Shown in pieces: positions 1-64,000 of a stretch of 64,000 bases of DNA. The position numbers and the translations under genes were made by a program. Source of the DNA: Acidobacteriaceae bacterium. GTDB taxonomy: Bacteria > Acidobacteriota > Terriglobia > Terriglobales > Acidobacteriaceae. Within the stretch, counting starts at the first letter, position 1, and every line of letters starts with the position of its first letter. The stretch covers positions 1 to 64,000 of the forward strand of contig JASHNW010000106.1 in NCBI GenBank assembly GCA_030041435.1, read 5' to 3'. The notes under the pieces were generated by a model. That model saw only the letters and a list, made by a program, of their open reading frames with translations. It ran no database searches and was not told the DNA's origin.

Positions 1-616
1 AACCATGCTGGATGACCAGTTGATCGCATTCTGACACTCGCCGATCAGGGCCGGTGTGTACTTTGCAATCAAAGGTTGCCAGATGGCGATCTTCGCGGTT
101 CGCTCTTGCTCCGTCGCGGCTTCCTGTATGTCCTTCTGCGCTCGCTCAAACTCGTCAATAATGCCGTGCGCGGGGGTTCCGTTGAATTGGGGGTCGATTG
201 GCCCGAGGTTTGAATGCTTTCCCATCAGGATTTCCTTACAGGAGAGCGCGATCATCGTTCCGGCAGACATCGCAAGTTGCGGGACGATGGCCCTAATGTT
301 GGTGCCAAACATCTGGCGGAGATAATCCACCAGCGATTCGGTGGCAGCCGCATCGCCACCAGGGGTATGGAGGAAAAGGTCTAGGCCACGAGTTCTGTCC
401 AACTCGTGAATGGTGGCCATGAATCCATTCTTGTCGTTGTCGTTGACGGCGAACAGAAGGGGAGGAAGCTGGGGCTTCTGAAGCCACCCTGAGTTAGTAA
501 ACGATGACGTTTCTGCCGGTCAGCTCGGCGAGTTCCCTTATATATTTGCGTCGGACTACATCGTGACCGCTTCCGACAGCCGTGGTTTCGCTGAGAATCT
601 GATTCAGGCTTGGCAC
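1..616 (-). pseudogene. SDH-family Clp-fold serine proteinase, frameshifted and cut by the window edge
   Basis: Reading leftward from a GTG at 616 the product begins PSLNQILSETTAVGSGHDVV and continues to TGRNVIVY, where a stop interrupts it. Dropping one T of the TT at 494-495 restores the reading to VIVYYSGWLQKP, followed by AVNDNDKNGFM, LFLHTPGGDAAATES and PQLAMSAGTMIAL. These are typical of the serine dehydrogenase proteinase (SDH_sah, Clp/crotonase-fold) family; the Ser of AMSAGT would be the nucleophile. The gene runs off the left end, so the C-terminus is unseen. The start overlaps the upstream 60-aa gene by 13 nt, implying translational coupling. The single-base shift may be true decay or a sequencing error. 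Family assignment is by recalled motifs; substrate is unknown. Confidence 0.72.
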
Positions 617-786
617 TTATGTTCGCCCTCGCCTGGTTCGGGGAGGTAGGAGGTGTTGGTCCCGATGAAGGTCTGCACGGCGAAGCCGTCTTGCTGGTCG
701 AGTTCATCGAAACGCATTGCCTTCCTCTGCTCATCGGTTCCCAAACCGAGAGCGTCGAATGTGGCATCAATCTCTGCCGTTGTCAT
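604..786 (-). CDS. Small acidic protein coupled to the SDH proteinase
   Basis: This encodes 60 residues starting MTTAEIDATFDALGLGTDEQ. The protein is acidic and has no membrane segment or signal peptide. Its 3' end overlaps the GTG start of the SDH-type proteinase by 13 nt on the same strand, so the two are likely translated together. I do not recognise the family. A role as partner or adaptor of the protease is only a guess from the coupling. About 240 bases separate its start from the next gene on the right and show no convincing gene. Confidence 0.5.
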   Translation of the reverse strand: MTTAEIDATFDALGLGTDEQRKAMRFDELDQQDGFAVQTFIGTNTSYLPEPGEGEHKCQA

Positions 787-1027
787 CAGACCAATCCCCT
801 TTTCTAAGACTCTGCGTCACACGATGCGCCATGGACCACGATAGATGCCAAATCGGCAGGGCGCGCTGGTACTTTAGTGATATTCACCAATACGACGTTT
901 CGATCTGGGAAAAGGACGCCATCCTGCAGGAGGGGGAGAAGATCCTTTGTGTCTGACCAAAATCATAGCAAAAGAGACGACGAGCCAGAGTCAGATGAGT
1001 CGTTAACGCGGGACTTGTCGTGAACAG

Positions 1028-1798
1028 TTAACGGCGCCCCAGCTCGGGAAGCCCTCCCTGCACAATTCGGATGCCTTTCTCCCATTTCGGCTGGCCATCG
1101 AACCTTGTTGACGATTTTTTCGGGTTGGCGGTGCCATTCTTCGCGGCTGCGATCCCTCCCCCCTGTGAATCCCTGGCTGCGGGGCGCTCGGTCCCGTTGC
1201 GGTGGGATGACGAGGAGAGACTAGCCGCGTGCGCCACAGCCGGGAAACTGGATCGCTTATCGCCGCTGGATAGCTCCAGCCCGAAAGAAGCCAGCTTCGC
1301 CATCGCCCCGGCATTCAGACACGTTGCGCGTAGCTGCTGTGCTGCTCTCACGTCGTTCGCAGCGGCGAAATTCCTCGCCTTCAAAGCGCCATTGCGAAGC
1401 CTTCGCAGAGCGCGGGCCGACAGCTTCGGGGCGACGCTCATGGAGGTTGCGGGCTTCTCAATCCTCGCTGGCGACTTCCTTTCCTGGGGCTTCGGGCGAA
1501 GGACACTGCCAGAGTTCGAGTGTCCGACCGCCCAGGGAGCCTTATCGCGCTTCCTGGAAGGCCTGGGCTCAGTGGCTTCGGACGCGGATGCCGCGACCAC
1601 CCCAGCGTAGGAAGCCAATGGTTTCGCCCTTGCTGGGCGGAGTGTCGGGCCAATTCTCGCGTGCGCCAGAGTCTCCTCCAGTGGACGTGCCTCCACCTTC
1701 AGGACACCGGTTCGACCGCGAAGGTACATCCGGCGCACATCTGATTCCGCTGCATTCTTCCGTCTTGCCCGGAAGCCACTTCCCTTATCCTTGCCCAT
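1028..1798 (-). CDS. Hypothetical strongly basic protein
   Basis: The start chosen is the ATG at 1798, preceded by GAGGGAG at a fitting distance; the frame remains open upstream to 1906. The 256-residue product begins MGKDKGSGFRARRKNAAESD. It is rich in Arg, Lys, Ala and Ser and has no membrane segment or signal peptide. A middle helical stretch around residues 140-190 (ALRRLRNGALKARNF) is Ala/Arg-rich, and the last 70 residues look disordered. No family is recognised. An overlapping + strand reading frame is also open but lacks a good start signal, so this gene is a moderate call only. Confidence 0.4.
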   Translation of the reverse strand: MGKDKGSGFRARRKNAAESDVRRMYLRGRTGVLKVEARPLEETLAHARIGPTLRPARAKPLASYAGVVAASASEATEPRPSRKRDKAPWAVGHSNSGSVLRPKPQERKSPARIEKPATSMSVAPKLSARALRRLRNGALKARNFAAANDVRAAQQLRATCLNAGAMAKLASFGLELSSGDKRSSFPAVAHAASLSSSSHRNGTERPAARDSQGGGIAAAKNGTANPKKSSTRFDGQPKWEKGIRIVQGGLPELGRR

Positions 1799-1880
1799 CT
1801 CACTCCCTCGTGGCGTACAAGGCGCCGACAGATGAGAGCAGAGCCGGATGTAACCATCCCGGTACGTCGTCAGTCGCCCA

Positions 1881-1930
1881 TACGATAGTGTGGATGCTCT
1901 CCTCACGCTATCCCTACGATGGTATGGATG
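1881..1930. repeat. Two direct copies of a 16-bp motif
   Basis: TACGATAGTGTGGATG at 1881-1896 recurs as TACGATGGTATGGATG at 1915-1930, with two differences and a 34-bp period (about three helical turns). The pair sits between the basic protein and the Ntn hydrolase, and the latter's stop codon lies between the copies. An operator is possible; so is a small duplication that damaged the 3' end of the Ntn gene. Confidence 0.5.
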
Positions 1931-2397
1931 GCAAGGGGCAAGGACATCTGCGTTGCGCTGGGAGAGCGCATCCGTGAGTTCCCGATTGCGGCGTATTTAT
2001 CGACTTTGAAACAATGGTCGCCTCGCAACTGGTACAGGTGAGTTGTCGCTCCATGAATTGACCAATCGTTAGGAACCCGTAGCGTGATGAGAAACTCAGC
2101 GAAGCTGCGCTCCTCTTTTGGGTGTTTCTCCTGAATATCCAACATTTGGTTGTATTCGCTCCGAATTAAGTTCAAACTGGAGCCGGATGGCGAAAATGCA
2201 TCGGATTTCCCACGGAGACGGTCAACCAGTTCCTTTGCAAAATCGCAGTGTCCCGTATAGGTGAGCCAGCACCCGCAGTTCCGATTAATCTGGAATAGCT
2301 TGGACTCCTCTTTTTTGCCAGCCACTCCATAGGTGATTTCCGTATCAGCCGCCAAGACAACGCCGTTATTGCACACCAATCCCACCGCAACCGTCAT
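1903..2397 (-). CDS. Proteasome-like Ntn hydrolase, apparently shortened
   Basis: The product starts MTVAVGLVCNNGVVLAADTE, the usual opening of proteasome beta subunits and Anbu/HslV relatives. After removal of Met, Thr would be the N-terminal nucleophile without any propeptide. The ATG at 2397 is preferred over upstream in-frame starts because AGAGGA lies 9 nt before it and because it exposes Thr1. At 164 residues the protein is shorter than the roughly 180-240 residues usual for the fold. Homology seems to fade after KYAAIGNS near residue 140, where translation enters the repeated 16-bp motif. It is therefore possibly C-terminally truncated. The substrate is unknown, and no ATPase partner is adjacent. 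Confidence 0.6.
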   Translation of the reverse strand: MTVAVGLVCNNGVVLAADTEITYGVAGKKEESKLFQINRNCGCWLTYTGHCDFAKELVDRLRGKSDAFSPSGSSLNLIRSEYNQMLDIQEKHPKEERSFAEFLITLRVPNDWSIHGATTHLYQLRGDHCFKVDKYAAIGNSRMRSPSATQMSLPLAIHTIVGIA

Positions 2398-2794
2398 TGA
2401 ATTTGTCCTCTGTTTGGGAGGAGTATACGGTTTTCGCTGAGGCAGTCGCAGGCGATCCGCGGGCACAGGTCTGGTGTTCATGGCAAAATCCTCGATTCTT
2501 AGTGGTTTTCCACAGGCCGCTGTGGAATACGTGAGCCGTTCAGGCAAATTAGGACGCTACCCGGAAACTAACTCCAATCAAGCAAATGGCTGCCGTTTCG
2601 GAAAGCGACTTCCTGGTCCCTTTGTCGCTGATCATCCGAGATAAGAGCCGTATGCGCTGACGAGAGCGCGTACGGATTTGCGCGGGGGGGCGATCAGCGA
2701 TGATCGTCCCTGCCGCGACCCCACCAAACACTGCCGTCAGCCAAGGATCGCAACAGGCAGAGCGCAGCAGGCACTCTGCCCATGAGGCCGCTGG
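2398..2794. other. Intergenic stretch without a recognisable gene
   Basis: About 400 bases lie between the Ntn hydrolase and the GH36-like gene. Short open frames exist on the minus strand (for example 2549-2731) but lack family similarity and good starts. The AGAGGA ribosome-binding site and presumed promoter of the Ntn hydrolase lie at the left end. No terminator hairpin with a T-run was identified. Confidence 0.5.
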
Positions 2795-4786
2795 CTAGCG
2801 ACCCATCGGCGTGAAGTCCAGGGTCAGCACTTGAAACGGCGCCAAGTGAAATACATGCGGAACACCTGCGTGCAGATCGATCGCCGGCTGATTTGCATCG
2901 TCCTTCCAGGGGCTCTTCGCGGAGTAATTGCGCGCCGCACCCGCGGGCAGCTCGAACGCCTTCTGAATGTCGATCTGAATGCTCTGCGGCTGGTTGCCTG
3001 GGTTGCGCAGCGTCAAAATGCCTTCGCGCGGCGACCACGACGCCCATCCATACACTTCAAGCCACGCAGGATTTCCTCCAACCCAGTGCGAATCACGCAG
3101 CACGTCGGCGTTCGCGCGCGACCAGCGTGCCGCCTCCGCCAGGTCGTCCCAGTTTTGCGGAGTGAGCAGCGACGGCGTGATGTACATCTCCTGGCACTGC
3201 GTGCCCGTGCCAAAGTACGAGCGCACTTCGTTGCGAAAATCGTTGCCGGGATCGGTGTTCAGCTTCTTGTTGTAGCGCGCGTAGATGATGCCGTGCAGCA
3301 TGAGTGAATTGAGCGGATACAGCGGGCCGGCCTGCACGACTTCCTGAAACGTGTCCGCATCGCGATACGTGATCCATTGCTCGCGCACCGGCCCCACGCC
3401 GATCTCGCTGTCGTCCCATCCGCCGCGCCAGATGGAATCCGCATAGAAAGTCCAGAACGGCGAAGGGAAAGTCCCGGTGGTGAGGTTGATGAAGATGTTC
3501 GGCTCGGCCTGGCGCAGTTCGCCAATCAGATGCATCGCGGCGTCGAAATCGCTGTCGAACTCGCTGCCGGGAAAGACGCTGTCGGCGTTACCCGTTCCGT
3601 CGAATTTGAACTGATTCACGCCGTATTGCCGGATCATGCGCAGGCAGACGTCGAGAAAGTGCTGGTAATACTTCGGTCCGGAGAGTGCAAAGCCTCCATC
3701 CACAATTTCGTAACCGGCCTTCTGCCCGAACTCGATCCGCTCCTTTTTCGGGCCGTCGTAGCCGCCCCAGGGCGACAACCACAGCCCCGGCGCCGCGCCA
3801 TATTTCGCCGCCGCCGCCCTCACCGGAGTGAATCCGTCGGGAAAGCCGCTGTTAAAGCTCCACAGCGACTGGTGGTTATCCCAGCCATCATCGAAGAGGA
3901 ACGAATCGAGCGTGACGCCGCGCTTCTCGTGCAGCTCCGTTCCGAAGGCGTTGATCCGGTCAACCGCGCCCGCTGCGTCGTAGGGCGTGAAGTAGCCCAG
4001 ATCGTACCAGGAATTGTAATGCAGGAACGTGCGGTAGGGGTGTGCGCGCTCGCGCTCGATGTATGCAAGAAAGTCGCGGCGCAGCTGCCCCGGCCGCGTG
4101 GTGCCGACCACTGCTGAATACGTGACCGACTGGCCGGCGCGCAGCGGCAACTCGCGGTAGAGAACCGCCGTGGCGCGATCCTGAAAGACCCGGCTTTCCG
4201 AGAGCGGGTTTTCGAATCCGAAGAAGAGCGGGCCGGCCACAATCGGCGAACCGCTGACCGAGCCGACCACATGTGCGCCCAGAACCATTACGTCGATCAG
4301 CTTCACCTGGGTGACAGGCACGTTCTGCTCGCCTGCCGAGATCGTGAGCGTCTGGCGGAGATAGCTGGAGCCGTCGCGCAGCACGACCGACCACGTGAGG
4401 TGCACCTTGCCCTGCGCGTCCGCCAGTGGCAGGCTGAATTGCCAGCCGGGGAGGCGGTCTGACAGGCGCGCGGCCTTCGGATCGGGCGCGAGCGCCTGCA
4501 TTTCTGGCTTGCCGTCGGCCTGCAGCGTCTGCGCGTCGTAGATGGTGCCGTCTTGCAGCAGCACACTGAAGGGGCGATCGATCCGCAGGCTGTGCCCCTG
4601 CCACTTGTCGCTGATCGCGACCGGCCCGAGCTGGCCGCGCGCCACCGTCCACGAAGCTTCAATGGCTGCGTCCCTCAGCGTGTATCGGCCACCTTCTGTC
4701 AGCGCGGTTGCTTTACCTGGTTCCTGTGCGCTTGCCATCGTCGCCAGGGAGCACACGGCGAGCGGCAGGGCAGTATGGGTCAACAT
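2795..4786 (-). CDS. Secreted GH36-like alpha-galactosidase / alpha-N-acetylgalactosaminidase
   Basis: This is a 663-residue TIM-barrel glycosidase with an N-terminal signal peptide (ALPLAVCSLATMASAQ). Visible landmarks are FLFDDGWDN near residue 297, the FKFDGTG nucleophile strand near 390 (KxD, as in clan GH-D), and YADSIWRGGWDDSE near 455, where the acid/base Asp is expected. A beta-sandwich-like C-terminus ends with HLAPFQVLTLDF. It should hydrolyse terminal alpha-galactosides or alpha-GalNAc. It lies 14 nt downstream of agaS in the same direction. That suggests one operon and favours GalNAc over Gal, because AgaS acts on galactosamine 6-phosphate. The exact sugar is inference; some databases label similar proteins 'enterotoxin'. 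Confidence 0.72.
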   Translation of the reverse strand: MLTHTALPLAVCSLATMASAQEPGKATALTEGGRYTLRDAAIEASWTVARGQLGPVAISDKWQGHSLRIDRPFSVLLQDGTIYDAQTLQADGKPEMQALAPDPKAARLSDRLPGWQFSLPLADAQGKVHLTWSVVLRDGSSYLRQTLTISAGEQNVPVTQVKLIDVMVLGAHVVGSVSGSPIVAGPLFFGFENPLSESRVFQDRATAVLYRELPLRAGQSVTYSAVVGTTRPGQLRRDFLAYIERERAHPYRTFLHYNSWYDLGYFTPYDAAGAVDRINAFGTELHEKRGVTLDSFLFDDGWDNHQSLWSFNSGFPDGFTPVRAAAAKYGAAPGLWLSPWGGYDGPKKERIEFGQKAGYEIVDGGFALSGPKYYQHFLDVCLRMIRQYGVNQFKFDGTGNADSVFPGSEFDSDFDAAMHLIGELRQAEPNIFINLTTGTFPSPFWTFYADSIWRGGWDDSEIGVGPVREQWITYRDADTFQEVVQAGPLYPLNSLMLHGIIYARYNKKLNTDPGNDFRNEVRSYFGTGTQCQEMYITPSLLTPQNWDDLAEAARWSRANADVLRDSHWVGGNPAWLEVYGWASWSPREGILTLRNPGNQPQSIQIDIQKAFELPAGAARNYSAKSPWKDDANQPAIDLHAGVPHVFHLAPFQVLTLDFTPMGR

Positions 4787-4800
4787 CGTTTTCCAGCGGA

Positions 4801-6015
4801 TCAGAAATCCCTCCCTTGTCCGTTGCGACCGGCGACGGCAGCGGAATAAATCTTCACATGCGAGACAACGCGGCTGATGGCGCCGTCGCTCGGCGTATCC
4901 GGGGTCACTCCGTTTTCAATGGAAAGAAACAGCGCGAGCAACTGCCCCAGGATAACGTCGACCGGCGGCCGCACGTTGTCCGGGAAGCGGTCCGGAGCTT
5001 GCAGATCGATGACGTGCTCTGCCACACCGCGGATGCGCGCCGAAGCGCACGGCGTCACGACCACCAGGGCATCGGTCAGGCGCTTGTTCCGTATCTCCTC
5101 GAGTACATCCAGCTCGTAGAGCTGTCGCGGTTCTTCGCTCGAGAGGAATGCGCAAACGAGGGTCTGCCGGTTCAGGAACGACATCGGCCCATGACGAAGT
5201 CCGAGGAACGATTCGGCCAGCGTCGCAATCTTGCCGGCATTCAACTCCAGCACCTTCAGTGCGGATTCCTCGGCTGCGGCTTGTACCGCACCGCTCCCGA
5301 GAAAGCAGACCCGGCTGAATCCCCTCTGTGCCAGCTGTGCCGACAGCTCCGCGGCGGGGGGAAGCAGACGCTTCGCCATGGAGGACAGGTCCTGCACGAG
5401 AGTTTCGCAGGCATCTGGCTGCTGGAAATATGCCAGGTACTGGCCTGCGATCAGCATGTTCGTAAACGAGCTGGTCATCGCCAGGCCGCGGTCGTTCACC
5501 GCTTCGTCGAGAACGATTGGCACAACGCCCGGTGCCCGGGCCATCACCCCGTCAGAATTGCAGGTGATCACAATATGGCGGATCTGCTCCGGATAGCGCC
5601 GCAGCGCCAGCCGCAGCAGCGCTATCCCTTCCGAGCTGTCGCCTGACCGTGAAAACGAGATCATGAGACACGGCTCTCCGGGGAGGATGTACTCCCCAAG
5701 GCTGGTCAGCAGCTCCGTGCTGGGAACGCTCCGTACCATGCATTCCCACTCCTGTTGCAGCAGCCCTGCGAGCGCTCGCCCGATGTAATCGGAGCTCCCG
5801 GCTCCGGCCAGGATCACCTGTGAAAACTGTCGCGTCGCCAGAGCGATGCCGAAGCCCCGGCAGCTGTCTGCAATCGATGCACGCTGCGCCTGCAGGTGCG
5901 CCAAAGTGCTGAGCCATGTTTCCGGTTGCTGATGGATTTCCCGGGGTGTATCGGACAGCCCGCGCGCCTTGCGTGTTTCTTCCGGCAATTCGATCAGCTG
6001 AGTGAGTGCGTCCAT
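4801..6015 (-). CDS. agaS: SIS-domain sugar isomerase/deaminase, AgaS type
   Basis: The 404-residue cytoplasmic protein has two SIS domains. The first shows GAGSSDYIGRAL at residues 71-82 and SFSRSGDSSEG at 120-130, the phosphosugar-binding serine loops; a second domain follows from about residue 215. The length and motifs match AgaS, which deaminates and isomerises D-galactosamine 6-phosphate to tagatose 6-phosphate in the GalNAc/GalN pathway. It is the first gene of a two-gene unit with the GH36-like glycosidase. Its upstream region carries repeated CGTTTGTCGC-type sites that suggest a DeoR/AgaR-like repressor. No aga PTS, agaA or kinase genes lie nearby, so the rest of the pathway must be elsewhere. 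Confidence 0.82.
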   Translation of the reverse strand: MDALTQLIELPEETRKARGLSDTPREIHQQPETWLSTLAHLQAQRASIADSCRGFGIALATRQFSQVILAGAGSSDYIGRALAGLLQQEWECMVRSVPSTELLTSLGEYILPGEPCLMISFSRSGDSSEGIALLRLALRRYPEQIRHIVITCNSDGVMARAPGVVPIVLDEAVNDRGLAMTSSFTNMLIAGQYLAYFQQPDACETLVQDLSSMAKRLLPPAAELSAQLAQRGFSRVCFLGSGAVQAAAEESALKVLELNAGKIATLAESFLGLRHGPMSFLNRQTLVCAFLSSEEPRQLYELDVLEEIRNKRLTDALVVVTPCASARIRGVAEHVIDLQAPDRFPDNVRPPVDVILGQLLALFLSIENGVTPDTPSDGAISRVVSHVKIYSAAVAGRNGQGRDF

Positions 6016-6373
6016 ATTCGGCCCCTGTTCGTCTACGCTTGCCTCTCAGTTATCTTCGAGCCATTATAAGGTTTCCGAAAGAAAGCGCAACAACGCGAAA
6101 GCGACAAACGCCGCCGGATTGCCGAGAGAGCCGCCTCTTTTGGGCCGTTTTCATGACAAGTGTGACGGGACGGACATAAGAAGATCCGCAGCTCGTAAGA
6201 GTAGTGACGGGCTCCGTGTTGGCAGTTTCGTGTTGCATGGTTTATAAGTGTTTCATTTCGTTTTGTATGCGACAAACGTGCGAAGCGAATCCACAGACTG
6301 CGACAAACGAACCGTTTTTCCCCAGGCCGGCCGGCGATTGGGCAACCCATCAGCACTCCAGGAGGACGTGGCC
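6016..6373. promoter_or_regulatory. Divergent control region with three GCGACAAACG repeats
   Basis: The 358-bp spacer between agaS (minus) and the TonB-receptor remnant (plus) contains the decamer GCGACAAACG at 6101-6110, 6269-6278 and 6300-6309. The last two copies are 31 bp apart, in helical phase. Around them are TTTC-rich half-sites: GTTTCATTTCGTTTTG at 6250-6265 on the plus strand, and GCTTTCGCGTTG on the minus strand next to the first copy. Iterated TTTCG/TTTGTCG blocks resemble operators of DeoR-family repressors such as AgaR, fitting the neighbouring agaS. The regulator itself is not in the window. Confidence 0.5.
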
Positions 6374-7165
6374 ATGGTCACCAGTGCGAGACGCTTACTC
6401 AAGTTCGTTCGATCCAGCTGCAGGCTGGTCTTCGGTATACTCATTCCCTTCTGCCTGGCGTCGCCGCTCGCGTCCGCACAGACGCTGACTACCGGCGACA
6501 TTGCCGGAACCGTGACCGATGCCCAGGGGGCTGTGATTGGCCACGCGCAGGTGACCGCGACGAACGAAGACACCGGAGCCGTGTCGAAAACAGAGTCAAC
6601 GGCCACGGGCGGCTATCATGTTCCTCTCCTCGTCCCCGGACACTACAGCGTCACATCTTCGCATGCGGGCTTCGAAATGGACACGGCCAGCGTGCTGGTC
6701 TCAGTGGCCAAAGTGGCGCAGGCGAACTTTGCCATGCGCATCGGCTCTGTCCAGCAGACCGTGCACGTCACCTCCGCGGCTCCGCTGCTCGATACCGAGA
6801 ATGGCGACCTGACCACCACGTTCGACCAGAAGCAGCTGGAATCGATTCCGAACCCAGGGAATGACGTCACGTTCGTCGGGCAGCTGGCGCCGGGCTCGGT
6901 GATGAACACGGCGGGTGGCACCGGCAACTTTTCGAGCTACGGCCTGCCCGCGACCTCGAACAATATGACCATTAACGGCGCCAGCATCATCAGCCCGTGG
7001 TCCAACACCAACAACACGCTGGCCATGAACATGACGCTGGGCAACAACGAGCTGGCGGAGGCGACCGTAGTCACCAATGCCTACTCCGTACAGTACGGCG
7101 GATTAGGCGGCGCCCAGCTGGTGGAAACCACGCGCGCCGGGACGAACCAGTTCCACGGCAACGTG
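6374..7165 (+). pseudogene. TonB-dependent receptor, N-terminal remnant
   Basis: Starting at ATG 6374 (AGGAGG at 6359-6364), the product has a signal peptide ending ASPLASAQ. A carboxypeptidase-regulatory-like domain follows (GDIAGTVTDAQGAVIGHAQVT), then a plug region (GGTGNFSSYGLPATSNNMTINGA). It reaches TTRAGTNQFHGN, the conserved end of the plug. The frame then passes abruptly into VALMDAPSGTLVSPEAFLYN, which belongs to a different protein family, and on into unrelated sequence up to 7516. About 265 codons of a receptor normally near 1,100 remain. The matching C-terminal barrel piece lies at 7514-8135 on the other strand. Confidence 0.8.
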
Positions 7166-7234
7166 GCATTGATGGACGCTCCGTCCGGCACACTCGTCTC
7201 GCCGGAGGCTTTCCTCTACAACGGTTTCGGTGAG
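7166..7234 (+). pseudogene. Short internal fragment of a six-hairpin glycosidase
   Basis: The 23 codons from MDAPSGTL to YNGFGEL read in frame with the receptor remnant but do not belong to a TonB receptor. They fit the N-terminal part of the secreted glycosidase whose first 54 codons lie just to the right on the opposite strand: joining HPTDEL to MDAPSGTLVSPEAFLYNGFGEL gives a natural continuation. The fragment ends exactly at a GAGCTC palindrome (7229-7234) shared with the inverted piece. Confidence 0.5.
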
Positions 7235-7390
7235 CTCGTCGGTGGGATGACTGTAGTAGGAGAACGTCGCGTTCGAATCGGCGGCCGGATGATCGATGGC
7301 AGGATCCACCATCTGCGCCGACACATTGGCTGCAGCGATTCCGATCGCCAGACTCCACACTGCCAGGGCGCGCCTGCACCGCTGCTGCAT
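7229..7390 (-). pseudogene. N-terminal fragment of a secreted six-hairpin glycosidase
   Basis: Reading leftward from ATG 7390, the fragment has a signal peptide (MQQRCRRALAVWSLAIGIAA, cleavage after NVSAQ). It is followed by MVDPAIDHPAADSNATF and SYYSHPTDEL. The coding sense stops at GAGCTC, beyond which the minus strand only reads the antisense of the neighbouring fragment. It appears to be the 5' end of the same gene whose central part is at 8140-8911. Family assignment rests on my recollection of acidobacterial glycosidases with a YYSHPTD...FLYTGFGEL region. Confidence 0.5.
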
Positions 7391-7513
7391 CTCATGCCTT
7401 CACGGCCGGTGGAACGACCGGGCGCAGGATTCGCCGATGCGCCCGGTGTCCTTCTCTGTCACAGACTCTCGGCGGAATCCGCAGAGAACTGCGGACGGGA
7501 GAGCCACCTCCAC

Positions 7514-8135
7514 TAAAAGACCAGAGTGCCTTTCAACTGGATGATGCGCGGTGACGCGTCGCCACCCAGGTACGCGCCGAAGATGCTGTCGGCGTGCTGA
7601 CGGTTGAGGTGATCTGGCCAAAGTTGGCGCCGTCCGCGATGTCGTTCGACGGAGTGCCGAAATTCGGATGGTTGAGAATGTTGAAGAACTGGACGCCGAT
7701 CATCATCTGCCCGCGTTCCCAGTGCGGAACCGGAATGGTTTTCAGAATGTTGGCGTCAGTGTCGAAGTAGCGCGGTCCGGTGTACTGATTCCGGTCTTCC
7801 GATCCGAAGGAGGAGGGGTCGGTGAAGGCCGCAATGCCGCCGAGGAAATTGCCGCCCGTATCGGTATTGAAGTTGAAGATGCCGACATTTCCGGAGTGGC
7901 GATTCATGCCGCAGTTGAACGGCACAGCTGTCACGCTCCTGCCGTATCCGTCGTAGGGGTACGCGGAATCGGCGGCCGCCATGGTGCCGAACGCGCCTGG
8001 CACGAAGCCGTCCACTACGCTGAACGGGAATCCCGAATGCCAGAAGACATCTCCCGCAATCTGCCAGTTCCCTAGAATGCCGCGGGCCCAATGGCCGCCT
8101 GGCACGTTCAGCAAGTAGATGCCCTTGATGCTCCC
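7514..8135 (-). pseudogene. TonB-dependent receptor, C-terminal barrel remnant with frameshift
   Basis: The minus strand encodes about 200 codons typical of the end of an acidobacterial TonB receptor: ILGNWQIAGDVFWHSGFPFSVVDG, then KTIPVPHWERGQMMIGVQFF, then NILNHPNFGTPSNDIADGANFGQI. Near 7594 the frame is lost by one base: restoring a C in ACGCCGAC gives STPTSIFGAYLGGDASPRII and the proper terminus QLKGTLVF with a stop at 7514. It has no start, lies opposite in strand to the N-terminal remnant, and is probably the other half of the same gene separated by an inversion. Confidence 0.78.
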
Positions 8136-8139
8136 CGTC

Positions 8140-8911
8140 GCTCCGGGTTCGCGCGAAGACGCCGCGGTTCGCGCTGGCAGCTATGACGATACCCTCGCGA
8201 ACACTGTCGCCGTGTGGGACAAGATCATCTCCGCCGGAATGCAGATTTCAGTTCCCAAGGCAAAGGTCAACGACGCGTTCCGGGCGAGCCTCATCTACGA
8301 TCTGATCGCAAAGAACAAGATCGGCGACGACTACGTTCAGACCGTCAACGATTTTCACTATCACGCCTTCTGGCTGCGCGAAGCTTCCTTCATCGCCCGC
8401 GTGTATGACGTTACCGGCTATCCCGAATATGCGCGCCACGTGATCGACTTCTTTTCGAAATGGCAACAGCCGGATGGCAACTTCGTCTCCCAGGGGCCAG
8501 TTCGATGGAGTCGGCCAGGTCCTGTGGGCCTATGGGCAGCACTGCGCCATCACGCGCGACAAAGATTTTGCGGACGCAGTCTACCCGTCCGTGGCGCGCG
8601 CGGTGGACTGGATCCATCAGGCGCGCAAGCGCGATCCGCTGCACCTCATGCCTTCCACGAGGAACGGCGACAACGAGGACATCACCGGTCACGTCGCCGG
8701 GCATAATTTCTGGGCCTTCGATGGACTGGACAACGCCGTGGCTCTGGCGAAAGCGACCGGTCATGCCGCCGACGCGGATGCCGATCAGCACGAGTACGAC
8801 GACTTTCATGCCACGCTCATGCAGGTGCTGGAGCGGGTCACCAGTAAAACCGGAGGCTACACTGTTGAAGACTGCCGGCAACTTCGACAACGGCGCTTCC
8901 ACCGTCGCTGA
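8140..8911 (+). pseudogene. Central part of a six-hairpin glycosidase, frameshifted
   Basis: From GSYDDTLANTVAVWDKIISA the frame runs through VNDAFRASLIYDLIAKNK and FHYHAFWLREASF to QQPDGNFVSQ. An extra G in the GGGG near 8498 then shifts it. The next frame continues GQFDGVGQVLWAYGQHCAIT, RDKDFADAVYPSVARAVDWI and NGDNEDITGHVAGHNFWAFD, ending around TSKTGGYT. The (alpha/alpha)6-like repeats fit an alpha-L-rhamnosidase-like hydrolase. The N-terminus (see 7166-7390) is displaced and the C-terminus is missing. Beyond it, 8912-9178 shows no recognisable gene. Confidence 0.68.
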
Positions 8912-9178
8912 ACTTCTCGGCGGGCGGAGCCATGCCCGGAATCGATCCTCTGCTGACCACCCGACTCCCGCTCCGGCCTGGTGACCTCTCTGTGATCCTT
9001 GGCAAGCCCCAAAAATGCAGCCATCACACCGCATCCTTCACAAAACTTAGTGCCTGTGAGAAATGCGGGTTAGGCCGGCTGGTATTCCGATGGTAATGCC
9101 TCGCCGGCGCCGACGCACCGAGCCCGACGCGCCATTCTGGTATTCTTCATTGGATCGATTGCACCCGGAGGCGCAGCC

Positions 9179-9634
9179 ATGGCGAAGAGCGTCAACAAAG
9201 TCATCCTTGTGGGCAACGTGGGAAAGGACCCGGAAATCAAGTTTGCCGCCAGCGGCAACGCCGTCGCCAGCTTCTCCCTGGCCACCACGGATCGCACCAA
9301 AGACCAGACCGGCAACTGGACCGATCGCACCGAGTGGCACAATCTCGTCGCCTTCCAGCGCACCGCCGAAATCATTCGCGACTACGTGAAAAAGGGCTCC
9401 AAACTCTACGTCGAAGGGCGCATCCAAACCCGCTCCTGGGACGACAAGGAGACCAACCAGAAGCGCTACCGCACCGAAATCATTGTCAACGATCTCGTGC
9501 TCCTCTCTGGCCGTGGCGAAGGCGAGTCAGCCGCATCTTCCCGCTCCAGTTCCTCCTACGACCAGCGTCCGCCGGCCTCCGCCGACGACTTGGTCCAGTC
9601 CACCGAGATCACCGACGACGACATCCCATTTTAG
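9179..9634 (+). CDS. ssb: Single-stranded DNA-binding protein
   Basis: The 151-residue OB-fold protein binds and protects single-stranded DNA in replication, repair and recombination. The N-terminal 105 residues show the SSB fold (KVILVGNVGKDPEIKF, SFSLATTDRTKD, EWHNLVAFQRTAEI, VEGRIQTRSWDD). A short Ser/Pro-rich linker precedes the acidic tip DDDIPF, which recruits partner proteins. GGAGG stands 8 nt before the ATG. It is a single gene; the left neighbour is the scrambled pseudogene cluster. The length is typical. Confidence 0.95.
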   Translation: MAKSVNKVILVGNVGKDPEIKFAASGNAVASFSLATTDRTKDQTGNWTDRTEWHNLVAFQRTAEIIRDYVKKGSKLYVEGRIQTRSWDDKETNQKRYRTEIIVNDLVLLSGRGEGESAASSRSSSSYDQRPPASADDLVQSTEITDDDIPF

Positions 9635-10114
9635 GGTGCCCCTTGGTCTGGAATCGTATACATCCCGAGGTCAGGGGATGATAGCCAGCAGTCGCCGGCC
9701 TGTGGAAAAGTGTGAAACCGCGAAGCGTTTTCCAAGAAAGCGCGGAAAACAGCGTCCTTTGGTATTTTCCGCGTTTCGTCTTTTCCACGGCCGTATTTTC
9801 GCATTTTTCCCGGAGACAATACGACTTCTTCGACGGTCGAAACATGATCGCCCCCCCCGCCATGCCAAATATTAATGCTGGCACCTGCCCGCACATTCTC
9901 GGCGACCTCATAGCTTCGAGCACCTCCAACGTATACCGCGCGCCGCAGGACCGCCAGGTCAGCCTACACGCGTTGCACGATCCGCCCCTAGTACATTTGC
10001 CTCTGAAGATCCGTGACAGCCAAATCGGTGAATCCCGCTTGTTAAACTTCGGTCATCCTCTTGATCGCGCCCAAAGCTTGTGGGACCGCGATTCATGAAA
10101 GCAGGATGGGCTCA
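9635..10114. other. Intergenic region with nested TTTTCC inverted repeats
   Basis: The 480-bp spacer has no credible gene. At 9702-9710 GTGGAAAAG pairs with CTTTTCCAC at 9780-9788. Inside it CGCGGAAAA (9741-9749) pairs with TTTTCCGCG (9765-9773). The GGAAAA/TTTTCC hexamer occurs six times in about 110 bp. Transcribed RNA would fold into a long two-tier hairpin just after ssb; there is no simple T-run, so this is not a classic terminator. The rest, up to the glycosyltransferase, shows nothing recognisable. Confidence 0.5.
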
Positions 10115-10900
10115 ATGTCCCATGCAATTTCGATCGCGCTGATTACGAAGAACGAGGAAGCCAGCCTCCGGCGAACGCTCCTGAGCATGCGCTGGGCCAG
10201 CGAAATCGTGATCGTCGACAACGGATCGACTGACCGCACCGAAGCAATTGCCCGTGAGTTTGGAGCGAAGTTCTACGCCGAGGAGTGGAAGGGCTTCGGT
10301 GCGCAGAAGAATTCCGCCATTGCGAAGTGCTCATGTGACTGGGTCCTGTCCCTCGACGCCGACGAGGAAGTGAGCGCGGAACTGGCCGAGGAGATTCGTG
10401 CGCTGCTGGCCGGATCGCCCGCGCACGACGCGTATTTCATCCCCCGGCGCAATTTCTTCCTAGGCCGCTGGATCCGCCATGGAGGCTATTACCCCGATCC
10501 CAAGCTGCGCCTCTTCCGCCGCGGTGCGGCCCTCTTCGAAGAGCGCGCCGTGCACGAGACCATGCGCTGCGTTGGATCCGCAGGCCGCCTGCGCGGCGAG
10601 CTGCTGCATCACGCCTACCCCACGCTCGACAGCTACATCGACCACATGAACCGCTACAGCGCGCTCGGCGCCGGCCAAGCCGTCGCCAGAGGCAAAACCA
10701 GCTGCGGCCTTCTGCAGTTCTTGTGGAATGTCTGTGTCACGCCGATGGCAACCTTCAAGTACAACTACTTCGTGCGCGGCGGCTTCCTTGACGGCCGCGA
10801 GGGCCTGTTGCTGCACCTCTACCACTCGGCCTACGTAAGCTGGAAGTACGCCAAAGCCTGGAAGCAGGGGGGGTCCGCAGTGCAACCGGAGCGCGGTTAA
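10115..10900 (+). CDS. Family 2 glycosyltransferase (WaaE/KdtX-like)
   Basis: The start at 10115 is chosen because AGCAGGA lies upstream and the GT-A fold begins at once: SIALITKNEEASLRRTLLS, then EIVIVDNGSTDRTEAIA, then WVLSLDADEEVS, where DAD is the metal/nucleotide-sugar motif. The 261-residue protein ends with an amphipathic region (FLWNVCVTPMATFKYNYFVRGGFLDG) seen in LPS-core and beta-1,4-glucosyltransferases such as WaaE/LgtF. It likely transfers a hexose to lipid A-core or another surface glycan at the cytoplasmic face of the inner membrane. Donor and acceptor cannot be told. No glycan cluster surrounds it, and a MITE-like element begins at its stop codon. Confidence 0.8.
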   Translation: MSHAISIALITKNEEASLRRTLLSMRWASEIVIVDNGSTDRTEAIAREFGAKFYAEEWKGFGAQKNSAIAKCSCDWVLSLDADEEVSAELAEEIRALLAGSPAHDAYFIPRRNFFLGRWIRHGGYYPDPKLRLFRRGAALFEERAVHETMRCVGSAGRLRGELLHHAYPTLDSYIDHMNRYSALGAGQAVARGKTSCGLLQFLWNVCVTPMATFKYNYFVRGGFLDGREGLLLHLYHSAYVSWKYAKAWKQGGSAVQPERG

Positions 10901-11022
10901 ATCGCAATTCCTGAGTTGGTGTATCCCGAGGCCGCTGCACTCAAGTCGACGTGACCCTCAGGGAACGGCGACCTTGCACTGAATCCGACAGGCCACAGGA
11001 ACTCAGGAATTGCCGTAAATCG
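10898..11022. repeat. MITE-like element: 13/14-bp inverted repeats with flanking 7-bp direct repeats
   Basis: GCAATTCCTGAGTT at 10904-10917 is matched by its perfect reverse complement AACTCAGGAATTGC at 11000-11013, with 82 bp between. The heptamer TAAATCG occurs immediately outside on both sides (10898-10904 and 11016-11022), like a target-site duplication, though the right copy is two bases off. The left copy includes the stop codon of the glycosyltransferase. No coding capacity is present. It may be a miniature transposable element or simply a stable hairpin. Confidence 0.5.
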
Positions 11023-11084
11023 CCGGGTCTTGCGCTCTGCGCACCCGCTTGCCTATCCTGAGTCGTCGCAGGGACGGCAGGATT

Positions 11085-12869
11085 ATGCCACGACCACCAA
11101 CGGATGCTCGCGATGCGCTCCACTCCGACCTGACCGCCGGTCGCCGCCCCTCCGCGGCCGAGCTGCGCTGGGCCGACGAGACGCTCGCCCCCGCCCTCGC
11201 CAAATCCCCCGAGCAGTCCATCGGCGCGCCAACCGGCGTCAATCGCGACGAGGCCGGCAACGCCCGTTTCACAACCGTATCCGGAGCGCCGGTCCCCCGC
11301 CTCTGCACCGAAGCCGATCTCCCCGAAGACTGGGCAATCAGCCACGCCGCGCATCTCGGCCTGCCCGGCCAGCCGCCTTACACGCGGGGCATCCACCCCA
11401 CAGGCTACCGCGGCCGGCTCTGGACCATGCGCCAGTTCTCCGGCTTTGCCTCGCCGGAAGAGACGAATCTCCGTTACAAATACCTGCTCCAAGGCGGCGC
11501 CCACGGCCTCTCCGTCGCCTTCGATCTCCCCACGCTCATGGGCTGCGACTCCGACGATCCCCACAGCGAGGGCGAGGTCGGCAAATGCGGCGTGGCCATC
11601 GACTTCATCGACGACATGGAGGCCCTCTTTGCGGGCATCGCGCTCGACCGCACCACTGTCTCCATGACCATCAATTCCCCCGCCAGCGTGTTATGGGCCA
11701 TGTACCTGGTGGTCGCCGAGCGCCAGGGCGTGGACTGGAAGCACCTCTCCGGCACTCTCCAGAACGACATCCTCAAAGAGTACATCGCCCAGAAGGAATA
11801 CCTCTATCCGCCTGCGCCTTCCATGCGCCTGGTCGTAGATACGCTCGAGTTTGGCGCTCGCCTTACGCCGAAGTTCAATCCTATTTCCATCTCCGGCTAT
11901 CACATTCGCGAGGCCGGATCGACGGCCCTGCAGGAGCTCGCCTTTACCCTCTACGACGGCGTCGAGTACGTTGAGTGGGCGCTCCGCCGCGGCCTCGCCA
12001 TCGACGATTTCGCGCCGCGCCTCAGCTTCTTCTTCAACGCGCACAACGAATTCTTCGAGGAAATCGCCAAGTACCGCGCGGCCCGCAAGATCTGGTATCG
12101 CCTCATGACCGAGCGCTTCGGCGCGAAGCACCCGCGCTCGCAGTGGATGCGCTTTCACACGCAAACCGCCGGCGTCTCCCTCACCGCCCAGCAGCCCCTG
12201 AACAACATCGCCCGCGTCGCCCTGCAGGCCCTCGCTGCCGTGCTGGGCGGCACACAATCCCTCCATACCGACGCCTTCGACGAGGCCCTGGCTCTACCCA
12301 ATGAGGATGCTGCCCGCATCGCCCTGCGCACCCAGCAGCTTCTGGCGTATGAATCAGGCGTGGCCGACGTCATCGACCCCCTCGGCGGCTCCTGGTTTGT
12401 CGAGAAATCCACGCTCGACATGGAACAGGGAGCCTTCCGCTATTTCGAAAAACTCGACGCGCTCGGTGGCATGGTCCGCGCCATCGAGGCCGGCTATCCC
12501 CAGAAGGAGATCGCCGAGGCAAGTTACGTCTGGCAGCGCGCGGTCGAGGCGGAAGAGAAGATCATCGTTGGCGTCAACCGCTACGCCATCGAGGAGCCCG
12601 CACCACAGACCCTCTACATCGACGAGAGCGTCCGCGAAGCGCGGGCTCGCAAATTAAAAAAGCTGCGCGCGGAGCGCTCCGGCGAAGCGGTGCAGCGCGC
12701 CCTCGACGATTTGCGTCGCGCGGCCTCGGCCCAGCCTCGGCCTCAGCCGGGCCAGGTCGCATCCGCCAACACCATGCCCTTCATCCTTGAATGCGTCCGC
12801 GCCTGCGCAACGCTCGGTGAGATTTGTGCCGCTTTGCGGGATGTGTTTGGCGGATGGGAAGAGGCATAA
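11085..12869 (+). CDS. Acyl-CoA mutase large subunit, isobutyryl-CoA mutase-like
   Basis: The 594-residue protein is the substrate-binding TIM-barrel subunit of a B12-dependent acyl-CoA mutase: [70 protein letters not shown]. It lacks the C-terminal cobalamin-binding domain, so a separate small subunit is needed; none is adjacent. Aligned by eye to methylmalonyl-CoA mutase, the substrate-carboxylate residues Tyr89 and Arg207 are Phe118 and Gln236 here. That is the F/Q pair known for isobutyryl-CoA mutase. It therefore probably interconverts isobutyryl- and n-butyryl-CoA (or a similar acyl-CoA), not methylmalonyl-CoA. The ATG at 11085 has an AGGA-like site just upstream. Confidence 0.78.
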
Positions 12870-12933
12870 CGACCGGAATCTGATATCGTTCGGTTAACAA
12901 ACTTAGGACCCGAACCAGGGCCTTTGGAATGCT

Positions 12934-14052
12934 ATGACCCAGGTAAAGCCGGAACTCGCGGCCGAAAAGCGGCCAGTCAATCTCAAGCAGCTCGCCGAGT
13001 ATCTCCATCTCTCGCAAACAACCGTTTCCCTGGTCCTGAATAATTCACCCTCAGGCCGGTCGATCCCGCAGCACACGCGCGAACGGGTCTTCGAGGCGGC
13101 GCGGCGCTTTCAGTACAGGCCCAACTATTTCGCCCGCTCGCTGCGTAATAGCCGCAGCATGTCCGTTGGCGTCATTGTGCCCGACGTGAGCGACGGGTAT
13201 TTCCCCGTGGTGATGAACGCCATCGAAGAGCATCTGCTTAAATCCCACTATTTTTACGTCTCCGCCAGCCACTACCGCCGTCCCGATCTGGTGGAGGAAT
13301 ACTCGCGGCGTCTTATGGAGCGCGCCGTCGACGGCTTGTTGCTTCTCGATACGCCCGCGCAGATTCACGTACCCGTGCCCGCCGTCGCCATCTCGTCCCA
13401 CAACCCTGCCCCCGGCGTCGTCAACATTGTGCTCGATCACGATCTCGCCGCCCGCCTGGCGCTGCAGCATCTGCGTGGGCTGGGCCACGAGCGCATCGCC
13501 CTCATGCAGGGTGCGCCCGGAATCACCGACGCGAAATATCGATGGATCAGCATCATGAACGTGGCGGAAGAAATGGGCATCCCCATTGAGCCCGGGCTGT
13601 GCATGCACATTGCGGAAGCGACCCAGTCGCCGGAGGCCGGCTATCGGCTCATGCGCGACCTGCTCCAGCTGCGGCGCGACTTCACCGCCATCTTCTGTTT
13701 CAACGACATATCCGCCCTCGGCGCCGTGCGCGCCATCTGCGATGCAGGACTGCGCGTGCCCCAGGACATTTCCGTCGTGGGCTTCGACGACATCATCACC
13801 GCGGCCTTCAGCAAGCCAAGCCTCACCACCGTCCAGCAACCCCTCCGCAAGATGGGCCTGACCGCCGCCCAGGTGCTGCTCGAACGCATTGCCGATCCCG
13901 AAAAGGAATGGCCCGCGGAAATCGTCATGGAGCCCGAACTGATCGTGCGCGAATCCACCGGTCCCGCGCCCGAGAAATCCAGACGCACTGAAGCCCGCGG
14001 GAGCCTGTCGCTGGCCAGCCCGCTGGGCGAGTTGCACAAACGTGCCGGCTAG
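12934..14052 (+). CDS. LacI-family transcriptional regulator
   Basis: The 372-residue protein has an N-terminal helix-turn-helix (NLKQLAEYLHLSQTTVSLVLNN, residues about 16-38) with the hinge-helix region RPNYFARSLR. A periplasmic-binding-protein-like effector domain follows (VGVIVPDVSDGYFPVV, VSVVGFDDIITAAFSKPSLT-type end). It should bind a palindromic operator as a dimer and respond to a sugar or related ligand. The C-terminal 35 residues after IVRES are extra and Arg/Ser-rich. Its target genes are not evident: neighbours are an acyl-CoA mutase upstream and coaD downstream. The spacer in front (12870-12933) may hold an autoregulatory site, but no clear palindrome was found. Confidence 0.85.
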   Translation: MTQVKPELAAEKRPVNLKQLAEYLHLSQTTVSLVLNNSPSGRSIPQHTRERVFEAARRFQYRPNYFARSLRNSRSMSVGVIVPDVSDGYFPVVMNAIEEHLLKSHYFYVSASHYRRPDLVEEYSRRLMERAVDGLLLLDTPAQIHVPVPAVAISSHNPAPGVVNIVLDHDLAARLALQHLRGLGHERIALMQGAPGITDAKYRWISIMNVAEEMGIPIEPGLCMHIAEATQSPEAGYRLMRDLLQLRRDFTAIFCFNDISALGAVRAICDAGLRVPQDISVVGFDDIITAAFSKPSLTTVQQPLRKMGLTAAQVLLERIADPEKEWPAEIVMEPELIVRESTGPAPEKSRRTEARGSLSLASPLGELHKRAG

Positions 14053-14155
14053 GATCTGGTCTGACCCGATCTTCGGTCGTACTGCCTTCCACGCCAATCG
14101 TGTGAACAGGCCCTGTGTGAGCCAGTCTTACCCAGGCCCAACGGGGGAAAACAGA

Positions 14156-14161
14156 TAGAAT
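14156..14161 (+). promoter_or_regulatory. Possible -10 box of coaD
   Basis: TAGAAT ends nine bases before the GTG start of coaD, so transcription would begin within about three bases of the start codon, giving a leaderless message. No good -35 or Shine-Dalgarno sequence is visible. Confidence 0.3.
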
Positions 14162-14170
14162 GCAACTGGC

Positions 14171-14656
14171 GTGAATACCGTCAAGGCAATTTATCCCGGC
14201 AGCTTCGATCCGCTCACCAACGGCCACCTCGACCTCATTGCCCGCGCGGCAAAAATCTTCGACCATCTGGTCGTCGCCATCCTGCGCAACGCCTCCAAGT
14301 ACCCCCTCTTTTCGGTCGAGGAGCGTGTCGCCATGCTCTCGGAGGGCATCGCGGAATTCAACAACGTTTCCGTGTCGACCTTCGACGGCCTTCTGGTCGA
14401 TTTTGCCCGCGAGCAGCGAGCCCAGGCTGTAGTGCGCGGCATCCGCGCCATCAGCGACTACGAATACGAATTTCAGATGGCCCTGATGAACCGCCGCCTC
14501 TCGCCGGACCTTGAGACCATCTTCCTCATGCCCGACGCGAAGTACTCCTTCGTCAGTTCGCGCCTGGTCAAGGACGTCTTCCGCCTCGGCGGCTCCATCG
14601 ACGGCCTCGTGCCGAAATTCGTGGTCGAGCGATTAAAGGATAAGTCCCCAGGTTAG
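14171..14656 (+). CDS. coaD: Phosphopantetheine adenylyltransferase
   Basis: The 161-residue protein catalyses the fourth step of coenzyme A synthesis, ATP plus 4'-phosphopantetheine to dephospho-CoA. The nucleotidyltransferase signature GSFDPLTNGHLDLI (T/HxGH motif) is at residues 10-23. VVRGIRAISDYEYEFQMALMN is at about 88-108, and the ISSTxxK-like loop reads SFVSSRLVKDVF. The length is normal. The start is GTG with no clear ribosome-binding site, possibly leaderless. It stands alone between the LacI regulator and an RNB ribonuclease. Confidence 0.93.
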   Translation: MNTVKAIYPGSFDPLTNGHLDLIARAAKIFDHLVVAILRNASKYPLFSVEERVAMLSEGIAEFNNVSVSTFDGLLVDFAREQRAQAVVRGIRAISDYEYEFQMALMNRRLSPDLETIFLMPDAKYSFVSSRLVKDVFRLGGSIDGLVPKFVVERLKDKSPG

Positions 14657-14838
14657 CGAAGCCGCACCTGACTCTCAGCTTGCGCAGCGGCATCTGCTGC
14701 CTCTGGATCGCCAGGGCACGCGCCACATTGCACAGTTTCGCACTTTCTTTCGCTGGCGTGTGCCGCGACTCGCCGCTCGCCCCGGAGCGTGATAGCCTTG
14801 GCCTTCCCCCGATCCCAGGGATAGATGGAAGGAGTTGG

Positions 14839-16338
14839 ATGAGTCATCAGCTGCACTTCGATCTGGCCACCGCTGCCCGCCGCTCCATGATCACGCACGG
14901 ATTCGAACCGGATTATCCTCCCGCCATCAAACAACAGCTCGATCAGTTGCGCCAGCACCCTCCTACCCCCGCCGCCGCAGCGCGCGATCTGCGCAGCCTC
15001 CTTTGGTCCTCGATCGACAACGACACCTCGCGCGACCTCGACCAGATCGAGTACGCCGAAGCGCTGCCGGATGGCAGTCATCGCGTGCTCATCGGCATCG
15101 CCGACGTCGACGCGTCTGTCCCCAGGGGCTCGCCCATCGACCAGCACGCCCTACGCGAGACGACCACCGTCTACACCGGCGTCGAAATCTTCTCCATGCT
15201 GCCCGAGGAGCTTTCAACGGGAACCACCTCGCTGCTCGAAGCCCAGGAACGCGCGGCCATAGTCATCGAATTCACCGTCGATCCCCAGGCGAAGATCGTG
15301 GCCAGCGACATTTATCCCGCCCGTGTAGTCAACAAGGCGCAGCTCGCTTACCCATCGGTGGGCGCATGGCTCGCCGGTCAGGGCGAAGCCCCGCCCAACG
15401 TCGCAGTCTCAGCCCAACTCCAGCAGCAACTCCGCATGCAGGACCAAATCGCTCAGCTCCTGCGCAGGGAACGATCCAGCCACGGCGCGCTCAATCTCGA
15501 GACCATTGAGACGCACCCCGTCCGCCTCCGCGACGGCGAAATCGATATCGAAGCAGAAGTGAAAAACAACGCGACCCAGCTCATCGAGGACTTCATGATC
15601 GGGGCGAACGGTGTAGTAGCCCGCACCCTCGAAGCGAAGCGCCTCTCCTCCATCCGCCGTGTCGTCAAGACGCCAAAGCGCTGGGACCGCATCGTGGAGC
15701 TGGCTCGCCAAATGGGGACACAGTTGCCCGCGGCTCCTGATCCGAAGCCCTTGCATGATTTTCTCTGCGTACAGCAGGCGAAAGACCCGGATCACTTTCC
15801 GGATCTTTCCCTGGCGATCATCAAGCTCCTCGGTCCGGGGGAATACGTTCTCGAAAAGCCCGGCCAGCTGTCGCCCGTGGCCTCGGGCGCACCTGCGCGC
15901 TGGGGTGGATCCGAGGGCCACTTCGGCCTGGCCGTACAGGACTACACCCACTCCACCGCGCCCAATCGCCGCTACGCCGACCTGGTCACGCAACGGCTTT
16001 TGAAAGTGATGATCGCAGGCAAGCCGTCGCCCTATTCCGACGAAGAGCTCTCGACCATCGCGGCGCAATGCACGCGCATGGAAGACGCCGAGCGCAAAGT
16101 ATCCCGCGAAATGGAGAAGCGCATCGCCGCCGTCGCCATGAGCGGCCGCATCGGCCAGGCCTTCGACGCCATCGTCACCGGCGTCAACGAGCACGGATCC
16201 TTCGTCCGCACCCTCAAGCCGCATGTGGATGGCATGCTGGTGCGCGGCCAGCAGGGCCTCGACGTGGGCGACCGCGTGCACGTCACCCTGGTGCGCACCG
16301 ACCCCGCCCAGGGCTACATCGACTTCGCCCGCGCGTGA
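14839..16338 (+). CDS. RNB-domain 3'-5' exoribonuclease (RNase II/R family)
   Basis: The 499-residue protein starts at ATG 14839 after AAGGAG. It has an RNB catalytic domain with SSIDNDTSRDLDQIEYAEAL (acidic metal-binding cluster) near residue 58. The substrate-channel motif HSTAPNRRYADLVTQRLL is near 375. A C-terminal S1 RNA-binding domain follows (FDAIVTGVNEHGSFVR to GDRVHVTLVRTDPAQGYIDF). It lacks the long N-terminal cold-shock domains of E. coli RNase R or II, so it is a compact member. It should degrade single-stranded RNA processively in the cytoplasm. Confidence 0.85.
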   Translation: MSHQLHFDLATAARRSMITHGFEPDYPPAIKQQLDQLRQHPPTPAAAARDLRSLLWSSIDNDTSRDLDQIEYAEALPDGSHRVLIGIADVDASVPRGSPIDQHALRETTTVYTGVEIFSMLPEELSTGTTSLLEAQERAAIVIEFTVDPQAKIVASDIYPARVVNKAQLAYPSVGAWLAGQGEAPPNVAVSAQLQQQLRMQDQIAQLLRRERSSHGALNLETIETHPVRLRDGEIDIEAEVKNNATQLIEDFMIGANGVVARTLEAKRLSSIRRVVKTPKRWDRIVELARQMGTQLPAAPDPKPLHDFLCVQQAKDPDHFPDLSLAIIKLLGPGEYVLEKPGQLSPVASGAPARWGGSEGHFGLAVQDYTHSTAPNRRYADLVTQRLLKVMIAGKPSPYSDEELSTIAAQCTRMEDAERKVSREMEKRIAAVAMSGRIGQAFDAIVTGVNEHGSFVRTLKPHVDGMLVRGQQGLDVGDRVHVTLVRTDPAQGYIDFARA

Positions 16339-16422
16339 ACCTCTGCACCGTGACAGTTCAGAATCTGCCCGCTCCCCCAGGTGCGCGAGCATTCTGCTTC
16401 TTATAGCGTAGGAAGCAGCGAT

Positions 16423-19020
16423 ATGCGCTCCAGCCTGGCCACCTTTCTCGATGACTTTCGCCGCCACGGCAGCGCCCGGGCCATTGTCGCCTACCGTGGC
16501 AACCGCACGTTCGCTTCGACCTGGTCCGATCTCGCTGCCCTCGCCGACCGCTTCGCCGCGGAACTGATGCGCCGCGAAATCCCCATGGGCGAGCGCATCG
16601 TTCTATGGGGCCAGAACGGCCTCGAGTGGATGGCCGCCTTCTTCGGCTGCATCCAGCGCGGTGTCATCGCCGTCCCGCTTGATCCCGCCGGCGCAGCGGA
16701 CTTCGCCGTTCGCGTCATCGCCGATACGAAGCCCCGGCTCATCCTCGGCGACGCTGAGCTGCTGCAGACGCTCTCGCCCGACCAATCCAGGCTCGCCTTC
16801 GAAGACTTCTCCGCCACCCTCCCCCAGCCGCCTTTCGCGCAACTGCGTGAGCCCGCGCTCACCCTCGACACGCCCTTCCAGATCCTCTTCACGTCCGGCA
16901 CCACCGCCGAGCCGAAGGGCATCGTCCACACCCACCGTAACGTCCTGGCCAGCCTTGACCCCATCGAGCGCGAGATGCCGAAGTACCTGAAGTACGAGCG
17001 CATCTTCCACCCCATCCGCTTCCTGCACACGCTGCCCCTCAGTCACGTCTTCGGCCAGTTCATGGCGCTCTGGATTCCGCCCCTGATGGCCGCTGAAGTT
17101 CATTTCGAAACCCGCCTGCAGGCGCAGCGCTTCATCGAAACCATCCACGACGTGCGCATGTCCGTCGTCTGCTGCGTGCCGCGCGTGCTCGATCTGCTGC
17201 GCGCCCACCTGCTCGCCCTCGACCCCGCCCTGCCCAGCCGCATCCAGGCCGCCGCAGGCCAGAAAATCCTGAAGCGCTGGTGGCGCTTCCGCAAAATTCA
17301 TCGCCTTTTCGGTTACAAATTCTGGGCCTTCGTCTGCGGAGGCGCCACGCTCTCCCCGGAGCTCGAAAGCTTCTGGACCACCCTCGGTTTCGCCCTCGTC
17401 CAGGGCTACGGCATGACCGAAACCTCCGCCCTCATCACCCTCAATCACCCCTTCAAGCCGGGCAGGGGAACCATCGGAAAAGTCCTGCCTGGCCGCGACG
17501 TCCGCATGACCGACGAGGGCGAAATCCTCGTCCGTGGCGACATGGTGTCCCAGGCCACCTGGCAGCAGGGCGCCATGCAGCCCACCGCCGGCGACTGGCT
17601 CGCCACCGGCGATCTCGCCCAGCGCGACGACCAGGGCCAGCTCCGTTTCGTCGGCCGCAAAAGCCAGGTCATCGTCACCCGCTCCGGCCTCAACATCCAC
17701 CCGGAAGATGTGGAGGCCGCGCTCGACGCCCAGCCCGGCGTCCAGGCCTCCGCGGTCGTGCCGCTTCTCACCACCGCGGGAACCGAACCCGTCGCTGTGC
17801 TCTTATTCCGCGGCTCCCGCGAAGAAGCCCAGCAAGCCGTCGTCGCCGCCAACGCGCAGTTGGCCGACTATCAGCACGTGCGCCAGTGGCGCCTCTGGCC
17901 CGAGCTCGATCTGCCCCGCACCTCAACCGGAAAAATTCGCCGCCCCACAGTCACGGAGTGGGTCAACGCCCGGCAAACCGGAGCCCGGCAAAACGGTGAC
18001 AGCTCCGCATCTTCCGCCGACCCGCTGCTCGCCCTCATCCTCACCATCAGCCACGCCACCGCGCCCGCCGCCAACGACGAAGCACGCCTCTCCGAAGATC
18101 TCGGCCTCGACAGCCTGGGCCGCGTCCAGTTGCAGTCGGAACTCGAGCAGCGCCTCGGCCTCGTCGTCGACGATGAAGCCCTGGAGCGCCTCGTCACCCT
18201 CGGCGACCTCCGCCGCGAGCTGGGCCTCGACCGTGCGGATGCAGATCAGGCGACACCAGCGCAGGAGACCTGCGCCGCCCCGGCAGCCACACCACCTGCC
18301 CATGCCATCGCACACGACTCGGCCGGCCAGGACATCTATCCCAAATGGCCTTGGTGGGGCCCGGTTCAGCTCCTGCGCGTCGCATTCACCGAGCTGATCG
18401 CGCAGCCCCTGGTGTGGTTCCTCGCCAACCCCCGCGTCGAGCGGCCCGCGCCGCTGCGCCCTGCCAGGCCCGTCCTGTTCATCGCCAACCACGTCACCGC
18501 GTACGACTCCGCCCTCGTCCTCTATGCCCTGCCAGGAAGGATGCGCCGCCGCGTGGCCGCGGCCATGGCCGCCGACATGCTCCGCGACTGGCGTTGCATG
18601 CGCAATCTTGCACCAGGGCTCGATTGGCTCGGCCCCATCACCTATGTCCTGGTAACAGGCCTCTTCAACGCGTTTCCTCTGCCGCGCAGCGCAGGCTTCC
18701 GCCGGTCGTTCCGCCACGCTGGCGAAGCGCTGGACCGCGGCTACAACGTCCTGGTTTTCCCCGAAGGCCACCGCACGGAAACCGGCCTGCAGCCGTTTCG
18801 TCCCGGCATCGGCCTGCTCGTTCGCGAGTCCGGCGCGCAGGTCGTTCCCGTCGCCCTGGCTGGCTTAAACGACCTGAAGCGCAAAGGTAAAGGCTGGTTC
18901 CGCTCCGGCGCTCTGACGGTTCGCGTCGGCAACCCAATGGACTTTGCCCCCGGCGACTCCGCCGAGGCCATCACCGGACGCCTTCGCGAAACCCTCCGCG
19001 CCATGCTGGCCCCGAACTAA
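16423..19020 (+). CDS. Acyl-CoA/ACP synthetase - acyl carrier - PlsC acyltransferase fusion
   Basis: The 865-residue three-part protein starts at ATG 16423 after AGGAAG. First is an AMP-binding adenylation domain with FTSGTTAEPKGIVHTHRN (P-loop near residue 155), GYGMTETSALITLNHP and the C-terminal STGKIRR lysine motif near 505. Second is an acyl-carrier domain with SEDLGLDSLGRVQL, Ser about 563 being the phosphopantetheine site. Third is a 1-acyl-glycerol-3-phosphate acyltransferase domain with NHVTAYDS (NHx4D, about 688) and FPEGHRTETG (about 778). It resembles E. coli Aas functionally, but the domain order is reversed and an ACP is built in. Likely role: activate free fatty acid, hold it as thioester, and acylate a lysophospholipid or glycerol phosphate at the membrane. 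Confidence 0.85.
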   Translation: MRSSLATFLDDFRRHGSARAIVAYRGNRTFASTWSDLAALADRFAAELMRREIPMGERIVLWGQNGLEWMAAFFGCIQRGVIAVPLDPAGAADFAVRVIADTKPRLILGDAELLQTLSPDQSRLAFEDFSATLPQPPFAQLREPALTLDTPFQILFTSGTTAEPKGIVHTHRNVLASLDPIEREMPKYLKYERIFHPIRFLHTLPLSHVFGQFMALWIPPLMAAEVHFETRLQAQRFIETIHDVRMSVVCCVPRVLDLLRAHLLALDPALPSRIQAAAGQKILKRWWRFRKIHRLFGYKFWAFVCGGATLSPELESFWTTLGFALVQGYGMTETSALITLNHPFKPGRGTIGKVLPGRDVRMTDEGEILVRGDMVSQATWQQGAMQPTAGDWLATGDLAQRDDQGQLRFVGRKSQVIVTRSGLNIHPEDVEAALDAQPGVQASAVVPLLTTAGTEPVAVLLFRGSREEAQQAVVAANAQLADYQHVRQWRLWPELDLPRTSTGKIRRPTVTEWVNARQTGARQNGDSSASSADPLLALILTISHATAPAANDEARLSEDLGLDSLGRVQLQSELEQRLGLVVDDEALERLVTLGDLRRELGLDRADADQATPAQETCAAPAATPPAHAIAHDSAGQDIYPKWPWWGPVQLLRVAFTELIAQPLVWFLANPRVERPAPLRPARPVLFIANHVTAYDSALVLYALPGRMRRRVAAAMAADMLRDWRCMRNLAPGLDWLGPITYVLVTGLFNAFPLPRSAGFRRSFRHAGEALDRGYNVLVFPEGHRTETGLQPFRPGIGLLVRESGAQVVPVALAGLNDLKRKGKGWFRSGALTVRVGNPMDFAPGDSAEAITGRLRETLRAMLAPN

Positions 19021-19057
19021 ACGCCGCCACTGCTGCAAGAAGACAACGGGACTCCGA

Positions 19058-19077
19058 CGGCGGCCCATGGGCCGCCG
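19058..19077. terminator. 20-bp perfect palindrome between convergent genes
   Basis: A perfect palindrome centred on CCATGG (left arm CGGCGGCCCA) lies in the 83-bp gap between the acyltransferase fusion and the convergent zinc-ribbon gene. It would form a GC-rich hairpin in either transcript. No T-run follows on either strand, so it may act as a transcript-end stabiliser rather than a classic terminator. Confidence 0.4.
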
Positions 19078-19103
19078 AAATCCCGGGAGTTTGCAGGAGT
19101 GTG

Positions 19104-19448
19104 CTAGTAGCGCCCGCGTCCGCCGCGGCTCGCCCCGCGTCCGCCGCCCGCGCCGCCCTTCTGCGCCTGGTAGCAGTCGCGGCAGTACACCGGCCGGTCG
19201 CCCCGCGGCTCAAACGGCACCGTGGTTTGCTGTCCGCAGCCCGAGCAGATCACCGCCGTGCCCGTCGGCTGCGCCCGCTGGTATCCGCCTCCGCCTCCGC
19301 CGCCCTGCTCGGCCTTTTTCGCCTGGCGGCACGGCTTGCAGCGCTTGGGCGCCGAGTAGCCGCGCTCCTGGAAAAATGCCTGGTCTTCGCTTGTGAAGGT
19401 GAATTCCTGCCCGCAGTCGCTGCAGGTGAGTTGCTGATCTCCAGCCAT
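19104..19448 (-). CDS. Double zinc-ribbon protein with Gly-rich linker and tail
   Basis: The 114-residue protein has two four-cysteine zinc ribbons: LTCSDCGQEFTFTSEDQAFF with KRCKPCRQ at residues 8-42, and VICSGCGQQTTVPFEP with VYCRDCYQ at about 66-92. They are separated by a Gly run and followed by a Gly/Arg-rich tail (GGGRGASRGGRGRY). CxxC pairs with such spacing occur in the probable zinc-ribbon families found widely in bacteria. RGG-like tails often bind nucleic acid, so an RNA- or DNA-associated role is possible but unproven. The gene stands alone, convergent with the acyltransferase fusion and divergent from glutaryl-CoA dehydrogenase. Confidence 0.75.
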   Translation of the reverse strand: MAGDQQLTCSDCGQEFTFTSEDQAFFQERGYSAPKRCKPCRQAKKAEQGGGGGGGYQRAQPTGTAVICSGCGQQTTVPFEPRGDRPVYCRDCYQAQKGGAGGGRGASRGGRGRY

Positions 19449-19636
19449 GGTGAGTCCTCATTTCCACTTTACGTCAGAAACCCGCCGTGCGCCGATTCCT
19501 GAAAAACGGCCCCGGAGCGTCATCCCACGCCCCGAAAAGCGGGATTTACGACGTCAAACCGCATCGCTGCGGCTCTTATTGTTCCCGCTCCTCCACCTGG
19601 AACGGTAGAATTCCCTTTCGGAGCGAGCCTTACACC

Positions 19637-20827
19637 ATGGCCTTCCCCTACAAAGGCGTTGACTTTATCGGATTCGACAAACTGCTGGGCGATGATGAAC
19701 GCATGGCCCGGGACACCGCCCGCCAGTTCATAGAGGATAACCTGATTCCCATAATTGAGGAATGCAATCGCGAAGGAAGATTTCCCCGCGAGCTCGTTCC
19801 GCAGATGGGCCAGCTCGGCTTTTTCGGCGCCAACCTCCAGGGCTACGGCTGCGCCGGGATGTCTAACGTGGAGTACGGCCTGGTTATGCAGGAGTTCGAG
19901 CGCGGCGACTCCGGCGTGCGCAGCTTCGTCAGTGTCCAGTCGGCCCTGGTCATGTATCCCATCTACACCTTCGGCTCCGAGGAGCAGAAGGAATACTGGT
20001 TGCCAAAGCTCGCCACCGGCGAAAAACTGGGCTGCTTCGGCCTCACCGAGCCCGATTACGGCTCCAACCCCGGCGGCATGCGCACCCGCGCCGACCGCGT
20101 TGGCGACGAGTACGTCCTGACCGGCGAAAAGATGTGGATCACCTCCGGCAGCATCGCCGACGTCGCCGTCATCTGGGCCAAAGTCTACGGCGATCCGGAA
20201 GTCGAGGATGGCCGCGTCCGCGGGTTCCTGGTCGAAGCCCATCGCCCCGGCTTCAGCGCATGGGACGTGCACGGCAAATGGTCTCTGCGCGCCTCCGTCA
20301 CTTCCGGCCTGTCCCTCCAGGACGTTCGCATTCCCGCCACAAACCTCATGCCCGGAACCGGCGGCCTCAAGTCTCCGCTCATGTGCCTCAACCAGGCGCG
20401 CTACGGAATCGCCTGGGGCGCTGTGGGTGCGGCCATGTCCTGCTATGACACCGCGCTGCAATACTCGCTCGTCCGCAAACAGTTTCACGAGAAGCCCATC
20501 GCCAGCCACCAGCTTGTTCAGGACAAGCTGGCGTGGATGATCACCGAAATCAGCAAAGCGCAGCTTCTCATCCTCCAGGTCGGCCGGTTAAAGGACGAGG
20601 GTAAGGTCGGCCACGAGCACATCTCCATGGCCAAGCGCAACAACGTGTGGATGGCCCTCGAATGCGCGCGCCTCGCCCGCGACGTTCTGGGAGCGAACGG
20701 CATCACCGACGACTACCCGGTCATGCGTCACATGATGAATCTTGAATCCGTCAAAACCTATGAGGGCACGCACGATATTCACACCCTGATCCTCGGCCAG
20801 CACGTCACCGGCATCGCCGCCTACTGA
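19637..20827 (+). CDS. gcdH: Glutaryl-CoA dehydrogenase (acyl-CoA dehydrogenase family)
   Basis: The 396-residue flavoprotein shows CFGLTEPDYGSNPGGMRTRA and EKMWITSGSIADVAVIWAKV (FAD- and substrate-contacting loops). The C-terminal catalytic glutamate sits in SVKTYEGTHDIHTLILGQHV; the YEGTHDIH context is typical of glutaryl-CoA dehydrogenase. It would oxidise and decarboxylate glutaryl-CoA to crotonyl-CoA in lysine/tryptophan breakdown, passing electrons to ETF. Other acyl-CoA dehydrogenases cannot be fully excluded. The start MAFPYKGVDF at 19637 is preferred over an upstream in-frame ATG at 19487 because the latter's extension is not conserved-looking. A possible -10 TAGAAT lies at 19606. 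Confidence 0.85.
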   Translation: MAFPYKGVDFIGFDKLLGDDERMARDTARQFIEDNLIPIIEECNREGRFPRELVPQMGQLGFFGANLQGYGCAGMSNVEYGLVMQEFERGDSGVRSFVSVQSALVMYPIYTFGSEEQKEYWLPKLATGEKLGCFGLTEPDYGSNPGGMRTRADRVGDEYVLTGEKMWITSGSIADVAVIWAKVYGDPEVEDGRVRGFLVEAHRPGFSAWDVHGKWSLRASVTSGLSLQDVRIPATNLMPGTGGLKSPLMCLNQARYGIAWGAVGAAMSCYDTALQYSLVRKQFHEKPIASHQLVQDKLAWMITEISKAQLLILQVGRLKDEGKVGHEHISMAKRNNVWMALECARLARDVLGANGITDDYPVMRHMMNLESVKTYEGTHDIHTLILGQHVTGIAAY

Positions 20828-20917
20828 AGGGCCTCCCTGCCCCCGGCTGGCGCCGCGCAACCCGACGAATCGCTTCGCGTCTAAGTCTCTATAGTCTGAG
20901 CGGACAGACCCGTTTGC

Positions 20918-22102
20918 ATGCATCTTCCCAGGCTCGAGCGCCGTCCCGAACTCGATGCACTCCGTGGAATCTTCCTGGCGTGGATGATCCTCGTGCATCT
21001 GCCCACCCGCATCAGCAACTTCGCCGACCAGCCCTTCGGCTTTGTCTCCGCGGCTGAAGGCTTCGTCTTCCTCTCCGCCCTCCTCGTCGGCCGCATCTAC
21101 TCCCGCGAACACTCACTCGACCAGAGCGGCGTGCGCCGCCATCTCTGGCGCCGATCCCTGAAGATCTACGCCTACCACGTGGCCCTGCTGACCTTCGCCT
21201 TCACCGTGCTGGCCGCCTACGCCGTGCACGTCCATCGCGCTGCCCTCACCAACCTGCTCGACTTCTACCTCGCCCACCCGGTCACAGCCATCGTGGGGTC
21301 GCTCTTTCTCCTTTACTGTCCGCCGCTGCTCGACATCCTGCCCATGTATGTCACGTTTCTGTTCCTGTCGCCGTTATTGTTTTCGGCGGCGCGGCGCTTC
21401 GGCTGGAAAGCTGTCATGGCGGCGAGCCTACTCCTGTGGCTGGGCGCACAGTACGGCCTCAAGGATGTCTTCCACAACCTGGTCGACCAGGTCACCCATC
21501 TCCACATCCCTCTGCAGGAGACCGGCGCCTTCAACCTCTTTGCATGGCAGGCCGTCTGGGTCACCGGCCTGTGGACCGGCACCGCCTCCGCCCACGGCGA
21601 TGTGCCCCTCAACAAAGTCCCGCGCTGGGCCATCACCCTCAGCGGAGCGCTTTGTCTCTTCTTTGCCGGCGTCCGCTTCGGGTGGTTCGGTCCGCACCTC
21701 GACTGGCCCGCCATGGGCCTGCTCGTCGACAAGTGGCAGCTCGGCCCGCTGCGCGTCGTCAACCTCGTTGCCTTCACCATCTTTTTCTACTGGCTGCGCA
21801 AGTGGGTTGTCCTGCTTATCCACCGCGAGCCCTTCCTCACCATGGGCAAAGCCTCGCTGCAAGTCTTCTGCGCCCACCTCTTCTTCGTTTTCGCCGGCCT
21901 CGCCCTCCTCTACGGCGACATGGAAGAGCTCCGCTGGCCCACCGCCATCCTGCTCACTGCCGCGACCTTCGTGGCGCTGTTCTTCGTAGCTGCCCGCGAA
22001 GTCCGCAGGAAGCGCCGCGAAAAGGAGGCCCGAAAGCCCCCTGCCCCCGGCGTTCCCACTACTCAGTCGCCTTTAGCTCCCCCCACCAAGACCGTCGCCT
22101 GA
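20918..22102 (+). CDS. OpgC-type membrane acyltransferase
   Basis: The 394-residue integral membrane protein has about ten hydrophobic segments. It opens with RRPELDALRGIFLAWMILVH followed by FVSAAEGFVFLSALLVGRIY, the pattern of OpgC (succinyl transfer to osmoregulated periplasmic glucans) and related acyltransferase-3 proteins. The C-terminus is a charged, Lys/Arg-rich cytoplasmic tail (REVRRKRREKEARK). It would modify a periplasmic or surface glycan. No opgGH genes are nearby, so the acceptor is uncertain. It follows gcdH by 90 nt with its own likely promoter (TATAGT near 20891). Confidence 0.78.
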   Translation: MHLPRLERRPELDALRGIFLAWMILVHLPTRISNFADQPFGFVSAAEGFVFLSALLVGRIYSREHSLDQSGVRRHLWRRSLKIYAYHVALLTFAFTVLAAYAVHVHRAALTNLLDFYLAHPVTAIVGSLFLLYCPPLLDILPMYVTFLFLSPLLFSAARRFGWKAVMAASLLLWLGAQYGLKDVFHNLVDQVTHLHIPLQETGAFNLFAWQAVWVTGLWTGTASAHGDVPLNKVPRWAITLSGALCLFFAGVRFGWFGPHLDWPAMGLLVDKWQLGPLRVVNLVAFTIFFYWLRKWVVLLIHREPFLTMGKASLQVFCAHLFFVFAGLALLYGDMEELRWPTAILLTAATFVALFFVAAREVRRKRREKEARKPPAPGVPTTQSPLAPPTKTVA

Positions 22103-22131
22103 TCATCGGCGGCCGCGATGCGCTCACCTCC

Positions 22132-22320
22132 TTTGCCAGCAATGGCCGGTGGATCCAGTACGAGATCATCGCCCGCGGGGGCGTCAGCCTGCATATCCAC
22201 AACGGACAACTGATGGCGGCCCTCATCGACGCTGGGTCGGCCCTTGATCGCATGGATTCACACGGCGACACTGCGTCGTTTCCCAATCTGTGGCTAAAGG
22301 AAACCCTGGCGCTTTTGCCC
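22132..22320 (+). pseudogene. C-terminal scrap of a DUF1080 (3-keto-disaccharide hydrolase) gene
   Basis: One frame downstream of opgC reads GRWIQYEIIARGGVSLHIHN followed by GQLMAALIDAGS and FPNLWLKETL. This resembles the last strands of DUF1080 / 3-keto-disaccharide hydrolase domains (W..YEI.A.G....ING....D.......F.N.WLKEL). There is no start and no domain body, so it is a relic. The same frame runs on into the signal-peptide-like MSKTLLLVLALPLSP at 22357. Similarity is recalled, not computed. Confidence 0.38.
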
Positions 22321-22484
22321 GCTATCGAACCAGCGAAGGCGACAAAGGAGTCCCTCATGTCGAAGACTCTGCTGCTCGTCCTGGCTCTTCCTCTGTCACC
22401 AGCAGGGCGGACGGGCCACGGGGACGCGCAGGCGGCTTCTCGCCAAACCGGAAAGGAGGCTATGCAGATGAACGACCAGCACCG

Positions 22485-22916
22485 ATGCACACGGCTGAGG
22501 CGTCGCAGACGGGGCCGTGGAAAAGCGCACACGCCACAGCGACGATCACCGTGCAGAGTTCCGAAGCCAGGCCCTGGGACCAAACCGTGGGGCCGGCGCT
22601 GATGGAGATCCATCTTAGCGAAACATTCAGCGGAGATATCGAGGGCGCATCGCCGGTGCGGGCTATGCAGGTGGCGCACGGCGATCACTCCGCCAGGTTA
22701 GTCAGCATGCAGCGATTCAGCGGGAAGCTGGGCGGACGTCAGGGCACATTTGTACTCCAGGGATCAGAGATCGTGGAGAATGGCAGGATTCGGGCAACCT
22801 GGTTTGTCGTTCCCGGATCGGGGACGGGCGAACTGGCGGGGCTGAGTGGCGAGGGCGGATTTGAGGGTGAGTTTGGGAAGGGGTCCCAGGGAACGCTGGA
22901 TTATTGGTTTGAGTGA
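22485..22916 (+). CDS. DUF3224-domain protein
   Basis: The conserved part runs from HATATITVQSSEARPWDQ through LMEIHLSETFSGDIEGASPV, RFSGKLGGRQGTFVLQGSEI and GTGELAGLSGEGGFEGEFGK to LDYWFE, a typical DUF3224 beta-barrel of about 130 residues. The ATG at 22485 gives 143 residues, but the ribosome-binding site is poor. A signal-peptide-like start (MSKTLLLVLALPLSPAG) at 22357 is in a different frame, so an older secreted form may have lost its leader by a frameshift near 22470. Function is unknown; small-ligand binding is a guess. Confidence 0.7.
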   Translation: MHTAEASQTGPWKSAHATATITVQSSEARPWDQTVGPALMEIHLSETFSGDIEGASPVRAMQVAHGDHSARLVSMQRFSGKLGGRQGTFVLQGSEIVENGRIRATWFVVPGSGTGELAGLSGEGGFEGEFGKGSQGTLDYWFE

Positions 22917-23064
22917 GGTTGCAAAGCCAGCGATCGACGTGTTACTCGGCACAACGGGAATTTCGGCCGATGGGATGAATCGCTCCCATGCCATCAGTCC
23001 TGACTCGACGGCCAGAGGCCAGGCCTGCCCGTAGAAAGGATTGCTCTGCGTTGCTGAGCGCCCT

Positions 23065-24201
23065 CTACACCGCCACTGTAAACGTCTCTTCCGTCCGCGT
23101 CACCGCATGGTAGAGCGTGTCGCGCTCTACCGGAACGCGCCCCGCTTCGGTGATGAGTCGCATCAGGTCCTGACGCCGCATACCCTGCGGCGTCGTTGCG
23201 CCGGCGTCGTGGTAAATCTTCTCCTCGATGACCGTGCCGTCGATGTCGTCCGCCCCAAAGCGCAGCGCAATCTGCGCAATCTTCGGCGTCATCATCTGCC
23301 AGTACGCCTTGATGTGCGGGAAATTGTCCAGCACCAGCCGGCTCACCGCAATCTGCCGGATGTCCGTCAGCCCCGTCGTCCGCGGCAGATGCTCCAGCGG
23401 CGTATTGTCCGGATGAAACGCCAGCGGAATGAACGTCTGGAACCCGCCCGTCTCATCCTGCAGCGCCCGCAGCTTCAGCAGATGATCGACGCGGTCCTCG
23501 TCGTTCTCGATATGTCCGTACAGCATCGTCGCGTTCGACTTGAGTCCGAGATTGTGCGCCGCTCGCGCCGTCTCCAGCCATTCGCTGCCGTCGATCTTGT
23601 GATCGCAGATGATGTGCCGGATGCGGTCCGCAAAAATCTCTGCCCCGCCCCCTGGCATCGAGTCGACCCCGGCCTCTTTCAGCTTCACCAGCGTCTCCGG
23701 AATCGTCAGCTTCGCACGCTTCGCCAGGAACGCCACTTCGACCATGGTGAACGCCTTGATGTGTACCTGTGGAAAGCGCTCCTTGAGCCCGCGCACCAGG
23801 TCGAGGAAATACTCGAACGGCAGATCCGGATGCAGCCCCCCGACGATGTGAAACTCCGTAACCGCCTCGCTGTAGCCCGAGGCCGCCGTTTCCCACGCCT
23901 GCTCCAGCGCCATCGTGTACGCGCCGTCCGCGCCCTTCGCCCGCCCGAACGCGCACAGCCGGCACGCCGCCACGCACACGTTCGTCGGATTGATGTGCCG
24001 GTTGACGTTGAAGTACGTCACGTCGCCGTGCATCCGCTCGCGCACGCTGTTCGCCAGCCAGCCCACCGCCAGCACGTCGCCCGAGCGGTACAGTGCCAGG
24101 CCGTCGTCATAGCTCAGCCGCTCGCCGGCCTGCACCTTCTCGGCCACAGCAGCTACACGCCGATCGTCCGTCTCAAAAGGATGCGGAGTCATCATCTCCA
24201 T
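23065..24201 (-). CDS. mqnE: Aminofutalosine synthase (radical SAM)
   Basis: The 378-residue radical SAM enzyme makes aminodeoxyfutalosine from SAM and 3-[(1-carboxyvinyl)oxy]benzoate in the futalosine route to menaquinone. The CxxxCxxC cluster motif is in NPTNVCVAACRLCAFGRAKG. EFHIVGGLHPDLPFEYFLDL and DSMPGGGAEIF follow, typical of the MqnE/MqnC/CofH family; GGLHP and the motif order favour MqnE over MqnC. The ATG at 24201 is chosen, though 24192 would also serve; both are poorly served by ribosome-binding sites. The gene is divergent from bfr. No other mqn genes are in the window. Confidence 0.85.
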   Translation of the reverse strand: MEMMTPHPFETDDRRVAAVAEKVQAGERLSYDDGLALYRSGDVLAVGWLANSVRERMHGDVTYFNVNRHINPTNVCVAACRLCAFGRAKGADGAYTMALEQAWETAASGYSEAVTEFHIVGGLHPDLPFEYFLDLVRGLKERFPQVHIKAFTMVEVAFLAKRAKLTIPETLVKLKEAGVDSMPGGGAEIFADRIRHIICDHKIDGSEWLETARAAHNLGLKSNATMLYGHIENDEDRVDHLLKLRALQDETGGFQTFIPLAFHPDNTPLEHLPRTTGLTDIRQIAVSRLVLDNFPHIKAYWQMMTPKIAQIALRFGADDIDGTVIEEKIYHDAGATTPQGMRRQDLMRLITEAGRVPVERDTLYHAVTRTEETFTVAV

Positions 24202-24251
24202 GATAGTGTACGGCGGCGCGGCGGGCCGAGCGCGGGCCCCCACAAAGGTTC

Positions 24252-24281
24252 TTGTTCACCCGCCTTGTTTCTTTGTAAAAT
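24252..24281 (+). promoter_or_regulatory. Putative promoter of bfr
   Basis: TTGTTC at 24252-24257 and TAAAAT at 24276-24281 are separated by 18 bp. The -10 ends eight bases before the ATG, so the message would be almost leaderless. No iron-box palindrome was recognised. Confidence 0.4.
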
Positions 24282-24289
24282 CGCTGCCC

Positions 24290-24760
24290 ATGCAAGGGAA
24301 TAAGACCGTCCTCCAACATCTGAACGAAGCGCTGCGAGACGAGCTCACCGCCATCAACCAGTATTTCCTCCACGCCGAGATGGCGGAAAACTGGGGCTAC
24401 AAAAAATACTCGCAGTACATCAAAAAGCAGTCCATCGACGAGATGCGCCATGCCGAGCTCCTAATGGAGCGGATCCTCTTTCTCGATGGAATCCCCAAAA
24501 TGGAGCCGCTCGGCCTCACCATAGGCAAGTCCGTCCGCGAAATGATCGAGTCCGACCTCAGTCTCGAACATGGCGCCGTGGCTTCCTATAACGAGTCCAT
24601 CCGCGTCTGCGTGGAAAATGGCGACAATGGTTCGCGCGACCTCTTCGTCAAACTGCTGCGCGACGAAGAGGGCCACGTCGACTGGCTCGAAGCGCAGGTC
24701 CATCAGATTCAGGAGATCGGCTACGAGCGATACCTGATTACTCAGACGGAAAAGGACTGA
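24290..24760 (+). CDS. bfr: Bacterioferritin
   Basis: The 156-residue four-helix protein has all the ferroxidase ligands (Glu18, Glu51, His54 in DEMRHAE, Glu94 in SLEHGAVASYNE, and Glu/His of RDEEGHVDWLE near 127-130) and the haem ligand Met52. It forms a 24-mer that oxidises and stores iron in the cytoplasm. The start MQGNKTVLQHL at 24290 matches the usual length; upstream codons in frame are not conserved. No bacterioferritin-associated ferredoxin is adjacent. About 280 bases follow without a gene. Confidence 0.94.
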   Translation: MQGNKTVLQHLNEALRDELTAINQYFLHAEMAENWGYKKYSQYIKKQSIDEMRHAELLMERILFLDGIPKMEPLGLTIGKSVREMIESDLSLEHGAVASYNESIRVCVENGDNGSRDLFVKLLRDEEGHVDWLEAQVHQIQEIGYERYLITQTEKD

Positions 24761-25040
24761 ATCCGGCGAGCCCGGCTGGAGAGAAGCGCCGGGCGCCCCG
24801 GATCTGGCCGCAGCTGGCAGATGGGACACGCGCGCTCGAGCGCGACCATCCCAAACAAGAAGCAGCCGTCTTGCGGAGCGCCCCTGAGCGAAGCGCAGAG
24901 GAAGGACCTCGTGTTTGCTTTTCGGCTGTCCTCCCGAGCCCTCTGAGGAAGGCCCATGCGCGGCGGGATGGTACCATTCCTCCAGGTTCTCCTGAATTAA
25001 AGTTCTCTCAACTTCACACTGCGTTCTTCCGGACTTTCCA

Positions 25041-25577
25041 TTGCGGCAACGAAAACCATGGTTCTGTTCGCTGCTGGTGGGCTGCGCGCTGGCATCTGCC
25101 TGGGGGGCGCAGCCGCAGAAGCAGGCCGTGTTCCCGCCCGTCACCTCCTACAGCCTGGACAAGCAGAAGGTCAATCTCCCCGGCGGCATGGAGGGCCAGA
25201 CCGATCTCCTCATCGTCTCCTTCGAGCCGGAGCAGCAAAAAGATGTGGACTCGTGGATGCCCGCCGCCCAGGCGCTCCAGCACACCAACTTCAACTTCCG
25301 CTACTATCAGCTGCCCATCTTCGGCCGCGAGAACTTCATCTTCCGCTGGTGGGAAACCTCCTCAATGCGCAGCGACCAGACCGACCCCGTAACTTGGCAC
25401 TGGATCGTCCCGCTCTTCGTCGATCGCCAGAAGTTTCTCCACGACCTGACCATTCCCAATGACAAGCAGGTCGTGGTCCTGCTCGTCGACCGTCAGGGCC
25501 ACGTCCTCTGGCGCGCCTCCGGCCCCATGACCGAAGACAAACGCCAGAGCCTCATGACCGCCGCCGGCCCACACTAA
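25041..25577 (+). CDS. Exported thioredoxin-fold protein, ATP10-like
   Basis: The 178-residue protein begins with a signal peptide (FCSLLVGCALASAWGAQ). The body shows VNLPGGMEGQTDLLIVSFEP, QQKDVDSWMPAAQAL, YYQLPIFGRENFIFRWWETS and VVVLLVDRQGHVLWRASGP. This is reminiscent of the thioredoxin-fold, cysteine-free ATP10 family (F1Fo ATPase assembly) and of acidobacterial relatives. There is no CxxC, so disulfide redox chemistry is unlikely. It probably acts in the periplasm, and its function there is unknown. Family placement is moderate. Confidence 0.6.
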   Translation: MRQRKPWFCSLLVGCALASAWGAQPQKQAVFPPVTSYSLDKQKVNLPGGMEGQTDLLIVSFEPEQQKDVDSWMPAAQALQHTNFNFRYYQLPIFGRENFIFRWWETSSMRSDQTDPVTWHWIVPLFVDRQKFLHDLTIPNDKQVVVLLVDRQGHVLWRASGPMTEDKRQSLMTAAGPH

Positions 25578-25694
25578 ATACCCCAAAACGAGCCACCGTT
25601 GTGACTCGGCCCCCAGCCAAACTCAAATGTCATCCCACTCCGATCCAGCGTCGGCCCATCGAGATGTCACCCCGACCTCAACAGGCGCAATCCA

Positions 25695-26123
25695 TCACCG
25701 TGCCGCTCTCGAGCTGAGCAACTTCTTCCTCCCCGCAATCACTTTCCTCTTCTCCGCCGCACTCATCCCCAGCACATCCCTGGTCCGCTTCGGCAGCTTC
25801 GCATGCACCAGTTCACACGCGCGCCGCAGCAGTTCCTTCAGTTCCGCTGCCCCCAGCGCATCCCAACTCTCCACCGCGACCCAGTGCGCTCGCGCCAGAT
25901 ACGGAGCAGGGAAGCAGCCCTCAACTTCCACCAGTTCCGCAAACCGTTCCGGTCCCGCCGCAAACGAAATCACTGCCCGCGGCGACCCCAGGTTCACCAC
26001 CGCAAACATCTTCCCGCCGATCGTCTTATCCCCGACCCAGTAGACGAGGTTCTCGCCCCACTGCATCGTCTCCGCCACATCCGGCAGGCCGAGCAGAAAC
26101 GCGCGCGCACTCTCAGCATCCAT
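25695..26123 (-). CDS. MmcQ/YjbR-family protein
   Basis: The 142-residue protein matches the YjbR/MmcQ family throughout: [60 protein letters not shown] and a final helix with SYELVxAKLPK-like [19 protein letters not shown]. The fold is a double-wing CyaY-like domain; family members are often called DNA-binding, but the role is unclear. It precedes no partner; its stop faces the ATP10-like gene. Confidence 0.82.
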
Positions 26124-26241
26124 GCAGGTAATGTACTCCCGTCATTGCAGCGGCCCCATCCTGCCTGTCCGCAATTCCAATCGTTCACCAATCGGTTGCC
26201 GCCGCGCTACCAGCCAAACGCTATCCGCTGCCCGCTGCTCT

Positions 26242-27220
26242 TCACGCCGCCTCCGCCAGATACACCCCAAACCACCCCCGGGCATCGCTCCACGAAGCCT
26301 GCGGAGCGAAGTCGCACCGCTTGAGCAACTCCGCCGCCGCCTCCGGCGTGAATTTGTAACTGTTCTCGGTGTGAATGCTCTCGCCGCGCCGGAAGCTCGC
26401 CGTCAGCCCCAGCGCCCGAATCGGCACTTCCTGCCCGATCAGGCTCTCCAGATGCATCTCGATCCGCGACTCGCGCTCGTTCCACACCGCGCGGTGCTGG
26501 AACAGCCCCGGCCGAAACTTCGCGTCCAGCTCGCGGTTGATGCGGCACAGCGCGTTGCGGTTGAATTCCGCAGTCACCCCCGCCGCGTCGTTGTAGGCCC
26601 GCAGCAGCGTCCCGCGCTCCTTCACATGGTCCACGCCCAGCAACAGCAGATCTCCCGGCGCCAGCCGCCGCCGCAAATCCCGCAACAGCGCCGCCGCCTC
26701 CGCCGGCTCGAAGTTTCCAATGCTCGACCCGATGTACAGCACCAGCCGCGGGCAATCGGGCGAGGGAATCACGCCCAGGTTCCGCGTGTAGTCGGCCAGC
26801 CGCGGCTCCACTGCCACCTGCGGCAGCCGTTCTCCAATGCGCCGCCCCGCTTCATCCAGCGCCGACTCCGAAATATCGATCGGATAGTACGTCACTGCCA
26901 GCTCCCGCCGCACCGCCGCCTCCAGCAGCACGTCGGTCTTTACCGCGGTCCCCGCGCCCAGCTCGATCATCGCCAGCTCCGGAGCACCGGCGGCCTCGAG
27001 GATCTCCTCGCCGCGCTCCGCGAAAATCGCGCGCTCCGTGCGCGTCAGATAATACTCCGGCAGCTCGGTGATCGCCTCGAACAGCTCCGATCCGCGCTGG
27101 TCGTAGAAAATCCACGGCGACAGCCTTTTCGGCATCCTCGTCAGGCCGCGATACACCTCGGCACCGAGTGGTGTGGATGTTGCTTCAGGAAGGCAGGGAA
27201 TCGTCGAGAGTGCGTGCATA
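26242..27220 (-). CDS. egtD: L-histidine N-alpha-methyltransferase
   Basis: The 325-residue SAM-dependent enzyme makes hercynine (trimethylhistidine) from histidine, the first step of ergothioneine synthesis. Motifs are KRLSPWIFYDQRGSELFEAI, TELPEYYLTRTERAI, MIELGAGTAVKTDVLL (SAM-binding loop), YIGSSIGNFEP and FRRGESIHTENSYKF, all standard for EgtD. The ATG at 27220 gives the usual length; the frame is open far upstream inside egtB. It follows egtB by 25 nt in one operon. Confidence 0.92.
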
Positions 27221-27245
27221 GATGGGGTCGCGCCTCCGCGGGAAA

Positions 27246-28505
27246 TCAGTTGTCGGCCAGGCGAACGCCGGAGAACTGCCAGCGGGTCGCGGGCGGGAAG
27301 AAATTGCGATAGGTGCTCCGGATATGCGTAGCCGGCGTCGCCACAGAACCGCCGCGGAGCACCATCTGGTCGCACATGAACTTGCCGTTGTACTCGCCCA
27401 GCGCCCCAGGCAGCGGCCGGTACCCCGGATATCCGAGATACGCGCTCGCCGTCCATTCCCAGACATCGCCGAACAACTGCTCCAGGTGAGATGCACCCTC
27501 CGCCGCCTTCGGGTGCAAATTCTCGCCCTCGAGCAGATGTCCCCGAACAGGCTGAGCCGCCGCCACCACCTCCCACTCCGCTTCGGTCGGCAGCCGTTTC
27601 CGCGCCCACCGCGCAAAGGCATCCGCTTCCAGATAGCTGATGTGGCACACCGGCGTCGCCAGCAAATCCTCCAGCGGAACCAGCCCCCGCAGCGTGAAGA
27701 CCTCCCACGCGGTCGTCTCCGCATTTCTCCGCCAGTACAGCGGCGCCTCCCACGTCTGGTTCTGTACCGTCGTCCACCCCTCCGACAGCCACAGCTCGGG
27801 ACGCTCGTAGCCGAAGTCGTTCATGAACTCCAGGTACTCCGCGCACGTCACCAGCCGCGACGCCAGCCGGAACGGCTCCAGATACACCGTGTGCCGTGGC
27901 GTCTCGTTGTCGAAGCTGAACCCATCACCGCTGTATCCGGTCTCCGATAGCCCGCCCTCGAACTGCGCCCACTGTACGGGAACTGGCGGGCGCGATCCTG
28001 CAGCCAGAGCTCCCGCCGCATACACCGGATGCAGCGGATTCGACCAGAACGCGTGCTTGATGTCCGTAATCAGCAGTTCCTGGTGCTGCTGCTCGTGATT
28101 CAGCCCCAGCACAATCCGCTCCCGCGCCTCGTCCGGCACAGCGCTCCCGGCGAAGTCCTCCATCGCCGCGTCCACATGGTGCCGGTACGCCAGGATCTCC
28201 TCTGCCGTCGGCCGCGAAAACGACGACCGAAGCTTCTTCTCCGGTTGCGCCGACACCCCGTTGTAGTAGGAGTTGAACAGCCAAACGAAATCCGGATGAA
28301 ACGCCCGGTATCCCGGCGCGAATTCCTGCAGCACGAACGTCTCAAAGAACCACGTCGTGTGCGCCAGGTGCCACTTCGCCGGACTGGCGTCCGCGCACGA
28401 CTGCACCATCATGTCTTCCGGAGTCAGCGGCGCGCAGAGCGCAAGGCTCCGGCTCCGCACGCGACAATAGCTCTCGGCGAGTGTTGCTGGCGTCAGTACG
28501 CTCAT
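27246..28505 (-). CDS. egtB: Ergothioneine sulfoxide synthase
   Basis: The 419-residue non-haem iron enzyme has an N-terminal DinB-like domain with the metal histidines (His46/His49 in WHLAHTTWFFE, His137 and His141 in HEQQHQE). Its C-terminal formylglycine-generating/sulfatase-modifying domain shows GDVWEWTASAY, VLRGGSVAT and RNFFPPATRWQFSGVRLA. It joins a thiol to hercynine using O2. No egtA or egtC is adjacent, which fits the Chloracidobacterium-type EgtB that uses cysteine directly rather than gamma-glutamylcysteine; that preference is inferred. The final S-lyase step gene is not here. Confidence 0.92.
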   Translation of the reverse strand: MSVLTPATLAESYCRVRSRSLALCAPLTPEDMMVQSCADASPAKWHLAHTTWFFETFVLQEFAPGYRAFHPDFVWLFNSYYNGVSAQPEKKLRSSFSRPTAEEILAYRHHVDAAMEDFAGSAVPDEARERIVLGLNHEQQHQELLITDIKHAFWSNPLHPVYAAGALAAGSRPPVPVQWAQFEGGLSETGYSGDGFSFDNETPRHTVYLEPFRLASRLVTCAEYLEFMNDFGYERPELWLSEGWTTVQNQTWEAPLYWRRNAETTAWEVFTLRGLVPLEDLLATPVCHISYLEADAFARWARKRLPTEAEWEVVAAAQPVRGHLLEGENLHPKAAEGASHLEQLFGDVWEWTASAYLGYPGYRPLPGALGEYNGKFMCDQMVLRGGSVATPATHIRSTYRNFFPPATRWQFSGVRLADN

Positions 28506-28843
28506 CGATCGTTGATCCTTCCCTCAGAAAGGGACTTCGGTCAGGCTGGGGGAGCGGCCCGTGTGCATGGCACACCACGGCATGCGACACACACAGGATG
28601 CGCCACAATTCGCCCGGGTTTCAATTTCGTGACGCCACCGCAACCGTCCCGCCATCCCGAATTCCGGCCTCCATCTCGATTTTGCCCCGCTCCGTCCGTC
28701 CTGCGGGAACCCGCGCCAAAGGCGTAACGTAGTGAGTGCACCGGGCCGCGTGCGACGCGTCTTTCCGTCCCCGGGCTCGTCTATCTGGGCAGAACAACAG
28801 GCGCCTGCCCGGCTCCGCTATCCGGTGTCTGAGGATTGCAACA
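28506..28843. other. Divergent spacer between egtB and the DUF5666 operon
   Basis: About 340 bases must hold the promoters of egtBD (left) and the DUF5666-receptor-VWFA operon (right). No convincing -35/-10 pair, operator or gene was identified. The right end carries GAGGATTGCAACA, a plausible ribosome-binding site for the DUF5666 gene. Confidence 0.5.
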
Positions 28844-29659
28844 ATGAGTAGCTTCCAACCACGCACGGCTCGCTGGCTGCCTGGTCTGGTCCTTGCCTCG
28901 GTTTTCTTAGCGCCGCTGCTCACCGCCCAGGACCCTCAGCAGCCCGCCACACAGCAGCCGACCAGCCCACAGGGCCAGAATCAAGGTCAGGGTCAGGGGC
29001 GGGGCTTCGCAGGTGGCCGCGGCATGGGTGGCATGTTCGGGCCCGGCAGTGGTGGCGCCGCCGGCACCGTGACCGCCATCTCCGGCAATGAAATTACCGT
29101 GAAGAACGAGCAGGGCGAGGTCTACAAGGTCGAAACCGGCCCCAACACCCGTTTCCGCAAAGATCGCGAAGAGGCAAAAATCTCTGACATCCACGTCGGC
29201 GACGTCGTCATGGCGGCCGGCAACCTCGACGATCAGGCCAAAACCGTCGGAGCCATGTTCGTCGCCGTCCTCGATCCGCAGCAGGCCGCACGCATGGAGA
29301 AGATGCGCGCCGACTTCGGCAAAACATGGACCATGGGCCGCATCACTGCAATCAAAGACCTCACCGTCACCGTTGAGCGTCCGGATAAGATCAGCCAGAC
29401 CATCGCTGTCGACGAGAACACCATATTCCACAAGCGCGGCCCCGATGGGAATGAAGACATCACCTTTCCCGATATCAAGGTTGGCGACATGGTGCGCGCC
29501 ACCGGCGCCGTGCAAAACGGCAATTTCCAGGCCACCGATCTGACCGTCGTGCCCCCCGGCGGCCACGGACCGGGCCGTTACGGCCAGGGCGAGCGCCAGA
29601 ACCCTCCGCCGCCAGCGGGTGGATCTCCGGCTCAACCGCCGGCGACGCCCCGGAATTGA
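28844..29659 (+). CDS. Secreted DUF5666-domain protein
   Basis: The 271-residue protein has a signal peptide (WLPGLVLASVFLAPLLTAQ) and a Gln/Gly-rich stretch (residues 25-60). Two DUF5666-like beta domains follow: GTVTAISGNEITVKNEQGEV with FRKDREEAKISDIHVGDVVM, then GRITAIKDLTVTVERPDKIS with FPDIKVGDMVRATG. The C-terminus is Pro/Gly-rich. DUF5666 repeats are OB-like and of unknown function. It lies 4 nt before the TonB-receptor start, so the three genes probably form one message. It may be a periplasmic or surface partner of that receptor. Confidence 0.75.
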   Translation: MSSFQPRTARWLPGLVLASVFLAPLLTAQDPQQPATQQPTSPQGQNQGQGQGRGFAGGRGMGGMFGPGSGGAAGTVTAISGNEITVKNEQGEVYKVETGPNTRFRKDREEAKISDIHVGDVVMAAGNLDDQAKTVGAMFVAVLDPQQAARMEKMRADFGKTWTMGRITAIKDLTVTVERPDKISQTIAVDENTIFHKRGPDGNEDITFPDIKVGDMVRATGAVQNGNFQATDLTVVPPGGHGPGRYGQGERQNPPPPAGGSPAQPPATPRN

Positions 29660-29663
29660 ACCC

Positions 29664-32600
29664 ATGACCCTGTCCGCTTGCTACCCCGCTCTACTTGTCT
29701 CCGTGCTGCTGGCGGGATCGCTGGCCCTCGCGCAAACCGCGCCCGCGCCGCCCGCCGCCCCCTCCCCCGCGCCCGCCGCAACCGCGCCCGCAACCACCCC
29801 CGCCGCAACCACGTCCGCCGCCCCCACCACCAGTGGCGGCACGATTCACGGAACCGTCAAAGACGGCAACATCCCCCTCCCCGGCGTCAGCGTCACCGCC
29901 GCCAACAATCTCACCGGCAAGTGCTACAGCACCACCACCGACATCACCGGCAGCTACACGTTGGTCATTCCCCAAAATGGCCGCTTCGTCCTCCGCACCG
30001 ACCTCGCCGCCTTCGCCACCGTCACCAAAGAAGCGCTGCTGAACGCAGCCTCTCGCAATCAAACCGTCGACTTCTCCCTCCAACTCGCCTCCCGCGCCGT
30101 CCAGCAGCAGGAGCAGCAGCAGCTCGCCGGCACGCGCCAATATGGCGGCGCTGGCACAGAGAGCCTCAGTCTCCTCGGCGCCGCTTCCGACCTCATCCAG
30201 GCCGGCGGCAGCGGAGAAGATGAGGGAGCCGCGCTGCCCTCGCTCGCCGGCAATTCCGACCTCTCTTCCGGTGAATCCGTTGCCGTCACCGGCCAAACCG
30301 GCACCACCAATCCCTTCGCCGGCATCGATTTCAGCCAGATGCGCGACAACGCCGAGCTCAACCAGTCCCTCAACGGCGGACAAGGCGGCCAGGGCGGCCC
30401 CGGCGGTGGCGGCCCCGGTGGCGGCGGTGGTTTCGGCGGGGGTGGCGGCTTCGGCGGCGGAGGAGGATTTCGCGGCGGTGGCGGACGCGGCGGCTTTGGC
30501 GGCGGACGCGGTAATTTCCGCAACTTCAAGCCCAATCAGCCCCACGGCGCCCTCTTCTGGAACGGCGGCAACGGCGCTCTCAACGCAGAGGACTTCGCCC
30601 TCCGCGGCCAGCCCATCGTCGAGCCCGCCTACATGTCCAACCGCTTCGGCGCCACCATCATCACCGCGCCCTACATTCCCAGGCTGCTCACCAATGACCG
30701 GAACGACATGCTCTTCTTCACCCTGTCCGGCACAAAAACGTCGACGCCCTTCGATCAGTACGCCACCGTCCCCACCGCCGCCGAACGCGCTGGCGACTTC
30801 ACCGGCCTGGCCACGCAGAGCGGCGCCCCCATCGTCATCTACGACCCCACCACGGGACTGCCCTACGGCCCCTGCGCCAGCGGCCCCAATGCCGGCAACC
30901 CCGCCTCGCAGTGCATCCCCTCGGCAGAGATCAAGCCCCAGGCGACCGCGCTGCTCGGCTACATCCCGCTGCCCAACCTCACCGGCTCCACGGAAAACTA
31001 CCAGCGCCTCACCACCACGCAGAATAATCAAACCCAGGTCGGCTTCCGTTTCATGCACAGCTTCGGCAACGCCGCCCCCGGCAATCCCATGATGCGCATG
31101 GCCCGCCAGTACCTCGGCCAGGGAGGAACCCCGGGCATCTCCCAGAGCGTCAGCGCCAACTTCAACTACAACCACACCGCGTCCGACAGCCCCAACATCT
31201 TCGCGCTCCTCGGCGGCAAGAGCCAGTTGCACCAGTACTCGCTGCAGCTCGGCTACTCCATCGGCAAGGGTCGCCTCACCAACAATCTCACCGGCACGTG
31301 GAACCGCTCCCACACCCAGGCCACCAACTTCTTCTCGAACCTCACTGACATCGCCCCCCAGCTCGGCCTCACCGGCCTGCCCCAATCGCCCCAGCTCTGG
31401 GGCCTGCCCGACGTCACCCTCAATCAGTTCACCGGCATGGGTGAGACCCAGCCCAGCTTCGAGCTCAACCAGACCGTCGCCATCGGCGAAGCCAGCTCCT
31501 GGATCCACGGCAAGCACAACATCCGCTTCGGCGGCGATTTCCGCCGCGTCTATCAGGACATGATCGGCAACACCAACTCCACCGGCTCCTTCATCTTTTC
31601 CGGATTGTTCACCGAGAAGCCCGGCTCCAGCGGCACCGGCTACACCGGCACCGGCGGCCTCGCCCAGAGCGGCTCCTCGCTCGCCGACCTGCTCCTCGGC
31701 CTTCCCCAGGAAACCACCCTCCAGGCCGCCTACCAGGAAGCCCACCTCCGCCAGAACAACATCGACGCCTACGCCCAGGACGACTGGCGCGCCATGAAGA
31801 ATCTCACCATCCTCGTCGGCCTCCGCTACGAATACTTCTCGCCTTACTCTGAAGAGCACGACCGCCTGTCAACCCTCGATACCGGCGCCAACTTCACCCA
31901 GGTAGCGACCGTCACGCCCAACGGCGTCGGCCCCTTCTCCGGAAAATTCCCCCGCGACCTCGTCTTTCCCGAGAAAGACAATTTCTCCCCGCGCCTCGGT
32001 TTCGCCGTCCATCCCTGGACTGACACCACCATCCGTGGCGGCTATGGCATCAACTACACCGTCGGCCAGTACGTAAAGTTCGTCCAGAACTTCGCCTTCG
32101 AACCGCCCTTCGCCAACGTGCAGAGCAACGACATCAGCACCCCAGCCGATGAAGCCGGCGTCATCGACTGCTCCTCCTTCTGCCTCGCCAACGGTTTCCC
32201 CGCGCCGCAGCCCCTCGGCAACTACGCCGTCAATAAGAATTACCGCCTTCCTTACGTCCAGGTCTGGAACCTCAACATCCAGCGCACCGTCCCCTGGCAG
32301 GTGGTCATGAACCTTGGCTACAACGGCGCCAAAGGCTCGCGCCTCGACATCATCGACGCGCCCGGCCGCTTCACCACCATCGGTCCCTCCGGCGAGCCCA
32401 CCACCACGCTGCCGAACGCGATCTACGACTACGAAGACTCACTGGCCTTTTCCAACTACAACGCCCTCACCTTCAGCGCGCGCAAGCGCATGAGTGGCGG
32501 CATCGCCCTCCAGGCCACCTACACGTACTCTCATTCGATTGACGACGCGACGTCCATCGGCGGCAACGGCGGCACTGGCAACAGCCTGGTCCAGAACTGG

Positions 32601-33179
32601 CAGGACATCCTTGCCGAAGAATCGAACTCCACCTTCGACGTGCGCCACAAGGTCAATGGCAACTTCGTCTATGAGCTCCCCTTCGGCCCCGACACCCATC
32701 TGCTCACCGCCGACTGGCTGGGCCATGCTCTGGCGAATACTAACTTCTCGGGGACCTTCACCTTTGCCACCGGCGAGCCGCTGACCCCGCATTACAACGC
32801 CACGGTGGAAGATGTCTCGCGTGGCACCACGAACTCGCTGCGGCCTGATCGCGTTCCCCACGTCTCCCTCACCGCCGGCGGCGGCAAGCTCGACAACTGG
32901 TTCAACAAGGACGCTTTCGCCCCGCCCACCGGCGTCTACGGCACCGCCTCGCGCCTCAGCATCCCCGGTCCCGGCACCGTCTCCCTCGATATGTCGCTCT
33001 CCAAGAGCATCCGTTTTGGCGAGACAAGGACCTTCGAGATGCGCGCGACCGCCGACAACGTCTTCAATACGGTCCAATATTCCGGCGTCGATTCCACGCT
33101 CGGTGACGCCACTTATGGTGAAGTGATCTCGACCGCGTCCATGCGCCAGTTCACCTTCATGGGGAGGTACCGTTTCTGA
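29664..33179 (+). CDS. TonB-dependent receptor with carboxypeptidase-regulatory domain and Gly-rich insert
   Basis: The 1171-residue outer-membrane protein has a signal peptide (LLVSVLLAGSLALAQ) and a Pro/Ala-rich spacer. A carboxypeptidase regulatory-like domain follows (GTIHGTVKDGNIPLPGVSVT, about residues 56-140). A Gly-rich segment at about 235-290 (repeats of GGGGFGGG with Arg) sits before a beta-barrel. The barrel region includes NIRFGGDFRRV, RQNNIDAYAQDDWRAMKNLT and NFSPRLGFAVHPWTDTTIRG, and ends MGRYRF with a terminal aromatic. It should import or bind a large ligand such as glycan or peptide. No clear TonB box was picked out. The stop overlaps the VWFA start (TGATG). Confidence 0.85.
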   Translation: MTLSACYPALLVSVLLAGSLALAQTAPAPPAAPSPAPAATAPATTPAATTSAAPTTSGGTIHGTVKDGNIPLPGVSVTAANNLTGKCYSTTTDITGSYTLVIPQNGRFVLRTDLAAFATVTKEALLNAASRNQTVDFSLQLASRAVQQQEQQQLAGTRQYGGAGTESLSLLGAASDLIQAGGSGEDEGAALPSLAGNSDLSSGESVAVTGQTGTTNPFAGIDFSQMRDNAELNQSLNGGQGGQGGPGGGGPGGGGGFGGGGGFGGGGGFRGGGGRGGFGGGRGNFRNFKPNQPHGALFWNGGNGALNAEDFALRGQPIVEPAYMSNRFGATIITAPYIPRLLTNDRNDMLFFTLSGTKTSTPFDQYATVPTAAERAGDFTGLATQSGAPIVIYDPTTGLPYGPCASGPNAGNPASQCIPSAEIKPQATALLGYIPLPNLTGSTENYQRLTTTQNNQTQVGFRFMHSFGNAAPGNPMMRMARQYLGQGGTPGISQSVSANFNYNHTASDSPNIFALLGGKSQLHQYSLQLGYSIGKGRLTNNLTGTWNRSHTQATNFFSNLTDIAPQLGLTGLPQSPQLWGLPDVTLNQFTGMGETQPSFELNQTVAIGEASSWIHGKHNIRFGGDFRRVYQDMIGNTNSTGSFIFSGLFTEKPGSSGTGYTGTGGLAQSGSSLADLLLGLPQETTLQAAYQEAHLRQNNIDAYAQDDWRAMKNLTILVGLRYEYFSPYSEEHDRLSTLDTGANFTQVATVTPNGVGPFSGKFPRDLVFPEKDNFSPRLGFAVHPWTDTTIRGGYGINYTVGQYVKFVQNFAFEPPFANVQSNDISTPADEAGVIDCSSFCLANGFPAPQPLGNYAVNKNYRLPYVQVWNLNIQRTVPWQVVMNLGYNGAKGSRLDIIDAPGRFTTIGPSGEPTTTLPNAIYDYEDSLAFSNYNALTFSARKRMSGGIALQATYTYSHSIDDATSIGGNGGTGNSLVQNWQDILAEESNSTFDVRHKVNGNFVYELPFGPDTHLLTADWLGHALANTNFSGTFTFATGEPLTPHYNATVEDVSRGTTNSLRPDRVPHVSLTAGGGKLDNWFNKDAFAPPTGVYGTASRLSIPGPGTVSLDMSLSKSIRFGETRTFEMRATADNVFNTVQYSGVDSTLGDATYGEVISTASMRQFTFMGRYRF

Positions 33180-35377
33180 TGACGAAACAACGCATACCTC
33201 CTCCCCTGTGCCCCGTGCCCTGTGCTCTGAGCTCTGTGCTCTGTGCCCTGCTCCTCTCCGCCCCCGCGCTCGCGCAAAATCCCACGCCGGCCCAGGATCA
33301 ATCCGCCCCCAACAGCACCACCGTCACCTTCAAGGTCAACTCCGACCTCGTCCTCACCAACGTCGTCGTGCGCGATAAAAAAACCGGCCAGCTCCTGAAG
33401 GGCCTCACGGAAAAAGATTTCACCATCAGCGAGGATGGCAAGCCGCAGCACATCGTCAGTTTCGACTTCCAGAACGTCGACGAGGCCGCTCCCCTCGACG
33501 AAGCCACCATCAACGCCAGCGCCCCCAACGGCGTCTTCGGCGCAAAAACCGGCACCGCTACCCAGGAAGAGCTGCGCGACCACCGCCTCATCGTCATGTT
33601 CTTCGACCTCACCTCCATGCAGCCGGAGGACGTGGAGCGCGCCCAGGAAGCCGCCCGCGACTACATCAACAGGCAAATGCATCCCGCCGATCTCGTCGCC
33701 GTCGCCTCTCTCGACGCGACCCTCTCGCTCGACCAGGACTTTACCGCGAGCAAGCAGCTTCTGCTCCACGCCGTCAACAGCTACACCGGTACCCAGGGCC
33801 AGGGCTACGAGCTGGGCGCCACCAGCACGACCAATCAGGTGGAGGACGCGAGTTCTTATACGCCCGACGAGCAGGAATACAACGACATCAACACCGACCG
33901 CGAGCTCTTCGCCATCGAAGACATCGCCAGGTCGCTGACCTACCTGAACGAGAAAAAGTCTCTCCTCTACTTCTCCGGCGGTATCCAGCGCGACGGCATT
34001 GAGAACCAGGCCTCGTTGCACGCGGCCATCAACGCCGCGGTCCGCGCTAACGTCGCCATCTACTCGGTCGACGCGCGCGGCCTTCAGGCCATTTCGCCCC
34101 TCGGCGACGCCACCAGCGGCAGCCTGCGCGGTACCAGCGCCTTCAGTGGCGCGGCGCTCCAGAATAATCTCGACGCCAACTTCAACACCCAGGAAGTCAT
34201 GGCCACGCTGTCCTCCGACACCGGCGGCAAAGCCTTCTTCGACTCCAACGACTTCTCGCCCGCCTTCGCCCGCATCCAGAACGACACTTCGGCCTACTAC
34301 GTCATCGGCTATCACTCCACCGATCTCCGCCGCGACGGCCGCTACCGCCGCCTCTCCATCAAAGTCGATCGCAGCGACGTCAAGCTCGAGTACCGCCCCG
34401 GCTACTACGCGCCCGCGGACTACAAGCACGCCACCAAAGACGAGCGCGAGCAGCAGCTCCAGAACGAGTTAGCCAGCGATCTGCCCGCCACCGACATGGC
34501 GGTCTATCTCGAAACCCTCTACTTCCGCACCGCCCCCAACCGCTTTTACGTGCCCATCTCCCTCGTCGTCCCCGGCTCGCAGATTCCCTTCGTTAAAGGC
34601 GGCGACCGCGACAAGGCTACCCTCGACATCGTCGGCCAGGTGCGCGACACCGCCGGCCACGACATCGGCGACGTGCGCGACACCGTCAAGCTCGCCGTTG
34701 ACGAGTCGCAGCGGGTCCGTCAGAAGAACGTTCAGTACACCACCGGCTTCAACCTGCCCACCGGCAAATACCACGTCAAATTCGTCGTCCGTGAAAACGA
34801 GACCGGCCGCATGGGCTCCTTCGAAACCGACCTCAACGTTCCCGACCTGCGCAAAGTCCCCCTCAAGCTGAGCTCCGTCGTGATGGCCAGCCAGCGCATC
34901 CCCGCCGGCAAAAAGCTTGCCGATAGTCCTCTGGTCCGCGATGGAGACGAGCTGGTGCCCAATCTGCCGCACGTCTTCCGGCAGGATCAGCACATGTACT
35001 TCCTCTACGAGGTCTACGATCCGGCCCGCGCCGCTGGCGAAAAATCCGCCGCTGCCGCTGCTGCCAAACCGGAAAAGGGCGCGAGGCCCGAGGGCGAGCC
35101 CGTCCGCGTCATGACCAGCATCGAGTTTCTGAAAGGAACCGCGAAAGCCTTCGAGACGCCGCTTATCCAGGCCACCCAGGTCAACGTGCCCGATCGCGAC
35201 GCAGTTGCCTTCCAGTTCGACGTGCCGCTCTCCAGCCTCGCGCCCGGAACCTACATATGCCAGATCAACGTCATCGACGACGCCGGCGGCACATTCACCT
35301 TCCCCCGCACCGCGGTCCTCATCCGCCCCGCTCCCGTCGCCACACCCGCACCGCCGGCAGCGACTGGTGGCAACTAA
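33179..35377 (+). CDS. Secreted VWFA-related protein
   Basis: The 732-residue protein has a Cys-rich signal peptide (residues 1-32) encoded by an imperfect CTGTGCYC repeat. A beta domain VNSDLVLTNVVVRDKKTGQL / LTEKDFTISEDGKPQ, typical of acidobacterial VWFA-related proteins, follows. The von Willebrand A-like domain comes next (RLIVMFFDLTSMQ with DxT instead of a strict DxSxS, DLVAVASLDATLSLDQDF, KKSLLYFSGGIQRDG), then beta domains to the C-terminus. It begins inside the stop codon of the receptor gene (TGATG), giving tight coupling. Location is likely periplasm or cell surface; ligand unknown. An Ala/Lys-rich linker occurs near residue 620. Confidence 0.82.
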   Translation: MTKQRIPPPLCPVPCALSSVLCALLLSAPALAQNPTPAQDQSAPNSTTVTFKVNSDLVLTNVVVRDKKTGQLLKGLTEKDFTISEDGKPQHIVSFDFQNVDEAAPLDEATINASAPNGVFGAKTGTATQEELRDHRLIVMFFDLTSMQPEDVERAQEAARDYINRQMHPADLVAVASLDATLSLDQDFTASKQLLLHAVNSYTGTQGQGYELGATSTTNQVEDASSYTPDEQEYNDINTDRELFAIEDIARSLTYLNEKKSLLYFSGGIQRDGIENQASLHAAINAAVRANVAIYSVDARGLQAISPLGDATSGSLRGTSAFSGAALQNNLDANFNTQEVMATLSSDTGGKAFFDSNDFSPAFARIQNDTSAYYVIGYHSTDLRRDGRYRRLSIKVDRSDVKLEYRPGYYAPADYKHATKDEREQQLQNELASDLPATDMAVYLETLYFRTAPNRFYVPISLVVPGSQIPFVKGGDRDKATLDIVGQVRDTAGHDIGDVRDTVKLAVDESQRVRQKNVQYTTGFNLPTGKYHVKFVVRENETGRMGSFETDLNVPDLRKVPLKLSSVVMASQRIPAGKKLADSPLVRDGDELVPNLPHVFRQDQHMYFLYEVYDPARAAGEKSAAAAAAKPEKGARPEGEPVRVMTSIEFLKGTAKAFETPLIQATQVNVPDRDAVAFQFDVPLSSLAPGTYICQINVIDDAGGTFTFPRTAVLIRPAPVATPAPPAATGGN

Positions 35378-35399
35378 GGAGCTTCTGATCAGGCACCCG

Positions 35400-35427
35400 A
35401 ATCCTCAATCCCTAATCCTTAATCCCT
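35400..35427. repeat. Four tandem heptamers AATCCYY
   Basis: AATCCTC, AATCCCT, AATCCTT and AATCCCT follow one another without gaps in the spacer after the VWFA gene. They look like simple-sequence expansion. Confidence 0.8.
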
Positions 35428-35491
35428 GGCTCTGTGGTGCCCGCGTACCTTTTGTGTACCGGTTTATCCACGGGATTTTTACGCACCGGGC

Positions 35492-35520
35492 TTGCTGCAA
35501 GGCCGCGACCCTGGGATAAT
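35492..35520 (+). promoter_or_regulatory. Putative promoter of the MerR-TPR gene
   Basis: TTGCTG at 35492-35497 and GATAAT at 35515-35520 are 17 bp apart. The expected start lies near 35527, just before AAGGAGGAG at 35531-35539. Confidence 0.5.
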
Positions 35521-35552
35521 CGGGTCAAATAAGGAGGAGTGTCCTCCGCCGA

Positions 35553-36452
35553 GTGAATCGCTACAGCCGCCAGGATGTACTTCGCATACTGCGCATCTCT
35601 TCCCGGCAACTCATCGCATGGGAGAAGGCGGGACTCGTCGCCGCCGCTCCTGACTACGGCTTCCAGGATCTCGTCCAGCTCCGAAAACTTCGCGACCTGC
35701 GCGCCATGCGCATTTCCGCCTCCAGCATCCGTGCCAGTGTCCATGCCATGCGTGCCGTCTCCGGCATGGCCAATCCGCTGCTGGAAGCAGGCGTCGCCCG
35801 CCGCGGCCCGCGCCTCGTCTTCCGCCATTCCGGCGCGACGATGGATCCCATCGCCCTCCAGTTCGAGTTCGATTTCGAAGCCGGCAACGCCCGCTTAGCC
35901 GCCGTCGACGACGCTGCCGGCTCCGCCGTCCAGCGCCAGAATCAGGTCAACTCGCTCTTCTTTGAGGCCGTGCGCGCCGAAGAGCAGGGCACTCTCGCCG
36001 AGGCCATCGCCCTCTACGAAGAAACCCTCCGCCTCGCCGAGCATGCGCCCGCGGCCATCAATCTGGGCACGGTTCTCTATAACCAGCGCGATTTTCTGCG
36101 CGCCGAGCAACTTTATCGCCGCGCCACCCTCGCCAGTCCGGACTATGCCCTCGCATGGTTCGATCTCGGCAACGCGCTCGACGAGCTGCAGCACCTCTCC
36201 GAGGCCACCGAAGCCTACAAGACGGCCATCCGCCTCGCCCCCGGCTACGCCGACGCCCATTACAATCTTGCCCTCGCCTACGAACGCAGCAACGAGCGCC
36301 GCCGCGCTCTGCGTCACTGGATGGCCTATGCGAAGCTTGATCCCATCGGGCCCTGGGCCAACCACGCGCGCCTGCAGGCGAAGAAAATCCTCGACCGCGA
36401 GCAGCTCGCCATCGTCTGGCGCCGCCCCGGATGCCCCCTCGCCCGCCGCTAG
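35553..36452 (+). CDS. MerR-type HTH protein with TPR repeats
   Basis: The 299-residue protein starts at GTG 35553. The N-terminus (NRYSRQDVLRILRISSRQLI, AWEKAGLVAAAPDYGFQDLV) is a MerR-like winged helix with the DL.QLRKLRDLR helix. The middle is a short region with LVFRHSGATMDPIALQFEF. The C-terminal 170 residues are tetratricopeptide repeats: AEAIALYEETLRLAEHAPAA, NLGTVLYNQRDFLRAEQLYR, WFDLGNALDELQHLSEATEA, NLALAYERSNERRRALRHW. DNA binding plus protein-interaction repeats suggest a transcription factor tuned by a partner protein. No target is evident. Confidence 0.78.
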   Translation: MNRYSRQDVLRILRISSRQLIAWEKAGLVAAAPDYGFQDLVQLRKLRDLRAMRISASSIRASVHAMRAVSGMANPLLEAGVARRGPRLVFRHSGATMDPIALQFEFDFEAGNARLAAVDDAAGSAVQRQNQVNSLFFEAVRAEEQGTLAEAIALYEETLRLAEHAPAAINLGTVLYNQRDFLRAEQLYRRATLASPDYALAWFDLGNALDELQHLSEATEAYKTAIRLAPGYADAHYNLALAYERSNERRRALRHWMAYAKLDPIGPWANHARLQAKKILDREQLAIVWRRPGCPLARR

Positions 36453-36488
36453 CCAGTTTCCTGTCCGCTATCCGCTAAACCCTACCCG

Positions 36489-37682
36489 CTAGCTTTTGAA
36501 CCCCATCACCGCAATTGCGTTCGGATGTTTCCCCGCCGACAGCACCGTGAACAGCGATCCTGTCACCGGCTCGCCCTTCGGCGTGTAGCTGATCGTGCGC
36601 AGCACCGACACGTCCCCCGAAAGCCCGTCCAGCGCCAGAAGCAGAAATCCGTCGTCGGAAAACGCCAGCGGTCCCGGCCCGTCGCCCACCCGCACCGTGT
36701 TCACCAGCTTGCCATCGTCAATGGAGTAGGCTGCCACGCTGTTCGCGGCAAAATTGCTCACCCACAGCGTCGAGTCGTCCGCGCTCACCACCCCGCCCAG
36801 CGGATGCTCGCCGATCAGATACGCTCCCCCCACCTCGGCGCTGCTCGTCGCAATTTCCGACACTGTATCGCCGCCGAAATTGGAGACGAAAATCTCGCCC
36901 CCGTCCGGCTTCAGCGCCAGGTGCACCGGCGTCTGCCCCACATCGAGGAAATCCAGCAGATGATCCGCACGTTCGGCCGGCAGCTGGCTGTGCGCGCGCG
37001 CCAGCCCGATCACCATTACCTGGCGCCCGCCTGTGCAGGCGACAAACGCCCGCGACGAATCCGGCAGAATCACCGTGTCGGATGCCTCCGGACACCCGCT
37101 GAACGCCGCGCGCAGAGCCAGCGTATGTGCATCGATCACGCTCACGCTCCCGCTCCCCTTGTTCGCCACCACCAGCGTGTCTCCGTCGGGCGAAATCCTC
37201 GCATCCGCCGGAGCTTCTCCCACACCGATCGCCGCAATCTCGCGCCGCTTTGTCAGGTCGATCACCGAGACGTTGTTCGATCCGGCATTCGCCACGTAGG
37301 CGCGCTGCCCCACGCTGTCCACATCGATCGACGACGGCTGCCGGTGCGCCCCAATCGTCACCGCCACGCGATTCGTCTTCGCATCGATCACGCTGATCGA
37401 GCTGCCGCCGGAGTTGGCGACGTACACCTCGTCCCGCTGCGGGTTCACCGCAATCGCCGTCGGATTCGCGCCCACTGCGATCGTCCCCGCCACCTGCATA
37501 TTCACCAGATCGAGGACTGTGACGGTATTGCTCCCGCCATTCGTCACCCACGCATACTGGCGATAATTGGTCGGATAGCGCGGGAAATGTCTGCGGCTGC
37601 ACCCGCCCACCAGCGTGGATACAAGCACAGATGCAAGGATCAGCCCGAAGCGTCCTCGGCGCAGGCATCTCAGAAAAGCCAT
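36489..37682 (-). CDS. YVTN beta-propeller lipoprotein
   Basis: The 397-residue protein starts at ATG 37682, with a lipoprotein signal peptide ending LVGGC (Cys about 28). It contains repeated YVTN/NHL-like blades: AWVTNGGSNTVTVLDLVN, VYVANSGGSSISVIDAKTNR, AYVANAGSNNVSVIDLTKR, LVVANKGSGSVSVIDAHT, IFVSNFGGDTVSEIATSS, LWVSNFAANSVAAYSIDD. It likely forms a seven-bladed propeller anchored to a membrane facing the periplasm. Such propellers bind partners or small ligands; function is unknown. It is convergent with the MerR-TPR gene. Confidence 0.8.
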   Translation of the reverse strand: MAFLRCLRRGRFGLILASVLVSTLVGGCSRRHFPRYPTNYRQYAWVTNGGSNTVTVLDLVNMQVAGTIAVGANPTAIAVNPQRDEVYVANSGGSSISVIDAKTNRVAVTIGAHRQPSSIDVDSVGQRAYVANAGSNNVSVIDLTKRREIAAIGVGEAPADARISPDGDTLVVANKGSGSVSVIDAHTLALRAAFSGCPEASDTVILPDSSRAFVACTGGRQVMVIGLARAHSQLPAERADHLLDFLDVGQTPVHLALKPDGGEIFVSNFGGDTVSEIATSSAEVGGAYLIGEHPLGGVVSADDSTLWVSNFAANSVAAYSIDDGKLVNTVRVGDGPGPLAFSDDGFLLLALDGLSGDVSVLRTISYTPKGEPVTGSLFTVLSAGKHPNAIAVMGFKS

Positions 37683-37888
37683 GTCATTCCCCACACTGGG
37701 ATGGCAATAGAAATCGGTGTCAGCGCGCACCGCATCCTGCGCAGCAGGATCGAGCCTGTCCTGAGCGGCCATGAGCAAAAGAAGAGAGCGGAAAAAGAGT
37801 CGAACGGGCAGTGGCCCTGGCCCTCAGGCCGGGCGATCGAGCCATCGGATAAGAGGGGCTTCTGCCCCGGCACTTGCAATGACGTCTC

Positions 37889-38947
37889 CTACCGCGCCAC
37901 AACCGCCGGCTCCGTCACAATCCCTCGCGGCACGCTGCGATGCAGCACCGCCGCAATCTGCGAGCATTCATCCATCAGCTGCACAAACTGCTCCGGCAGA
38001 ATCGACTGCATCCCGTCCGACAGCGCCTTATCCGGCTGATGATGCACCTCGACGATCAGCCCGTCCGCCCCCACTGCCACTGCGGCGCGCGCCAGCGGCA
38101 GCACCTTGTTCCGCTTGCCCGTCCCGTGGCTCGGATCGACCAGGATCGGCAGGTGGCTCAGCCGCTGCACCGCCGGCACAATGCTCAGATCGAGGGTGTT
38201 GCGCGTGTGGTCGGCAAAGGTCCGCACGCCGCGCTCGCACAGAATCACCTCGTAGTTCCCCTCGCTCATGATGTACTCGGCGGCCATCAGAAACTCGTCC
38301 AGCGTCGCCGCCAGCCCGCGCTTCAGCAGCACCGGCTTGCGCTTCCGCCCTGCCGCCTTCAGCAGCGAGTAATTCTGCATATTGCGCGCGCCGATCTGGA
38401 TCACATCGGCATACTCGTCCACAAGCTCCAGCGCGTCGTGGTCGATCGCCTCCGTCACGATGCGCAGTCCGAAGCGCTCCCGCACCTCGGCCATAATCTT
38501 CAGCGCCTCTTCGCCCAGCCCCTGGAACGCATACGGCGAAGTCCGCGGCTTGTATGCGCCGCCGCGGAAAAACTGAGCCCCCGCCAGCGCCACCTGCTCC
38601 GCAATCGCAAACGCCTGCTCTCTCGATTCAATCGAGCACGGCCCCGCAATCATCGCCACGCTCGCGCCGCCGATCGTCGCGTTCGTCCCCGCAAAGCGGA
38701 TGATCGTGTCCTCTTCCTTCACGTCGCGGCTCACCAGCTTGTACGGCTTGGTGACGCGGATAACTTCCGCTACCCCCGACATCTCCTCCAGGTTCCCGCG
38801 ATCCACCTCGCCCTGGTTACCGGTTATGCCGATAGCCGTGCGCTGCGCCCCCGGCATGGGGTGCGCGCGAAAGCCCAGGCTCTCGATATGTTCGCAGACC
38901 GCCTGCACCTCTTCCTGCGTGGCCTGCGCCTTCATCACCACAAGCAT
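37889..38947 (-). CDS. aroF: 3-deoxy-7-phosphoheptulonate (DAHP) synthase
   Basis: The 352-residue enzyme condenses PEP and erythrose 4-phosphate at the entry to aromatic amino-acid synthesis. The first 70 residues ([20 protein letters not shown]) form the ferredoxin/ACT-like regulatory domain of the type I-beta class, known from Thermotoga. The barrel carries [56 protein letters not shown] and [14 protein letters not shown] with metal and phosphate ligands. Feedback by Tyr/Phe is likely through the N-terminal domain. It stands alone, divergent from a long spacer with a candidate structured RNA. Confidence 0.93.
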
Positions 38948-38994
38948 GGCGAATTCCTCTCCTGATCTAACCCCCAGTTTAGAGCATTGTTAGC

Positions 38995-39256
38995 GGGAAC
39001 ACGAAGCGCACGCCACCAGGCCTCCCCCGGCTCAGTACCGAGGTCATCGGCCGAAAGGTGGACCCGCACCCGGCCGGACCACCGCCTCGCTTCTGCCGTT
39101 CCCAGGCACAAAAAGTCATAAAAAACTCGTGGCGAGCCGCAACTTCGCCGCACCCCAGGGGTCCATTTAAACGTGAGAAGTCCCGGCGGGCTTCTTCACA
39201 GTAACCCTCCTCGGACAACGAGGCCGCTGCACGCAGCAACGGCCTCGTTGATTTTT
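38995..39256 (+). ncRNA. Candidate structured RNA with terminator, unknown family
   Basis: Plus-strand sequence between aroF and the CoA-transferase gene has a long-range pair: GGGAAC (38995-39000) and GAAGCG (39003-39008) with CGCTTC (39088-39093) and GTTCCC (39098-39103). Inside is a hairpin GGTC...GCC-GAAA-GGT...GACC (39042-39064). A second stem with eight pairs follows at 39177-39194, then a terminator at 39217-39256. No protein frame is convincing. It could be a free small RNA or a leader controlling the CoA-transferase gene at 39416. SRP RNA, 6S RNA, tmRNA and common riboswitch signatures were looked for by eye and not found. Confidence 0.42.
39217..39256 (+). terminator. Intrinsic terminator
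   Basis: AACGAGGCCGCTGC (39217-39230) pairs with GCAACGGCCTCGTT (39236-39249) with one mismatch and a five-base loop, followed by GATTTTT. The T-run is on the plus strand, yet no plus-strand protein gene lies upstream within several hundred bases, which is the main support for the RNA proposed here. Confidence 0.7.
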
Positions 39257-39415
39257 GCCTCTGCCGCCCTTTCATTCGCTGGCGGCAAGTGCACGGCTCG
39301 CATCGTGTGGCCGCACTTCCCCACGATATCGACAGAAGCCTGCAGCCCCATCCACGTCCCGCTGGCGTACTGCATCTGATTCCCGCTATCCTTCTCCCTT
39401 GCCCAGGAGGTCCGC

Positions 39416-40123
39416 GTGAACAAGATCGTTGCGTCCGCCGCTGCCGCCGTCGCCGACATCCCCTCCGGCGCCACGCTCATGATCGGCGGCTTCGGCCTCT
39501 GCGGCATCCCCGAAAACCTCATCGCCGCTCTCGTCGCCGAGCATGCCCGCCGCGGCCTCGCCGGCCTCCACACCATCTCCAACAACATGGGAGTCGACGG
39601 CTTCGGCATGGGCCTCATGCTCGAAGCCGGAATGATCGCCTCGCACACCGGCAGTTACGTCGGCGAAAACAAGCTCCTCGAAGACAAGGTGCTTAAAGGC
39701 GAACTTGACCTCCGCCTCATCCCTCAGGGCACACTCGCCGAGCGCATCCGTGCCGGCGGCGCAGGCATCCCTGCCTTCTACACGCCCGCGGGCGCAGGCA
39801 CCATCGTCGCCGAGGGCAAAGAAAGCCGCGACTTCGACGGCAAAACCTACCTCCTCGAGAGCTGGCTCCGCGCCGACTTCGCCCTTATCAAAGCCTGGAA
39901 GGGCGACCGCACAGGCAACCTCGTTTACCGCAGGACCGCCCGCAATTTCAATCCCATGATGGCCGCCGCTGCTCGCGTCACCATCGCTGAGGTCGAGGAG
40001 TTAGTCGAGCCAGGCGAACTCGACCCCGACCACATCGTCACCCCCGGCGTCTACGTCCAGCGCCTCATCGTCGGCCCCCGCTACGAGAAGCGCATCGAAC
40101 GCCGCACCCTCTGCCCCGCCTGA
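39416..40123 (+). CDS. scoA: 3-oxoacid CoA-transferase subunit A
   Basis: The 235-residue protein has the family I CoA-transferase alpha-subunit pattern: DIPSGATLMIGGFGLCGIPE (CoA-binding loop), TISNNMGVDGFGMGLMLEAG, FYTPAGAGTIVAEGKESRDF, GDRTGNLVYRRTARNFNPMM. It starts with GTG at 39416 after AGGAGG. With subunit B it would move CoA from succinyl-CoA to a 3-keto acid. Subunit B, which carries the catalytic Glu and normally follows directly, is absent: the next 240 bases have no gene and the next gene is on the other strand. It may pair with a distant scoB or be a leftover. Confidence 0.85.
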   Translation: MNKIVASAAAAVADIPSGATLMIGGFGLCGIPENLIAALVAEHARRGLAGLHTISNNMGVDGFGMGLMLEAGMIASHTGSYVGENKLLEDKVLKGELDLRLIPQGTLAERIRAGGAGIPAFYTPAGAGTIVAEGKESRDFDGKTYLLESWLRADFALIKAWKGDRTGNLVYRRTARNFNPMMAAAARVTIAEVEELVEPGELDPDHIVTPGVYVQRLIVGPRYEKRIERRTLCPA

Positions 40124-40365
40124 ATCGATTACCAGCCGGGTGACTCATAACCGCTTCGGAGCTAGCGCAGCGAGTCGAATGGCTCTGCCCTGAGCGAGCC
40201 GCAGGCGCGTCGAATGGATGGCAGATGGGGAGCATGCGCCCCAGCGCATCCGCCTTTCCACCTCCTGCACTTTCCAACGCTTCCAACCACTGGCCACCAG
40301 CAGCGAGCCACCAGCCGCCCGCTTACCGTCTCATCGCTGGCCGCTTTTTAACTGACCGCATACCC

Positions 40366-42525
40366 CTAACCGTCTTGTCCCTGGAGCTCGAAGTTGATCT
40401 GCTCAAGCAGTTGCTCGGCCGATGCTGCGGGGGGCAGGCAGGTTGTTCCGCGGCAGACCAGCGCGAGGGGGTGGGTTGCGGCTGATTCGAGCCCGGGCAA
40501 GTGCGGCAGCGTCTCCTGCAGGACCGGAGGCAGATGGGCCGGGAGCGCCTGATGGGGCGTGAGTACTACCACCGCTTTGTTGACCGCGAAACGGGCGTTG
40601 GCCATGGCTGCGAGCTGCCTCGCCGCTTCGCCTTCACCTACGATGACCACCTGCACCGGAGGCAACAGGAGGCGCTCCAGCGCCAGGGCGTAGCTGCCGG
40701 CGTAGAGGCCGTAGTGCTCGATGACGCCGGCCAAGGCGGCGAGGGTGTCTTCGGCCTTCTCGCGGAAGACGGATCGGCCACTGAGGGCTTCCAGGCGCAG
40801 CAGCGCGGCAGCGGCGGTGGAGTTGCCGGCGGGCGTTGGTGAGTCCTGCATCGGCTTGCGCCGGGCCACGAGCGCGCCGAGTTTGTCGGCGGCGTCTTTT
40901 GCAGTGTCGAAGAATCCGCCGCCTTCGGCGTCATGGAAGAGCTCGATCATCCTTTCGGCTATCTGCATGGCCGAGTGGTGATAGTTCAGGTCACCTGTCG
41001 CCTGCCACGCGTCGATGCAGGCGTGGATCAGGAGGGCGTAATCGTCGAGCACGCCGGCGACCGGCTTCGCTGCGCCGGGTTGCTCGGGATAGGCGATGAC
41101 GTGGAGCAGGCCGATGCGCTCACTCCACGCCTCACGCAGGATGCGATCGAGGGTGCGGAGGGCGAAGACGCGGGGCGGATCGAGGTCCAGTACGCGGGCT
41201 GCGTCAAGATACGCGGAGATGGCCATGGCATTCCAGCCGGTGTAGAGGGTCTTGTCGACGAAGGGCGTGGGACGCTGGAGGCGGGCGGCGTAGAGCTTCT
41301 GCCTGGCCGACTCCAGAATGCGCTCGACGGCCGCCGGGTCGCGCTGGAGGCGCTGGGCGAGCTCGGGAACAGAAAAGCGGCGGTACAGGACGTTTTTCTG
41401 CGGATTGTGGTGCATGTCGCCGAGATCGCCGATGTCGTAGTACAGTTCGGCGACGGCCAGCTCATCGGATGTGAGGACGGCCGCGGCTTCTTCCCGCGTC
41501 CAGGTGAAGTAGTCGCCGTCGTCGTCGAGCGAGATATCGGCGTCCTGCGAGGCGTAGAAGCCGCCGCGCTGCTGGTCGGTGAGCCATTCGTTCATCCAGC
41601 TCACAATGTCGCGGGCGACGGCGGCGAATTCGGGATCGACGAAGGTCTGGAAGGCGTGGACGTAATTGCCGAGCAGACCCGCGTTGTCGTAGAGCATCTT
41701 TTCGAAGTGCGGGACGATCCAGCGCTCATCGACCGAATAGCGGTGGAAGCCGCCGGCCAGCTGGTCACAGACGCCGCCCCAGGCCATTTTGCGGAGCGTC
41801 ACCGTGGCTGCGTCCTTCGCGGCTTCGTTTCCGGTGCGCGCAGCCACGTCGATCAGCAGATCGAGGACCGCGGGATGCGGAAACTTCGGCTGGGAGCCGA
41901 ATCCGCCGTTGCGCGGATCGAACTGGCCCACGGCGCTCTGCACCAGCTTGTCGACGATGGTGAGTGAAAGACCTGCTCCGCGCGCGGAGAACGTCTCGCC
42001 GTGCTCGATGGCGGCGATGACGCTCGACGCCGACTCCAGCACCTCGGTCCGGCGGGTCGTCCATGCCTGGGCCAGGGTGAGCAGCACGCGCTCGAATCCG
42101 GGACGGCCGTAGCGGTCCTCGCGCGGAAAATAGGTTCCGGCGAAGAACGGCTTGCCGTCTGGGGTGAGGATCGCCGTGAGAGGCCAGCCGCCCTGGCCGC
42201 TGATGGCCTGCACAGCGGCCTGATAGCGCGCGTCGACGTCGGGGCGCTCGTCGCGATCGACTTTGATAGGGACGAAGTGTTCGTTGATGGTCCTGGCGAG
42301 GGTCTCGTCTTCGTACGACTCGCGGTCCATCACGTGGCACCAGTGGCACCAAACCGCGCCCACGTCGAGAAGGATCGGCTTCTCCAACTGCGCGGCCAAG
42401 TCGAAGGCCGGCTGGCCCCACTCCTGCCAGTAAACCGGCTGATGCATGGCAGAGCGCAGGTAGGAGGATGCGGCGTGGTCGAGGGTGTTGCGCTGCTGCG
42501 GCAGAACGCTTTGCGAATCGCTCAT
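40366..42525 (-). CDS. Thioredoxin-domain protein, YyaL/DUF255 family
   Basis: The 719-residue protein is the bacterial SPATA20/YyaL type. Its N-terminal thioredoxin-like domain has LLDVGAVWCHWCHVMDRESY (CxxC within WCHWCH) and GQGGWPLTAILTPDGKPFFA. A long (alpha/alpha)6 barrel follows (GGFHRYSVDERWIVPHFEKM, GGFYASQDADI, WNAMAISAYLDAAR). The ATG at 42525 is chosen because it opens the conserved region; the open frame extends upstream into the peptidase gene. Function is unknown; redox or sugar-epimerase-like roles have been proposed for the family. It lies 19 nt after the M20 peptidase gene and may be cotranscribed. Confidence 0.88.
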   Translation of the reverse strand: MSDSQSVLPQQRNTLDHAASSYLRSAMHQPVYWQEWGQPAFDLAAQLEKPILLDVGAVWCHWCHVMDRESYEDETLARTINEHFVPIKVDRDERPDVDARYQAAVQAISGQGGWPLTAILTPDGKPFFAGTYFPREDRYGRPGFERVLLTLAQAWTTRRTEVLESASSVIAAIEHGETFSARGAGLSLTIVDKLVQSAVGQFDPRNGGFGSQPKFPHPAVLDLLIDVAARTGNEAAKDAATVTLRKMAWGGVCDQLAGGFHRYSVDERWIVPHFEKMLYDNAGLLGNYVHAFQTFVDPEFAAVARDIVSWMNEWLTDQQRGGFYASQDADISLDDDGDYFTWTREEAAAVLTSDELAVAELYYDIGDLGDMHHNPQKNVLYRRFSVPELAQRLQRDPAAVERILESARQKLYAARLQRPTPFVDKTLYTGWNAMAISAYLDAARVLDLDPPRVFALRTLDRILREAWSERIGLLHVIAYPEQPGAAKPVAGVLDDYALLIHACIDAWQATGDLNYHHSAMQIAERMIELFHDAEGGGFFDTAKDAADKLGALVARRKPMQDSPTPAGNSTAAAALLRLEALSGRSVFREKAEDTLAALAGVIEHYGLYAGSYALALERLLLPPVQVVIVGEGEAARQLAAMANARFAVNKAVVVLTPHQALPAHLPPVLQETLPHLPGLESAATHPLALVCRGTTCLPPAASAEQLLEQINFELQGQDG

Positions 42526-42544
42526 CTTTTTCAGGGTAGCGCGT

Positions 42545-43576
42545 TCAGTGTGCGGACGCGACGAGGCGCCGGGCGACTTCGACGTAGAGGTCGATGGCCG
42601 CGAAGAGTTCTTTTTTCGCCAGCTTCTCGTGCGGCGTGTGCGCCACGTGGATCGAGCCTGGCCCCAGTAGTACCGGTTCACCCCAGTTGCTGAGCCAGGG
42701 AACATCGGTGGTGAACGCGGCGACCATGGTCGGGAGGCCATTGAGGGCGCGCAGACGCTGGAAGGGAATTTCGAGCGTGAAGTCGACGGTCGCCAGACCT
42801 GCGATGGCGTGCTCTATGGCGTGGCGCGTCTCCATGGAGGGACCAACGAGGCGGACGAGGATTTGCGCTTCGGCATGGTCGGCGATGACGTTGGGCGCGT
42901 GGCCGCCGCCGATGGTGCCAATGTTCAGGGTGCTGGGGCCGATGTCAGGCGTGACCGGCAGCGGAAGCTCGAGAATGCGCCGCAGCGCTTCGACCATCTT
43001 GTGGGTGGCGCTCTCGCCTAGCTCCGGATAGGCCGAGTGGGCCATCTTCCCTGTTGCGCGAACAACTGCGCGCAGCGCGCCTTTGGACGCAAGCGCCACG
43101 CGATTGCCGGTGGGCTCGCCATTGATGAGGAAGCGGCTGCCACGCGGATGCCGATTGGCCACCTTCGCTCCGGCGGAGTCGCGCTCTTCGCCAACGACAA
43201 AGAGCAAGCCGGCCTGGACGCCGCAGTCGCGCAGACGCTCCGCCGCTGCAATCTGCGCGGCGATAATTCCTTTCGCGTCGCAGGAGCCGCGGCCGTAAAG
43301 GAATTCGTCGTCCTCACTCGAAGGGATGAAGGGAGGGACCGTGTCCATGTGTGTGGAGAGAACCACGTCCGAAGTATGACCGGGAACGCAGGCGAAGACG
43401 TTGCAGCGTTCGCTGGTGGAAGGGCTCTCGCGGGGCTGCTCGACTGCCATTTTTTCGACGGCGAAGCCACGCGCGGCGAGGAAGTCCGCGAGAAACGCGC
43501 CCACCGCGCCCTCGTTATAAGTGATGGACTCAATGTCGACGAGGCGCCGCGTGAGCTGGATGGGATCGAGAGTCAT
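42545..43576 (-). CDS. M20-family metallopeptidase (ArgE/DapE/CPG2-like)
   Basis: The 343-residue zinc peptidase/deacylase has VVLSTHMDTVPPFIP (His-x-Asp zinc and catalytic residues), FLYGRGSCDAKGIIAAQIAA (bridging Asp), FVVGEERDSAGA (catalytic Glu pair), and a final zinc His in GSIHVAHTPHEKL. The inserted dimerisation domain starts near residue 170 (ALRAVVRATGKMAHSAYPEL). Substrate could be acetylornithine, N-acyl-lysine or a dipeptide; neighbours do not decide. It is divergent from the alpha/beta hydrolase by 70 bases. Confidence 0.85.
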   Translation of the reverse strand: MTLDPIQLTRRLVDIESITYNEGAVGAFLADFLAARGFAVEKMAVEQPRESPSTSERCNVFACVPGHTSDVVLSTHMDTVPPFIPSSEDDEFLYGRGSCDAKGIIAAQIAAAERLRDCGVQAGLLFVVGEERDSAGAKVANRHPRGSRFLINGEPTGNRVALASKGALRAVVRATGKMAHSAYPELGESATHKMVEALRRILELPLPVTPDIGPSTLNIGTIGGGHAPNVIADHAEAQILVRLVGPSMETRHAIEHAIAGLATVDFTLEIPFQRLRALNGLPTMVAAFTTDVPWLSNWGEPVLLGPGSIHVAHTPHEKLAKKELFAAIDLYVEVARRLVASAH

Positions 43577-43646
43577 ACGGAAGCACCAGAATACCCGACC
43601 GGTGCGACGGCAAAGATCCTGCCGGCGGTTCGTACAATGAAGAGAG

Positions 43647-44369
43647 ATGACGCAGACACACATCGGCTCGGCAATACTCCGCACCGTCGACGATCTGCGC
43701 GGCCCCGCGGGACACCTGGAAGCGCTGCTGAATGTGGGCGCAGCGGAGGCGCCGTATGCTGCGCTGGTGTGCCATCCGCACCCGTTGGGCGGCGGCACGT
43801 TACACAACAAGGTGGTGTACCGCGCGATGAAGGCGCTGCATGGCCTGGGTCTTCCCGTGTTGCGCTTCAACTTTCGCGGCACCGGCCTGAGTGCAGGCGA
43901 GCACGACGACGGCCACGGCGAACAGGGCGATGTGCGCGCGGCGCTGGACTGGCTGGAGCGCGAGTATCAACTGCCGATTCTCTTCGCCGGATTTTCGTTT
44001 GGAGCGTACGTGGGGATGCGGGCCTGCTGCAGCGATGCGCGCGTGCGCGGCCTGATCGCGCTGGGGCTGCCGGTGCGCGCCGAAGGGCGGGAGTATGAGT
44101 ATGGGTTTCTCCGGGACTGCACGCAGCCGAAGCTCTTCATCAGCGGCGCGAGAGACCCGTTTGGGCCCGTGGCGGAAGTCGAAGCCGCAGTGTCTGCGGC
44201 GGCGGATCCGAAAGAACTGGTTTGGATTACCGATGCCGACCACTTCTTCGTGTCGCAGACCGGAACCGATATCCGTTCTGCGAAACTCAGCGGGAGTAAG
44301 CTGGATGAGGTACAAGAGGCCATTCGGTCCTGGACGATCCGGTGCTTTCCGCCACTCAGCCATCGATGA
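43647..44369 (+). CDS. Alpha/beta hydrolase
   Basis: The 240-residue protein has the fold landmarks ALVCHPHPLGGGTLHNKVVY (oxyanion side), LRFNFRGTGLSAGEHDDGHG, the nucleophile elbow LFAGFSFGAYVGMRAC (Ser in GFSFG), an acid Asp in SGARDPFGP and His in TDADHFF. This is the COG2945-like group of short hydrolases. Substrate is unknown; an esterase activity is plausible. TACAAT at 43633-43638 may be its -10, leaving a very short leader. The 3' end overlaps the glycerate kinase start by ATGA, so the pair is coupled. Confidence 0.82.
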   Translation: MTQTHIGSAILRTVDDLRGPAGHLEALLNVGAAEAPYAALVCHPHPLGGGTLHNKVVYRAMKALHGLGLPVLRFNFRGTGLSAGEHDDGHGEQGDVRAALDWLEREYQLPILFAGFSFGAYVGMRACCSDARVRGLIALGLPVRAEGREYEYGFLRDCTQPKLFISGARDPFGPVAEVEAAVSAAADPKELVWITDADHFFVSQTGTDIRSAKLSGSKLDEVQEAIRSWTIRCFPPLSHR

Positions 44370-45742
44370 ACCCGCTCGAAGAACTGCTCGCCGCCGCACG
44401 AGAAATTTTCGACCGCGCGCTGCAGGAGTGCGATATCGCGCTGGCCTTCGACCGTCATTTGCACTTTGAGGGGCGGACGCTGATCCGGCATCCTTCGCCA
44501 CGGCTGCCGGAGATTTCGCAGCCACTGGACCGGTTCAAAAACGTCTACGTCCTGTCGTTTGGCAAAGCGGCGCTCACCATGCTCGATGCGCTGCTCGCGC
44601 GGCTGCCGCACAAATTGCACCTGCGCGGGATCTGCTCCGCGCCGCAAACGCCGAAGAAACGCAACTGGCGGATTCGTTACTTTGCCGGCGGCCATCCACT
44701 GCCCAACGAAGATTCCTTCGCCGCAGCGCGCGCTGCGCTCGCGCTGCTGAAACATGCGAAGAAAGATACGTTCATCTTCTTTTTGATCAGCGGCGGCGGA
44801 TCGGCCATGCTGGAGCTGCCGCGCGATCCGCACATTTCTCTGGACGATACGATCGCGTTTTACGAAACGCTGGTGGCCAGCGGCGCCACCATCACCGAGG
44901 TCAACACGGTGCGCAAGTATTTCTCGGCCATCAAGGGGGGACGGCTGGCGCTGGCCGCGCCCGAGGCGGAGAAGCTGTCGCTGCTGCTGGCCGACGTGCC
45001 GCTGAAGGATCTGGCTGCCGTTGCCTCGTCGCCGACGCTGCCGGATTACTCCACGCTCTCGCAGTGCATGGAAATTCTGGAGCACTTTCATCTCATGGAA
45101 AAGTTCCCGCCTGCGGTACGCGAGTACTTCGAACATTTGCAGAAGAATGTTGCGGAGGCTCCGCAGAGCCACAACGGGAAGAAGGACACGCATTCCGGAA
45201 CGCATGCCTTCGAACACGCGCAATTCGACACGCTGCTCTCAAATCACGATTTCGTCAACGCGGCGCGCGACCACGCGCAATCCCTCGGCTACAAGGTCGT
45301 GATCGACAACAGCTGCGACGACTGGGATTATGCCGATGCGGCGAAATATCTGCTGGGCCGCTTTCACGAGCTGCGCAGGGAGCAGCCGCGGCTATGCCTG
45401 ATCTCCAGCGGCGAAGTCACGGTGAACCTGGGAAAGAATCCGGGGTGCGGCGGACGCAATCAGCAGTTTGTGCTGCAGGCCGCGTTCGACCTGGCGCGGT
45501 ATCCGGGCGAACCGCTGGTGGTCTTCAGCGCGGGGTCGGACGGGGTGGATGGGAACAGCCCCGCTGCGGGGGCGATCGCCGATCCGACCACCATCGAACG
45601 CGCGCGCAGCTACAACTTCGATCCTGAGGCTACGCTGGCGCGCTTCGACGCGTGCACGCTGTTCACCGCGCTGGGCGATTCGGTTGTAACCGGGCCCACG
45701 GGCAACAACCTGCGGGATCTGCGGATTCTGATTTCGGGGTGA
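44366..45742 (+). CDS. Glycerate 2-kinase (MOFRL/DUF4147 type)
   Basis: The 458-residue protein has an N-terminal DUF4147 domain (VYVLSFGKAALTMLDALLAR, GGHPLPNEDSFAAARAALAL, FFLISGGGSAMLELPRD, ATITEVNTVRKYFSAIKGGR) and a C-terminal MOFRL domain (CLISSGEVTVNLGKNPGCGG, RNQQFVLQAAFDLA, FSAGSDGVDGNSPAAGAIAD). It should phosphorylate D-glycerate to 2-phosphoglycerate in glyoxylate/serine or sugar-acid breakdown. The ATG at 44366 overlaps the hydrolase stop (ATGA); an alternative start at 44342 is less likely. A Gly/Lys/His-rich loop near residue 270 is unusual but within family variation. Confidence 0.88.
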   Translation: MNPLEELLAAAREIFDRALQECDIALAFDRHLHFEGRTLIRHPSPRLPEISQPLDRFKNVYVLSFGKAALTMLDALLARLPHKLHLRGICSAPQTPKKRNWRIRYFAGGHPLPNEDSFAAARAALALLKHAKKDTFIFFLISGGGSAMLELPRDPHISLDDTIAFYETLVASGATITEVNTVRKYFSAIKGGRLALAAPEAEKLSLLLADVPLKDLAAVASSPTLPDYSTLSQCMEILEHFHLMEKFPPAVREYFEHLQKNVAEAPQSHNGKKDTHSGTHAFEHAQFDTLLSNHDFVNAARDHAQSLGYKVVIDNSCDDWDYADAAKYLLGRFHELRREQPRLCLISSGEVTVNLGKNPGCGGRNQQFVLQAAFDLARYPGEPLVVFSAGSDGVDGNSPAAGAIADPTTIERARSYNFDPEATLARFDACTLFTALGDSVVTGPTGNNLRDLRILISG

Positions 45743-45772
45743 ATGGCGCGGCCCTCGCCGCGGTTCCCGGCG

Positions 45773-46354
45773 CTAAAACTTCACCTGCGGCGCGTTCTGC
45801 GAGGCGGGGTTGGCCTCGAAAAAGTTGTTGTTCGGCTGGAATCCGGCCGTGCCGGCCCAGATGTTGTTGGGGAATTGCCGGATGAAGGTGTTGTAGTCGC
45901 GCAGCGCATCGTTATAGCGCTGACGCTCTACAGCGATGCGGTTCTCGGTGCCTTCCAGCTGATCCTGCAGCTGCAGGAAATTCTCGTTGGCTTTGAGGTT
46001 CGGGTAATTCTCGGCAATCGCCAGCAGGTGGCCGAGCGCTCCGTCCAGCTGACCGTTCGCCTGCATCTGTGACTTTGGGTCGTGCGCGGCCAGCAGGGCT
46101 TCGCGGGCCTTATCGACGTCGTCGAAGACGGCTTCCTCATGCTGCGCGTAGCCCTTCACCGTGGCCACCAGGTTCGGAATCAGATCGGCGCGGCGCTGCA
46201 GCTGCGCCTGCACGTTGCCCCACTGCTCCTGCACGCCTTCCTGTTTCGCCACCATCTGGTTGCGCGCGTTCACGTAGCTGCCGAAGACCAGCAGCCCCAC
46301 CAGCACGATGACTACCACCACGCCCACAGCGATCCAAAGCCCACGACGCATCAT
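45773..46354 (-). CDS. LemA-family protein
   Basis: The 193-residue protein has one N-terminal membrane helix (IAVGVVVVIVLVGLLVFGSY) followed by the helical LemA bundle: VAKQEGVQEQWGNVQAQLQR, RADLIPNLVATVKGYAQHEE, NLKANENFLQLQDQLEGTEN, RIAVERQRYNDALRDYNTFI and RQFPNNIWAG. The N-terminus is inside and the bundle outside. Function is unclear in general. It lies 58 nt downstream of a TPM-domain gene on the same strand, a pairing seen often. Confidence 0.93.
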   Translation of the reverse strand: MMRRGLWIAVGVVVVIVLVGLLVFGSYVNARNQMVAKQEGVQEQWGNVQAQLQRRADLIPNLVATVKGYAQHEEAVFDDVDKAREALLAAHDPKSQMQANGQLDGALGHLLAIAENYPNLKANENFLQLQDQLEGTENRIAVERQRYNDALRDYNTFIRQFPNNIWAGTAGFQPNNNFFEANPASQNAPQVKF

Positions 46355-46412
46355 CTTGCGTTTCTCCTCGGAATCTCGTCCCTATTGTACGAATCGCGCA
46401 GTCCGGCAGCTC

Positions 46413-47219
46413 CTACCAGCTGCCGCCGGCACCGCCGCCGCCGGTGCTGCCGCCGCCGAAACCGCCAAATCCGCTTCCGCTGCCACCGTCTCCACCGCCG
46501 AATCCTCCGCCTCCACCGCCGCCGAAACCACCGCCTCCACCCCAGCCTCCGCCACCGCCAAAGAACATCCCGAGCAGGAAGCCAAGCAGCCCTGAGCCTC
46601 CGGCCCAGAGCAGGAAGATGACGACGAGGACGAGGAAGACGATTCCGCCGATGACCTGGCCTGTGCTCGCGTGAGGCCGCTGCTGTGCCGCGCCCCACTG
46701 GGTGAGCGGCCTGAGCTGGATGCCGGCGTCCTGGACGATGATCTGCGAGATCTCATCGACGGCCAAAGTCATAGCGCCATCGAAGTCGTTGGCGCGCAGC
46801 ATGGGGACCATTTGGCGGCCGATTTCGCCCACCTTGCCATCGGGGAGAATACCCTCCAGCCCAAAGCCCGTCAGGATGAAACGATGGCGGTCCTGAACCG
46901 AGACGAGGACGATGACACCGCGATCGCTGTTCTTCGGACCGACCTTCCAGGCATCTTCCAGATCCACGGCATACTGGTCGGGCGATTCCCCGTTCATGTT
47001 GTTAACGGTCACAACGGCTATCTGCGCATGGGCCTCGTGGTCGACCTCGCCGCAGACGCGATCAAGCTGGTCTATCGCCGACTGCGACATGACGTGCGCG
47101 TAGTCGCTCACGTAGTCGGTGGGTTTGGGCAGGTCTTTGACGGCCTGCGACCATGCGGGCAGGGCCGCGCACAGAACGAGCGCGCTCCATGCGGCGACCT
47201 TCATTTTGAGTCGAAGCAT
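46413..47219 (-). CDS. TPM-domain (YgcG-like) membrane protein with Gly-rich tail
   Basis: The 268-residue protein has a signal peptide (AAWSALVLCAALPAWSQ), a TPM domain (DYVSDYAHVMSQSAIDQLDR, HAQIAVVTVNNMNGESPDQY, KNSDRGVIVLVSVQDRHRFI, GYGLEG-like GFGLEGILPDGKVGEIGRQM) and a membrane helix (VIGGIVFLVLVVIFLLWAGG). The tail of about 65 residues is almost all Gly with Phe, Trp and Ser. TPM proteins act at the membrane, some in photosystem repair, others with LemA. The start could be 47219 or 47204. Likely first gene of a unit with lemA. Confidence 0.85.
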   Translation of the reverse strand: MLRLKMKVAAWSALVLCAALPAWSQAVKDLPKPTDYVSDYAHVMSQSAIDQLDRVCGEVDHEAHAQIAVVTVNNMNGESPDQYAVDLEDAWKVGPKNSDRGVIVLVSVQDRHRFILTGFGLEGILPDGKVGEIGRQMVPMLRANDFDGAMTLAVDEISQIIVQDAGIQLRPLTQWGAAQQRPHASTGQVIGGIVFLVLVVIFLLWAGGSGLLGFLLGMFFGGGGGWGGGGGFGGGGGGGFGGGDGGSGSGFGGFGGGSTGGGGAGGSW

Positions 47220-47273
47220 TGACTGTCATTGTAGACTCGCTGCGCAGAGCGGATCTGCTGGGGCAGCGTGCGG

Positions 47274-47732
47274 CTACAGCGGCTTCTCCATTACCAACGC
47301 GTCGATGCGGCTAAGGTAGTAGCCGGGGATGCGGCCGGTTGGCACGAATCCGTGGCGCGAGTAAAACTCCTGCGCCACGGCGTTGTCGACAGCCACTTCC
47401 AGGACGACTGCCTGCGCGCCGGCGGCTCGAAGCTTCTCTTCAATGGCCGTGTACAGTTCGCGGCCCACGCCATGCCGCCGCTGTTCCTCGCGCACATCGA
47501 TCGTGATGAGGCGTCCAGTGAGCACGCCGCGGCGGCGCAGGACGCCTCCGATGGCGAAGCCGACGATGGCCGGCTCGGCGTCTTCGGCTACCAGGCCGAA
47601 GTTCCCCGGATACCTGAGGAAATAGGCCAGCTCCGCTTTCGACCATGCGATGCCGGGGACAAAGCAGGCCTGGTCGAGCGCATACAGCTCAGCAAGATCC
47701 TCAGGCTGCGCGACCCGGATCCGGATGTCCAC
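47274..47732 (-). CDS. GNAT acetyltransferase, RimI-like
   Basis: The 152-residue N-acetyltransferase has IRVAQPEDLAELYALDQACF, AFVVAED-like FGLVAEDAEPAIVGFAIG, and the acetyl-CoA loop DVREEQRRHGVGRELYTAIE (R/QxxGxG/A). LEVAVDNAVAQEFYSRHGFVPTGRIPGYY follows as two conserved strands. The LEV..N..A..FY...GF..... pattern is close to RimI (acetylation of ribosomal protein S18), but the specific symbol is not certain. It begins 3 nt after the BNR-repeat gene ends, so both are probably on one message. Confidence 0.8.
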   Translation of the reverse strand: MDIRIRVAQPEDLAELYALDQACFVPGIAWSKAELAYFLRYPGNFGLVAEDAEPAIVGFAIGGVLRRRGVLTGRLITIDVREEQRRHGVGRELYTAIEEKLRAAGAQAVVLEVAVDNAVAQEFYSRHGFVPTGRIPGYYLSRIDALVMEKPL

Positions 47733-47735
47733 ACG

Positions 47736-49796
47736 CTATCTCTGCGTGGTTTGCACGATGCTTCGCGCGCTGGCGGTTTCCTGCTGCGGCGCGGCGACGA
47801 CTCCGCTGAACATGGAAGCGGCGACCAGGCGCCCGCCGAGCGAAGCCACAGAATGCACAGTCCATCCCGCGTTCCACCATTTCCAGGTCTTGTCCGCGGG
47901 ATCGACGGCGAAGATGACGGTGCTCTGGCCGGAGGTGAGGATTACGCGATTCATGGCGGGGTCCCACGCGAGGCTGTTGATGTCCGTGACCGGCAGGCGG
48001 CGCATGCGGCCCCAGGTGCGCCCGTGGTCGGAGGTGTAGAAGACACCTTCGCGGCCGCCAACCCACAGCGTTCCGTCGGGTTCGGTGGCGACGGTGTCCA
48101 CGGCCGTGAGCCCCGCCGGATAGATGACCGGCTGCCAGCTTGCGCCGCGGTCGGCTGAGAACATGATGCCGTGCCGGCGCGCAGCGTACATGACGCTGCC
48201 GGACCACGCGAGGGCTACGTAGTCTCCCGCAGAAGTGAATGCAACGTCGCTGGCTCCGCCCAGCACCGGCCCATCCCAGGATGCTCCGTCATTTGTGCTG
48301 CGGAAGACGCCGTCCGGGGTCGCGGCAAAGAGCGCGTCGCCTGCGGCGACCAGCGCTGTTACGCGGCCGCGCAGGGCGGGTGCAGCGGGTAGCGAACGAT
48401 GACTCCTCGGCGCCGCACGATGGGCGTGTCCCCTGATCCTGCGCACTGGAGGTTTCGCCGATTTCGCCGGCGGCTGCGCGGGATCGATGGAAATCGAGTC
48501 GTCGGGGATCCAGGCGTTGCCGGTCCAGCGAAAGACTCCCTCGCTGGTTCCCGCCAGCAGCGATCCCTGGGCGGTCTGGGCCAGCACGAAGACATCGCGC
48601 CCGCCGAGTCCGTCACTCTGCTGCTTCCACGTGCGGCCGAAATCGGTGGTGACGAAGACGCCGCCCCAGGTCTTGGCATTAATCACGCCGGCATACATCG
48701 TGCCTGGATTCTTTGCATCGGCCAGCAACGCTGCGACCTGGCGCTGGGAGAAGCCGGTGTTGGAAGCCTCGAAGGTCACGCCGGCATCTTCGCTGGCCAG
48801 CACACCAATGCGATCTGTCGCGAGCAGCACGTGTTTGGCATCGCGAGGATCGACGTAGACGTCGTTGACAATCACGTCCGGGCCGGTGGTGCGATCCCAG
48901 TTTTCGCCTCCGTCGCGCGTCTTGTAGAGGCCTTCCGTGGTTCCGGCGTAGACGGTGTTACGATCGGTCGGATCCATGGTGATGACCCTGGTGCGGCGGG
49001 CGGTCGAGGGGATGCCCTGAACCTTGCGGAAGTCGTCGCCGAAGTCGTCGCTGCGGTAGATGCCGGAGCAGGCGCTGGCAAAAACGACGCTGGGGCGCGA
49101 CGGATCGACGATGATGGAGAAGACATCCGAGTCGTCGATAAGGCCCTTCTTCATGCTGATCCACTGCTGGCCGCCGTCCATGGTTTTCCACGGCAGATGC
49201 CACGTGCCGGCATAGACGATGCCGGGGTCGTAGGGATCGATTGCGACGGATTCCACTTCATGAATTTCAACGCTGCCCGGCGGGCTGATTTCGCGCCAGT
49301 GCGATCCGCTGTCCCGGCTGCGATAGACACCGCTGAGGGTGCCTGCCACCAGTTCGGCGGGGTCCGAACGGGCTTGGGTAAGCGCCCGCACGGATTGCCC
49401 GCGCATGTCCGCGGCCTCGCTCCACGAGCGGCCTCCGTCGTGGCTGATGTAGACGCCGCCATCGGGATGATCCATGACCCACACGCCGGCGAACAGGGTC
49501 TGCGGGTTGGAGCGGTCGACGACGAGGCTGTCGATGACGAGGTTGTCCTCGGGCGCGAGCCTGGCGAGTCGCGACCACGAGGAGCCGCCGTTTGTGGAAA
49601 CGTAGATCCAGCTATCTGTTGTGCCGAGGTAGATGCGTCCCGGATCGCGCGGATCGAAGGCGAAACGGCGCGCATCGCCGCCATCGGGGCCAATGGGAGA
49701 CCATGCAGAAGAAGCCGCATACGCGGTCTGGACAGACAAACCAACGGCAAGGGCGGCCAGAACCGCCAGGAAGAAGTGCGACCGCTTCAGTTTCAT
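47736..49796 (-). CDS. Secreted BNR/sortilin-like beta-propeller protein
   Basis: The 686-residue protein has a signal peptide (FFLAVLAALAVGLSVQTAYA) and about a dozen BNR-type blades with S.DGG..W motifs: YVSTNGGSSWSRLARL, YISHDGGRSWSEAAD, YRSRDSGSHWREISPPG, YKTRDGGENWDRTTG, FVTTDFGRTWKQQSDG, FRSTNDGASWDGPV, YTSDHGRTWGRMRRL. This is the architecture of Ycf48/sortilin-type propellers, with two propellers joined by a basic Pro-rich linker near residue 455. Likely periplasmic or extracellular scaffold; no glycosidase catalytic residues are claimed. Confidence 0.82.
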   Translation of the reverse strand: MKLKRSHFFLAVLAALAVGLSVQTAYAASSAWSPIGPDGGDARRFAFDPRDPGRIYLGTTDSWIYVSTNGGSSWSRLARLAPEDNLVIDSLVVDRSNPQTLFAGVWVMDHPDGGVYISHDGGRSWSEAADMRGQSVRALTQARSDPAELVAGTLSGVYRSRDSGSHWREISPPGSVEIHEVESVAIDPYDPGIVYAGTWHLPWKTMDGGQQWISMKKGLIDDSDVFSIIVDPSRPSVVFASACSGIYRSDDFGDDFRKVQGIPSTARRTRVITMDPTDRNTVYAGTTEGLYKTRDGGENWDRTTGPDVIVNDVYVDPRDAKHVLLATDRIGVLASEDAGVTFEASNTGFSQRQVAALLADAKNPGTMYAGVINAKTWGGVFVTTDFGRTWKQQSDGLGGRDVFVLAQTAQGSLLAGTSEGVFRWTGNAWIPDDSISIDPAQPPAKSAKPPVRRIRGHAHRAAPRSHRSLPAAPALRGRVTALVAAGDALFAATPDGVFRSTNDGASWDGPVLGGASDVAFTSAGDYVALAWSGSVMYAARRHGIMFSADRGASWQPVIYPAGLTAVDTVATEPDGTLWVGGREGVFYTSDHGRTWGRMRRLPVTDINSLAWDPAMNRVILTSGQSTVIFAVDPADKTWKWWNAGWTVHSVASLGGRLVAASMFSGVVAAPQQETASARSIVQTTQR

Positions 49797-49974
49797 ATCC
49801 TCATGGACTACGAATTCGGAGCTTCGGAGCCGGGCTCTGAATGACCGGATGGCTGCCCTTATGGTATCCGTTTTTGGCGCGGACGAGCCATCGCGGAAGG
49901 TGGCGGCGGAATATCTCCTGCTAACCCCGCGGGGCTAACGGGTGGCCGGTGGCGGCGGGCAAAAAGACGGGAGC

Positions 49975-50012
49975 AAAAAGACGGGGGCCGGCCGAATCCG
50001 GCCAGCCCCGTT
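49975..50012 (-). terminator. Intrinsic terminator of the OmpA-like gene
   Basis: On the minus strand ACGGGGCTGGCCG pairs with CGGCCGGCCCCCGT across GATT, followed by CTTTTT. It lies just beyond the stop of the gene at 50034. A shorter CCCCGCGGGG palindrome occurs at 49926-49935. Confidence 0.75.
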
Positions 50013-50033
50013 TTGTTGCGGTTTCGCTTGTTG

Positions 50034-51755
50034 CTACTGCGCTGCTGCCTTGGCCGCAGCTTTGTGATGGTGGTGGTGATGCACGGGAGCCGTCCGCGGC
50101 TGGGCTTTCACTGCGTTCTCATCGACCGCAGTCGTGCCCGGAACATCGCTGTCGAAGTTGGCACCCGCCGGAACGAGGTAGTTGTCGACTTCGTTCTGAC
50201 CGCTGGTGCTGGTGCGCACCTGAATGCGGCTGGCATCGATGCCCTTCTCCGTGACGAGGTAGGCTTTGGTGTTGACCGCGCGCTGCGCTGCAAGCTCATC
50301 GGCGGTGATCTCGTGCTCGTGACGGCGGTGACGGCCCTTGTGCTCAGGAACCGGCGCCGAGTTGCCAACCACGACCAGCGTGGCATCCGGTTTCTGCTGC
50401 GCATTCAGAGCCACATCGTCCAGGCACGCCTTGGCTTCGTTGTCGACGCGGGTCGGACGACGTTTGTCGTGATCGAACTGAATGGGGCACAGCGTGGAGG
50501 TCTTGGGAGCAGGAGGAGCCGGAGGCTGCTCCACGTCCACCGTGGTGGTCGCCGAGGCCGTCTGTCCCTTGTCGTCCTGCACGTTGCAGGTGACGGTGAT
50601 GGTGCCCGCCGGCGCGCCGGTAGTGGACAGCGTCGCGGTGTTACCGGTGCCGTTGATGGATCCCGCCGAGGCGGAGTAGCTGTAGGTGAGCGGGCGGTTC
50701 TGCGGGCTGACGCCGGTCGCGGTAATTGTGGAACTGTCGCCCGGCTTCAGCGTGGAGGGGCTGGCCGTGCAGCTGACCGTGGGCGGCTCAAACTGCTTGA
50801 CGGTGAACTGCGCGGTGCAGTCCGCGGATTCCCAGGGCTTGGCGCCTTCGGTTACATGCCCGGTCACCGTATAGCTGCCCGGAGCCAAGCTGCTGGTGTC
50901 GATGGTGGCCGTGGGATTGGTGCCGCCCACGGTGAGACCCTGACCGCTCCAGCTATAACTGGCCGTCTTCTTCGGGTTCAGACTCGTCGCCGTTCCGGTG
51001 ACCGTGACCTGCTCGCCGGGAAAGACCGACGCCGGGTTCACGGAGCAGGCATACTGGACCGGCGGCGGCGGCGCAATGCTGCCGAAGTGCAGGACAAGGC
51101 CGGTGCTCAACTGGACTGAGTTGGTGTTGGCGCGTCCGCCATCGACGGGCTGAGGTCCGAAGTCGGCGTGGTAGTAGACGTAATCAGCCTGGAAAATCCG
51201 CCAGGCCCAGCGATGATTCGGGAACTCATAGTCGAGTCCGGCACCCGCCGTGAGGGAAGGACCGATGGTGTATTGATGCCAAACGTCGTCACCGGGGGAC
51301 ATCCCGCCAATGTGATAGTTTGGACCGCCGAGCCGCACCGCGCCGGCAAGAGCGTGGACAAAGGGAGTCATGCCCTCGGTGGGATAGCGGAAAATGACAC
51401 CGCCCGATAAGCTCCCGGCACCGTCGTTGTTTCCGTCAGGATGCACGGCAAGCTCGACCTGCCCGCCGACGTAGCGGTTGAAGTAGTACGAGTAGCTTCC
51501 GATGGCGCCCTCGTTCACCGAGCTATATTTCACACCGGAAATTGTCCCATCGGGCAGAGTAGTGTTCACCGCTCCGTGTGCGCCGAGGTACGAGTATCCA
51601 AGAAATACATCCGAGCGCGAGGCGGGCGGCTGGTCATCTTTGGGGGCCGCCTGGCCCGAGGACGAAGTCTGGCCCAGGAGTACTGATGCACCCAGTCCCA
51701 CGGCGCACCCCACAAGCAAGATTCGGCCTACAAAATTTAATGGACGTGAATGCAT
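50034..51755 (-). CDS. Outer-membrane barrel with Ig-like repeats and OmpA-like C-terminus
   Basis: The 573-residue protein starts at ATG 51755 with GGAGG eight bases before it. The order is: signal peptide (LLVGCAVGLGASVLLGQ), an eight-stranded-type barrel (FLGYSYLGAHGAVN to STGLVLHFGS, residues 45-205), two or three Ig-like domains (ACSVNPASVFPGEQVTVTGT, CTASPSTLKPGDSSTITATG), and an OmpA-like domain (LCPIQFDHDKRR, LVVVGNSAPV, LAAQRAVNTKAYLVTEKGID). The OmpA part should hold peptidoglycan, while the barrel anchors to the outer membrane. The end is unusual: six consecutive His followed by Lys/Ala. It is a natural gene here, not a tag. Confidence 0.83.
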   Translation of the reverse strand: MHSRPLNFVGRILLVGCAVGLGASVLLGQTSSSGQAAPKDDQPPASRSDVFLGYSYLGAHGAVNTTLPDGTISGVKYSSVNEGAIGSYSYYFNRYVGGQVELAVHPDGNNDGAGSLSGGVIFRYPTEGMTPFVHALAGAVRLGGPNYHIGGMSPGDDVWHQYTIGPSLTAGAGLDYEFPNHRWAWRIFQADYVYYHADFGPQPVDGGRANTNSVQLSTGLVLHFGSIAPPPPVQYACSVNPASVFPGEQVTVTGTATSLNPKKTASYSWSGQGLTVGGTNPTATIDTSSLAPGSYTVTGHVTEGAKPWESADCTAQFTVKQFEPPTVSCTASPSTLKPGDSSTITATGVSPQNRPLTYSYSASAGSINGTGNTATLSTTGAPAGTITVTCNVQDDKGQTASATTTVDVEQPPAPPAPKTSTLCPIQFDHDKRRPTRVDNEAKACLDDVALNAQQKPDATLVVVGNSAPVPEHKGRHRRHEHEITADELAAQRAVNTKAYLVTEKGIDASRIQVRTSTSGQNEVDNYLVPAGANFDSDVPGTTAVDENAVKAQPRTAPVHHHHHHKAAAKAAAQ

Positions 51756-52081
51756 GCGTCTATCCTCCGCAACCACTATTTTGCTGTTGTCGAAAATACT
51801 GAGACCTCAATAGAATCTTCGGGCTAGTCGCACGAGCTACCGGGTGGCAGCCCGACAAAACTTCCGCGATAACGAAATTATCACAGCTTCGATTGCCTTA
51901 GACTGCAAATTTTTCAATGTGTTGCCTGAATTTGACACCGGGAAAAGGCCCACGTACCGGAATGATCAATGCCGGGTGTCTGCGACTCAATCGGAACAAG
52001 GCGTGCAACAGAAACGAGCAAGACGCGGCACAAGCGGGGCCGCAAAATGTATCCACTATCAAAACTAAAGAAGCGGCGATG
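51756..52081. other. Spacer between the OmpA-like gene and nuoB
   Basis: About 325 bases, lower in GC than the surroundings, hold the promoter of the OmpA-like gene at the left. GATAACGAAATTATC at 51867-51881 is an inverted repeat with 5-bp arms. No gene or terminator was recognised. Confidence 0.45.
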
Positions 52082-52654
52082 CTATTGCAAGTTGAGCACG
52101 CGCTTCAGGCTTCCCTGTTCGTGCTGGATTTTCTCCTGCAACAGGGTAATGGCATAGAGCAACTGTTCGGGCCGCGGCGGGCAGCCCGGGACGTATACAT
52201 CGACCGGAATCACCTGGTTGACTCCCTGAACCAGCGCGTAGTTATTAAAGACTCCGCCCGATGTGGCACAGGCGCCCATGGAGATGACCCACTTGGGTTC
52301 GGGCATCTGGTCGTAGAGCCGACGGATCACCGGCGCCATCTTCCAGGAGACACGCCCCGCTATCACCATCAGATCGGATTGCCGCGGCGAGGGGCGGAAC
52401 ACTTCCGCACCAAAACGCGCCACATCGAAGCGCGACGCACCCATGGACATCATTTCGATCGCGCAGCACGCGAGTCCAAACGTCATCGGCCAGATCGAGT
52501 TTTTGCGGATCCAGTTGATCGCTGCATCCACGGTGGTCAGAAACACGCCTTCCGGCTGCTCGAAGCCGTAACTCGCTTCCAGGACCTTTTCCCGATTCTT
52601 CGCGCTGCTCTCCAGCGTCCCGAAGAGCCGGCGGTCCCGTAACGTCTCGCTCAT
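52082..52654 (-). CDS. nuoB: NADH-quinone oxidoreductase subunit B, solitary
   Basis: The 190-residue protein carries the N2 [4Fe-4S] cluster ligands: [11 protein letters not shown] (two Cys), [13 protein letters not shown] and [15 protein letters not shown]. It sits at the quinone junction of complex I at the membrane. It stands alone here: the nuoA and nuoC neighbours expected in a complex I operon are missing. TATAGT (minus strand, 52666-52661) ends six bases before the ATG, implying a leaderless message. It may be part of a split complex I or a second copy. Confidence 0.92.
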
Positions 52655-52898
52655 ACTTCAACTATACCCGCCAAACACGATGTTTTCAGCAGGACCGGGA
52701 AAGCACAGCGAGATTTTCGCTGCAAGCGAGAAGCGCAGCGCGGCGGCAAGCGTGAAATCCTGTTTGCCATTTGCGAAAAATATGTAAAAGTAAGTCCAAA
52801 GAGTTTTCGCATTCAGTTCCCGGCGCGACCCCTGTCGCTCTCGCCCGCGGATCGTCTCGCAGCCGTAGTCTCAATCAATTCCAGTCCCGCGGAGTGTT

Positions 52899-54245
52899 AT
52901 GCGTTCTCGTCGTTTGCTGCTGCCTCTGTTTCTTCTGATGGCCGGTTGCGCCCCCGCCGCAACAGCTCAGACGCCTGCCGCGCCGGCGATCTCCGCCGGC
53001 GACAACGCCTGGATGCTGACCAGCGCCGCGCTGGTGCTGCTGATGACGGGCCCGGGGCTGGCGCTCTTCTATGGCGGCCTGGTGCGGCGCAAGAATGTTC
53101 TGGCCACGATGATGCAGAGCTTCGCGATGATGTGCATCATCACGGTGCTGTGGGCGATCGTGACCTACTCGCTCGCCTTCGGGCCGGGCAATCACTTTAT
53201 CGGCGGATTCCATTACGTCTTCCTGCACAACGTGGGGCTGGCGCCCGATCCGGACTACGGCGCGACGGTGCCTGCACAGACGTACATGATTTACCAGCTG
53301 ATGTTCGCCATCATCACGCCGGCGCTGATTACCGGAGCATTCGCGGAGCGCATGAAGTTCAGCGCCATGTGCCTGTTCCTGACGCTGTGGGCGATTGTGG
53401 TCTACGCGCCGATGGCGCACATGGTGTGGGGCAAAGGCGGACTGCTGAATGCATCGCTGGGCGGCAGATTTCCCTGCCTCGACTTCGCCGGCGGCACAGT
53501 GGTCCACGTCACGTCGGGCGTCTCGGCGCTGGTCTGCGCGCTGTATCTGGGCAAGCGCGTCGGCTATCCCAAAGAGCCGTCGCCGCCGCACTCGGTGGTG
53601 CTGAGCTTCATCGGCGCGTGCCTGCTGTGGGTGGGCTGGTTCGGGTTCAACGCCGGGTCCGCGGTCGCTGCCAACGGGCTCGCGACCAGCGCCTTCGTCA
53701 ACACGCACTTCGCCACGGCGGCAGCCGCGATCGGCTGGAGCGTGGCGGAGTGGATCCGCAACGGCAAGCCCAGCGCTCTCGGCGCCATTTCCGGGGCCGT
53801 CGCCGGACTCGTGGCTATTACACCGGCCTCGGGGTTCGTGCAGCCAATGTCAGCGCTCGTTATCGGGGCGATTGCCGGCGTCTTCTGCTTCCTGATGGTC
53901 ACCGTCGTCAAAAGCATCTTCGGGTATGACGATTCCCTCGACGCCTTCGGCGTGCACGGAGCCGGCGGAACGATCGGGGCGATCCTGACGGGGATCTTCG
54001 CCTCCAGCGCGATCAACCCGGTGTTCGGGGCGGGCAAGCCGACGGGGGCCATCGAAGGCAACTGGCACCAGGTGGGCAACCAGCTGATCGGCGTCGCCAT
54101 TGCGTGGGGGCTGTCGATCGCGGGCACGCTCATCCTGCTGAAATTTGTCGACGTGGTTATTGGCCTGCGCGTCACGCGCGAGCAGGAAATCGAGGGCCTG
54201 GACGTTACGCAGCACGGTGAGGAAGGCTACGACTTCGGTTCGTAA
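52899..54245 (+). CDS. amt: Ammonium transporter
   Basis: The 448-residue protein has a cleavable or lipoprotein-like leader (LLLPLFLLMAGC) and then eleven membrane helices. Landmarks are DNAWMLTSAALVLLMTGPGL, ALFYGGLVRRKNVL, the Phe gate and substrate Trp/Ser region, LDFAGGTVVHVTSGVSALV with the first pore His, and DAFGVHGAGGTIGAILTGIF with the second. It conducts ammonium into the cell. It heads an amt-glnK-glnD unit, and PII would block the channel when nitrogen is ample. No sigma-54 promoter was seen upstream. Confidence 0.95.
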   Translation: MRSRRLLLPLFLLMAGCAPAATAQTPAAPAISAGDNAWMLTSAALVLLMTGPGLALFYGGLVRRKNVLATMMQSFAMMCIITVLWAIVTYSLAFGPGNHFIGGFHYVFLHNVGLAPDPDYGATVPAQTYMIYQLMFAIITPALITGAFAERMKFSAMCLFLTLWAIVVYAPMAHMVWGKGGLLNASLGGRFPCLDFAGGTVVHVTSGVSALVCALYLGKRVGYPKEPSPPHSVVLSFIGACLLWVGWFGFNAGSAVAANGLATSAFVNTHFATAAAAIGWSVAEWIRNGKPSALGAISGAVAGLVAITPASGFVQPMSALVIGAIAGVFCFLMVTVVKSIFGYDDSLDAFGVHGAGGTIGAILTGIFASSAINPVFGAGKPTGAIEGNWHQVGNQLIGVAIAWGLSIAGTLILLKFVDVVIGLRVTREQEIEGLDVTQHGEEGYDFGS

Positions 54246-54261
54246 ACGAGCAACCCGAAGC

Positions 54262-54286
54262 GATCCCGGGCGATGCGCCTGGGATC
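54262..54286 (+). promoter_or_regulatory. Hairpin in the amt-glnK spacer
   Basis: GATCCCGGGCG pairs with CGCCTGGGATC through an ATG loop, giving 11 pairs including one G-U. No T-run follows, so it may act as a partial attenuator or RNA-stability element between amt and glnK. Confidence 0.45.
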
Positions 54287-54302
54287 ACTTCTGATACTCT
54301 GA

Positions 54303-54662
<360 letters not shown>

Positions 54663-54754
54663 ACCCCTTCGGCGGCACGACCACGGGGCGGCCGGAGGAT
54701 CTCGTTCTCCGCTGCCCGTTGGGGCGGAGCCTACGGTTTTTTCGCTGACCTGAC

Positions 54755-57394
54755 ATGATCTCTGAACCGCCCACGCTGACGCGCCTCCGCAGCCGCTACC
54801 AGGACGACACTGCGCAGGTGCGGCAGACCTTTGAGCGCACGGGCGACGGTTCGGCAGCGATCCGCCGCCGCGCCCAGATTGTCGGAAATCTGCTGCGGCA
54901 GCTTTGGGCCGATGTGGCGGCGGGAGACGATCAATCCGGCATCGCGCTGGTGGCAACCGGCGGCTTTGGACGTCGCGAGCTTTTTCCCTGCTCCGATGTC
55001 GACGTCCTCTTTCTGTGCGCCAGCGACAGGATCGAGCCAGTGTGGAGCGAGCGCATTCGCACCTGCACGCAGGCCATGTGGGATGTCGGCCTGCGCGCCA
55101 GCCCGGTGACGCGGACGCTGAAGGAGTGCGAGCGGGTTCACCCCGACAATCTCGAATTCACGGTTTCGCTGCTCGACCGGCGCTACCTGACCGGCAGCCG
55201 CGACCTGTACGCCAAATTCGAGAAGGAACTGTTGCCGTCGGTGATCCTGCGCGAGTGGGACACCGTGGTGCAGAATCTTGCCGAGATGGCGCGGGCGCGC
55301 CACGCCAAATACGGCAACACGATATTTCACGTCGAACCGAATGTGAAGGAGTGCCCGGGCGGCCTGCGCGATTACCACCTGACGCAGTGGCTGACGCTGC
55401 TGAACGCGATCCACGCGGAGAAGGCGTGGCCGCGCACCGCAGCGGATGAGTTTTACGGCACGCACGACGAGCCCGAGTCCGCGTACGACTTTCTTTCCGC
55501 AGTTCGATGTTTCCTGCACTATCGCTCCGGCCACGACGACAACACGCTGGACTGGCATGCGCAGGATGAAGCCGCGGCGCGATCGATCGGTCTCGATACA
55601 CGGGGCACTTCCGATCCGGCGTACTGGATGCGGACGTGGTACCGGCAGGCGCGCACGGTTTACCGGCGCGCCTCGCTGCTGATGGACGCGGTGCCACCGC
55701 CTCGCCGCTCATTCTACAAGCAATTTCGGCGCAAGCGCACGCCCGTTCCGGGCACGGATTTTTTCCTCGAGAACGGGCGACTGGACCTCGCCGAGGGCGT
55801 TGCCGTCAACGACGCCGACAGCATCCTGCAGATCTTCGGCCTGATGGCGAAACATGGTTACCGGCTGAGCTTCGTTGCCGAAGACCGCATCTCCGATGCG
55901 CTGCCGGTGCTGGCGGTGCAGATGCCGGAGGGACCCTTTTTGTGGAATTGCCTGCGCGAAGTACTGCTCGGTCCGTGGGCCGCGCACGCTTTGCGTACCA
56001 TGCACGCGCTGGGCATCCTCGAGCTGCTCATCCCGGAGTTTCACGGCATCGAATCCCTCGTCATCCGCGACACCTGGCATCGCTACACCGTCGACGAGCA
56101 TACGTTCCATGTGATCGACAACGTGCACAAGCTGCGGCAGCCGCAGCACGACTGGGAAAAGCGCCTGGCCACCCTGCTTCCGGAAATCGGCCGCCTTGAC
56201 CTGTTCTTTCTGGCACTGCTCATGCACGACACGGGCAAGGCACGGCGCAACGGAAACCATGCGGCGTCGAGCGTGGAGCTGTGCGAGAGCCTGTTTGCGC
56301 GGCTCGAACTCGACCCGGAGGAGCGCGAGACTGTTCGCCGCGTGATCCGCAATCACCTGGAAATGTCTGCCGCGATGCGCCGTGACATTTTCGACGCCGA
56401 GACGGTCCGGGCATTTGCGGAAAAGATCGCCACGCAGCCGCAGCTGAAGATGCTTACGCTGATGACATATGCGGACATCCGGGCAGTGTCGCCTGAGGCG
56501 CTGACGCCGTGGAAGGCCGAAAGCCTGTGGCAGCTTTACATGAGCGCATCCAACTTCCTCGACCGCAGCGTCGACGAGGTGCGCTATCACGCCGCGGCCG
56601 ACCCGGCGCTGCTCACCCGGGTTATCGCCATGCTGCCCGCCGTACAGCCCGGACGAGCCGCCCCGCCCGCGCCAGGCTCCACGGCCTCGCAGCTCGACGA
56701 ATTGCGCGAGTTTCTGGAAGGCCTGCCGCAGCGCTACCTCTCCACGCGCACACCGGAACAGATCGCCGCGCATTTCCGCATGGCGCAGGCTCTGGCCGAA
56801 GATCCTGTGCAGGTTTCATTCCGTGCGGTGCGCCAGCTGGGCGAAGTGAACCTGCTCACCGCGGACCGGCCCGGGCTCTTTGCGGACATGGCGGCGGTTC
56901 TATCCACATGGGGCATGAACATCGTCAAAGCGGATGCTTTCTCCAATGCGAGTGGCCTCATTGTCGACACGTTTCAGTTCACCGACACGTATCGGACGCT
57001 GGAGCTCAATCACTCCGAGATCGACCGGTTCCTGCAGAGCATCCGCGACACGGTGTCGCATCGCACGTCGCTCGAAGCTCTGCTGCGCTCGCGGCCCCAC
57101 AAGGTTTCGCGCCCCCGAGTGACCATCGAAACGCGGCTCGAATACGACAACGAGGCATCGTCGCACAGCACGCTGCTGCAGATCGTCACACAGGACACGC
57201 CGGGACTGCTGCGCGAAATCGCCCTGAGCTTTGCCGCCTGCCGCTGTAATATCGAGGTCGCGCTGATCGACACGGAAGGCGAAACCGTCATCGACGTGTT
57301 CTATCTCACATCCGGCGGCGGCAAACTCGACGAACTCCAGCAGGAGGCGCTGCGCGCATCGCTGACGCGGCGGCTGAGCGCTATGCGGCAGTAG
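54755..57394 (+). CDS. glnD: PII uridylyltransferase/uridylyl-removing enzyme
   Basis: The 879-residue protein is close to the 890 of E. coli GlnD. Domains in order: nucleotidyltransferase ([19 protein letters not shown], about residue 67), the GlnD helical linker ([20 protein letters not shown]), an HD phosphohydrolase ([19 protein letters not shown], about 488, giving uridylyl removal), and two ACT domains ([20 protein letters not shown] and [20 protein letters not shown]) that sense glutamine. It modifies Tyr51 of the adjacent GlnK. It lies 92 nt after glnK. Confidence 0.95.
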
Positions 57395-57431
57395 GCTGGC
57401 GGTCGTTGCGGGGCGGGGAGAGCGTCCCACA

Positions 57432-57454
57432 GGGGCTGAAGCCCCGCTTCTTTT
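57432..57454. terminator. Short hairpin terminator after glnD
   Basis: GGGGCTGAAGCCCC followed by GCTTCTTTT stands between the convergent glnD and glycosyltransferase genes. The stem is short (5-6 bp) but GC-only at the base. Confidence 0.5.
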
Positions 57455-57508
57455 GCAGCCGAGATGGACCGAAATCACGAGTGACTGGGATGTGCTCGCG
57501 GGTGGCTG

Positions 57509-59035
57509 TTATCCGAAGCTCTGGAAATCCTTCCAGAAGACGGGCCAGGGCTGGAGGGGGCTGCCGCAGACGAAGATATCCGGATGGTCGCGGCTCTCTT
57601 CATTCTCGACGCCGAAGGGATTCACGACATGGCCGGCGAGACGGCATCCTGCGAAGGTTTTGTCGACGTAGCGCTGGGAGAGACCGAGCACGATGAGCGT
57701 GGCAGGGGGCGGCAGAGAGTAGCCGCGCAGCCACGCGGAATTGGTGCCGCTGATGGGCGGCGGCAGCTGGTATGGTGGGCCGAGGATCTCGATCGCTCCC
57801 TGCTCTCCGTAATTCCCGACCAATATCCCCGCATGCTCACGCTGCTCTGGCGGCAGCGTATCCCAAATCGTCGCAACCGTGCGCACAATTTCCGGCCAGC
57901 CCGTCTCCTCGCGCAAATCGCCGTTATTGCTCAGCGCAAATCGCATGAGCGGCCCGCTCGGCGCCAGCGGAACGATAATCGCGCACGCAAACGCCCCATA
58001 CACCGCCACGCCCGCGAAGAACAGCCACTCGACGCTCCGCCGCCAACCCGTCTTGAGCGACGCGACCCACTTCTCCCCCACGACCGCTCCCATCGCCATC
58101 AGTATCGGATAGACGCCCGCCGTGTAATACCCGCGTCCCTTCCCGAAGAAAAACAGCGCCACCGGAATTAAAGAAATCCACGCCAGCACGCGGTACCGCC
58201 GGCTCAGCAGAAATCCGGCCAGTCCCGCAATCCACAGTGGGACCGTGACGACGTTCGTGCACAGGAGGAACTGAGCAAGTATGAATCCGTGCGCCCGCCC
58301 CTCGCCGACATCGCGCACATGGATGTACTTCAGGAATGCATACGAAACGAAGTGGTGATGGACCTGCCAGAGGAGGTTTGGCAGGCAGATCAGGGTGGTG
58401 AGCACCAGCGCGCTCACGAAATACCAGCTCAGGAGACAGCGGCGGGCGCGGGTGAGCAGGAATCCGCCAAGAATGCCGGCGATGTAGAACAGGATCGCGT
58501 ACTTGGTCATCACGCCGAGGCCAGCGACGGCTCCGATGGCCAGCCACCAGCGCGGATTCTCCGACTTGAGGAGGCGAATGACGCACCAGGCGATCAGCAC
58601 CCACCAGAGGAAGTCGAAGGTGGTGTACTGGAATTCTGTCCCCTGGAACAAGGGCAGCGGAGACAACGCGACGCCGACGGCCGCGGTGATCTGGGCGAGG
58701 CGTCCGCCGCCGATGTCGCGCGCCATGAGGCCGGCGATGACGATGGCGATGGATTGAGCGAGGACGGAAAAGAGGCGCAGGCCGACCATGTTGAGGCCAA
58801 AGAGGGCGAGGCTCATTCGCTCCACGAACGGGGTGAGCGGAGGATAGGCTACGAATCCCCACGCTAAATGCCGCGCATCGCTGAGGAACTGCAGCTCGTC
58901 GCGATGGAAACCGTAGCGCATGTTGGTGAGCAGGTGGAGCAGCGCCATTGCTGCCGCGATGGCGATCAGACCTGCGGTCACCGTTTGCGTCCGCATGCCG
59001 GATGGGTTGTGCGCTGCTTCGCTGACAGACGCCAT
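57509..59035 (-). CDS. GT39/ArnT-like membrane glycosyltransferase
   Basis: The 508-residue protein has at least ten membrane helices. The first periplasmic loop RYGFHRDELQFLSDARHLAW has the catalytic Asp-Glu pair of GT-C enzymes (DE near residue 50), and YPPLTPFVERMSLALFG is typical of the PMT_2/ArnT group. It should transfer a sugar from a polyprenyl-phosphate donor to a lipid or protein outside the cytoplasm. The C-terminal 100 residues are soluble (GILVGNYGEQGAIEILGPPY). The ATG at 59035 with AAAGGA upstream is preferred over 59074. Acceptor unknown. Confidence 0.82.
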   Translation of the reverse strand: MASVSEAAHNPSGMRTQTVTAGLIAIAAAMALLHLLTNMRYGFHRDELQFLSDARHLAWGFVAYPPLTPFVERMSLALFGLNMVGLRLFSVLAQSIAIVIAGLMARDIGGGRLAQITAAVGVALSPLPLFQGTEFQYTTFDFLWWVLIAWCVIRLLKSENPRWWLAIGAVAGLGVMTKYAILFYIAGILGGFLLTRARRCLLSWYFVSALVLTTLICLPNLLWQVHHHFVSYAFLKYIHVRDVGEGRAHGFILAQFLLCTNVVTVPLWIAGLAGFLLSRRYRVLAWISLIPVALFFFGKGRGYYTAGVYPILMAMGAVVGEKWVASLKTGWRRSVEWLFFAGVAVYGAFACAIIVPLAPSGPLMRFALSNNGDLREETGWPEIVRTVATIWDTLPPEQREHAGILVGNYGEQGAIEILGPPYQLPPPISGTNSAWLRGYSLPPPATLIVLGLSQRYVDKTFAGCRLAGHVVNPFGVENEESRDHPDIFVCGSPLQPWPVFWKDFQSFG

Positions 59036-59114
59036 GCCGTTCCTTTTGCTTTTCAATCTACGCTGCGAACGCACATGTGGTTCCGCAGGCCCGCGGCGAA
59101 CGCAGGGCGCAGGA

Positions 59115-59390
59115 CTACTTCAGATAAGCGCGCACCAGGTCGATCAGATCCTCGGCCAGCTCGGTCGAGTCGGTTTTCTCTTTTTCGGGGGTCAGCATGT
59201 GCAGGCGGATGTGATCCTCGAGGACCTCGGCCATGAGGCTGTTGATACCGCCGCGCACGTTGGCCAGCAGCATCAGCACGTCGGCGCAGTGCTCCTTTTC
59301 CGAAAGCGAGCGCTCGATGGCATCCACCTGACCGCGAATGCGCCGCACCCGGGCAATCAGCTTCTGTTGCTCCCTACCTTCGACGGGCAT
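59115..59390 (-). CDS. CsoR/RcnR/FrmR-family repressor
   Basis: The 91-residue all-helical protein belongs to the DUF156 metal/aldehyde-sensing repressors (LIARVRRIRGQVDAIERSLS, CADVLMLLANVRGGINSLMA, EVLEDHIRLHML). Ligand positions read Cys35, His60, His64, the CHH set of RcnR-type sensors. RcnR's His3 is absent (Pro2-Val3), so the inducer could be Ni/Co, another metal or formaldehyde. It should repress as a tetramer. An operator-like palindrome lies 35-55 bp upstream of its start, within a plus-strand promoter facing the Nramp-like gene, so it probably controls itself and that transporter. Confidence 0.85.
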   Translation of the reverse strand: MPVEGREQQKLIARVRRIRGQVDAIERSLSEKEHCADVLMLLANVRGGINSLMAEVLEDHIRLHMLTPEKEKTDSTELAEDLIDLVRAYLK

Positions 59391-59420
59391 GCTGTATCCC
59401 CTTCCCTACGCGTTTATTAC

Positions 59421-59450
59421 TTGACCATATCCCACCGGGGTATGGTATAT
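59421..59450 (+). promoter_or_regulatory. Promoter with CsoR-type operator
   Basis: TTGACC (59421-59426) and GTATAT (59445-59450) are 18 bp apart and face right. Overlapping them, CCATATCCC-ACC-GGGGTATGG (59425-59445) is a near-perfect palindrome resembling the ATAyCCC-n-GGGrTAT operators of CsoR/RcnR-family repressors. Binding would block the -35/-10 space. Confidence 0.6.
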
Positions 59451-60088
59451 AAATGTGAGTGGCGAACTCCAGCTTACCGAGGTTGCCGCAGGAATTCTAT
59501 GGAAACCGCAACTGCATTCGAGCCTCCGCGATGCCGGGGGATCTTCCTGCGCTGTGACGCCGCACTCCGCGATTAGCCGCTGCTGATCGCGCCGCTCGCT
59601 CCTCACGGTGCACGACATGAACCCAGAGTGAGTGAGCAGTGCCTGCCGGAAACGGCAGTTCACCCACCCTCCTGAACCATAAGTCCGGCGAATCTGTGCT
59701 TCGGGCACGGACAGTTGCTGTTCGTCCGCCTGCATGGGACGCGCCGAGGGAGGATGTCATGACATTGAATGTTATTGTTGCGGGCCGTAATTCAAGGTCC
59801 CCGATCCACGATCGCCCGTTGCGGCGCACGTTCCCCCGGAGTGGGTTGTCCTGTGTGTGGATTGAGACGGGGAATTCCGCTCAGCCACTGGCCCGCGTGT
59901 GGATCGACCACGAAATGCGTATGGCGCGGGATGGTTTTGACGATACATCCGGGGAGGACTCCGCGGAGCCTCCCCTGCGACGGCGGTCGGCACGTTGCCG
60001 TGAGCGGCGCTCGGCCGCAGGAAGCGTGGGGACGCACGCCGGGCGGCGGCGGATCGTCGGCGCCTGAATCGAAACGCGGGAAATACGT
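59451..60088 (+). other. Long hairpin-rich leader before the Nramp-like gene
   Basis: About 640 bases between the operator/promoter and the transporter contain no convincing gene. Strong stems are CTGCCG-GAAA-CGGCAG (59644-59659), CGGAC...GTCCG (59708-59728), and GGGGAGG...CCTCCCC with an inner CTCC/GGAG (59951-59975). A 25-codon frame from 59500 (METATAFEPPRC...) has a weak start signal. M-box and yybP-ykoY signatures were not found. It may be a metal-responsive leader of unknown type. Confidence 0.4.
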
Positions 60089-61417
60089 ATGAACCGGATC
60101 GATTCCACATTTGACCCCGTAATGGCGCCCCGGGCGGTAGCCAGAGAGAACGCCATCGTGGTGCGCAGGCGCTGGCAACGCAGCCTGCTCACCTTTCTGA
60201 TGGTCTTCGGGCCCGGCCTGATCGTCATGGAAGCCGACAACGACGCGGGTGCAGTCTCCACCTATATACAGGCCGGCGGGCAGTATGGTCTTCATCTGCT
60301 CTGGACGCTGATTGTTCTGCTGCCCATTTGTTACTTCGTGCAGGAAATGGTGGCCCGCCTGGGAATCGCGACCGGCAAAGGACACGCGGCGATGATCTAT
60401 GAGCGCTTCGGTCAATGGTGGGGCCGCTTCTCGCTCATCGATCTGCTGTTCGTGAATTTCCTCACCCTCATCACCGAATTCGCCGCCATCTCGCTGGCCC
60501 TGAGCGCGATGGGGGTCAGCCCGTTTATTTCTGTGCCGGCAGCGGCGCTTGGCCTCACGCTGATGGTGGTGACAGGAAGCTATCTTCGCTGGGAGCGGAT
60601 CGTCATCCTGCTCTGTCTGCTGGACCTGACCTGGTTCGGGCTGGTCTGGACTATGCATCCCGACTGGTCGGGAATGGCGCGCAGCTCCGCCATTCCCACA
60701 ATGCCCCCGGGCGGTATCACCAGCAGCCTCATCTTTCTGATCATCGCCATCGTGGGCACGACCATCGCGCCCTGGCAGCTCTTCTTCCAGCAGAGTTGCG
60801 TGGCCGAAAAGCGGCTGCGCTTCTCCGATCTGAAGTGGGCGCGTCTCGATACACTGATCGGCGCCGTCTTTACCGTTCTTGTAGCCGGCGCCATGATGCT
60901 GGTCGGCGACTCCGGGTTCCGGCACCGGATCGTCTTTGAGGACCCCGCCCAGCTGGCTCTCGCGCTCGGCCCCGTTGCCGGCAAATTCGTCCGCAACGGC
61001 GTGCTGCTGCTGATGGTGAACGCCGCCGTGCTGGGCACCACCGCCATCTCACTGGCCAGCGCATGGGCCTATGGCGAGGTGAAAGGGTGGGAGCACTCGC
61101 TGCATAAGAAACTGTGGGAAGCTCCGGGATTCTATGCGACGTATATCGCCTGTGTTGGCGCAGCGGCGGCCTTTGTTCTCATCCCGCATGTGCCGCTGCA
61201 ACTGGTCATCATCAGCGTGCAGGTCTTCGCCGGACTGATCCTGCCCTCGGCAATTATTTTTCTTCAACTTCTGCTGAACGATCGCGACCTGCTCGGGGAC
61301 CGCTGGGTGAATCGGCCGTGGAACAACATCACTAACTGGACCATCATTGTGATTCTGTTTGCCCTGTCCCTGCTGCTGGCGGCGCAGGTGATGCTTCCAA
61401 AACTATTTTCCCGATGA
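60089..61417 (+). CDS. Nramp-superfamily divalent cation transporter, NRMT-like
   Basis: The 442-residue protein has about eleven membrane helices. The first helix reads FGPGLIVMEADNDAGAVSTY where classical Nramp/MntH has DPGN. Helix 6 reads VGTTIAPWQLFFQQSCVAEK where MntH has the MPHN metal-binding Met. Loss of the Met sulfur ligand and the extra Asp point to hard-metal transport. This agrees with NRAMP-related magnesium transporters (NRMTs), though Mg is inference. It starts at ATG 60089 after a long structured leader and is followed 13 nt later by a tiny membrane protein. Likely controlled by the CsoR-type repressor. Confidence 0.82.
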   Translation: MNRIDSTFDPVMAPRAVARENAIVVRRRWQRSLLTFLMVFGPGLIVMEADNDAGAVSTYIQAGGQYGLHLLWTLIVLLPICYFVQEMVARLGIATGKGHAAMIYERFGQWWGRFSLIDLLFVNFLTLITEFAAISLALSAMGVSPFISVPAAALGLTLMVVTGSYLRWERIVILLCLLDLTWFGLVWTMHPDWSGMARSSAIPTMPPGGITSSLIFLIIAIVGTTIAPWQLFFQQSCVAEKRLRFSDLKWARLDTLIGAVFTVLVAGAMMLVGDSGFRHRIVFEDPAQLALALGPVAGKFVRNGVLLLMVNAAVLGTTAISLASAWAYGEVKGWEHSLHKKLWEAPGFYATYIACVGAAAAFVLIPHVPLQLVIISVQVFAGLILPSAIIFLQLLLNDRDLLGDRWVNRPWNNITNWTIIVILFALSLLLAAQVMLPKLFSR

Positions 61418-61430
61418 CGGGGGGTGACGT

Positions 61431-61655
61431 ATGGCAACCCTGCAGAATTCCTATCAGCCGGAGTACTTCAGCGTCGTGCATCCTCTCGACGATGTGCCGG
61501 AACCCAAGTGTTCGAGCGAAGGTCTGGGACACATCGCCATGACGCCTGCCGTGCGTATTTCACTGATGGTGCTGCGCGGCTACCTGATTGCAATGTCGCT
61601 GATGCTCGGCTACCACGTGCTCGATCTGGCCGGCGCATTTCACGGATTGAAATAA
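61431..61655 (+). CDS. Small single-pass membrane protein next to the Nramp-like transporter
   Basis: The 74-residue protein has a polar N-terminal half (MATLQNSYQPEYFSVVHPLD, with PEPKCSSEGLGH) and one hydrophobic helix (ISLMVLRGYLIAMSLMLGYH VLDLAG at about 43-68). It follows the transporter stop by 13 nt with a GGGGGGT-rich ribosome-binding stretch, so it is surely cotranslated or cotranscribed. No family is recognised. Small proteins with this placement can be subunits or regulators of transporters; here that is inference. Confidence 0.65.
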   Translation: MATLQNSYQPEYFSVVHPLDDVPEPKCSSEGLGHIAMTPAVRISLMVLRGYLIAMSLMLGYHVLDLAGAFHGLK

Positions 61656-61709
61656 AGGCACAGTAAGCTGTACAGAAACCCGACCGCGGTGGCGGTGCCG
61701 TGAGGTTCT

Positions 61710-63197
61710 TTGCGTAGGTTGCTCATCATATTCGTTTCGCTGTTACCGGCCGTGGCGGCTGCACAATCCGCCGCTTTGCCTGACGCGCCCACTCCGGCGC
61801 TACAGGCCGGAGTCGCGGCCGCCGTGCCCCAGCAGACGGCCTGGCTTCAGGAGCCCGCTTCGCAATCAGATCCGCAAGCCGCCCCGCCGTCTGCCCGGCC
61901 GGCCGCTGATCCCGAGCTCACCATGTTCCCCCACAGCCAGACGGCGCGCTGGTGGATTTCCGGGCAGGCGAACGTGATTTTGCAGTGGCATCCGAAGTTT
62001 TACGCAAAATACTCAGGACCCAACAGCCTGACGGCGTGGGCGCAGAGCGCGACCACGCACGTGATGACGCTCTATACCGGGTACGAACTCACGCCCACGA
62101 CCGAGGTGTTTGCCGACCTCGAGGATGCGACGGGCAGCGGCGTCGGAAACGCAAATGGTCTAGCCGGCTACTCGAACATGGACTCCGTCCGGTTGGCTAA
62201 TGGCGTGGCGCTTTCCAAGGGGCCCTATATTGCCCGGTTTATGCTGCGGCAAATCGTTCCTCTAACCCAGGAGCGTACGGAGGCGGACCGCGACGAACTG
62301 CATCTGTCGACGTCGCTGCCCGTGCGCCGCCTCGAATTCCGCGTTGGAAAGTTCGACCTGGTCGATTTCTTCGATCAGAACACCTGGGGCTCGGACAGCC
62401 ATCTGCAATTCCTGAATTGGACGGTGGACTCCAATGGAGCCTACGACTACGCCGCCGACACGCGCGGGTATACCGATGGCGCTCTCATCGAATACGACGA
62501 TCACTGGTGGACGGTGCGCTTTGCCGAAGCGCTGATGCCAAAAACCGCGAATGGGCAATTTCTGGATGCCGATGTCGCGCGGGCCCGCGGAGAGAATCTG
62601 GAACTGGAAGCGCGCGGCAAGCGCATCCTGCATCGGGATGGGACCGTGCGCCTGCTGAGCTATCTCAATCACGCCGACATGGGCAACTACGAAAACGCGA
62701 TTGCCGGCTTTCTGGAGCATAATAGCCCGATGCCGGACATCATTGCGACGCGGCGGCAGGGACGCCACAAGTACGGTTTCGGCCTCAACTTCGAGCAGGA
62801 AATCACGCCGCAGGTGGGGGTGTTCGGCCGTCTGGGCTGGAGCGACGGCCGCAATGAATCCTTCGCCTATACCGAAGACGATCGCACCGTGGAAGCGGGC
62901 GCCCTTGCGCCAGGCAACTCCTGGCATCGCAACAACGATCGTGCCGGTGTAGCCTTCGTTGCCAACGGAATTGTCGCCGCGCATCAGGAATATCTTGCCC
63001 TCGGCGGGCTGGGATTCATCCTCGGAGACCGCGGCCTCACCTATGGGCCCGAAAAGATCGCCGAGAGCTTCTACACCGCGCACCTCTGGCGCGGCCTGTT
63101 TGGCTCTTTCGACTTTCAGCACGTTAACGATCCCGGCTATAACCAGGTGCGCGGCCCCGTATCGGTCTTCTCCGTGCGCGGTCACGTCGACTTCTGA
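61710..63197 (+). CDS. Carbohydrate-selective porin, OprB-like
   Basis: The 495-residue protein starts with TTG at 61710, giving a signal peptide (LLIIFVSLLPAVAAAQ). After a Pro/Ala-rich spacer the barrel begins with WWISGQANVILQWHPKFYA. It shows FADLEDATGSGVGNANGLAG, EFRVGKFDLVDFFDQNTWGS and YSFGLNFEQE-like YGFGLNFEQEITPQVGVFGR, and ends SVFSVRGHVDF with the terminal Phe of outer-membrane barrels. This matches OprB-type porins. It follows the Nramp-like/small-protein pair by 54 nt, so outer-membrane entry for the same cation is an alternative to sugar uptake. Confidence 0.72.
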   Translation: MRRLLIIFVSLLPAVAAAQSAALPDAPTPALQAGVAAAVPQQTAWLQEPASQSDPQAAPPSARPAADPELTMFPHSQTARWWISGQANVILQWHPKFYAKYSGPNSLTAWAQSATTHVMTLYTGYELTPTTEVFADLEDATGSGVGNANGLAGYSNMDSVRLANGVALSKGPYIARFMLRQIVPLTQERTEADRDELHLSTSLPVRRLEFRVGKFDLVDFFDQNTWGSDSHLQFLNWTVDSNGAYDYAADTRGYTDGALIEYDDHWWTVRFAEALMPKTANGQFLDADVARARGENLELEARGKRILHRDGTVRLLSYLNHADMGNYENAIAGFLEHNSPMPDIIATRRQGRHKYGFGLNFEQEITPQVGVFGRLGWSDGRNESFAYTEDDRTVEAGALAPGNSWHRNNDRAGVAFVANGIVAAHQEYLALGGLGFILGDRGLTYGPEKIAESFYTAHLWRGLFGSFDFQHVNDPGYNQVRGPVSVFSVRGHVDF

Positions 63198-63283
63198 GCC
63201 TGCGGCCTCGGCGCGAGGCATCCATCGAGGTTCCGCCCCTCATCCCAAGGCTTGATTCAATCGATCTGCCGGAGGGCAGATGC

Positions 63284-64000
63284 ATGCTGAAGCTCTGCTC
63301 TCTTGCGCTCATCCTCGCTGCATCCACCACAACGGCCTTTGCCACGGTCACCGTCAGCAGTCCTTCCAGCGGCACAGACGTCACGTCGCCGGTTCAATAC
63401 GTTGCCACGGCGACGGCCAGCACGTGCACCAAAGGCGTTGCGTCCATGGGGATTTACGTCAACAACAAGCTCGACTACACGGCGAACGGCACGAGCCTGA
63501 ACACCAGCCTTACTCTCAGCCCCGGCCAGTACAACACGGTGGTTCAGGAGTGGGACTACTGCGGAGGGTCGACCACGGCCACGGTGGACATTACGGTCTA
63601 CACGCCGCAGCCAGCCAGGGTTGCCATCACGGCCGATTCACCCACAATAGCGGCGGGCAATTCCTCCACCCTGACCGTCACTGCGGCCAACGCAAGCCAG
63701 GTAACGGTCAGCGGCGATGGAAATGTCTGGAACCTCCCGGACACTGGCGGGTCGATCACTGTCAGTCCCGCGCAGACCACGACGTACACCGCTGAGGCGA
63801 CCGGCACGCAGGGCAATATTTCCTCGACGGCCACAGTCACGGTCATCGCCGCCAGCAGCATCAATGCGATCCAGCACGTGGTCTTCATGCTGCAGGAGAA
63901 TCACACCTTCGACAACTACTTTGGCATGCTGAATCCGTACCGCAAGACGAACGGGTGGAACATCAGCGGCAACGGGGTCGATTACGAAGTGGACGGCATC
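63284..64000 (+). CDS. Secreted phosphoesterase (phospholipase C/acid phosphatase type), cut by window edge
   Basis: The 239 codons visible run open to the right edge. GGAGGG stands seven bases before ATG 63284. After a signal peptide (LCSLALILAASTTTAFA) come two Ig-like beta domains (VTVSSPSSGTDVTSPVQYVA; VAITADSPTIAAGNSSTLTV). The phosphoesterase domain then starts: IQHVVFMLQENHTFDNYFGM, where ENHTFDNYFG is the conserved metal-site entry of the PF04185 family. It would hydrolyse phosphoesters outside the cytoplasm. The catalytic body lies beyond the window. Confidence 0.82.
   Translation, partial: MLKLCSLALILAASTTTAFATVTVSSPSSGTDVTSPVQYVATATASTCTKGVASMGIYVNNKLDYTANGTSLNTSLTLSPGQYNTVVQEWDYCGGSTTATVDITVYTPQPARVAITADSPTIAAGNSSTLTVTAANASQVTVSGDGNVWNLPDTGGSITVSPAQTTTYTAEATGTQGNISSTATVTVIAASSINAIQHVVFMLQENHTFDNYFGMLNPYRKTNGWNISGNGVDYEVDGI

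Follow-up and report, generated by a model that had tools for sequence, protein, structure and literature searches.

Candidate two-layer control of an NRMT-like transporter operon with a putative detached subunit in Acidobacteriaceae

How might a bacterial cation transporter be controlled at both the DNA and the RNA level, and does it work with a small protein of its own? These questions are raised by a locus in a 64,000-nucleotide stretch of DNA (the window) on a contig of a 5.77-Mb genome; its nearest named relatives at the locus are Acidobacteriaceae (Granulicella, Terriglobus, Edaphobacter). From left to right, the window carries a repressor gene on the minus strand, a divergent promoter-operator, a leader, an SLC11/NRAMP transporter, a 74-aa ORF and an OprB porin (Table 1). 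An earlier note on this DNA had described most of these parts, and they are present, but it had overlooked the OprB gene, two ORFs in the leader and an anti-Shine-Dalgarno (anti-SD) sequence. The region 59115-63197 is an acidobacterial metal-homeostasis locus, in which a small leader ORF (smORF), the transporter, the 74-aa gene and the porin constitute a putative operon. The porin gene starts 54 nt past the 74-aa ORF, the same succession is seen in many relatives, and it is likely the last gene of the operon. Terriglobus roseus DSM 18391, an environmental laboratory strain, carries this locus too (L069). On the left, the repressor is flanked by a PMT_2-type membrane protein (57509-59035) that seems unrelated to the metal locus.

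Table 1. Features of the locus, with positions in the window
Positions	Strand	Feature	Evidence
59115-59390	-	CsoR/DUF156-family repressor, FrmR/RcnR-like, x-C35-H60-H64	PF02583, E 1.2e-19
59421-59451	+	Promoter with operator palindrome ACCATATCCCACCGGGGTATGGT (59424-59446) between -35 and -10	Comparative alignment
59499-59576	+	uORF1, METATAFEPPRCRGIFLRCDAALRD and stop, conserved E-P-P leader peptide, 25 codons	26 distinct homologues
59568-59591	+	Hairpin P1 (CGCGAT/ATCGCG), uORF1 stop codon in loop	7/7 pairs with two-sided changes, alignment A3
59593-59634	+	Hairpin P2 (CGCTCGCTC 59593-59601 with GAGTGAGTG 59626-59634), conserved loop	RNA model R1
59667-59672	+	Anti-Shine-Dalgarno CCCTCC	Conserved as C(A)CCC(C)TCC; predicted to pair with SD 59748-59753
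59748-59753	+	Shine-Dalgarno (SD) GGGAGG of smORF	Unpaired probability 0.03 vs 0.26 in shuffles (window leader)
59759-60067	+	smORF, 102 aa, CVWIETGNSAQPLARVW core	SD-preceded relatives, alignment A1, family search
60089-61417	+	NRMT-like SLC11/NRAMP transporter, 442 aa, TM1 D-A-G-A, TM6 T-T-I-A	PF01566, E 2.5e-68
61431-61655	+	74-aa single-pass protein, putative detached C-terminal helix of transporter family	Conservation, profile comparison
61710-63197	+	OprB-family porin	PF04966, E 3.5e-24, 86.3 bits vs cut-off 22.9

Repressors of the CsoR family usually leave their DNA under metal excess. The window protein scores 70.9 bits against PF02583 (cut-off 22.8) and has the Cys35-containing ligand set, which places it in the CsoR/DUF156 family. 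Cys35, His60 and His64, for which it had been called a CHH-type repressor, are all present and are invariant in 34 of 34 repressors from related loci. The best solved relative is FrmR (5lbm, E 9.5e-20), but the protein falls below the equivalog models of both FrmR (NCBIfam NF008464, 93.9 bits vs a cut-off of 133), from which it also departs by His64 instead of Glu64, and RcnR (NCBIfam NF011613, 59.4 bits vs a cut-off of 138). The RcnR ligand set is His3-Cys35-His60-His64; Val3 is found in the window repressor and His3 in several relatives. FrmR is a formaldehyde sensor with Glu64, and the single change E64H made the Salmonella protein responsive to zinc and cobalt in cells (PMC4528141). With its natural His64 and with FrmR as its closest solved relative, the window repressor thus resembles this engineered metal sensor. 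Fold and Cys35/His60 are shared with FrmR and RcnR, and His64 with RcnR and FrmR E64H; the sub-threshold scores, the lack of His3 in the window copy and a transporter operon as the target set it apart.

The operator has perfect 6-bp arms (ACCATA-N11-TATGGT) flanked by a TTGACC -35 (59421-59426) and a TATATA-like -10, so that a repressor bound between the two would block RNA polymerase. It is a single site in the whole genome, seen from both strands. All 46 of the distinct related leaders have it on their 5' side (36 by a strict pattern, 10 as variants visible by eye), and shuffled sequences gave none. It is also kept where the repressor gene does not adjoin. The near-perfect CsoR-like palindrome reported for this promoter is thus confirmed, and comparative footprinting strongly supports the predicted control of the operon by the repressor at the DNA level, which had been proposed along with it.

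What the operon transports is suggested by the nearest solved structure. In a phmmer comparison with solved structures the transporter is closest to EleNRMT (E 2.6e-62), canonical NRAMPs scoring 1e-17 or weaker. The NRMT consensus is DxxG-TxxA/T (PMC8806188). TxxA/T takes the place of AxxM in TM6, where GTTIAPW of the window aligns with GTTIAPW of EleNRMT; TM1 departs from DxxG, with D-A-G-A in the window vs D-A-G-G in EleNRMT and in a sister clade of longer, fused transporters. Since it combines TxxA with DxxA, the protein is NRMT-like, as had been claimed, and not a certified NRMT. It shares with the EleNRMT branch (PMC8806188) the closest structural relation by sequence, the TM6 TxxA and the absence of a soft methionine, and differs by the TM1 DxxA, a split-off C-terminal helix protein and a leader and repressor of its own. 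From this relation we infer Mg2+ transport by the window protein, and the same relation is the one support for the cation uptake that the earlier note had suggested.

The operator and leader are not confined to this transporter. When 34 leader loci were read with their surroundings, about half led to an NRAMP transporter and eight to an OprB porin without NRAMP; the remainder led to TonB-type Oar-like proteins, an MgtC-like gene, RND-type genes, an ABC permease or smORF alone. For example, locus L244 (G337:C72) has the same repressor, operator and leader, behind which come smORF, another gene of the CsoR family and the genes for an RND-type outer-membrane factor and a fusion protein. MgtC-like genes, recognised by eye and not by a profile, lie directly behind the leader or in the operon in L246, L245, L228 and L250, and CDF-like genes lie near the leader in L252, L188 and L249. 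Because they are common to such different genes, operator and leader are best described as a small regulon element rather than one transporter's private leader. The MgtC-like genes fit a Mg2+ link; the RND-type operon and the CDF-like genes do not fit Mg2+ alone. Low Mg2+ as the signal of the leader is thus a tentative proposal, somewhat less likely than not, and the signal may not be Mg2+ because RND-type efflux and TonB-type genes also lie behind this leader. The CsoR-family logic and the leader in front of an RND-type efflux operon caution against assuming simple starvation-type control of uptake.

These genes also bear on a different account, in which the locus belongs to a metal-stress regulon. 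Excess Zn, Co or Ni would derepress it, the transporter would relieve the stress by importing Mg2+ against the toxic metal or by export, and the signal read by uORF1 would be ribosome stress or cysteine supply. Such a regulon would agree with the CsoR-family logic, the leader and second repressor of the RND-type operon, the nearby CDF-like genes, and the conserved Cys codons in uORF1 and smORF. We consider it doubtful, since importers or porins (NRMT-like, OprB) make up most of the targets and the MgtC-like genes downstream in four loci point to Mg2+.

The leader itself, ~630 nt long, contains two conserved ORFs, uORF1 and smORF. It had been described as a 640-nt leader with three strong hairpins; the leader and two conserved hairpins, P1 and P2, are found, but with two ORFs inside it is not purely untranslated. 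The homologues of uORF1 retain E-P-P and, later, Leu-x-Cys or Leu-Cys. Differences in the E-P-P block number 727, 434 and 1126 at codon positions 1, 2 and 3, and single-base codon differences are synonymous in 520 cases vs 184 that are not; these counts, being pairwise among related sequences, show a coding signature and not independent events. By its sequence, uORF1 has the layout of an mgt-type leader ORF: it is short, contains acidic-proline codons and lies before a gene resembling those of Mg2+ transporters.

Behind the E-P-P block, the region was described by a covariance model, R1, which matches the window at 59546-59678 and is found in 43 of 300 family genomes, mostly once per genome. 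In the 47 distinct matches, pairing, two-sided changes and covariation were all above those of all 500 shuffles, and every slid register was worse. In P2, 90% of the cells are paired and 6 of 10 pairs show two-sided changes (alignment A3). The claim of covariation is a moderate one because this alignment was fitted to the model and the unfitted alignment, a plain MAFFT alignment, showed no significant covariation. RNAalifold on the whole leader alignment gave a weak result. The best helix that RNAalifold itself proposes joins codons of uORF1 to the 5' arm and the loop of P2, so that this helix and P2 would be mutually exclusive. The complementarity of uORF1 to P2 exceeds that of synonymous variants only weakly (mean z -0.8, 5 of 25 at 5% or less). 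In terms of the mgt-type 1:2, 2:3 and 3:4 hairpins, RNAalifold gives 1:2 and the model gives 2:3.

Folding predictions point to a hidden smORF ribosome-binding site. Across 24 leaders, the folds are more stable than those of shuffles (mean z -2.5), the SD has a mean unpaired probability of 0.07 vs 0.19 in SD-keeping dinucleotide shuffles, and the conserved anti-SD is its commonest predicted partner. A ribosome simulated at the uORF1 stop in 13 leaders raised P2 from 0.57 to 0.71 and SD:anti-SD pairing from 0.34 to 0.45; at none of the simulated positions in these leaders was the SD freed (0.12-0.14 unpaired). The parts of a switch are present, and the direction of switching is what we infer from them. 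The leader is very likely regulatory. Control at the RNA level, which had been proposed for a bare untranslated leader, is supported for a partly coding one by the recurrence of R1 in the family genomes, by covariation on the fitted alignment and by SD sequestration.

A conserved hairpin with a conserved loop, a sequestered SD and patchy reuse before different transporters could also be the marks of a metabolite- or metal-binding riboswitch, with uORF1 as a passenger and the P2 loop as part of the aptamer. This is unlikely. A search of Rfam 15 (riboswitches and other families) gave no match at the gathering threshold and chance-level scores at a permissive one, uORF1 has a coding signature and its stop codon lies in P1, and conservation within the leader is highest in the codons of uORF1, in P2 and at the SD/anti-SD. 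In the papers searched, nothing relevant was found on CsoR control of NRAMP genes or on leader RNAs of acidobacteria.

The second ORF, smORF, is preceded by GGGAGG and encodes the motif CVWxxTGNPxxPLxxVW. Many genomes have a relative of it in this position before the orthologous transporter; in others a relative stands in front of OprB porins or a DHDPS-like gene, or by itself with a terminator-like hairpin behind it. Among 46 distinct members behind an SD, single-base codon differences are synonymous in 4369 cases vs 2326 non-synonymous, and 25 members end in LCA; the window smORF is longer than most and is without this end. An artefact of a GC-rich reading frame is ruled out by the recurring SD, the core motif, the C-terminal LCA and the synonymous bias. 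In close relatives the last codons of smORF run into the start of the transporter gene (ctGTGCGCNTAG), as is classical for translational coupling. This overlap alone does not account for LCA, which is also kept before OprB, where no overlap exists. A CVWxxTGNPxxPLxCVW core with a C-terminal LCA, RCA or LAA is seen in L043, L044, L045, L182, L187, L191, L193, L196 and L197; this C-terminus may resemble an ssrA-type degron. In L190 (G171:C39), operator, leader and smORF are directly followed by the terminator-like hairpin, and since no transporter stands behind it there, smORF itself appears to be a product. In L248 and L251, smORF lacks a stop, and its frame stays open into a TonB-dependent Oar-like outer-membrane protein, which it joins ahead of the signal peptide of that protein. 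No significant Pfam, NCBIfam or PHROGs match was found for smORF.

NRAMP transporters are regarded as single-chain carriers, and the 74-aa gene, which starts 13 nt behind the transporter as had been stated, raises the question of a second chain. Its lack of conservation had been named beforehand as a refuting result; it is conserved, lying just downstream in 41 of 44 loci of named genomes with the transporter at 60% identity or more. Of the three other loci, two lie at contig ends (L083, L110) and one has a broken transporter gene (L098). In a set of 100 relatives, it is present in exactly the 10 whose transporter is at least 65% identical, the window's own genome being either additional to or one of these. 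The loci with the gene include bins assigned to Fundidesulfovibrio, Armatimonadota, Verrucomicrobiota and Acetobacteraceae. In a close relative (L064, G003:C23) there is a second 74-aa gene whose accompanying transporter match covers only residues 164-441, apparently a partial duplicate.

Searches with the 74-aa protein gave no significant Pfam, NCBIfam or PHROGs match; a clue to its nature comes from the sister transporters. These (43-48% identity; from Actinobacteria, Alicyclobacillus, Chromobacteriaceae, Chloroflexota and Mycobacterium) have no separate 74-aa copy and are ~100 aa longer. An HMM profile of the small protein matches the extreme C-terminus of the long transporters in most such loci (best E 6.8e-5). 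hhalign of the small protein with the long-form C-terminus gives E 1.7e-9 (probability 96%, 39 columns), and profile-profile comparison with the whole long form gives E 2.7e-6. What the two have in common is a helix, LRGYLVxAVxLLxVKAVQL / LRGYLIxMxLLVxYxVLxL; the small protein also has a conserved HPLDDxPExK segment, which the long transporters lack. In the tree, the short and long forms are separate clades and sisters, their join supported at only 86/54. The AlphaFold2 model of the long form (m87b52fc15b38; pLDDT 87.5, with the C-terminal helix 509-537 at 75-87) has EleNRMT as its best PDB match, over 409 alignment columns of 540 residues. Since a segment encoded separately in one clade but fused in the sister clade usually forms part of a single working unit, the 74-aa protein is, to judge from these comparisons, most probably a detached subunit of the transporter, and the undescribed small subunit of the earlier note gains support from a fusion beyond the sequence that note had seen. 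That it is instead an independent regulator, an MgtR- or MntS-like peptide, is very unlikely: small single-pass proteins beside Mg2+ transporters can regulate, e.g. MgtR (PMC6813294), but here the 74-aa helix has its homologue in the C-terminus that sister transporters carry fused.

Two-layer control together with a small subunit is well supported, and the whole account of a divalent-cation operon controlled at both DNA and RNA is held to be moderately probable. In the first layer, the FrmR/RcnR-like repressor would cover the promoter, as footprinting suggests, and a transition metal of the Zn, Co or Ni class bound at Cys35/His60/His64 would release it. In the second, the smORF ribosome-binding site would be hidden by pairing with the upstream CCCTCC. 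A ribosome on the 25-codon E-P-P peptide would alter which leader hairpins form, and abortion at the acidic-proline motif, as on the Salmonella Mg2+-transporter leader ORFs, would decide smORF output, to which the transporter would be translationally coupled. The 74-aa protein would supply the C-terminal membrane helix that is fused in the sister transporters and be part of the transporter complex. OprB would provide outer-membrane passage, with porin, transporter and subunit acting jointly.

The nearest described logic is that of Salmonella mgtQ (PMC8092293), a short ORF with acidic codons; together with alternative hairpins (1:2, 2:3 and 3:4) it controls a hidden ribosome-binding site of mgtB. 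It is the closest functional parallel of the leader. The mgtB-containing operon also encodes the small membrane peptide MgtR (PMC6813294). The likeness to the mgtCBR system with its mgtM, mgtP and mgtQ ORFs and MgtR (PMC3641672, PMC8092293) includes: i) acidic or proline short ORFs and, as predicted for the window leader, alternative hairpins and a hidden ribosome-binding site; ii) a Mg2+ transporter, putative in the window, and a small membrane protein; and iii) MgtC-like genes, here in relatives of the window locus. Unlike mgtCBR, the locus has CsoR-type and not PhoP control, a second and longer family of leader ORFs (smORF), and an NRAMP fold in place of a P-type ATPase. No relation to the Salmonella system at the sequence level was found.

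The leader would be a counterpart of the mgt leader ORFs of enterobacteria that evolved independently of them, and it marks a small-protein family that is unnamed in Pfam, NCBIfam and PHROGs. To our knowledge, very little of the RNA regulation in Acidobacteria has been characterised, and the leader together with its small-protein family may merit a separate class. The natural split of the transporter, with a conserved partner, makes the role of the C-terminal helix in NRAMP directly testable. The chances appear evenly balanced that the locus represents both a two-subunit branch of SLC11 with a separate C-terminal helix and a new Acidobacteriaceae class of leader RNA, with a CsoR-type operator, an E-P-P peptide and a cysteine/tryptophan smORF family, that would steer unrelated metal and envelope systems.
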